Of a stretch of DNA of 27,704 nt, positions 1 to 27,704 are shown piece after piece. Positions within the stretch are counted from its first letter, which is position 1, and each line of letters starts with the position of its first letter. The DNA is taken from assembly GCA_030017475.1 (NCBI GenBank), contig JASEIO010000019.1:1-27704 (forward strand), written 5' to 3'. A program made the translations under genes and the position numbers. Below the pieces are notes generated by a model. That model was not told the origin of the DNA. It saw only the letters and a list, made by a program, of their open reading frames with translations, and did no database searches. This stretch comes from a bacterium (GTDB lineage: Bacteria > UBA9089 > JASEIO01).

Positions 1-67
1 TTTTAGAGATGGTAAAATAACATGTTAATTAGCCGTTTTTTCATGAAGTTGGGTTAATAATTTGTCA

Positions 68-118
68 AGCATAGTCTTTGACCCAAATTCCTGTTGACAT
101 AATCAACGACTCTATGCT
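68..118. repeat. imperfect inverted repeat around the heme-operon promoter
   Basis: The left arm at 68-81 begins AGCATAG and the right arm at 103-118 ends CTATGCT. The arms match over about 13 bases with one mismatch and a 2-base bulge. The -35 box lies between the arms and the right arm runs into the -10 region, the usual placement for a repressor operator. No known regulator motif (for example Rex or Fur) is evident, so this is a candidate operator only. Confidence 0.35.
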
Positions 119-123
119 AAAAT
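94..123 (+). promoter_or_regulatory. sigma70-type promoter of the siroheme/heme operon
   Basis: A perfect -35 box TTGACA (94-99) is followed after 18 bases by an extended -10 box, TGcTAAAAT (TG at 115-116, hexamer 118-123). Transcription should begin near 130, leaving a leader of about 40 bases before the ribosome site GGAGAG at 161-166. All downstream genes to 6607 are on the same strand and mostly overlap, so this promoter probably drives the whole operon. Confidence 0.75.
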
Positions 124-171
124 CAGGCTGAGCTACGCAATTTTTTAGTGCTCGAACAAAGGAGAGAAAAG

Positions 172-810
172 GTGGCGAATTATTACCCACTTGTTTTAGA
201 CCTGACGGATAAAGAGTGTGTAGTTATTGGAGGAGGAGAGGTTGCCTGTCGGAAGGTTACGTCTTTATTAGCTTGTCAGGCGAAGGTTACTACAGTGAGT
301 CCTGCGCTCAATTCTCAGTTAAGGGATTATGCGATAAATAAAAGGATAATTCATATTGAACGAGAATATAGAAAGGAGGATTTAAAAGATGCCTTTTTAG
401 TTATTGGAGCAACTGATGATAGGAGTGTAAATGTTAAAATCGCAAATGATGCCAAGGGATTAGGTCTCCTTGTGAATATAGTTGATTCCCCAGATTTGAG
501 TAATTTTCTTGTACCTGCAAGCTTAAGAAGGGGGAAACTTATTATAGGTATTTCTACTTCAGGGGCTTCACCAGCCTTGGCTAAAAAGATTAGGAAAGAT
601 TTAGAAGATATTTATGGAGAGGAATATGCAACCTTTGTAGATCTATTGGGGAACTTAAGACCAAAGGTTTTTTCAAGATATAAAGAGGAAGAAGAAAGAC
701 GCCTATTATGGAAAAGGCTTGTTGAATCTGATATTCCGAAATTGATTAAAAATGGGAAAGATACGGAATGGAAAAAGAGGATAGAGGAGTTGATAAGCGA
801 AGGATTATGA
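172..810 (+). CDS. precorrin-2 dehydrogenase / sirohydrochlorin ferrochelatase (CysG N-terminal / Met8p type)
   Basis: This 212-residue cytoplasmic enzyme should use NAD+ to oxidise precorrin-2 to sirohydrochlorin and may also insert iron to give siroheme. A Rossmann signature GGGEVACRK lies at residues 20-28. The segment NIVDSPDLSNF (102-112) holds Asp105, which aligns with the catalytic Asp of CysG. The stand-alone length fits the Met8p/YlnF family without the methyltransferase half, which is encoded two genes downstream. I chose GTG at 172 because GGAGAG lies 5 bases upstream; an upstream in-frame GTG at 148 has no ribosome site. Its last bases overlap hemC by ATGA, so the two are translationally coupled. 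Ferrochelatase activity is inferred from the family. Confidence 0.9.
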   Translation: MANYYPLVLDLTDKECVVIGGGEVACRKVTSLLACQAKVTTVSPALNSQLRDYAINKRIIHIEREYRKEDLKDAFLVIGATDDRSVNVKIANDAKGLGLLVNIVDSPDLSNFLVPASLRRGKLIIGISTSGASPALAKKIRKDLEDIYGEEYATFVDLLGNLRPKVFSRYKEEEERRLLWKRLVESDIPKLIKNGKDTEWKKRIEELISEGL

Positions 811-1721
811 AGATAACTGTTGGCACTCGGGGAAGTAAGCTTGCCTTAATACAAACCGATTGGGTGATTGAGAGACTACACGAGTTGTATCCAAGGATAG
901 AGATTACTGTTAAGACGATAAAGACTAAAGGGGATAGAGTAAGATCTACCTTAGAGAAAATTAGAGGAAAGGGATTTTTTGTAAAAGAGATAGAAGAGGC
1001 TTTATTAAATAGGGAGATTGATATGGCTGTACATTCCATAAAGGATCTTCCTACAGAGCTTCCAAAAGGGTTACTTATTGGTGCTGTAACAAAAAGACTT
1101 GATCCAGGGGATGCCTTAATATCCAAAGATGGCAAAAAGATAGATGCCCTACCAGCGAACTCATCAATTGGGACAAGTAGTTTACGGAGAAAGGCTCAAC
1201 TTTTAGCCTATCGCCAGGATTTAAAGATACGTGATTTAAGAGGGAATTTAGATACCCGATTTAAAAAATTGGAAAAGATGGAATATTCTGCAATTGTGGT
1301 AGCAGCCTGTGGAGTAGAAAGATTTGGTTGGAAAGATAAGATAACTCAGATCTTGCCAACAGATATTTTCCTTCCTGCCTCTGGACAAGGTGCCTTAGGT
1401 ATAGAGATAAGGGTAGATGATGAAGAGATAAAGGAAGTGGTGAAAAAGCTAAATGATGAAAATTCTCATATTTGTATTGTAGCAGAGAGGTCATTCATTA
1501 GTACCTTAGGTGGTGGATGTAGGGTTCCAATTGGTGTATTGGGAGATATAAAGGAACAAGAACTTTCCTTACAAGGGGTAGTCTTATCCCCTGATGGAAA
1601 GAGGCTTATTAAGTCCAAGATCGAGGGGTCTAAAGAAGAGGCTATCGAGTTAGGGAAAGAACTTGCCTTTAGGATCATTGAACTTGGAGGAAAGGATATA
1701 TTGAAAGAGACCGTAGGATGA
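807..1721 (+). CDS. hemC: hydroxymethylbilane synthase (porphobilinogen deaminase)
   Basis: The 304-residue enzyme polymerises four porphobilinogens into hydroxymethylbilane. The N-terminus MKITVGTRGSKLAL is typical of the family. The catalytic Asp is D80 in HSIKDLP. The dipyrromethane-cofactor cysteine is C238 in LGGGCRVPIG. Length is normal (about 310). An earlier in-frame ATG at 768 lies inside the preceding gene and adds 13 residues absent from the family, so the ATG at 807, which overlaps the upstream stop as ATGA, is preferred. No hemA or hemB is seen nearby, so porphobilinogen must come from genes elsewhere. Confidence 0.95.
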   Translation: MKITVGTRGSKLALIQTDWVIERLHELYPRIEITVKTIKTKGDRVRSTLEKIRGKGFFVKEIEEALLNREIDMAVHSIKDLPTELPKGLLIGAVTKRLDPGDALISKDGKKIDALPANSSIGTSSLRRKAQLLAYRQDLKIRDLRGNLDTRFKKLEKMEYSAIVVAACGVERFGWKDKITQILPTDIFLPASGQGALGIEIRVDDEEIKEVVKKLNDENSHICIVAERSFISTLGGGCRVPIGVLGDIKEQELSLQGVVLSPDGKRLIKSKIEGSKEEAIELGKELAFRIIELGGKDILKETVG

Positions 1722-3223
1722 ACAAAGGAAAGGTGTATTTAGTTGGTGCAGGTCCTGGAGATGTAGGGCTATTAACCTTAAAGGGTTTAGAATGTGTTAA
1801 AAAGGCAGATGTATTGATATACGACCATTTGGTTAATCGTCACATTTTGTCTTTTGCTAAGGATTCTTCGGAAATAATCTATGCTGGAAAGTCTGGAAAA
1901 GAGAGGATAGAGCAGGAAGAAATCAATCATTTATTAGTAAATAAGGCACTCCGTGGTAAAGTAGTAGTTAGATTGAAGGGTGGAGATCCGTTTCTATTTG
2001 GTAGAGGGGGAGAAGAGGCATTATTTTTAGTCAAGAATGAAGTCCCTTTTGAGGTTGTACCTGGTATTCCATCTTCGCTGGCTTGTCCTGCCTATGCTGG
2101 AATTCCGATAACCCATAGGAAATATTCCTCGAGTTTAGCTATTATTACAGGACATGAGGACCCCAAAAAGGAGATATCATCTATTCCATGGGATAGGATC
2201 TCTTTGGTTGAGACACTGATTATATTAATGGGGGTAAGGAACCTACAAGAGATCGTTGATAGATTAATTAAAGGTGGTCGTAAAGAAACAACCCCTATAG
2301 CAGTAATAAGATGGGGAACAAGGAACAATCAGCAAACAATAGTTGGCACCTTGAGGGATATTGTAGAGAAGGCAAGACAGATTACGCCCCCTGCAACAAT
2401 TGTGGTTGGAGATGTAGTTAGATTAAGAAAGAGACTTAATTGGTTTGAAAAAAGGCCATTATTTGGAAAGGGGATCTTAGTTACTCGGGATAAAGAAGGG
2501 ATAAGTGAATTAAGTAATCTATTAAGAAGCTATGGAGCCCAGGTCTTTGAGACACCACTTATTAAAATCCTTCCTCCAGAGAATTTTGATGGATTAGATC
2601 TTTCAATCGATAAACTTAGTGAATATAATTGGATTGTTTTTACAAGTAAAAATGGGGTGAGGTATTTCTTAGATAGATTAAGATGCAAAAATAGAGATAT
2701 TCGAGAATTAAAAGGAATAAGGATAGCCTGTATTGGGAAAAAGACCAGTGAAGAGATAGAAAGACTTGGATTGATTGTAGATTGCCAACCGAAGAGATAT
2801 GAAACGGATGCCTTAATAGAAAGTCTAAAGGTGTGGAATCTAAAAGGAACTCGGATTTTATTACCAAGGGCTGATAAAGCTCGAGGTTTATTGTCTGCGG
2901 AATTAAAAAAGGAAGGTGCAGAGGTTACGGAAGTTATAGCCTATAGGATAGTGAAGGAGGAAAGTGTAGATGAGGTAAAGAGATGTTTTAAAGATCGAAA
3001 GATTGATGTTATAACCTTCACTAGTTCAACAGCTGTTCAAAATTTTTATGAGATTTTTAGGGATAAGGACATAAATAGATTATTAAAAGGAGTTAAGGTG
3101 GCATGTATTGGTCCAGTAACCTCAAAAACAGCAGAGGACTTAGGGATTGATGTACACATTACGCCAACTGAATATACCATTTCGGGTTTAGTAAAGGCAA
3201 TCTTAAAGAGGGCCGCAAGATGA
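1718..3223 (+). CDS. cobA/hemD: fused uroporphyrinogen-III C-methyltransferase / uroporphyrinogen-III synthase
   Basis: This is a 501-residue two-domain protein. Residues 1 to about 245 are the SAM-dependent methyltransferase (SUMT), with VGAGPGDVGLLTLKG near the start, VRLKGGDPFLFGRGG around residues 84-98 and PAYAGIPITHR. Residues about 250-501 are the HemD domain (FTSKNGVRYF, ITFTSSTAVQNF, CIGPVTSKTA). HemD cyclises hydroxymethylbilane to uroporphyrinogen III, and SUMT methylates it twice to precorrin-2, the substrate of the first gene in the operon. This fusion is common in anaerobic bacteria. The start overlaps the hemC stop as ATGA. The three genes together cover porphobilinogen to siroheme. 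Confidence 0.95.
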   Translation: MNKGKVYLVGAGPGDVGLLTLKGLECVKKADVLIYDHLVNRHILSFAKDSSEIIYAGKSGKERIEQEEINHLLVNKALRGKVVVRLKGGDPFLFGRGGEEALFLVKNEVPFEVVPGIPSSLACPAYAGIPITHRKYSSSLAIITGHEDPKKEISSIPWDRISLVETLIILMGVRNLQEIVDRLIKGGRKETTPIAVIRWGTRNNQQTIVGTLRDIVEKARQITPPATIVVGDVVRLRKRLNWFEKRPLFGKGILVTRDKEGISELSNLLRSYGAQVFETPLIKILPPENFDGLDLSIDKLSEYNWIVFTSKNGVRYFLDRLRCKNRDIRELKGIRIACIGKKTSEEIERLGLIVDCQPKRYETDALIESLKVWNLKGTRILLPRADKARGLLSAELKKEGAEVTEVIAYRIVKEESVDEVKRCFKDRKIDVITFTSSTAVQNFYEIFRDKDINRLLKGVKVACIGPVTSKTAEDLGIDVHITPTEYTISGLVKAILKRAAR

Positions 3224-3266
3224 ACGCAGGTTGTAACGGAAGATAACTCTTCTTGTAATCAGCGTT
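3223..3266 (+). other. possible RNA stem-loop in the spacer before the AhbC-like gene
   Basis: The 85-base spacer is the only sizeable gap in an otherwise overlapping gene string. It holds outer arms AACGC (3223-3227) and GCGTT (3262-3266) and an inner hairpin GAAGA-TAAC-TCTTC (3239-3252). No T-run follows, so it is not an ordinary terminator. It could be a processing or stability element; support is weak. Confidence 0.25.
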
Positions 3267-3308
3267 AATCTTTGCGTCCCATTAAGTTGATCCGAAAGGC
3301 TCGAAGAT

Positions 3309-4412
3309 ATGATAGGATTTACCAACTTGTTGTGTGGAACCTCTAATGAATCTGTAAGACTTAACCATCAACCAATAGTGGTTTGGAATATTACCAATAG
3401 ATGTAATCTAAAATGTAAGCATTGTTATATCGAGGCGGATGATATAGATTATAAAGATGAATTAACCACAAATGAGGGAAAAGAACTAATCGATGATTTG
3501 GCTGAGCTACAAGTACCAGTACTTCTTTTTTCTGGTGGTGAACCACTAATTAGAAAAGATATCTTTGAATTAGGGTATTATGCCAATCTTAAAGGAATAA
3601 GGTCCGTAATCTCTTCTAATGGCACCTTGATCAATAAACAGATTGCACGGGATATAAAACAGGCCGGATTTCAATATGTAGGGATATCAATTGATGGACT
3701 TGAGGAAACCCATGACAATTTTAGAGGAATTAAGGGATCATTTAATAAATCATTAGAAGGTTTGAAGATTTTAAGAAAAGAAGGGATAAAGACAGGGATT
3801 AGGTTTACTATTAATAGATTTAACTATAAAGAACTTAAAGATTTGCTTGATTTAGCGATTAGAGAAAGGGTCCCTCGATTTTGCATGTATCATTTAGTAT
3901 ATAGTGGCAGAGGAAGAGATATGATGAATGAAGATACATCAAGTGATGAGAAGCGAGAATATATTACGTATCTCATATCTAAAATCATAGAACTTGGAAA
4001 ACTTAATGTAGGATTAGAGATTCTTACTGCAGATAATCATGTAGATGGGGTTTATATCTATCAGTATATTACTGAGACAAGACCTGAGAAAGGGAATGAA
4101 ATTTTGCGGATTTTACGGTCATATGGTGGCTGTTCAGCTGGTGATAAAATAGCATCAATTGATGCTACAGGCAATGTTCACCCTTGTCAGTTTTGGGGAC
4201 ATAAAACATTGGGAAATATTAGAGAAAGAAAATTTAGTGAAATTTGGGATGATAATGGATTCCTGCTTAAGCTGCGAAATAAATCTATTTATCTAAAAGG
4301 TAAGTGTGGAGAATGTAAATATAAAGAGATATGTGGTGGATGTAGAGTTAGGGCTGAAGCTATTTACAAGGATATCTGGGCTCCTGACCCAGCTTGTTAC
4401 ATCTTCATTTAG
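3309..4412 (+). CDS. ahbC: radical SAM/SPASM protein, AhbC-like (12,18-didecarboxysiroheme deacetylase)
   Basis: AhbC removes the acetate side chains of 12,18-didecarboxysiroheme to give iron-coproporphyrin III in the siroheme-dependent heme pathway. The N-terminus MIGFTNLLCGT resembles AhbC/NirJ1 proteins. The radical SAM cluster motif is C32-x3-C36-x2-C39 (CNLKCKHC). A C-terminal SPASM-like region with many cysteines (GGCSAGD, HPCQFWG, CGECKYKEICGGC, DPAC) would bind extra clusters. The 367-residue length fits the family. Its position directly after siroheme genes supports AhbC over PqqE or other SPASM maturases. The decarboxylases AhbA/AhbB and the last enzyme AhbD are not in the window, so a related NirJ role (heme d1) is not excluded. 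AAGG lies 9-10 bases before the ATG. Confidence 0.8.
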   Translation: MIGFTNLLCGTSNESVRLNHQPIVVWNITNRCNLKCKHCYIEADDIDYKDELTTNEGKELIDDLAELQVPVLLFSGGEPLIRKDIFELGYYANLKGIRSVISSNGTLINKQIARDIKQAGFQYVGISIDGLEETHDNFRGIKGSFNKSLEGLKILRKEGIKTGIRFTINRFNYKELKDLLDLAIRERVPRFCMYHLVYSGRGRDMMNEDTSSDEKREYITYLISKIIELGKLNVGLEILTADNHVDGVYIYQYITETRPEKGNEILRILRSYGGCSAGDKIASIDATGNVHPCQFWGHKTLGNIRERKFSEIWDDNGFLLKLRNKSIYLKGKCGECKYKEICGGCRVRAEAIYKDIWAPDPACYIFI

Positions 4413-4444
4413 TTCCTTTTAATGGAGCGAAACGGAAGGTCATT

Positions 4445-5239
4445 ATGAATGAACAGGTAGAGAATTTTAAGGTAGTACGAGTTAAAATAGATAGAAAGGA
4501 AAGACAAGAGGACATAGTGATTAAAGAGGTTCCTTTAACCATTTTCTTAAATGGAGAAGAGTTAGTAACCCTACTCTGTACACCTCATGGTCTAAAATAC
4601 TTAGCCATAGGATTTTTGGCTACAGAAGGCTTTATAAAAAAAAGGGAAGATATTAAGGATATTTCGCTTGATCAAGAGAAAGGTATAATAAAGGTTACGG
4701 CAGAAGATAATCTGGAATTGGCAAAGAAGACCTTTGCAAAAAGGATAATTCCATCAGGCTGCGGTAAAGGGACTCTATTTTATAGCCTTAGCGATACTTT
4801 GGATTGCTCTATAGTTCAGAGTGATATAAAGGTTCAACATACGGAGATCTTCAAACTAATGAAAGAGTTTCAGAGAGGTTCTACGCTATTCAGAAAAACT
4901 GGTGGTGTACATAGTTGTGCTATATGTAAAGACTCTGAGATACTCAAATCCCATGATGATATTGGTAGGCATAATGCCTTGAATAAAGTCTTAGGGGAAT
5001 GTTTCTTAAGGGGGATCTCCACAAATGATAAATTGATATTAACAAGTGGAAGAATCTCATCAGATATTCTTATAAATGGTGCAAAATGGAACATTTCAAT
5101 TATTATATCACGTGGTGCACCTACGAACTTAGCAATCAAGCTGGCAGAAAGGCTTGGAATAACACTCATTGGTTTTGTAAGAGGACAAAGGATGAATATC
5201 TATACCCATCCTGAAAAGGTTATTGTCGAGGGTGAATAA
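4445..5239 (+). CDS. fdhD: formate dehydrogenase accessory sulfurtransferase FdhD
   Basis: FdhD passes sulfur from a cysteine desulfurase (IscS) to the molybdenum or tungsten bis-MGD cofactor of formate dehydrogenase. Family segments seen are GFLATEGFI, PSGCGKGT, GGVHSCAIC, DDIGRHNALNKV and TSGRISSDI. The first active-site cysteine is C106. The second cysteine of the E. coli CxxC loop is replaced (CGKG), as occurs in part of the family. The start is the ATG at 4445, with GGAAGG 5 bases upstream; an earlier TTG at 4394 lies inside the previous gene. At 264 residues the length is normal. A MOSC protein two genes on fits a molybdo/tungsto-enzyme theme, but the dehydrogenase itself is not in the window. 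Confidence 0.92.
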   Translation: MNEQVENFKVVRVKIDRKERQEDIVIKEVPLTIFLNGEELVTLLCTPHGLKYLAIGFLATEGFIKKREDIKDISLDQEKGIIKVTAEDNLELAKKTFAKRIIPSGCGKGTLFYSLSDTLDCSIVQSDIKVQHTEIFKLMKEFQRGSTLFRKTGGVHSCAICKDSEILKSHDDIGRHNALNKVLGECFLRGISTNDKLILTSGRISSDILINGAKWNISIIISRGAPTNLAIKLAERLGITLIGFVRGQRMNIYTHPEKVIVEGE

Positions 5240-5253
5240 AGACAGAGGTGTTT

Positions 5254-6195
5254 ATGAAACAGGATTTGATAGAAAGAATTGAAAAGCTAAAGAAGAAGAG
5301 GGATGTAATTATTTTAGCCCATAACTATCAATTACCCGAAGTCCAGGATATCGCTGACTTTGTTGGTGACTCTCTTGATCTTTCAAGAAAAGCAGCTAAT
5401 ACAACGGCATCGGTAATAGTCTTCTGTGGGGTTCAATTTATGGCAGAGACCGCTAAAATACTTTCCCCAGAAAAGACGGTTTTATTACCTGATTTGCGTG
5501 CAGGCTGCCCATTAGCAGATATGGTCACTCCAGAGAAACTTCGTCAGAGGAAAGAGGAAAACCCTGATGCTACAGTCATCTGTTATATAAACTCCAGTGC
5601 AGAGGTCAAAGCAGAATCGGATATATGCTGTACTTCAGCAAATGCTCAGAAAGTTGTAGAATCAGTCCCAAACAATCGAGAAATAATCTTCATACCAGAT
5701 AAATGGTTGGGTAATTATGTATTAAATCGAACCAATCGTAAGTTAATTCTATGGAACGGCCACTGTCCTACTCATCTAATGATCTCACGGGAGAATATCT
5801 TACTACTTAAGGAGAGACATCCAGATGCCCATGTTTTAGTCCACCCAGAATGTACTCGTTCGGTAGTAGATATAGCTACGCATACATTAAGTACGAATGG
5901 AATGGTTGATTACGTTAAAAGGTCAAAGGCAAGGGACTTCATCATAGGGACAGAGGTTGGGATATTGCATAGATTAAAGAAGGAGAATCCTGAAAAGCGT
6001 TTCTACCCAGCCTCAGTTTTAGCTGAATGTCCTAATATGAAGTTGATCAACTTAGAAAAGATCCTGTGGTCATTAGAGAATATGAAATACGAAATAGAGA
6101 TTTCGGAAGAGATACGAATAAGGGCAAAAGAGGCTGTTTCGAAGATGCTTGAGATTAATAATGAAAGAGGGAAGGATTATTTCAATCAATATTAG
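5254..6195 (+). CDS. nadA: quinolinate synthase A
   Basis: NadA condenses iminoaspartate with dihydroxyacetone phosphate to quinolinate for NAD synthesis, using an oxygen-sensitive [4Fe-4S] cluster. The 313-residue protein shows LAHNYQLPEVQDIADFVGDS near the N-terminus and CGVQFMAETAKIL. The likely cluster ligands are C85 (AGCPLADM), C171 (NGHCPTH) and C259 (LAECPNM); their spacing of 86 and 88 matches the family. HPECTRSVVDIA and GTEVGILHRL are also present. The ATG at 5254 is preferred over a GTG at 5248 because AGAGG (5244-5248) then sits 5 bases upstream. The partners nadB and nadC are not nearby. Confidence 0.95.
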   Translation: MKQDLIERIEKLKKKRDVIILAHNYQLPEVQDIADFVGDSLDLSRKAANTTASVIVFCGVQFMAETAKILSPEKTVLLPDLRAGCPLADMVTPEKLRQRKEENPDATVICYINSSAEVKAESDICCTSANAQKVVESVPNNREIIFIPDKWLGNYVLNRTNRKLILWNGHCPTHLMISRENILLLKERHPDAHVLVHPECTRSVVDIATHTLSTNGMVDYVKRSKARDFIIGTEVGILHRLKKENPEKRFYPASVLAECPNMKLINLEKILWSLENMKYEIEISEEIRIRAKEAVSKMLEINNERGKDYFNQY

Positions 6196-6607
6196 TTCAA
6201 AGAAGGGAACAAAGAAGCAACCTGTTAATGGACCCTGGGAGGTAATTAAAGAGTGCGGTTTAAAGGATGACGCCCATTGCGGTCCTTGGCATCGTCAGGT
6301 GAGTCTTCTTGCTTTGGAGTCGATTGAGCAGATGAAGAAGTGTGGACTCAAGGTCTGCCCAGGAGACTTCGGAGAAAACCTTACAATCAGCGGGATAAAT
6401 CTCGTATCTTTACCTATTGGTACAAAAATCTATGTAGGGAAAGAGGTGCTTTTGCAGGTATCACAAATTGGTAAGGAATGCCACACCCGTTGTGCTATCT
6501 ATTACCAGGCTGGGGACTGTATCATGCCACGAGAGGGAATCTTTGCTGAGGTTATAAAGGGAGGGATAGTCCAGGTTGGAGATAAGATTCAGATTAGAAA
6601 AACTTAA
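6161..6607 (+). CDS. MOSC domain protein
   Basis: This 148-residue stand-alone MOSC (molybdenum cofactor sulfurase C-terminal) protein has the family features GPWHRQVSLL, CPGDFGENLTISG, PIGTKIYVG and a conserved cysteine in GKECHTRC, followed by GIFAEVIKGG. MOSC proteins bind or modify pterin-molybdenum cofactors or carry sulfur to them. The exact substrate is unknown. The ATG at 6161 lies within the end of nadA, giving a 35-base overlap; an upstream TTG at 6149 would lengthen it by four residues. The position close to fdhD supports a cofactor-maturation role. It ends the rightward operon and converges on cutA with a 54-base gap that shows no convincing terminator. Confidence 0.85.
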   Translation: MKEGRIISINISSKKGTKKQPVNGPWEVIKECGLKDDAHCGPWHRQVSLLALESIEQMKKCGLKVCPGDFGENLTISGINLVSLPIGTKIYVGKEVLLQVSQIGKECHTRCAIYYQAGDCIMPREGIFAEVIKGGIVQVGDKIQIRKT

Positions 6608-6661
6608 GATTTGATTTGAGCGTATAGAAATCTCTCAACCAATCTTTGACCAATCTAATTT

Positions 6662-6994
6662 TTATTCCTTGTTTCCTATACTTTCACTTACCCACTTCAG
6701 GTATTCTTGATTTCCGCCAATTATAGGAAGAGCAATTATCTCAGGCACACTGTAGCCGTGAAGTTCTTTTACAAGTTTCACGACATCATCCAAAAGGTGT
6801 TCCTCAGTCTTAACTATTAATAGTACTTCACTTGCAGAATCGATTCCTCCTTGCCACCAAAATAGTGAATGAACCCCAGGGAGAATATTCACACAGGCAG
6901 CCTTCTTCTTGTTCAACAATGCATTGGCAATCTTCTTTGCCTCTTCATCTGTAGAAGCGGTTATGAAGATAACTATATGAGATAACCTTTTCAT
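6662..6994 (-). CDS. cutA: divalent-cation tolerance protein CutA
   Basis: This 110-residue protein of the CutA1 family forms small trimers with a ferredoxin-like fold. Family markers are VIFITASTDEEAKKIANALL near the start, KKAACVNILPGVHSLFWW in the middle, and then VLLIVKTEEHL and HGYSVPEIIALPI. CutA has been linked to copper tolerance in E. coli, but its general role is unsettled. Its ATG overlaps the stop of the upstream gene (ATGA), so it is translationally coupled to the end of the large leftward operon. Identification is firm; a functional link to the Flx/Hdr/Met genes is not shown by the sequence. Confidence 0.93.
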   Translation of the reverse strand: MKRLSHIVIFITASTDEEAKKIANALLNKKKAACVNILPGVHSLFWWQGGIDSASEVLLIVKTEEHLLDDVVKLVKELHGYSVPEIIALPIIGGNQEYLKWVSESIGNKE

Positions 6995-7368
6995 TCCTTA
7001 ATCCTTTCCAATATAATCTTCTCTCCAGATGCTACCTTCTTAAATTCATCTGGATTATCACATACCTTTCCAACTACCTCCACACTACTTGCTGGTCTAA
7101 TCTCGCTTCCTTTGCTAATAGGAGTTTTACCAAAGAATATACAGAAAGCAGGCCCTTGTGGCCAATACCCAAGATCACCTTTTTCTACCACATCTTTGGG
7201 ATTTTCAAGATTAGCCTTGACTGGAATCGAGAAATATATCTCATCTCCCCAGGTTGAAACTTCTGCCTGAATAGGGAGAATATCCCAGATAAGTCCGGCT
7301 ACCTCAGAATCGTTCAGTTCGGCTAAAACCTCAACATCTCCAGTCCTTATTCTGATCCTTTTCTCCAT
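6991..7368 (-). CDS. cyclophilin-like fold protein (TM1367/DUF369 type)
   Basis: This 125-residue protein begins with the pattern IRIRTGDVEVLAELNDS and carries STWGDEIYFSIPV and GDLGYWPQGPAFCIFFGKTP. These are the conserved blocks of the small cyclophilin-like family typified by TM1367 of Thermotoga. Family members share the cyclophilin barrel but have no proven prolyl-isomerase activity or known substrate. A GGGGG ribosome site lies 7 bases before the ATG. It is the second-last gene of the leftward operon and overlaps cutA by ATGA. Its role is unknown. Confidence 0.8.
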   Translation of the reverse strand: MEKRIRIRTGDVEVLAELNDSEVAGLIWDILPIQAEVSTWGDEIYFSIPVKANLENPKDVVEKGDLGYWPQGPAFCIFFGKTPISKGSEIRPASSVEVVGKVCDNPDEFKKVASGEKIILERIKE

Positions 7369-7419
7369 AGATTTACCCCCTTCCTCACTTGATTAACATG
7401 GTCAGATACTCCTTTTAAA

Positions 7420-8343
7420 TTACACCCCGGGTCTTGGAAGTAGCCCTGCACGTTTTACTATCTCAGGTACCATCTCCTCCCACTCTATCGCCATCAGATG
7501 AATCCCGGAAATCCCATCGATTTCCCTGAGTCTTTGAATGGTTTCTACGCAGATATTAATTCCTTCTTCCTTGCACTTCTCTTTTGGGACACCTTTTAAC
7601 CTATCAATTACCTCGTCAGGGATATCCATGCCTGCTACATGTTCCTTCATATATCTTGCCATCCCCACTGATTTAAGGGGTGTCACACCGGCCAATATAT
7701 ATACCTTCTCATGCAGTCCTTTATCCCTGGCCATATTCATGAAATCTTCGAATCTTTTTAAATTGAATACACTTTGGGTCTGGACAAAATCAACTCCTGC
7801 CTTGATCTTTTTAGCCAATCTTGTCACCCGAAATTCAAATGGCGTAGCAAAAGGATTGATAGCCGCACCGATGAACATCTTTGGTATTCCCTGAATCTTA
7901 TCTCCTCCTAAAACACATCCTTCATCCCGCATTAGCTTCACTGTTTGAATCAATTGGATAGAATCTAAATCAAAAACGTTCTTTGATTGAGGATGATTGC
8001 CAAATGATTGATGATCACCTGTTAGGCACAGAATATTTCTAATCCCTAAGGCATAGGCACCAAAGATGTCTGACTGTATTGCAATCCTATTTCTATCCCG
8101 AGTAACCATTTGCATTATTGGCTCTAAACCTAATTGTCGTAAGATTGCACAAGTCGAGATGCTTGACATCCTTACAATGGATGTCTGATTGTCAGTTACA
8201 TTAACTGCATCAACATTCCCACGGAAAAATTCGGCTTTTTTATGAACTACTTCCGTATCAGCACCTTTTGGAGGACCACATTCCCCTGTAATTACAAATT
8301 CTCCTTTCTCTAATAATCTCTCAAGGTTACTTCCAGATTTCAT
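7420..8343 (-). CDS. metF: methylenetetrahydrofolate reductase, catalytic subunit
   Basis: This 307-residue TIM-barrel flavoenzyme converts 5,10-methylene-THF to 5-methyl-THF, the last folate step of the methyl branch of the Wood-Ljungdahl pathway. Family blocks are ITGECGPPKGAD with the catalytic-type Glu, NVTDNQTSIVRMSS, EPIMQMVTRDRNR, NILCLTGDHQ, FVQTQSVFNLKRFEDF and HLMAIEWEEMVPEIV. The short form without the eukaryotic regulatory domain is the bacterial type that partners with MetV. It overlaps metV by ATGA and has only a weak ribosome site, so it is probably translated by coupling. In acetogens such enzymes associate with Hdr-type modules; here hdrBC and flxABCD are upstream in the same operon. 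Confidence 0.95.
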   Translation of the reverse strand: MKSGSNLERLLEKGEFVITGECGPPKGADTEVVHKKAEFFRGNVDAVNVTDNQTSIVRMSSISTCAILRQLGLEPIMQMVTRDRNRIAIQSDIFGAYALGIRNILCLTGDHQSFGNHPQSKNVFDLDSIQLIQTVKLMRDEGCVLGGDKIQGIPKMFIGAAINPFATPFEFRVTRLAKKIKAGVDFVQTQSVFNLKRFEDFMNMARDKGLHEKVYILAGVTPLKSVGMARYMKEHVAGMDIPDEVIDRLKGVPKEKCKEEGINICVETIQRLREIDGISGIHLMAIEWEEMVPEIVKRAGLLPRPGV

Positions 8344-9008
8344 ATTCTTACATCCTTCCTAATTGTCTTACGAGGACCGCCATCTCTTGCACTTGACCAA
8401 TCCTTTGGAGGGATTATCTCTGATAACTCCTCCAAGCGCCCCAATTCTCTTAGACGATCATAGATCAATTGCCATCCACAATCAATCTCTTTATCTATCT
8501 CACATTTACCATCGCTTGAACCTCCACATGGACCATTAAGTAGACCTTTAGAACATCTTGCAATAGGACATATACCACCAGTTTTATCAAGTATACAATC
8601 TCCGCAGGCTACACATCTTTCAGTCCAAATACCCTGCTCTTCTGGCAGACCAAGGCACATTGTATTTAAGGCTGGATAAACAGGTATGTGGCTAAATCTT
8701 TCCGAAATAGCCTGAACACCAACTCCGCAGCCCATAGAAAGAACCGATTCAGCCTCTTCGATTCTTTCTTTTAATTGATCAATAAACTCCCACTCACATT
8801 GTCGTTCAATAGTCACCTCTTCTGTTTCTATCTCCTTACCATCCAACTTGCAAGCCATCCGAAGAGCTGAGGCAAGGACACCGACCTCCTTTTCTCCACC
8901 AGCCATACAAACTGTAACACAAGTACCGCATCCAACTATTAAAACCTTTCGATAGCCAGCAATCATCGATTTTATTTCCTGAATCGGTTTTTGTTCTGCA
9001 ATAATCAT
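8340..9008 (-). CDS. metV: MetV, iron-sulfur/zinc partner subunit of methylenetetrahydrofolate reductase
   Basis: This 222-residue protein of the MTHFR C-terminal-like family accompanies MetF in acetogens and other anaerobes. It is cysteine-rich: GCGTCVTVC at C27, C30 and C34; C71 and C94; and a C-terminal block C132-x2-C135-x2-C138 with C147, C152, C161, C169 and C177 (VACGDC, GICPIARC, GPCGG). MetV binds clusters and zinc and passes electrons to the MetF flavin. A strong AGGAGG lies 5 bases before the ATG. The next gene upstream ends 82 bases away. The link between MetV and Hdr/Flx-type electron donors is established for Moorella-type complexes; that the same contact exists here is inferred. 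Confidence 0.93.
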   Translation of the reverse strand: MIIAEQKPIQEIKSMIAGYRKVLIVGCGTCVTVCMAGGEKEVGVLASALRMACKLDGKEIETEEVTIERQCEWEFIDQLKERIEEAESVLSMGCGVGVQAISERFSHIPVYPALNTMCLGLPEEQGIWTERCVACGDCILDKTGGICPIARCSKGLLNGPCGGSSDGKCEIDKEIDCGWQLIYDRLRELGRLEELSEIIPPKDWSSARDGGPRKTIRKDVRI

Positions 9009-9090
9009 TTTATCCTCCTCTCTCCTGCATCGCCTTCATTCTCCTTTGCAACTGATGTTGCAATCAGGTATAGATTGGGCAACTGCTGCC

Positions 9091-10137
9091 TCATGCATTT
9101 TTGTACCTTTCAATTTCCAATTCTCTTTTTATCTTTTCTATATCTTCCCTACCAGGAGGGAATGGAAAGTTTCTGATATCAGGACCTGGAAGTGAATTCG
9201 CATAAGGTCGTGTGCAGGCTACCTCCCCATCCCTTCCAGGACATCCGCTTGTCATAAATGGGGTGCCCCTTTCCACTATCCTTAGAAGCTCATCCCTCGG
9301 TAATCCAAAATCTACTATCCTTTCATGGATATCAAATTTGAATCTCTCAGCCCTATCTATTCCTTTATCTATCAAGAATCTCGCAAGCTGTATCCTTCGG
9401 TACTGTCCCATTGGAGGTTGTGGATAATGTGCAAGCCTTGACATTGGCTCGGGAAAAAAGGAAAAAAGATGTGTTTGCCCTCCCATGTCGTAGATCTCCT
9501 GAATGAATTTCACCATCTCCCGCTCAGTCTCATTTAGCCCCACTATAAGATGAACGCCAACCATCCTTTCACCAAAGACTGAAATCCCTTCTTTGAAACA
9601 CGTAAAATACCTCTTCCACTTGTGAGGACCTGAAACACCGCTTCCTCGATATAGATTGAAGAGCTCTGGTGTTGCCGCATCAAAGGCTATCCCTAACATA
9701 TCTGCACCAAGTTCTTTAAAATCTACAATGTCATCCCTGGAAAGAATAGTTGGAGTAACAAGAAGTGAAATTGGTAGATCTACCCTCTCTGCAATATACC
9801 TTGTTACGAATTTTGTATCCTTCACTGCCCTTTTATTTGTTATCATAGATATACACACCCTTTTTATACCATCTCTTTTTTCGATCATCCTTTCGATGAT
9901 ATCTCTTAGGGCATAAGTTGGCCATTCTACTCTTATAAAACTCTTTTTTGAAAACCTCCCTTTTCGTCCAAGGGACAGCCCACAATAGGCACAATTAGCA
10001 CTGCATCCTTCTTCATAAGTGAGAAGCAAGTTGATACAGTAAAGTTTGGCATTTCTGTAGAAAAGTCCACTCTTGAATCCAAGGGTTATCGAAGCCGCAG
10101 TACTCATTCTCAAATAATCAGGGCTCTCTTTCTTCAT
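9091..10137 (-). CDS. lipS2: radical SAM protein, LipS2-like subunit of a two-component lipoyl synthase
   Basis: The protein is a radical SAM enzyme related to biotin synthase (type COG2516). Its cluster motif is CSANCAYC, with cysteines at residues 45, 49 and 52. Further blocks are the conserved GADMLGIAFDAATPE, FSFFPEPMS and a C-terminal MTSGCPGRDG followed by ACTRPYANS, which could hold a second cluster. In the LipS1/LipS2 pathway two such proteins each insert one sulfur into protein-bound octanoate. The identification rests on the pairing with a second radical SAM gene 12 bases upstream, a LipT-like flavoprotein and a GcvH-like lipoyl protein, plus a lipoate ligase elsewhere in the window. 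Which of the pair is LipS1 or LipS2 is my best guess. ATG 10135-10137 was chosen over an adjacent GTG. Confidence 0.68.
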   Translation of the reverse strand: MKKESPDYLRMSTAASITLGFKSGLFYRNAKLYCINLLLTYEEGCSANCAYCGLSLGRKGRFSKKSFIRVEWPTYALRDIIERMIEKRDGIKRVCISMITNKRAVKDTKFVTRYIAERVDLPISLLVTPTILSRDDIVDFKELGADMLGIAFDAATPELFNLYRGSGVSGPHKWKRYFTCFKEGISVFGERMVGVHLIVGLNETEREMVKFIQEIYDMGGQTHLFSFFPEPMSRLAHYPQPPMGQYRRIQLARFLIDKGIDRAERFKFDIHERIVDFGLPRDELLRIVERGTPFMTSGCPGRDGEVACTRPYANSLPGPDIRNFPFPPGREDIEKIKRELEIERYKNA

Positions 10138-10149
10138 CACATTTACACT

Positions 10150-11133
10150 TCACTTGGGTAAATAGTTACAGGTATCCTTGCCCTCTGGTACAGAACAACA
10201 GGTTTTTTGGAAGAATGCCGAAAGACCATACCCTCTGGCTCGTTTTATAGCCTCTTGTGATGGGATAGCAATACTATTCACCCCACAATCAACAGCCAAA
10301 ACATCAATATGCCGGTCGCCTCTTGGACGGGCACAGCCAAGTGAGATATGCGTAAAAGGCATATTAATTCTCCCATAGGCTATTATCCTTGAAACATCCT
10401 CTGCCTTTGGAGGCTCCACCCCTTCCATTGGGGTGGCAACAAGAGGCATAAGGACAACAATGACAAGCCGTGAAATAGAAAAGGGCTTTAGGATATCAAT
10501 TGCCTTGTATTCCCCTCTAATATTTCCATAATCAATCCCAACAACTATATGAGGGATTACTGGTAAAGAGACATATTCAAAGGCCTCGATAGATTTTGTT
10601 ACTTTATCTATAAAGGAATCTATATGACAGACCTTCTTTGCTATTTCATCATCCCCAATGACATCAATCAATGCCTGATCAATGCCTGCTTCCTTAAGGG
10701 CCCATGCTGTTTTCCTCTCTATTATACCACTATGAATGGATAAGAAAAGTCTTGTCTTAGATTTAACCTCTTTTATCGCAGGGATGAACTCCTTCCATGG
10801 CAAACTCCCATTAGCTAAACTTCCACCTGTTATAAGACAGCCAAAGTCTCCTCTTTTATCAAATTCACAACAGAGTGCTACCAACTCCTGAGGGGTTGTA
10901 GCAACCGGCATTTGATCGAGTATCTTTCCTTTACAATGGTCGCACTGAAGGATACATCTCTTCCCTGTAATTGATATTGCCGAGTATCTTCCCCATTCAC
11001 CCTCATAATAAAACATCCCAGGGTGATAGAAGGTAATACGTTTCCCAAAATTCTTCCACGATAATTCTCTTGCCCTATCTATAATAGTCTCTAAATCCAA
11101 TCCAGCACTCTGGAAGTATGAATTCGAGTTCAT
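10150..11133 (-). CDS. lipS1: radical SAM protein, LipS1-like subunit of a two-component lipoyl synthase
   Basis: This biotin-synthase-like radical SAM protein (type COG1856) carries the cluster motif CILQCDHC at residues 60-67 counted from the ATG at 11133. It is preceded by ITFYHPGMFYYEGEWGRY and followed by LGCARPRGDRHIDVLAVDCG and KTCCSVPEGKDTC, whose cysteines may bind an auxiliary sulfur-donating cluster. It is probably one half of the lipoyl synthase that works on the GcvH-like protein two genes upstream. The start is uncertain: ATG 11178 has GGAG 6 bases upstream but overlaps the previous gene by 104 bases, ATG 11133 overlaps by 59, and TTG 11100 by 26. Confidence 0.7.
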   Translation of the reverse strand: MNSNSYFQSAGLDLETIIDRARELSWKNFGKRITFYHPGMFYYEGEWGRYSAISITGKRCILQCDHCKGKILDQMPVATTPQELVALCCEFDKRGDFGCLITGGSLANGSLPWKEFIPAIKEVKSKTRLFLSIHSGIIERKTAWALKEAGIDQALIDVIGDDEIAKKVCHIDSFIDKVTKSIEAFEYVSLPVIPHIVVGIDYGNIRGEYKAIDILKPFSISRLVIVVLMPLVATPMEGVEPPKAEDVSRIIAYGRINMPFTHISLGCARPRGDRHIDVLAVDCGVNSIAIPSQEAIKRARGYGLSAFFQKTCCSVPEGKDTCNYLPK

Positions 11134-12133
11134 CCCAGCGGGATTCAAGAATCCTTCTCCTTCTTCTTGCCCTTTCATGTTCTTCTCCAAAGATGCTCAT
11201 CCATTCCCTCTTATATTCAGACAATGAGGTTCCAAATTTCAGGTGTTTAGCTGCAACCCTTCCGGCAATCTTTCCTCCGATTACTGCTTGACAAATACCC
11301 TGACCAGTTATTGAGTGAGTCATCCCGCAGGCATCCCCTACAAAAAGTATGTTTTTAAAATACATCTCCTGGAGTATCCCGCTTACTGGAATAAGCCCAC
11401 TCGTCTTGGAAAGTATCTGAGACCTTACCTTTCCATCATCCTTTAATCTTTCAACAAACCAGTCAAGAATGCGTCTTAGGAAGACCTTTGAATGAGAATT
11501 TATCTTGACTCCTACTCCGACATTTGCTATATCTCCCTTTGGGAAAAGCCATCCGTAACCGCCGTATATCTTGCGGTTGAAATAGATCTCTGTTTGGTCA
11601 AATCTCTCTGTAAGCGGAAGAGAATATTGAATTGCTGAAACAAACTCCCTATTCCTATTACCTATCTCTCTTCCCACAGTTGATAGTGGTCCATCAGCCG
11701 CTATGATAATCTTTACATCTACCTTATATTGATCTATACCCCTGAGTATTACCCCATCCTCTTCAAATCCAACAAAGGAGGTATTTAGAAGTAGATCTAC
11801 ACCCTCCTCCTTTGCCTTTTCTGCAAGTTCACGATCAAACACATCTCGGTTGAGGATACATCCGTTCGCCCTAATACTAAAACCCTTACCCGATGGTAAG
11901 TAGGTGACCATTTTAGAGACAGAGGATGATATTGCATCGGATGAAATCTCAATCTCTTGAAAGATAGGTCTTGGGACAAATTCTGCGCATTGTACAGGTT
12001 CCCCAACCTTAGATCTTCTCTCAATAAGAATAACCGAAAGGCCACATCTTGCTGCTTCAGCTGCTGCAGTTGAACCGGCTGGTCCTGCACCCACTACAAG
12101 GACATCTGTTTTTATCGTTTCCAATTTGTCCAA
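11075..12133 (-). CDS. lipT: FAD-dependent oxidoreductase of the geranylgeranyl reductase family, LipT-like
   Basis: The 352-residue flavoprotein has an N-terminal FAD Rossmann motif, GAGPAG at residues 15-20, followed by ERRSKVGEPVQCAEFV. A later FAD contact is LFVGDACGMTHSITGQGI. This is the geranylgeranyl-reductase-like fold, but there are no archaeal-lipid genes around it. Instead it lies between a lipoyl carrier gene and a LipS1-like gene, the context in which a flavoprotein named LipT has been described for the LipS1/S2 pathway. A role in delivering electrons to the radical SAM pair is inferred from that context. The start appears to be TTG (12131-12133), 14 bases after the upstream stop; the ribosome site is weak. 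Confidence 0.7.
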   Translation of the reverse strand: MDKLETIKTDVLVVGAGPAGSTAAAEAARCGLSVILIERRSKVGEPVQCAEFVPRPIFQEIEISSDAISSSVSKMVTYLPSGKGFSIRANGCILNRDVFDRELAEKAKEEGVDLLLNTSFVGFEEDGVILRGIDQYKVDVKIIIAADGPLSTVGREIGNRNREFVSAIQYSLPLTERFDQTEIYFNRKIYGGYGWLFPKGDIANVGVGVKINSHSKVFLRRILDWFVERLKDDGKVRSQILSKTSGLIPVSGILQEMYFKNILFVGDACGMTHSITGQGICQAVIGGKIAGRVAAKHLKFGTSLSEYKREWMSIFGEEHERARRRRRILESRWDELEFILPECWIGFRDYYR

Positions 12134-12147
12134 TATCCGGAAGTTTC

Positions 12148-12585
12148 TTAACCCTTCTTTCCCTCTTCAGCCTTTTTTATCTCTCCCTTAAGCCACTCAA
12201 CCATCTTTTCGCCCTGGAGTAAATTGGTTAAATCCTCCTCTAAATTCGAAGGGTTAATAACCATTATCCATCCTTCACCATAAGGATCTTTATTCATTAT
12301 CGAACTATCACCTTCAAGCTTCTCATTAACAGAGGTTACCTCTCCACTTACTGGAGACACCAACTTTCCAATCCATTTCGCTGTCTGAACCTTCCCGCAG
12401 GTCTCTCCCTGTTCAATTTCATCCCCTTCAAAGGGTAAATCAACTGAAACCACATCTCCTGCTGCCTTTAGATAGAAATCATTCATACCAACTCGAACTG
12501 AACCATCGTCCTCAATCCTTGCCCATGCATGTTCAGAATGATAATACAAATCATCCGGCATATCATATCCTTCAATAATACTCAT
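12148..12585 (-). CDS. GcvH-like lipoate-carrying protein (LbpA type)
   Basis: This 145-residue protein has the H-protein hammerhead fold. LYYHSEHAWARI precedes the core block GKVQTAKWIGKL, and SPVSGEV follows. The predicted lipoylated lysine is K70, since the distance to PVSGEV matches GcvH. The surrounding residues (TAKWIGKL rather than the usual ESVKA) and the absence of gcvT or gcvP nearby point to a lipoate-binding carrier like the LbpA proteins of sulfur-oxidising Hdr systems, not to glycine cleavage. A strong AAAGGAGGG lies 5 bases before the ATG. It sits between hdrB and the lipoyl-assembly genes, so it probably carries a dithiol/disulfide arm for HdrBC. A conventional GcvH role remains possible. 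Confidence 0.85.
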   Translation of the reverse strand: MSIIEGYDMPDDLYYHSEHAWARIEDDGSVRVGMNDFYLKAAGDVVSVDLPFEGDEIEQGETCGKVQTAKWIGKLVSPVSGEVTSVNEKLEGDSSIMNKDPYGEGWIMVINPSNLEEDLTNLLQGEKMVEWLKGEIKKAEEGKKG

Positions 12586-12613
12586 CTTTCCCTCCTTTTA
12601 ATTATAATAAATC

Positions 12614-13492
12614 CTATTCAATACCGATCTTTGATAGTAACTCTTTTGTTTTTACTTTATTAAACTGAAGACCAAGATCCCTTTTTGGATCCATGCCCAT
12701 AGCTAATCCTATTAATTGTGTATAGTAGAGTACTGGTAAGTTGTATTCCTTTCCAGCCTGCAAAGAGATCCCCTTTTGATTATCATCATACATTACAGCA
12801 CAGAAAGGACAGATAAGAGTCATACAATCGGCACTCTCTTTAGAGATATGATCTATCTTCTCTCCGGCCATAGTCAAAGCAATTCGCTCATCCATAGCTA
12901 AGATACCACCACCACAGCACTGTTTCTTATTCTCATAGTCAACCGGTGTTGCAGATATAGCAGAGATCAGTTCATCAAGAGTCTTTGGATCTTCTGGGTC
13001 ATCAAAATGATCATAGATCTCTGATGGTTTCAAGTAATGGCAGCCATAATGAGGGGCAACCCGTAAGCCTGAAATATCTTTCTTTACCGAATTCTTTATC
13101 CTATCAAGACCAATATCCTCATAAAGAATTCGTAATATATGTTTTACCTTGACTCCACCTTTATATTCCTTACCAATAGATTTTAACTTCTCATTCACTT
13201 TTGCTCTTTCATCCTCATGTTCCAATTCTCTTGATACCTCAGTTAAAACTCCAGTACAGGCTGAACAAACTGTACAGATATTTAACCCTGATGATCCTGC
13301 AATTGCTAAAGTTCTTGCAGCCATTAAGAGAGTAGTCTCTCTATTTACAGACTTTATAGGAAATCCACAGCATCCAAAATCCTCTAAATCTACCACTCCT
13401 ATCCCAAAGGCCTCTGCAACACGTCGAGTAGATAATTCATAATTCCTTGCCCTTGCTGGAACAGTACAACCCAAAAATAGTGCATATCTCAT
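12614..13492 (-). CDS. hdrB: heterodisulfide reductase-like subunit B (two CCG domains)
   Basis: HdrB is the disulfide-reducing subunit of heterodisulfide reductases and binds two noncubane [4Fe-4S] clusters. Both CCG domains (PF02754) are complete. Domain 1 has C9, C41-C42, C76 and C79. Domain 2 has C151, C192-C193, C228 and C231. The spacings fit the family pattern, so the active site looks intact. The protein has 292 residues from the ATG at 13490-13492, chosen because GAGGAGG lies 9 bases upstream; an earlier in-frame start at 13516 has no site. A bacterium is not expected to have the CoM-S-S-CoB substrate, so another disulfide is implied. The next gene downstream encodes a lipoyl protein, making lipoamide the leading candidate. 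Confidence 0.9.
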   Translation of the reverse strand: MRYALFLGCTVPARARNYELSTRRVAEAFGIGVVDLEDFGCCGFPIKSVNRETTLLMAARTLAIAGSSGLNICTVCSACTGVLTEVSRELEHEDERAKVNEKLKSIGKEYKGGVKVKHILRILYEDIGLDRIKNSVKKDISGLRVAPHYGCHYLKPSEIYDHFDDPEDPKTLDELISAISATPVDYENKKQCCGGGILAMDERIALTMAGEKIDHISKESADCMTLICPFCAVMYDDNQKGISLQAGKEYNLPVLYYTQLIGLAMGMDPKRDLGLQFNKVKTKELLSKIGIE

Positions 13493-13565
13493 TGTGATTT
13501 GCCTCCTCTTTGACAAGTGTCAGATTTTCCTGTCCTATGTTTTCTTGAGATCTGCCTTCTGCAAT

Positions 13566-14057
13566 CTATAATTTATCAAGACCTGTTAACTTTATTATTC
13601 CACTGATCTCTTCTCGTTGCATTTGGATTCTTGGAAGTCCAATCTTCTCCCTCTTCTTATTATCAAATTCATCTATCTCATAAAGCCTGCCAAAATCACT
13701 TAATAGTTTTATCTGTGTTTTCATAACTGAAGGAACATACCCTGCCTTTACTGCCATATTTTTTAATACATTCATTACCTCTATCAACTTTACATCCTGA
13801 GGGCACCTTTCATAACAGGTATAACAGGTAGAACACAACCAGATAAAATCGCTCGATAATACTTGCTCCTTCATTCCCAATAAAGCCATTCGGATTATCC
13901 TTCTCGGATTATATCTCTCATCAATCTCCCTAACTGGACAACCAGCAGAACATGTACCGCAGGAAAAACAGGCTTTAATGTTCTCCCCACCAGGTTGAGC
14001 TGCTATCTCATACTTAAACCGTGGATCAAGTTCCGAAACATTTATTACATCTGTCAA
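13566..14057 (-). CDS. hdrC: heterodisulfide reductase-like subunit C (two [4Fe-4S] ferredoxin)
   Basis: This 163-residue soluble ferredoxin-like subunit relays electrons to HdrB. Two complete cluster motifs are seen: C30, C33, C36, C40 (CFSCGTCSAGCP) and C75, C78, C81, C85 (CSTCYTCYERCP). The start is a TTG (14055-14057), which is supported by a strong AAAGGAGG about 8 bases upstream; no ATG in this frame fits better. It lies directly upstream of hdrB, the usual pairing. The HdrA flavoprotein that normally hands electrons to HdrC is not encoded in the window, so the electron source is probably the Flx proteins encoded just upstream, or an HdrA from another locus. Confidence 0.9.
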   Translation of the reverse strand: MTDVINVSELDPRFKYEIAAQPGGENIKACFSCGTCSAGCPVREIDERYNPRRIIRMALLGMKEQVLSSDFIWLCSTCYTCYERCPQDVKLIEVMNVLKNMAVKAGYVPSVMKTQIKLLSDFGRLYEIDEFDNKKREKIGLPRIQMQREEISGIIKLTGLDKL

Positions 14058-14111
14058 TTTAACACCCTCCTTTTAGCTTATACTACTATCGTTCGCTTAT
14101 AAAATCATCTG

Positions 14112-14954
14112 CTAATATTCATCAGGCATCTCATTAAGCTGAGCTAATGAAAATATAGGTCCATCCTTACATACATATCTATTTCCAATATTACACCTTC
14201 CACATTTTCCAATTCCACACTTCATTCTCATCTCTAAGGAATTTATTATTCGGTCCGGAGGAAATCCAAGTTCAGTTAAAACTGGAATGGTAAATTTTAT
14301 CATAATTTGGGGGCCACAAACTAAACAGATCGAATTTTCAGAGGATGGTGCAATCTCTTTAGTCACTGCTGGAACAAATCCTTCACGAGCAGGCCATGGA
14401 TCACCATTCAATTTATCAACAGTCACATACATATCTATGTCAGATCGTTCCTCCCATTCCTTCAATTCGGGCTTATAGATCAGCTCCCCTGCATTCCTTG
14501 CACCATAGATGCATGTAATTTTACCGAATCTCTTTCGATTCTCTCCGTGTAACATATAAACAATAGCCGATCTTAAAGTTGTAAAGGCAAATCCCCCACC
14601 AATCACTACAATATCTTTTCCTTCCATCAAATGGAATGGATACCAATTTCCATAAGGACCTCTAATACCTATAACTTGTCCTTCTTCCATATTATGAAGC
14701 GCGGTCGTTACAACCCCCATCTTTTTAACAGTAAATTTTATAAATCCCTTCTCTGTAGGAGATGAGGCAATACCAATAGGGGACTCTCCTGCACCATATA
14801 CAGAAAGCTCTGCAAATTGACCTGGGGTATATCTAAAGCACTCCTCATCTTCTTTGTTTAAAAAAACTAACTCAAAGGTTTTTAGGTCCCTTGTATCATT
14901 TTCAATTATAATCCTCCTGATTCTAACAGGATATGGTTTATATGGATTTTGCAC
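14112..14954 (-). CDS. flxA: FlxA-like FAD/NAD(P)-binding oxidoreductase with [2Fe-2S] site
   Basis: The 280-residue protein belongs to the ferredoxin-NADP reductase/PyrK family that includes hydrogenase gamma and anaerobic sulfite reductase B subunits. An FAD-binding barrel (TPGQFAELSVYGAGESPIG, residues 44-62) is followed by the NAD(P) domain (RGPYGNW, VVIGGGFAFTTLR, CGPQIM). A C-terminal [2Fe-2S] site has C246, C251, C254 and C262 (CGIGKCGRC). It would oxidise NAD(P)H, or reduce NAD(P)+, and exchange electrons with the Fe-S subunits around it. In the FlxABCD-HdrABC complexes of anaerobes, FlxA is the NADH-binding subunit. The start is a GTG (14952-14954) with a G-rich ribosome site. Confidence 0.85.
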   Translation of the reverse strand: MQNPYKPYPVRIRRIIIENDTRDLKTFELVFLNKEDEECFRYTPGQFAELSVYGAGESPIGIASSPTEKGFIKFTVKKMGVVTTALHNMEEGQVIGIRGPYGNWYPFHLMEGKDIVVIGGGFAFTTLRSAIVYMLHGENRKRFGKITCIYGARNAGELIYKPELKEWEERSDIDMYVTVDKLNGDPWPAREGFVPAVTKEIAPSSENSICLVCGPQIMIKFTIPVLTELGFPPDRIINSLEMRMKCGIGKCGRCNIGNRYVCKDGPIFSLAQLNEMPDEY

Positions 14955-15002
14955 CTAAAACCCCCCACACGATGAATTCTATAGACTAATCCTTATCCGT
15001 GT

Positions 15003-16016
15003 TCATCCATGGTTTATATTGTTGATTACCTTCCGGAGATCCATATTAACTGGGCAGTTTATGATGCATCTACCACAGCCAACACATGCTGTATCCCCCC
15101 AATAACTCACAAAGTAGTTAAATTTATGCATTATTCTTTGCCTCATCCTTTCCTTTCCACTCTCTCTTGGATTATGACCTGATGTATGTAATGTGAAAAG
15201 AGGAAACATACAAGAATCCCAATTTCTCCGCCTTACACCTTTATCGTTTACGGTTTCATCTTCTATATCAAAACAGTGGCAAGTCGGACACAGGTATGTA
15301 CAGATAGCACAACCTATACACTTCTCATGAAGATCTGACCAGAAAGGATCTTCAAACATACCATCAAGTTTCTCTTTCAAACCAGAGATTTCCACCTTTG
15401 TCCTGATTCTCTCTTTGGCATCTTCCGAGACCTTTTCTTTCATATCCAAGTCGGCCTTTTCGGCATCATTGAATCCATCATACTCACTTATTATACCTTC
15501 TCCTTTCGAGGTCAAAATTTGAAAAACATACTTATTGCCTATATCAGTAATGAACAGATCTGCACCATCGGATGATCCTGGATCAATTCCAAGCGATGTA
15601 CAAAAGCATGTTGTTTGGGGCTCTCTACATCCCATACCAATCAAAATGATACTATCTCGCTTCGTAATAAAGTAAGGATCTCTAAAATCATGATTATCAA
15701 AAACCTTATTGAGCAAAGAGAAGCCTTTTATATCACAAGGCCTTATTCCAAATATCACCCTTTTCCCATAATCAAAAGGTCCTTCCTCTATCAACCTCCC
15801 TTTTTCATACCGAAGCATCACCTCTGACTGAGGAAAAAGGAATCTCTTGGGTGAATCTTTTGAATTTCTATAACCCAGGTAGACTTCATTTCCTGACTTA
15901 ACCTCATCAAACGAAATAAAATCCTTTTTCTTCACAGGGGCAAAGACATAATATTTCCCAATTAATGTATCAATAAACGTAACCACCTTTTCTCTACTAA
16001 TCACCTTTTCTTCCAC
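15003..16016 (-). CDS. flxB: FlxB-like two-[4Fe-4S] subunit (AsrA/hydrogenase-beta family)
   Basis: The 337-residue protein resembles anaerobic sulfite reductase subunit A and the beta subunit of sulfhydrogenases. The N-terminal half carries GIRPCDIKGFSLL and GMGCREPQTTCFC. The C-terminal half holds two ferredoxin motifs: C233, C236, C239, C243 and C311, C314, C317, C321. It probably passes electrons between FlxA and FlxC or FlxD. No siroheme sulfite reductase (AsrC) and no hydrogenase large subunit lies next to it, so the Flx assignment is better than Asr or hydrogenase. The GTG start (16014-16016) has AGGGG 7 bases upstream. The next gene upstream ends 15 bases away. Confidence 0.82.
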   Translation of the reverse strand: MEEKVISREKVVTFIDTLIGKYYVFAPVKKKDFISFDEVKSGNEVYLGYRNSKDSPKRFLFPQSEVMLRYEKGRLIEEGPFDYGKRVIFGIRPCDIKGFSLLNKVFDNHDFRDPYFITKRDSIILIGMGCREPQTTCFCTSLGIDPGSSDGADLFITDIGNKYVFQILTSKGEGIISEYDGFNDAEKADLDMKEKVSEDAKERIRTKVEISGLKEKLDGMFEDPFWSDLHEKCIGCAICTYLCPTCHCFDIEDETVNDKGVRRRNWDSCMFPLFTLHTSGHNPRESGKERMRQRIMHKFNYFVSYWGDTACVGCGRCIINCPVNMDLRKVINNINHG

Positions 16017-16031
16017 TACAATACCCCTTAA

Positions 16032-16985
16032 TTATTTGATAAATTCCTGAGGGTCGTCCTCCTTATACGTTGCTAATGGTGGTACAGTTTCAAGATCAAT
16101 ACCTGCCTTGTAATTGTATAGCTCTACTACATCCTTCTCAACCTTCTTGGTAAGTTTTCTCAAATCAATTCCCATAGGACAGGCTCGCTCACATGCACCA
16201 CAGTCAACACATCTACCAGCGGTATGGAATACTCGGATTATATGAAATATCATCCTGTCTGATTCGTCAATGGACCTTCCAAACCATTGTGGCCTGCTCT
16301 GATCGATGAAGCACTCCTTGCAGTAACATAGAGGACATACGTTTCTACAGGCATAACATCTGATGCACGATTCTATTTCCCGAGTAAAGTACGCCCATCT
16401 TTCATCCGGTGATTTCTTCTCAAATTCTCTTATCTCCCGAAATTCATCAACATCCTCTCTCTCTTTTACCTCATCTCCTACAATGACATCATAAAGGGAT
16501 GGAGTTTTTTGTGTACAAGTTTTACAGGAATCATAAAGAAAATCACTTATATTAAAGGATCCTTCAAACCGCTCCCCTTTAACCTTAATCTGACCATTGA
16601 CTTCTATTGCCTCTAAAATCTCTGCTTCATCAAACCTCTCTTTAATACCTTTTCTATCAACCATACCGGTACATGGAACTCCAATTATAAAAACCATATC
16701 CCTTTCTATTTGCCTCTCCTTAATAGCATTTATGATTGAACGGGCATCACATCCTTTCGCTACAATACCTACTTTCCCTTTTATTTTAAGCCTCAATAAA
16801 TAATTAGCCAGATTGTTCTCGCAAGTAGCATTCCATATCAATCTCTCTACGGCATCTATAGATTTTATAAAGGCAGGAGTTGTCCGAAGGGGCAAAGACC
16901 CCTCCTCAAATCCAATTATGAGTTCCACCTTTTTTTCTTCAAGCGCCTTCCGAGCTTCTTCCCTAATCCTTTCCACTATCTCCAT
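16032..16985 (-). CDS. flxC: FlxC-like two-[4Fe-4S] subunit (FrhB/FdhB-related)
   Basis: The 317-residue protein has an N-terminal region like the coenzyme F420 hydrogenase/dehydrogenase beta family (IVAKGCDARSI, IIGVPCTGMVD) and a CKTC pair near residue 154. Two ferredoxin motifs follow: C207, C210, C213, C217 and C259, C262, C265, C269. Between them lies an extra cysteine group, PLCYCKECF. Similar proteins are found with MvhD/FlxD and Hdr genes in anaerobes. It is probably an electron-relay subunit; a flavin or F420 site is not evident. AAGGAG lies 6 bases before the ATG. It sits 10 bases from flxD, consistent with co-translation and complex formation. Confidence 0.8.
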   Translation of the reverse strand: MEIVERIREEARKALEEKKVELIIGFEEGSLPLRTTPAFIKSIDAVERLIWNATCENNLANYLLRLKIKGKVGIVAKGCDARSIINAIKERQIERDMVFIIGVPCTGMVDRKGIKERFDEAEILEAIEVNGQIKVKGERFEGSFNISDFLYDSCKTCTQKTPSLYDVIVGDEVKEREDVDEFREIREFEKKSPDERWAYFTREIESCIRCYACRNVCPLCYCKECFIDQSRPQWFGRSIDESDRMIFHIIRVFHTAGRCVDCGACERACPMGIDLRKLTKKVEKDVVELYNYKAGIDLETVPPLATYKEDDPQEFIK

Positions 16986-16995
16986 TTTTTACTCC

Positions 16996-17457
16996 TTAGA
17001 GTTTTCTGTAGTTAAATCTCTTTATCAGCCTCTTTGCAGGACCAAGTGCCTTTACACTTTCCGTTACCTCTTTTATGACAGTAGCAAATTTCTCTCCCTC
17101 AGCAGCTGAAACCCAGGAGAAATTTACCCTTCCCTCCTCTATCCCTATGTATTCTAAAATATTCTTTAAAATAGTGAATCTACGTCTTGCAAAATAATTT
17201 CCAGTTAAGTAATGACAATCTCCTGGATGACAACCAGATACAAGTACTCCATCTGCACCTGCTTGTAAGGATTTTATAATAAAGAATGGATCTACCCTAC
17301 CTGAACATGGAACCCTTATAACCCTAACATTTGGAGGGTATTGTATGCGGGAAATCCCAGCAAGATCTGCCCCTGCATACGAACACCAATTACATAAAAA
17401 TGCAATTATCTTCGGTTCCCAGTTCTCAATTTTGGAATCCACTTCATCTAAATTCAT
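16996..17457 (-). CDS. flxD: FlxD/MvhD-like iron-sulfur subunit
   Basis: The 153-residue protein belongs to the MvhD/FlpD family that connects a hydrogenase, formate dehydrogenase or Flx module to HdrA. Conserved cysteines are C22 and C25 (LCNWCSYAGAD), C51 (VPCSGRVD) and C76 and C81 (GCHPGDCHYLTGN), which bind a [2Fe-2S] cluster. AGGAG lies 6 bases before the ATG. It is the first gene of the large leftward operon, about 30 bases from the predicted transcription start. MvhD normally docks on HdrA, which is missing here, so either HdrA comes from elsewhere or FlxD contacts HdrC directly. Confidence 0.92.
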   Translation of the reverse strand: MNLDEVDSKIENWEPKIIAFLCNWCSYAGADLAGISRIQYPPNVRVIRVPCSGRVDPFFIIKSLQAGADGVLVSGCHPGDCHYLTGNYFARRRFTILKNILEYIGIEEGRVNFSWVSAAEGEKFATVIKEVTESVKALGPAKRLIKRFNYRKL

Positions 17458-17486
17458 ATTATACTCCTATATATTAAATTTAAGGA

Positions 17487-17502
17487 GTGTTAATTCTAAC
17501 AC
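17487..17502. promoter_or_regulatory. palindromic candidate operator over the -10 box
   Basis: The sequence GTGTTA-ATTC-TAACAC is a perfect 6+6 inverted repeat centred on the -10 box of the flx operon promoter. A protein bound here would block RNA polymerase. The regulator is unknown, and the repeat does not match a motif I can name with confidence. Confidence 0.5.
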
Positions 17503-17521
17503 GATATTTTATTCTTGTCAA
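17493..17521 (-). promoter_or_regulatory. strong sigma70-type promoter of the flx-hdr-lip-met operon
   Basis: On the minus strand a perfect TTGACA (17521-17516) is followed after 17 bases by TAGAAT (17498-17493), preceded by TG as an extended -10 (TGtTAGAAT). Transcription should start near 17486, about 30 bases before flxD. The -35 box overlaps the stop codon of the DUF3343 gene. All genes down to 6662 face the same way with small gaps or overlaps, so one long transcript is likely. Confidence 0.78.
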
Positions 17522-17739
17522 CCAAAAAATACCTTCCTTATTTCTACATCATGTTCTTTCAAGATAGTCAATATCCTCTCTTTATCCCTACATTCAAATT
17601 GTAAGGATATACCACAATCCGAACTAAACCTTCTTGGTACTGGAACTAGCTCAAATTCGAGGTTTTCAATTTCCAAAACCTTCTCTGCATGAAGGGCTTC
17701 ATAAGTAGAATAAAAGGTGATAACACATTTAGATCTCAT
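17518..17739 (-). CDS. DUF3343 protein (putative Se/S carrier-like)
   Basis: This 73-residue protein fits the DUF3343 family (PF11823): VITFYSTYEALHAEKVLE at the start, then LVPVPRRFSSDCGISLQF with one conserved cysteine, and a short alpha/beta tail. Members are small proteins often found near sulfur or selenium trafficking genes in anaerobes and have been suggested to carry sulfur or selenium; biochemical proof is thin. It follows the VanZ-like gene by 6 bases and its stop codon overlaps the -35 box of the flx operon. Its ribosome site (AAAAAGG directly before the ATG) is poorly spaced, so translation may depend on the gene upstream. Confidence 0.8.
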   Translation of the reverse strand: MRSKCVITFYSTYEALHAEKVLEIENLEFELVPVPRRFSSDCGISLQFECRDKERILTILKEHDVEIRKVFFG

Positions 17740-17745
17740 CCTTTT

Positions 17746-18147
17746 TCAGCAATACTTATAACGACTTTTTACCTTGTTAGAAATACCTTTTCTAATGAGG
17801 TTTATCCTTAGGATCTGCGCTATGCTTGCACCTATTCCATCAAAGATTAGGTCATAGATACTAGGGCAGCGGCATGGAACAAATGCCTGATGTAATTCAT
17901 CTGTAAAGCCATACAGAATAGATGCTGTTATGGCTAAAGATCTCGAATATCTGACCAAAAACTTGCTTCCAGAATTGACAAAGGCTCTATAGAAAAGATA
18001 ACTCAAGATACCATACTCCACTAAATGGGCAAGCTCCGAGATGAAAGGGATTTTTGGTCCTGGCAGATGTGATAATGAAGATATTTGGAAGATAAGATAT
18101 AGATATAGTCCAACAGGTATCCAATATCTTATAACTTTACTCATCAT
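17746..18147 (-). CDS. VanZ-like integral membrane protein
   Basis: The 133-residue protein has about four hydrophobic segments and the VanZ-family landmarks ISELAHLVEYGILSYLF and YGFTDELHQAFVPCR followed by YDLIFDGIGASIAQ. VanZ proteins are small membrane proteins of unclear function, with some linked to glycopeptide tolerance. It begins ATGATG with no ribosome site, and the predicted transcription start lies at or next to the first ATG, so it appears to be translated from a leaderless mRNA. It shares a divergent promoter region with the metallo-beta-lactamase gene at 18238 and is followed by the DUF3343 gene. Confidence 0.82.
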   Translation of the reverse strand: MMSKVIRYWIPVGLYLYLIFQISSLSHLPGPKIPFISELAHLVEYGILSYLFYRAFVNSGSKFLVRYSRSLAITASILYGFTDELHQAFVPCRCPSIYDLIFDGIGASIAQILRINLIRKGISNKVKSRYKYC

Positions 18148-18154
18148 ACCTGAG

Positions 18155-18183
18155 ATTTTACCATAGATAGACTAAGGATACAA
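18155..18183 (-). promoter_or_regulatory. promoter of the VanZ-like gene
   Basis: On the minus strand TTGTAT (18183-18178) is followed after 17 bases by TAAAAT (18160-18155), with TG upstream as an extended -10. The expected start point is about 18148, directly before the ATG at 18147, so the transcript would lack a leader. The -35 box is part of the left arm of the inverted repeat at 18174-18210. Confidence 0.6.
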
Positions 18184-18210
18184 AGAGAAAAATTTTTTGC
18201 TTGTATCCTT
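18174..18210. repeat. perfect 10-bp inverted repeat between divergent promoters
   Basis: AAGGATACAA (18174-18183) and TTGTATCCTT (18201-18210) are exact reverse complements separated by 17 bases rich in A and T. Each arm contains the TTGTAT -35 box of one of the two divergent promoters. A single dimeric regulator bound here could control both genes; alternatively the symmetry simply reflects two similar -35 boxes. Confidence 0.7.
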
Positions 18211-18230
18211 TCTTTCTAACCTGCTATAAT
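18201..18230 (+). promoter_or_regulatory. promoter of the metallo-beta-lactamase-fold gene
   Basis: TTGTAT (18201-18206), an 18-base spacer and an extended -10 TGcTATAAT (hexamer 18225-18230) give a predicted start near 18237, right at the ATG (18238). No ribosome site precedes the gene, so its mRNA should be leaderless. Confidence 0.65.
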
Positions 18231-18237
18231 TCAAAGC

Positions 18238-19119
18238 ATGAAGAAGATATTACAGATTTCTATCCCACTCATCCTCTCCTTTTTTCTCTCTAATTGTGAG
18301 TTTTTTGAACCTACAATTTCTCATCAAGTCGACTTACTCAGGGTAACCTTTATAGATGTCTGGCAAGGTGATTCTATCTTGATTGAGGTGCCAGGGGGTG
18401 AAAAAATCCTGATTGATGCTGGAAGAAAGGGAACGGAAGATTTTCCGTTTGATGCAGGGGAAGAGAGGGTTCTTCCCCTATTACAAGATAAGAAAATCAA
18501 ACACCTTTCTCATGTCATCCTAACCCATCCCCATTCTGACCATGTTGGAGGACTGATAGCTGTATTAAAGAATATTAAGGTATCCCAGGTTTTAGATCCA
18601 GGGATTCCTCATCCAACCCCTGTTTATGAAGAGTTTTTGAAGCTTATAGAAGAAAAGGATATACCTTATAGGATTATAAGAAGGGGAGATGACTTAAGTT
18701 TTGGCGAGAATATAGAGGTTACGGTTTTAAATCCACCAAGGGATTTATATGAAGGAGAATCAATGGCAAATAATAATTCTTTGGTCATTAAAATGAAGTA
18801 TGGAGACATCTCCTTTCTATTTACTGGAGATATCGAGGAGGAACAATTGGAGGAATTGATTACGATTTATGGAGAAGGGTTAAAATCCGAAATCTTAAAG
18901 GTACCCCATCATGGAAGTGTGGATGGAAACCCACTGAATTTTATAGAGATTGTGTCTCCTGAAGTAGCCATAATCTCCTGCGGGAGTGGAAATAGATTTG
19001 GACATCCTCATAAGGAAACCTTAGAGAGATATAAAAGGCAAGGATCCAAAATATATAGAACTGACCTTGATGGGAATATAGAGGTTTCAACGGATGGGGT
19101 GAGATATTGGGTTAGGTAA
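18238..19119 (+). CDS. exported metallo-beta-lactamase-fold hydrolase (ComEC C-terminal type)
   Basis: The 293-residue protein has a short hydrophobic N-terminus ending in LSNC (Cys20), a near-lipobox with an unusual Asn before the cysteine, so it may be a lipoprotein or a signal-anchored protein. The metal site is HPHSDHVGG (H97, H99, D101, H102), preceded by FIDVWQGDSILIE and followed by LFTGDIE and KVPHHGS. These are the marks of the stand-alone relatives of the ComEC/Rec2 nuclease domain. No ComEC membrane domain is present. Substrate is unknown; extracellular phosphodiesterase or nuclease action is inferred from the family. The gene ends 1 base from the convergent next gene; an AT-rich palindrome at 19126-19140 could act as a weak terminator. 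Confidence 0.85.
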   Translation: MKKILQISIPLILSFFLSNCEFFEPTISHQVDLLRVTFIDVWQGDSILIEVPGGEKILIDAGRKGTEDFPFDAGEERVLPLLQDKKIKHLSHVILTHPHSDHVGGLIAVLKNIKVSQVLDPGIPHPTPVYEEFLKLIEEKDIPYRIIRRGDDLSFGENIEVTVLNPPRDLYEGESMANNNSLVIKMKYGDISFLFTGDIEEEQLEELITIYGEGLKSEILKVPHHGSVDGNPLNFIEIVSPEVAIISCGSGNRFGHPHKETLERYKRQGSKIYRTDLDGNIEVSTDGVRYWVR

Positions 19120-19120
19120 G

Positions 19121-20047
19121 TTAGTAAACTTTTAAGTTTTTACACCCACTGATTTTACAGGAATTGCATTCTATTCCAGAACATTCAACCATATCAATGG
19201 AATTGGTGTTTGATCTATCAACCGAATCATATCTACCTGCATAAGGATTAAAATCCTTATTAGAGGATAGAGGAGATGAATCTGTGGGTTTATCTCCACC
19301 CTCTTTAGCTGTATTAATGGGTTTATTTATTGGCTCTTTACTTTGAAAAGGTGAGACTATTTCCCTTTTCGCTTCTTGGAAATAGATTACCTTTCTATCT
19401 CCCTCCTCTGTCTTTTTATTCGCTTCAGCACCCGGTAATTCAATCTCTACCTCTTCCTGTTTATATTCCTGCTTTGGTCTTGTCCGAACAGTTGTTTTTC
19501 CACCAATAGCATACCTCATCCCACATTCTGGACAGGTGGCATATTGGATTTTAATATCTATGGATACTACCTCTTTTCCTTCTCTTGCTGCCCTTGCCCT
19601 TGCTTTAGTTGCATGTTCCATTTCATGTCTAGGTACATGCGTTAAACTCTCAGGACCTGACATGCGGGTTGACATTCCGTCTGATGTTTCTCCATTAGAA
19701 CATTGATATCTCCTTTGACAATCACATCCTTCTTTTCTACCGGCAGGAACTTCCTTAACACTATTTTGTTCATTACCTAATCTATGTGAATTGTCATCTA
19801 AAAGTTTATGTTTCCTTAAGACCTTCTCAATCTCCCTTTTATCTAATCTCACTCCTTTTTGATTGTAGAGCAGATTCTGTAAACCTTGCAGATCAATATC
19901 AGGATTCGCCTTCTTATATCTAACTATGGCATCTTCAACATCAGGCGGTATCTCTCCACCGCCCTTATATTGATTTCCATAAGTATTTCCATAAGAAGGA
20001 TATAGATTAAGATTACTTATTATTAAATTAATTCCATCTATTGGCAC
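19121..20047 (-). CDS. unknown protein with HExxH and CPEC motifs and an N-terminal helical module
   Basis: I do not recognise a named family with a known function. Residues 35-83 form a predicted helical module (VEDAIVRYKKANP ... EIEKVLRKHKL) that recurs at the C-terminus of the protein encoded at 20500. A central block has CDCQRRYQ, then HEMEH at 141-145 (an HExxH metal-site pattern), and CPECGMRYAIGGKT from 172. This central block resembles a widespread small clostridial family of unknown function. The long tail is low-complexity and ends in a cysteine cluster (CSGIECNSCKISGC). No signal peptide is evident. The GTG start (20045-20047) has AGAGG about 7 bases upstream. A metallopeptidase role is only a possibility. 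Confidence 0.65.
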   Translation of the reverse strand: MPIDGINLIISNLNLYPSYGNTYGNQYKGGGEIPPDVEDAIVRYKKANPDIDLQGLQNLLYNQKGVRLDKREIEKVLRKHKLLDDNSHRLGNEQNSVKEVPAGRKEGCDCQRRYQCSNGETSDGMSTRMSGPESLTHVPRHEMEHATKARARAAREGKEVVSIDIKIQYATCPECGMRYAIGGKTTVRTRPKQEYKQEEVEIELPGAEANKKTEEGDRKVIYFQEAKREIVSPFQSKEPINKPINTAKEGGDKPTDSSPLSSNKDFNPYAGRYDSVDRSNTNSIDMVECSGIECNSCKISGCKNLKVY

Positions 20048-20071
20048 ACCTTTACCTCTTTATCAAACTAA

Positions 20072-20096
20072 GTATTATTCCTCCCATTGAGATTCA
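20072..20096. other. 10-bp hairpin between the short protein gene and the HExxH gene
   Basis: TCCCATTGAG (20072-20081) and CTCAATGGGA (20087-20096) pair perfectly around a 5-base loop. No run of T follows on either strand, so it is not a standard terminator. It may set transcript stability or separate expression of the neighbouring genes. Confidence 0.5.
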
Positions 20097-20135
20097 CTCA
20101 ATGGGAATAGGATGTCTTCAATTGACTTCTTTTTA

Positions 20136-20342
20136 TTAAGCTACGGTATCTACCTTGACACCCAGGCCTATTGCTTTTGATAGCATGGAAGAATCTTCTT
20201 CAGGATTTGGATTGCCTAAATCTAATCTGGCAACCTGTTCCCCTTTTTCAGGATTTGGGACAACGCCTGGCTTAGGATTTGTTCCCACTTTTGGTAGCAA
20301 ATCGTTAGGTGGATTTCCACTGATTGCACCAATTTCTGGCAT
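20136..20342 (-). CDS. short proline/glycine-rich protein of unknown function (68 aa)
   Basis: This is probably a real gene because AAAGGAGG lies 6 bases before the ATG at 20340-20342; an ATG two codons earlier directly touches that site and is unlikely to be used. The product begins MPEIGAISGN and ends GLGVKVDTVA. The beginning resembles the next protein upstream (MPSIGPIGRN) and the ending resembles its tail (SFDMVA). Short proteins ending in similar G-x-x-[IV]-D-T-x-A motifs include small putative motility proteins, but the match is too weak for assignment. No signal peptide or membrane segment is seen. Confidence 0.55.
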   Translation of the reverse strand: MPEIGAISGNPPNDLLPKVGTNPKPGVVPNPEKGEQVARLDLGNPNPEEDSSMLSKAIGLGVKVDTVA

Positions 20343-20348
20343 TTTCAT

Positions 20349-20499
20349 CCTCCTTTAAATAAAAATACCTTCCTTGGAGAACCCGAAAGTAAATCCCTTT
20401 ATCTTTCTCTTCGAGTAAGCAATCCCTACATTTTATACACCTTCCTTCAGCTTACCCAGACATTTTAGAAATTAGAGACTCTATTTCCATTTTCCCATT
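20349..20499 (-). other. intergenic spacer, no gene seen
   Basis: These 151 bases separate two same-strand genes. Apart from the ribosome site of the short protein and a separated GTAAGC/GCTTAC pair, I see no gene, clear promoter or terminator. Confidence 0.4.
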
Positions 20500-21282
20500 T
20501 TATGCTACCATATCAAATGATTCCCCAATCTCTCCTACCCTTTGTTTATTAAAAATTTGGTTATTCAAGATTACAAAAATGGCGCCTTTTTCCTCCTTCT
20601 CAAGATTATTCTTTCTTAAGATTCTTCGGATCTCCTCTTCAGATATCTCTATCCCTTCCTGCTTAAGCTCTCTTTTTATTGCCTCTACGGACATTTCGGG
20701 ATTTTGCCTCTTTTTGTCGATTATCTTTTTCTCTACTTCAGGTGTAATCATATCTTTATCGATACCATTTTTAACTATTATCTCATTTACTATTCCATCA
20801 ATCCCTTCTACTCCTGGGGTTTTCTCCTTACCTTCTTTTCCTTCTTCAAATTCTTCCCTCATCTTTTCAATCTTCTCCTGACGAGCCTCCATTTCCATTC
20901 TTGAAGCCTCAGCAGCAACCATCATATCATGCTGGGATGGGTGCCCAGGTGCTAAGGCACCCCTTCTAATTGCCTGTGCCTTGCGGATAGCCTCATCCGG
21001 ATCATCTGGCATAGATGCATCAATTGAAACCTCTCCTCCTACAGCATAAAGTCTTCCATCTGGGCCTCTTCTGTACTTATAATGTGGTCCACCAATAGCA
21101 TATCCGCCTGAGGCTATGATATGAGCCTGTTCATGCTGACGAACCTCCCTATCCCTCTTCCTTAACCCTTCTACCTCCTTCTTCTCACTCTCAGAGAGCT
21201 CCCCAGGTGCTCTTTGTTCCTGTCTTTTTAACATAAAGGTATACGGATTGACATTTCGTCCGATAGGGCCTATACTTGGCAT
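20500..21282 (-). CDS. SprA-related putative metallopeptidase-like protein
   Basis: This 260-residue protein matches the SprA-related family (PF12118). REVRQHEQAHIIASGG gives an HExxH site at H50, E51 and H54, and GPHYKYRRGPDGRLYAVGGEV follows. RKAQAIRRGALAP and PSQHDMMVAAEASRME complete the family pattern. A charged linker leads to a C-terminal module (about residues 179-228, VEKKIIDKKRQNP ... EIRRILRKNNL) shared with the protein at 19121-20047. Family members are annotated as putative metalloproteases without proven activity. The ATG at 21280-21282 has GAGGGG 8 bases upstream; a start at 21303 would run into the hairpin at 21304. The domain identification is sound, the enzymatic role is not established. 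Confidence 0.78.
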   Translation of the reverse strand: MPSIGPIGRNVNPYTFMLKRQEQRAPGELSESEKKEVEGLRKRDREVRQHEQAHIIASGGYAIGGPHYKYRRGPDGRLYAVGGEVSIDASMPDDPDEAIRKAQAIRRGALAPGHPSQHDMMVAAEASRMEMEARQEKIEKMREEFEEGKEGKEKTPGVEGIDGIVNEIIVKNGIDKDMITPEVEKKIIDKKRQNPEMSVEAIKRELKQEGIEISEEEIRRILRKNNLEKEEKGAIFVILNNQIFNKQRVGEIGESFDMVA

Positions 21283-21303
21283 TGTTTTAACCCCTCTACA
21301 CAT

Positions 21304-21354
21304 AAAAAAGGCTTACTATAATCAAGGAAATATTCTTTGACTATAATAAGCCTT
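21304..21354 (-). terminator. hairpin with U-run on the minus strand
   Basis: The arms AAGGCTTA (21308-21315) and TAAGCCTT (21347-21354) pair perfectly, and the stem continues inward with TATA and TCAA pairs broken by two mismatches. On the minus strand the stem is followed by TTTTTT (21309-21304), so it is an intrinsic terminator for transcripts coming from the cell-wall genes. It lies only 22 bases before the start of the SprA-related gene, so it could also act as an attenuator. A TATAAT at 21429-21424 on the same strand, without a good -35, may start that leader. Confidence 0.6.
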
Positions 21355-21529
21355 CCAAGAACCTTATTAAGCTCTCTTCCATGGAATAAATGGTCCATCC
21401 TTGTTTAAATTTATAGATATCCTATTATATTTTAACGGCAAATCTATAAATAATCTTTAACACCAAATAATTCGATTTAAAAACAAATATTGTTAATTAT
21501 CTCAAAATATCAAGTTTTTTTAGTATAAT

Positions 21530-22240
21530 TTAATTATTTTTCTCATTTTCTTTGGGTAAATAATGGAGGGGATCTAAAGAAACGCCATCTTTTCTAATTT
21601 CAAAATGTAGATGGGGACTGGTAGCATTACCAGTAGAACCCACATTTCCAATTACTTCCCCTTGTTCAACCTCATCATCTTGTTTTACAAGATTGATCAA
21701 GTTGTGAGCATAAACCGTGGTAAATCCATCTTTATGATCAATGATAATTACATTTCCAAACCCTTTCATATATTGGCTATAAACTACTTTACCTGCTTTC
21801 GCTGACCGGATCTCAGCTCCAGAAGGAGAGGATATATCAATCCCTCTATGTAAGGTCCCGTTTCTCATACCAAAATGAGAGATAATCTCACCCATAACAG
21901 GCCAGATGAAATCACTGGACATTTCAGAATCTGGCTTGAATGGTTCTACATGCAGTACTTGCGTAGCTCCTGGAATGAATATTCGCTCTCCAGTTTTAAT
22001 ATAAGTCACATCCTGAATATTATTAGCCTCAGCAATATCCTCTAATGGAACCTCATAAACCTTAGCAATTCTCCATAAGGTTTGTCCAGGTTGGACTACA
22101 TGATATACTCCATGCTTATCCTTTATGTGCTGGCAATAAGAGGTTATCGTGCTACAGCCAGTAAATGTCAAGAACATTGTTAAGACTGAGATGGACCTTA
22201 TAGTACCTAATGTGACATCCATTTTAGTGGATCTACACAT
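21530..22240 (-). CDS. NlpD-like lipoprotein with LysM and M23 peptidase domains
   Basis: A signal peptide ends in the lipobox FTGC (Cys29 counted from 22240), so the protein is probably a lipoprotein in the envelope. A LysM peptidoglycan-binding domain spans residues 46-90 (YHVVQPGQTLWRIAKVY ... IFIP). The M23 domain (about 110-230) keeps its zinc ligands H131 and D135 (HRGIDIS) and the PHLHFE motif (H210, H212), so it should cut peptide cross-links itself, unlike the degenerate E. coli NlpD, which only activates amidases. The start is open between ATG 22240 and ATG 22222; both lie within the end of the previous gene. An amidase gene two genes upstream suggests a cell-separation set. Confidence 0.88.
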   Translation of the reverse strand: MCRSTKMDVTLGTIRSISVLTMFLTFTGCSTITSYCQHIKDKHGVYHVVQPGQTLWRIAKVYEVPLEDIAEANNIQDVTYIKTGERIFIPGATQVLHVEPFKPDSEMSSDFIWPVMGEIISHFGMRNGTLHRGIDISSPSGAEIRSAKAGKVVYSQYMKGFGNVIIIDHKDGFTTVYAHNLINLVKQDDEVEQGEVIGNVGSTGNATSPHLHFEIRKDGVSLDPLHYLPKENEKNN

Positions 22241-23070
22241 CTATTATTAACCCTAAATTCGTAATGCAAATGAGGGCCAGTAGATCTTCCAGTATTTCCC
22301 AAAAGGCCTATTACATCTCCTCTTTTAACCTTGCCTCCTTTTTTTACCTTAATCTTAGATAGATGCCCATAAACAGTTTTATATCTATTTCCATGGTTGA
22401 TTATTATATTTAATCCATAGTACTCTTTCCAACCAGTATATGAAATCTTTCCAGAAGCTGTAGCCTTTATAGGTGTGCCAATTGGTGCAACGATATCCAA
22501 TCCCTTATGAAAGGCCATTCTTTTTGTAAAGGGGGAGATTCGAGGACCAAAAAACGAGGATATTTCTCCATCTACTGGCCAAATGCAAGGGATTAAGGAT
22601 AAATATCTGCCTTTCTTTTCTATTTCTTTCTTAATTTCATAGAAACGACTTATTTGAAGGGAGGCTTTCTTTCTTAAGTTATCTAAAGTTTTATCAAGGG
22701 ACTTAGCTGAAATAGGAGGTAAAGCCACCTCGGGTCCTCCTTTTCCCATTAACTTAAAGTCTTTAGGCAATCCAGCTAATCTTTTCAAACTATCTTCTAA
22801 TTCTTCTAATCTTATCATCTGTTTTTCTAACTCCTCAGTTTTAGAAACAAATTCTTTGACCCTCTCTTTTAACTCAACCTTTTCATTCCGCAATCTCTGT
22901 AACTCTAAGTTTTCTACCCATATCCTACCAAGATTGGTAAAAAAAAGGGAAGAAAAGGCAAGTAACAATGAGAATAAAATTCCAGAAAGTTTAAAGGATG
23001 TTAGTGTAATATTACGAATCCTATTAGCATTATGTGGCATTAAGATAACCTCAAATCCTTTCCTTTTCAT
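22207..23070 (-). CDS. membrane-anchored M23 metallopeptidase with coiled coil
   Basis: The 287-residue protein has a basic N-terminus, one membrane segment at about 27-46, a coiled coil at about 52-98 (repeated Leu/Glu/Lys heptads), a linker, and a C-terminal M23 domain (about 160-285). The zinc ligands H188 and D192 (FHKGLDI) and PHLHYE (H267, H269) are present, so an active peptidoglycan endopeptidase is expected, facing the periplasm. The layout resembles MepM and the SpoIIQ-like or EnvC-like regulators of cell-wall cleavage. It overlaps the next gene by 16 to 34 bases, suggesting coupled translation. The exact cross-link cut is not predictable. Confidence 0.9.
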   Translation of the reverse strand: MKRKGFEVILMPHNANRIRNITLTSFKLSGILFSLLLAFSSLFFTNLGRIWVENLELQRLRNEKVELKERVKEFVSKTEELEKQMIRLEELEDSLKRLAGLPKDFKLMGKGGPEVALPPISAKSLDKTLDNLRKKASLQISRFYEIKKEIEKKGRYLSLIPCIWPVDGEISSFFGPRISPFTKRMAFHKGLDIVAPIGTPIKATASGKISYTGWKEYYGLNIIINHGNRYKTVYGHLSKIKVKKGGKVKRGDVIGLLGNTGRSTGPHLHYEFRVNNRCVDPLKWMSH

Positions 23071-23097
23071 AAAGCAACCTCCATAATCAAGAAATAT

Positions 23098-24435
23098 TTA
23101 TTCAAAAGGGATATACAATTTTTGTCCCGTAGAGATAGTATCTGAATCCCTTAATCGATTTACCATCTTTAATATCTCTACTGAAACCCCGTAAGCCTTT
23201 GCTATTCTCCATAGGGTTTCTCCTTCTTTTACTACGTGATATTTAGACTCAGAGATTACTTTTTTCTCTTCCATAATTTCAATCTTTGGTCTCTGTAATC
23301 CTAAATACTCACAGATTCCATCTGCTAATGCCTCTGCAACTCTTTGACGAAATTCTGAATTCCCAAGTAACTCCTCTTCTCTTTGATTGGATATATATGC
23401 CGTTTCAACCAAAATAGAAGGGATGTTTGAGGATTTTAATACCACAAATCCTGCCCTTTTTACCCCTTCCCTTTCTGTTTTACCAATCATACTCAATCTA
23501 TCCATAGTTATATTGGCTAATCTTAAGCTTTCATTCAATGTATTTGTCTGGGCTAAATCAAGAAGTATTTTGGCAGTAATATCACTTTCAACCTTTAAAC
23601 CACCACCAATAAAATCAGAGATATTCTCTTTTTCAGCTAAAAGTCGTGATGCCTCATCTGTTGCCCCTCTTAAGGAAAGGACATATACTGATGTTCCATT
23701 TCTCAACCTATTATGATTGGCATTGGCATGGATGGATACGAAAATATCTGCCAGATAATCTTTGGCAATCTCCATTCTTTTTCTTAAGGGGACAAAATAA
23801 TCACCTGACCTGGTTAAAAAAGCCACTACCCCTTCTCTTTCATCTATCAAACTTTTTAGACGCTTCGAGATATCTAAAACTACATCCTTTTCCTTTAGCC
23901 CATATGATCTACCAATTGCACCAGGATCTTCCCCTCCATGTCCAGGGTCAATAACTACAATCCTATTCCTGGTTTTTATATCCTTTAATTCAAGTACAGG
24001 AACTTCTGGTTCAATCCTTCTTTTTAAGATATCGATAGCCAATCTATCTGGTTTATATAAGGTATCAGAGTACCTGTACCTTTTAAGGGAGAATACAATG
24101 TAATTACTCCTTTCTACTAAATCCAGAACCATTCGTAAGGTTCTGGCATCGAATTGAAAAACCCTTAAGCCTTTTATTACCCCATCATTTATAGTTAGCT
24201 CATTTTCTTTTAGCCTACTTTTTGCATTCTGCAAATCAATTACAATCCTTGGAGGTTTCTCTAAGTCAAATACATCATATTTTACCTCAGAGGTTAGATC
24301 CAAAACGATTCGAGTGTGATCCGGAGCAGTCCAGAAACGCATGGCTGTAAGTTCTACAGTATCTCCGAAAACCTGATTTGAAAAGGTGAGAAAAGAACCG
24401 AATAATATTATAACCCACGACCCACGTTTAAACAT
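23098..24435 (-). CDS. N-acetylmuramoyl-L-alanine amidase (AMIN, amidase_3, LysM)
   Basis: This secreted 445-residue amidase cuts the bond between muramic acid and the stem peptide. A signal peptide covers about residues 1-24. An AMIN localisation domain covers about 26-140. The amidase_3 catalytic domain (about 157-378) has the zinc ligands H166 (DPGHGGEDPG), E182 and H236 (SIHANAN) and the catalytic Glu E344 (ILVETAYISN). A LysM domain closes the protein (399-443). AMIN plus amidase_3 is the AmiC layout of diderm bacteria; the extra LysM is found in many deeper lineages. The gap to the M23 gene is 27 bases, so they are likely co-transcribed. Confidence 0.93.
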   Translation of the reverse strand: MFKRGSWVIILFGSFLTFSNQVFGDTVELTAMRFWTAPDHTRIVLDLTSEVKYDVFDLEKPPRIVIDLQNAKSRLKENELTINDGVIKGLRVFQFDARTLRMVLDLVERSNYIVFSLKRYRYSDTLYKPDRLAIDILKRRIEPEVPVLELKDIKTRNRIVVIDPGHGGEDPGAIGRSYGLKEKDVVLDISKRLKSLIDEREGVVAFLTRSGDYFVPLRKRMEIAKDYLADIFVSIHANANHNRLRNGTSVYVLSLRGATDEASRLLAEKENISDFIGGGLKVESDITAKILLDLAQTNTLNESLRLANITMDRLSMIGKTEREGVKRAGFVVLKSSNIPSILVETAYISNQREEELLGNSEFRQRVAEALADGICEYLGLQRPKIEIMEEKKVISESKYHVVKEGETLWRIAKAYGVSVEILKMVNRLRDSDTISTGQKLYIPFE

Positions 24436-24444
24436 ACCAGCTCC

Positions 24445-25521
24445 TCATTTAACCAATTGGGATACATATACAAGTCTTACACCTTTATCTTTAAGTAAGG
24501 GTAAGCTCTCTTTAATTGCCCTTGCTGTTTCTTCATTTACATGACCAAGACCAATAGCCCCTCCTTCTTTTAGGGCAATATCTGCTAAAAGTCCTATACG
24601 TTCTTTTATATAGTCTATATCCCTCTCATTGTCTAAAAAAACCCTATTTTCACCTGATCCTACACCCAATTCTCGTGCAACCTTATAAGCTACTGAATTC
24701 CTGCTTGTTCTTGAATCAACAAAGAATAGCCCTTCTTTCTTTAACTCTTTTAATACTGTGGACATTATCCTCTTATCCTCAGTTACCTTTGAACCCATAT
24801 GATTATTTACACCAATTATACCAGGTAAGTTCTTTATGTTCTCAAGTGTCTGCCTTATAATCTCTTTATCACTCATATTACTCATTATGGCATATTCCCC
24901 TGGATTTTTCTCAGGATATCCATGAGGTTCCATTGGTAGGTGAAGCATTGTTTCAAACCCTTTCCTTTCAGCTTCCTTGGCTATAATAGAAGATATTGGT
25001 CTACCAGGTAAGATAGAAAAGGATAAAGGTAGTTCCATTTGCAAAAATGTATTATTTGCCTTTTTTCGGAAACCAAAGTCATCAATTATTATACCTACAG
25101 AAGGGACTTTGGTTAAGGTCAAGGAATAGAAAGGGAAATCTTCTATACCAATATCAAGCCTTAAAGATTTATCGCTTCGACTCGAGTCTATTATCCCTAC
25201 ATTTACCTTTTGAATAGCTTTAGAGATACCTCTCTTATAGTCATCCAATAGATGGCTTCCTGGAACAAGTACCTTTTTAGTAATATGAAGCCACCTTGTC
25301 TTTCCTTTGCACAACATCTCCTCGTCTTTCTCTAATACATCTCTCGGGTAAACTTTAAGATTAGTCAATTCATTATCTATAATCTCTGCAAGCCTCTTTG
25401 ATTGATTGGTATAATCTCTCTCAATCCTCTCAATCCTTGTCTTTCGTAAATACTCTGAGGCTAAAAAAAACCCTATAAAAACCAATATTATCAACAACAA
25501 CACTAAAAAAAATCGTTTCAT
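24445..25521 (-). CDS. divergent polysaccharide deacetylase (YibQ type)
   Basis: The 358-residue protein has one N-terminal membrane anchor (residues 4-22), a linker region and a C-terminal divergent polysaccharide deacetylase domain (PF04748, about 140-358). Landmarks are VGIIIDDFGFRKKANNTFL, PLSFSILPG, MLHLPMEPHGYP, GVNNHMGSKVT, LFFVDSRTS and AIGLGHVNEETA. The paired Asp and His residues fit a metal site, although activity of YibQ proteins is unproven. The family usually lies near envC-type M23 and C-terminal protease genes; here it precedes an amidase and two M23 genes, supporting a cell-envelope role. It starts 19 bases after the ligase fusion stop. Confidence 0.88.
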   Translation of the reverse strand: MKRFFLVLLLIILVFIGFFLASEYLRKTRIERIERDYTNQSKRLAEIIDNELTNLKVYPRDVLEKDEEMLCKGKTRWLHITKKVLVPGSHLLDDYKRGISKAIQKVNVGIIDSSRSDKSLRLDIGIEDFPFYSLTLTKVPSVGIIIDDFGFRKKANNTFLQMELPLSFSILPGRPISSIIAKEAERKGFETMLHLPMEPHGYPEKNPGEYAIMSNMSDKEIIRQTLENIKNLPGIIGVNNHMGSKVTEDKRIMSTVLKELKKEGLFFVDSRTSRNSVAYKVARELGVGSGENRVFLDNERDIDYIKERIGLLADIALKEGGAIGLGHVNEETARAIKESLPLLKDKGVRLVYVSQLVK

Positions 25522-25540
25522 TTTTTATCTATCCTCATCT

Positions 25541-27115
25541 TTAAAATTTTAAGTCATTTGCATTTTTAGCAAGATGAATTACCTTCTTTAGTAAATCGAG
25601 TTTTAGCTCTGTCTTATCTGAAAATTTCCCTCGATATGCATCAACTTGTTTTCCAAGGTCATAACAGGTTTCGGATTCAATATCGATGAGTATTGCTGGA
25701 AGTCGAGACCTTTCAAAATCCTCTTTATGCTTAACATAGAATGCCTCACAGCAAGACCCGATATAGGAGGAAACGCCATTATTCCGAAACTTTGTTAAGA
25801 TTTCCATTAGATCCTCAAAGCTATTTATAGTGATTGGCGAAAGTCCGTTAATCTCTGCAAATCTATATGCATCTCCTACACTACACTCTCCACATTCAAT
25901 GCATTCTCTTCTATACCTAAATTCACAACTTGGCTTTTTTGCACAATAGGGAAGAAGTAGATATTTAACACCTTTTCTAATTATATCTTCGAATCTACCA
26001 TTTACTGTAAAGATACTGTTTGCATCAGGAAAGGATATTCCATAATTTGTATAATCTAACTTGATTAAGGCTTCATCAATGGCTTTTGCAAAATCATCAG
26101 GTAAAATAGCAGGAATCTGTATATCATTTTTCCTGAAGAACTCTAAAGTCTTCCTTTTAACCAACTCTCTATCTGCTGCAATGTTCTTTAAGCTTGCCTC
26201 TAAATCATAGATTGTCCTTTTAGGTGAACAGAAAAAATCTCCTGTTATGAGTGTACTTTGAATAATCCTTCTTTTTAGATTGACCATTAGATTAGTTCTT
26301 ATAAGTCCACCCCCTGTTTTATGAACGGATTTTAAAACTTGCTGTTCACTTATAGGCGCTCGTATTTTATAAATCCAATCATCTGATTTGAACCTCGAAA
26401 GTTTCTTCTTGTATAGCTCTTCTTCATATCCTGTCAGATTTCCCAAGATTAGTGAAACTCCAAATACATTTTCAAAACCTTCCTTTATAGCATCCTTAAT
26501 CTCTGATAGGTCTGGAAGATAGTTCAGTTCTCTCTTTATCCATGTAACCCTATCCTTTACCTCCTCGATCTCCTTATCCTTCAATTTCTCGGTTGGAATC
26601 CTTAGAGATTTTATCATAGTTACAACATCAAAGTCAAGGAGTAAGGTGCCTTGAAAAAGGAACGCATCACCTTCTTCTACCCCACCAGTACCAGATATCT
26701 TACGTCCCGAAATCTCTATATCATTCCTTCCCCGAAAACATGCCTTTAATCTAAACTTCCTCAGGGCATAGATTATCGCATTACATATCTTTCTAAATAG
26801 AGACTCAAAAGTTAGTTCCAAATCCTCTTTCTTTGCTATAAGCTCCCAGCCAAGCTGATGCCTATCAAAGAATATCGCCCCACCACCAGTTATCCTTCTA
26901 TTTATACTAATACCGTTCTCCTTACAGAACTCCTCCCTTACTTCCTGCTCTACTGACTGGTGATAACCAATCAAAACTGCGGGAGGAAAGAACTGCAAAA
27001 AACGGACAGTATTTGGAATCACTCCTTTACATCTTGCAAAAAGGATCACTTCATCCAATGCTATATTCTCATCCGCTTCCCTCACCCCTGTATCAAGTAG
27101 TCGCCATTTATTCAC
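25541..27115 (-). CDS. lipoate-protein ligase (LplA-LplB) fused to a DUF116 domain
   Basis: This three-part protein of about 524 residues (numbering below is from an upstream GTG at 27127) should attach lipoate or octanoate to carrier proteins. The catalytic LplA part (about 8-245) has RRITGGGAIFF (77-87) and ISGRKISGTG with the substrate-binding K143. The accessory LplB part (about 250-345) has GGGLIRTNL and ITGDFF. The C-terminal DUF116 domain (about 385-528) has many cysteines: C395, C401, C409, C412, C415, C459, C460 and C488, likely Fe-S ligands. The GTG at 27113-27115 is preferred because AGAGG lies about 10 bases upstream and the N-terminus then reads NKWRLLDTG as in the family. The probable target is the GcvH-like protein at 12148. 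Confidence 0.85.
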   Translation of the reverse strand: MNKWRLLDTGVREADENIALDEVILFARCKGVIPNTVRFLQFFPPAVLIGYHQSVEQEVREEFCKENGISINRRITGGGAIFFDRHQLGWELIAKKEDLELTFESLFRKICNAIIYALRKFRLKACFRGRNDIEISGRKISGTGGVEEGDAFLFQGTLLLDFDVVTMIKSLRIPTEKLKDKEIEEVKDRVTWIKRELNYLPDLSEIKDAIKEGFENVFGVSLILGNLTGYEEELYKKKLSRFKSDDWIYKIRAPISEQQVLKSVHKTGGGLIRTNLMVNLKRRIIQSTLITGDFFCSPKRTIYDLEASLKNIAADRELVKRKTLEFFRKNDIQIPAILPDDFAKAIDEALIKLDYTNYGISFPDANSIFTVNGRFEDIIRKGVKYLLLPYCAKKPSCEFRYRRECIECGECSVGDAYRFAEINGLSPITINSFEDLMEILTKFRNNGVSSYIGSCCEAFYVKHKEDFERSRLPAILIDIESETCYDLGKQVDAYRGKFSDKTELKLDLLKKVIHLAKNANDLKF

Positions 27116-27135
27116 TGTAAAAACCACCTCTAAAT

Positions 27136-27472
27136 CTACTCACTATTTTCATTCCTATTTTTATCGGCTTCCATTAACTCACTATTATAAGAGATGAACC
27201 CAAGTAGATTAAAATCGGACAGACCATTAGTCATAATCTCCCGCTCCTTGGGATTTCTTATCTTATTGCAAACTACCAATATATTTCTAATTTTAATATC
27301 AAGGGCCAATCTTCTGATAACTCTTGCTGTCTGAATGCTTCTTTGGATCGGTTCCGTAACAATGATAAATGTATCTACACTATCTGCTTCCTTCTTTTCC
27401 ATAGAGACAAGCAAGGGCTGCTGTTAAAGTAGTCTTACCAACTCCACCTTTACCTGAGATAGCAATCTTCAT
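27136..27472 (-). pseudogene. cooC-like (MinD/ParA-type) nickel-insertion ATPase, internally deleted and frameshifted
   Basis: From the ATG at 27472, with GAGG upstream, the first 30 codons encode MKIAISGKGGVGKTTL and the start of helix 1, then stop at 27380. In a second frame the sequence continues to 27136 with VDTFIIVTEPIQRSIQTARV, ILVVCNKIRN and NLLGFISYN, which are the C-terminal blocks of CooC, the carbon monoxide dehydrogenase maturation ATPase. The middle of the protein (Switch I, the deviant Walker and Switch II aspartates, about 120-140 residues) is missing, and the two halves are out of frame. Intact CooC is about 250 residues; about 110 codons remain. It cannot be functional as read, unless the gap is an assembly error. 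Confidence 0.75.
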
Positions 27473-27546
27473 TTTACCTCGTTCTCCTTCCTAATAACAA
27501 TTCTATAATTGGTTAATTGAAGCCCCACTCTATGCCTCTACTACCT

Positions 27547-27704
27547 TTATAAAAGCCTTAATGATTTTAGAACCTCCTCCATCTTTGGTTCTTTCTTTGC
27601 ATATTCCCGAAGGACACGAAATGCCAATTCCCTTCCTTCCTCTAACTCCTGAGCTTTCCTCACAACAGGAGACAAAGCAGTTCTACGATCCCAGATAACA
27701 AATC
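27547..27704 (-). CDS. C-terminal end of an unrecognised gene (partial)
   Basis: An open frame enters from the right edge and ends at TAA (27549-27547). The last 51 residues include VIWDRRTALSPVVRKAQELE and end KMEEVLKSLRLL; they are helical and charged. I cannot assign a family from this piece. It lies 74 bases upstream of the cooC-like remnant on the same strand and may belong to the same operon, so a link to the carbon monoxide dehydrogenase/acetyl-CoA synthase locus is possible but unproven. Confidence 0.5.
   Translation of the reverse strand, partial: FVIWDRRTALSPVVRKAQELEEGRELAFRVLREYAKKEPKMEEVLKSLRLL

Follow-up and report, generated by a model that had tools for sequence, protein, structure and literature searches.

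A bacterial operon grouping flx, hdr and metVF genes with a GcvH-like protein and lipoate-assembly genes: a candidate lipoamide-linked Hdr system

Described Hdr and lipoyl-protein systems and the operon of the window

The FlxABCD–HdrABC system of Desulfovibrio vulgaris and other anaerobes is an NADH dehydrogenase/heterodisulfide reductase, and for such Flx-Hdr systems DsrC has been suggested as the disulfide partner where one is named at all. In the HdrABC–MvhADG system of methanogens the substrate is CoM-S-S-CoB. The association of MetVF genes with those of HdrABC and MvhD is known from acetogens, and sHdr has HdrB1/B2 and HdrC1/C2 paralogues. The disulfide of HdrABC outside methanogens is described as unknown or unidentified in archaeal genome papers (PMC9723716, PMC11291895). 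For Hdr-like complexes, experiments have established a single lipoyl partner, LbpA, which is matured by Lpl, LipS1/S2 and LipT (PMC6067878, PMC10332631), where LipT is thought to supply electrons to LipS1/LipS2 (PMC10332631), and which contains two conserved cysteines near the N- and C-termini, some archaeal LbpAs excepted (PMC6067878). Lipoyl-GcvH was already proposed as an alternative disulfide for HdrB in Culexarchaeia in 2022, where the Ehe cluster contains a NiFe-hydrogenase, HdrBC, HdrA2B2C2, SdhA, CdhA and GcvH (PMC9723716).

The window, that is, the whole stretch of 27,704 nucleotides analysed here, comes from an anaerobic bacterium and contains 12 minus-strand genes at 7420–17457 in the order FlxD-C-B-A, HdrC, HdrB, GcvH-like, LipT, LipS1, LipS2, MetV and MetF (Table 1), and all the ORFs were found where the earlier note had placed them. 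The intergenic gaps range from -116 to +82 bp, and because the -116 gap results from the annotated LipS1 start overlapping LipT, the LipS1 start is probably further downstream. Like FlxABCD–HdrABC, the locus encodes FlxA-D, HdrB and HdrC of the same domain types in one operon, but HdrA is coded elsewhere, and MetVF as well as a lipoyl carrier with the enzymes for its assembly are extra. It shares with the methanogen system an HdrB with both noncubane clusters, HdrC and an MvhD-type subunit, whereas no coenzyme like that of methanogens is implied here. It also differs from the Culexarchaeia cluster, which is archaeal and hydrogenase-linked, and the available part of that account describes neither lipoate-assembly genes nor Flx, and no GcvH phylogeny, motif or acceptor census (PMC9723716). 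The earlier note had known of no described system with this combination; the exact gene set is indeed without precedent in the literature searched, and Flx together with lipoate and GlcD/HdrD gave no match there (most subscription journals lying outside its coverage), but the idea itself is known from Culexarchaeia (PMC9723716) and from LbpA–sHdr (PMC6067878).

Table 1. Features of the window, with positions in the window and the matches or motifs on which each assignment is based.
Feature	Assignment	Position	Strand	Match or motif
metF	methylene-THF reductase catalytic subunit	7420..8343	-	PF02219 4e-42
metV	Fe-S subunit of MetVF-type methylene-THF reductase	8340..9008	-	PF12225 3e-38
lipS2	radical SAM lipoyl synthase subunit	9091..10140	-	NF053743 4e-66, 224 bits (cut-off 270)
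lipS1	radical SAM lipoyl synthase subunit	10150..11190	-	NF053742 6e-64, 216 bits (cut-off 230)
lipT	FAD oxidoreductase, geranylgeranyl-reductase type	11075..12133	-	TIGR02032 9e-64
gcvH-like	GcvH-like lipoyl carrier	12148..12585	-	PF01597 2e-35; lipoyl lysine K70 in QTAKWIGK
hdrB	two CCG domains	12614..13516	-	TIGR03288 3e-85
hdrC	two CxxCxxCxxxC [4Fe-4S] motifs	13566..14057	-	TIGR03290 9e-36
flxA	FAD- and NAD(P)-binding, AsrB/sulfhydrogenase-gamma type	14112..14954	-	PF00175, PF00970, PF10418, NF006220
flxB	Fe-S protein, AsrA/sulfhydrogenase-beta (HydB) type	15003..16016	-	NF040829, TIGR02910, PF17179
flxC	FrhB_FdhB_C domain and two [4Fe-4S] sites (FrhB_C + Fer4)	16032..16985	-	
flxD	MvhD/FlpD-type [2Fe-2S] electron-entry subunit for HdrA	16996..17457	-	PF02662 1.1e-56
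promoter-like site	consensus match only, 36 bp upstream of flxD	17493..17521	-	TTGACA-17-TAGAAT, extended -10, 11/12
lpl	Lpl(AB) lipoate-protein ligase fused to DUF116	25541..27127	-	PF21948 7e-47, PF10437, PF01976

Electron-transfer subunits and lipoate-assembly genes

The flxD product matched the MvhD chains in solved HdrABC complexes (2e-53), and the flxC product resembles the F420 formate dehydrogenase beta subunit from solved Hdr complexes. The motif cysteines of HdrC were located at 30/33/36/40 and 75/78/81/85. When HdrB was aligned to methanogen HdrB (5odc_B, E 9e-75), all 10 of the 10 cysteines of the two noncubane [4Fe-4S] clusters were found to be kept (C17, C49, C50, C84 and C87; C159, C200, C201, C236 and C239). 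HdrA was not found within the operon; HdrA-like genes of 427 aa and 566 aa and a 1005-aa HdrA-HdrA fusion, together with an MvhD protein, sit on another contig (C52), and a di-HdrA/MvhD/HdrA array of this kind adjoins GcvH in the archaeal locus L060 and is near GcvH in L124 and L130. The promoter-like site is the strongest on the minus strand of the region; such sites were not more frequent there than in shuffles, and therefore the site before flxD is only suggestive.

All four lipoyl-assembly parts, LipS1, LipS2, LipT and Lpl(AB), are present, with LipS1 and LipS2 each scoring slightly below its curated cut-off, and no match to LipA above cut-off was found in the genome, a draft of 111 contigs that is 98.5% complete and for which alone "absent" holds throughout. 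The components are those of the described LipS1/LipS2–LipT–Lpl assembly, but here only one acceptor is recognised for them, and the genome shows no sHdr signature. The lpl gene stands outside the operon, 8 kb away; its relatives adjoin GcvH/LipS1/LipS2 in other genomes, and it probably encodes the ligase for the GcvH of the operon. The position of this gene, the missing HdrA and the recurrence of the gene grouping elsewhere are points that were not part of the earlier note.

The GcvH-like protein, its relatives and glycine cleavage

In the GcvH-like protein, K70 aligns with the lipoyl lysine and is located in the beta-hairpin turn of the predicted structure (pLDDT 93.8), for which the best PDB matches were H-proteins (TM ~0.85). 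It is the sole GCV_H match of the genome, and the two Biotin_lipoyl matches are BCCPs carrying the biotin motif EAMK; no lipoyl acceptor other than the GcvH-like protein is thus recognised in this genome. An ordinary or moonlighting glycine-cleavage H protein, or a lipoyl relay to other enzymes, placed beside hdr genes by chance, would share this fold and would agree with the curated GcvH models (NF002270, 129 bits, above cut-off; TIGR00527, 112 bits, just below cut-off). The genome content already contradicts this reading, as no match above cut-off was found in the genome for GcvP (GDC-P), GcvT (GCV_T) or the E2 of 2-oxoacid dehydrogenases, and the best match to lipoamide dehydrogenase reached 59 bits against a cut-off of 409. 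Because the GcvH-like protein is the only recognised acceptor and matches to GcvP, GcvT and E2 are missing, glycine cleavage and 2-oxoacid dehydrogenases were excluded, and the lipoyl-relay role was ruled out by the same genome census.

The neighbourhoods of 77 usable relatives of the GcvH-like protein, fetched with N-terminal peptide patterns, were then compared; they were picked by similarity to the window protein and many of their contigs are short, so the counts describe a non-random sample. None of the 77 loci has gcvP or gcvT near the GcvH-like gene. Hdr/Flx or CCG Fe-S genes lie within 10 kb in 22 of the 35 non-deltaproteobacterial loci, from bacterial and archaeal phyla that include Thermoplasmata, WOR-3/TA06/Stahlbacteria, Sumerlaeota, Aerophobetes and CSSED10-310, often accompanied by GlcD-type FAD oxidases, and L060 repeats the order FlxDCBA-Lpl-LipT-LipS1-LipS2-GcvH. 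Separation of the GcvH/LipS genes from the Hdr set, which the earlier note had named as evidence against a link, applies in part, as it was found in 40 of the 42 deltaproteobacterial loci (10 kb), usually with Lpl and LipS2 beside GcvH, and the GcvH gene is also apart from Hdr/Flx in all 8 Altiarchaeal-type loci. The gene grouping of the window is beyond chance, because the same grouping recurs in unrelated genomes.

In the phylogenetic tree, the window protein falls in a clade of 37 rows (99/93) with none of the 13 gcvP/gcvT-linked GcvHs, which are placed in a separate clade of 17 rows (100/99). The motif K[WY]xG was present in all Hdr/CCG-linked (25/25) and Lpl/LipS-linked (42/42) proteins and K[AT] in every gcvP/gcvT-linked GcvH (13/13), and the window protein carries KWxGK. 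This sequence signature distinguishes the lipoyl proteins linked to Hdr/CCG from the H proteins of glycine cleavage, both of which the curated models score as GcvH. Clustering with true glycine-cleavage H proteins was therefore not seen, and the distinction from them implied by the earlier note was upheld by the missing partners, the separate clade and the relatives beside HdrBC/Flx. With the Hdr association repeated across phyla, a chance placement of a glycine-cleavage or relay protein is highly improbable, and the GcvH-like protein is best explained as a dedicated redox carrier that would be lipoylated.

Candidate electron routes through protein-bound lipoamide

From the gene content, the motifs, the phylogeny and the genes present or absent in the genome, we consider it probable that HdrBC acts on protein-bound lipoamide as its dithiol/disulfide substrate, which would link NAD(P)H/ferredoxin to other CCG enzymes. 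LipT, LipS1, LipS2 and the Lpl encoded outside the operon would put lipoamide on Lys70, and the noncubane clusters of HdrB would switch this group between its disulfide and dihydrolipoyl states. HdrC and an HdrA supplied in trans, for which the genes on C52 are candidates, would join HdrB to FlxD-C-B-A, which would exchange electrons with NAD(P)H, with coupling to ferredoxin expected at HdrA through flavin-based bi- or confurcation. Other CCG-domain enzymes would act as electron donors or acceptors of the carrier, and MetVF may draw electrons from the same Flx-Hdr complex. The earlier note had suggested lipoamide as the disulfide partner of HdrB; it holds its place as the best candidate because the carrier has no glycine-cleavage partners, belongs to a separate clade and has relatives recurring by HdrBC/Flx, and as a strong one because Flx-Hdr, the carrier and its assembly enzymes share an operon, the reaction itself being a prediction. 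The textbook potential of the lipoamide couple is ~ -290 mV, too low to drive NADH bifurcation the usual way round, and therefore the flow direction and the coupling are uncertain. The genome is an unusually clean case: only one lipoyl acceptor is recognised, it has an assembly pathway of its own, the operon also encodes an intact HdrB, and the usual lipoamide-using and lipoamide-re-oxidising enzymes are missing. It makes the question of the disulfide of HdrABC directly testable with a few expressible proteins.

The recognised CCG proteins of the genome are one HdrB and one TfrB/GlcF-like Fe-S protein, the latter encoded on contig C40 beside a GlcD-type FAD oxidase. A sub-case of the lipoamide–HdrBC explanation, in which the substrate class is named, is that the conserved role is 2-hydroxy acid oxidation (malate, lactate, glycolate), where GlcD and the TfrB-like CCG protein would reduce lipoyl-GcvH, and Hdr-Flx would re-oxidise dihydrolipoyl-GcvH by confurcation with ferredoxin to NADH, a thermodynamic logic equal to that of the confurcating lactate dehydrogenase. 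GlcD- and/or TfrB/GlcF-like genes share the neighbourhood of the GcvH-like gene in 17 loci, LarAH6-type malate racemase genes are near GcvH in 6, and some loci have fumarase or malic enzyme. In addition, the GlcD/TfrB-like/c34 trio of C40 best matches the trio adjoining GcvH in L086 and L087 (46%, 55% and 41% identity to L086, respectively). The partner c34 gave no Pfam match even at E 5, and its predicted structure (pLDDT 32) is worthless. The trio is, however, on a contig other than that of the operon, and the substrate specificity of GlcD-type oxidases is unreadable from sequence; we hold this substrate assignment as tentative. Somewhat better placed, though a little short of an even chance, is the wider proposal that lipoyl-GcvH of the KWxGK clade could be a general mobile disulfide coenzyme of anaerobic bacteria and archaea, the protein equivalent of CoM-SH/CoB-SH. 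Its users would be bifurcating Flx-HdrABC, various CCG-domain oxidoreductases such as hydrogenase-linked Hdr and GlcD/TfrB-like 2-hydroxyacid dehydrogenases, and perhaps MetVF, and it would take no part in glycine cleavage, sulfur oxidation or 2-oxoacid dehydrogenases.

The operon ends with metV-metF, and methylene-THF reduction might be its main job, with Flx-HdrA bifurcating from NADH, MetVF as the high-potential branch and lipoyl-GcvH as a relay or disulfide branch. The locus resembles the Moorella-type MetVF–HdrABC–MvhD of acetogens in that MetV-MetF are coded beside Hdr and MvhD-type genes, and L083 (CSSED10-310) independently has HdrC-HdrB-HdrA-MetV-MetF-LarA-GcvH-GlcD-CCG. Against this, L083 is the only one of the 77 relatives, besides the window, with MetVF near the GcvH-like gene, MetV is without a CCG-type thiol/disulfide domain, and the lipoyl carrier is an addition to the Moorella type. 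Furthermore, CdhC/AcsB (CODH/ACS) gave no match in the genome, in a search whose control genomes included no acetogen, so an acetogenic carbonyl branch was not found and acetogenic use of MetVF received no support. The genome has two MTHFR-family genes, metF being one. The link to methylene-THF reduction suggested in the earlier note was thus found to be weak, and methylene-THF reduction as the main job is unlikely.

The other link suggested there, to sulfur chemistry, would make lipoyl-GcvH/Hdr an sHdr–LbpA type system for sulfur oxidation or sulfur transfer, with sulfur substrates on lipoate. LbpA is a precedent as a GcvH-like lipoyl protein beside Hdr-type genes with the same Lpl–LipS1/S2–LipT maturation, and in L122 and L126 DsrE-family genes lie between HdrB and GcvH. 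The window protein, however, lacks the two terminal cysteines of LbpA, C63 being its only cysteine, DsrE gave no match in the genome, and FlxABCD, an NAD(P)H module, stands in place of sHdr features. The paired HdrB and HdrC of sHdr were not found, with one HdrB in the genome CCG search against the B1/B2 of sHdr, and with HdrC examined within the window. Sulfur oxidation of the sHdr type was left unsupported by these observations, and we regard it as very unlikely here. Separately, in a plasmid search for LbpA relatives, ordinary GcvH made up most of the matches, and a single Acidithiobacillus plasmid protein had LbpA-like cysteines.

The flx-hdr operon and its putative lipoyl carrier

The window is one entire contig (G000:C22) of a draft genome of 1.64 Mb (98.5% complete, 111 contigs), and family matches bore out the gene set and layout read in the earlier note from the sequence alone, including Lys70 of the GcvH-like protein. 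The intergenic distances of the operon are ≤82 bp, and the top promoter-like site of the minus strand lies 36 bp upstream of flxD. HdrB and its methanogen counterpart (5odc_B; 9e-75) aligned over their full length, and 10/10 cysteines of both noncubane clusters, taken from the solved structure to be the cluster ligands, are kept; HdrC has two [4Fe-4S] motifs. The predicted model of the GcvH-like protein is confident (pLDDT 93.8); it has the fold of H-proteins, similar to lipoylated E. coli H-protein (TM ~0.85), and places K70 at a hairpin turn. Judged from sequence and model, the operon parts look functional. Two points were not in the earlier note: no hdrA was found among the 12 genes, and a lipoate-protein ligase-DUF116 fusion is encoded 8 kb from the operon. 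In several genomes, close relatives of this fusion are encoded next to GcvH and LipS genes, so a part for DUF116 in assembling lipoate is possible. A tandem HdrA array is present on contig C52 of the same genome, with no HdrB or HdrC found beside it there; the occurrence of equivalent arrays beside or near GcvH in L060, L124 and L130 supports the view that HdrA acts in trans on the complex of the operon.

A role of the GcvH-like protein in glycine cleavage was rejected, as GcvP, GcvT and lipoamide dehydrogenase (best match 59 bits, cut-off 409) were not found in the 98.5%-complete draft genome; LipA also had no match there. Because this is the only GCV_H protein of the genome and its two Biotin_lipoyl matches are biotin carriers with an EAMK motif, a complete lipoate assembly set exists with a single recognised acceptor. 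None of the usual lipoamide-using or re-oxidising enzymes was found in the draft assembly.

Coordinates of the features in the window and in the loci compared
Location	Coordinates	Strand	Feature
Window	17457 -> 7420	minus	12-gene operon flxD-flxC-flxB-flxA-hdrC-hdrB-gcvH-like-lipT-lipS1-lipS2-metV-metF
Window	25541-27127		Lipoate-protein ligase-DUF116 fusion
L044 (contig C52)	996-7856		Tandem HdrA (427 aa), HdrA (566 aa), MvhD (277 aa, extended C-terminus), HdrA-HdrA fusion (1005 aa)
L054 (contig C40)	7782-11174		GlcD-type FAD oxidase, TfrB/GlcF-like CCG protein, 261-aa protein of no known family
L050	478-6674		GcvH with KYIGP motif, adjoining 690-aa HdrD-like protein (apparent membrane part, CCG domains)
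L136 (contig C74)	775-2301		Second, longer MTHFR-family protein (508 aa)
L122	8166-9307		DsrE-family genes between HdrB and GcvH, Flx-Hdr cluster
L126	8533-9682		DsrE-family genes between HdrB and GcvH, Flx-Hdr cluster
L046 (same-phylum genome)	4733-5371		Response-regulator-like receiver region fused to GcvH-like domain without lipoyl lysine
L048 (same-phylum genome)	7768-10157		GcvH-like protein lacking the lipoyl lysine, flanked by a homologue of PheRS-type class II tRNA synthetases and by MoaC
L148 (Acidithiobacillus ferrooxidans plasmid)	9001-12704		GcvH-like protein with N- and C-terminal cysteines, KWAGG motif

Relatives of the GcvH-like protein

A search of N-terminal peptide patterns against 84,980 species genomes yielded 78 loci, 77 of them usable, in a sample skewed towards homologues of the window protein. 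No gcvP or gcvT was found near the relatives in these 77 loci; of the remaining GcvH loci, which served as a comparison set, 12 have these genes nearby. The co-occurrence with Hdr that the earlier note had put forward for checking was recovered in part. Among 35 non-deltaproteobacterial loci, many on short contigs, 22 have Hdr, Flx or cysteine-rich-domain (CCG) Fe-S genes within 10 kb of the gene, and the linked set includes Thermoplasmata, other euryarchaea, WOR-3, TA06, Stahlbacteria, Sumerlaeota, Aerophobetes and CSSED10-310; in the archaeal locus L060 the set FlxDCBA-Lpl-LipT-LipS1-LipS2-GcvH recurs nearly gene for gene. At 1.5 kb, the Fisher test (14/35 vs 0/12, p = 0.009) carries little weight, as the sample is biased and its members are non-independent. 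On the other side, 40 of the 42 deltaproteobacterial loci have no Hdr within reach of the gene, which lies mostly near hisD, Lpl and LipS2, and in the eight Altiarchaeal-type loci it is mostly solitary. The association with Hdr therefore recurs across phyla and depends on lineage: it is missing in most loci of these two groups. A neighbourhood of hisD, GcvH, Lpl and LipS2 is conserved in Desulfobacteraceae and relatives (L065-L123).

In the IQ-TREE phylogeny (146 alignment columns kept; inner forks soft), the window protein fell within a 37-row clade (99/93) containing none of the 13 gcvP/gcvT-linked GcvHs, all of which were in a separate 17-row clade (100/99). Clustering with true glycine-cleavage H proteins, which the earlier note had named as counting against its proposal, was therefore not observed for the window protein. 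The 37-row clade does not take in several of the Hdr-linked proteins from archaea and WOR-3. The lipoyl lysine is followed by Trp or Tyr, with Gly at +3, in 25/25 Hdr/Flx/CCG-linked and 42/42 Lpl/LipS-linked members, and by Ala or Thr in 13/13 gcvP/gcvT-linked ones; the lipoyl-lysine motif was no part of the search patterns.

CCG partners and the proposed electron flow

For Hdr-like complexes, the lipoyl partner that has been proven is LbpA (PMC6067878), LipS1/S2 are not confined to sulfur oxidisers (PMC10332631), and GcvH as a possible source of the HdrB disulfide was already suggested for Culexarchaeia (PMC9723716). To these, the present analysis adds a bacterial Flx-Hdr version that has assembly genes of its own, a census with a sole recognised acceptor, the GcvH-like clade and the motif that marks it, and CCG enzymes as recurrent partners.

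Besides HdrB, the only recognised CCG protein in the window genome is the TfrB/GlcF-like protein on contig C40. The trio to which it belongs is colinear with genes adjoining GcvH in L086 and L087, and its best match is the trio directly adjoining GcvH in L086 (46%, 55% and 41%). GlcD and TfrB-like genes recur near the GcvH-like gene in 17 loci, and LarAH6-type malate racemase genes in 6, with fumarase or malic enzyme in some. In thiol:fumarate reductase, CoM-SH/CoB-SH are handled by the TfrB subunit, and therefore a dithiol carrier fits as its partner. Formate dehydrogenase-type genes adjoin the C40 trio.

Every step past this gene content is what we infer. Lipoyl-GcvH would probably be the dithiol/disulfide substrate of HdrBC, with Flx supplying NAD(P)H, HdrA coupling ferredoxin, and the lipoyl carrier trading electrons with a second CCG enzyme. 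Because of the textbook potentials of lipoamide (~-290 mV), NAD (-320), malate/lactate (~-170 to -190) and ferredoxin (near -450), the likelier direction would be confurcation, in which 2-hydroxyacid and reduced ferredoxin give two NADH, a flow like that of confurcating lactate dehydrogenase. The arrangement tabulated for L050 is also seen in L049, and this neighbourhood includes a 190-aa CCG protein, LipS1 and Lpl-DUF116; by its gene content it is a possible quinone-linked form of the lipoyl-GcvH/CCG idea.

Methylene-THF and sulfur readings

The methylene-THF link of the earlier note is possible and does not belong to the conserved core: among the loci compared, MetVF accompanies the GcvH-like gene only in the window and L083, and CODH/ACS had no match in the draft genome. 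A second MTHFR-family protein is encoded on contig C74. Of the sulfur chemistry also raised there, oxidation by an sHdr system is not supported for this genome, in which DsrE and a second HdrB were not found and the GcvH-like protein does not have the LbpA cysteines. For other lineages sulfur chemistry is left open, since DsrE genes adjoin relatives in L122 and L126.

GcvH-like proteins without the lipoyl lysine occur at L046 and L048, each in a same-phylum genome, and the fusion in L046 adjoins HdrC-HdrB-HdrA-FlxD. The GcvH-like gene of the Acidithiobacillus ferrooxidans plasmid is surrounded by hemerythrin genes, with a gene for an Hdr-related Fe-S protein close by.
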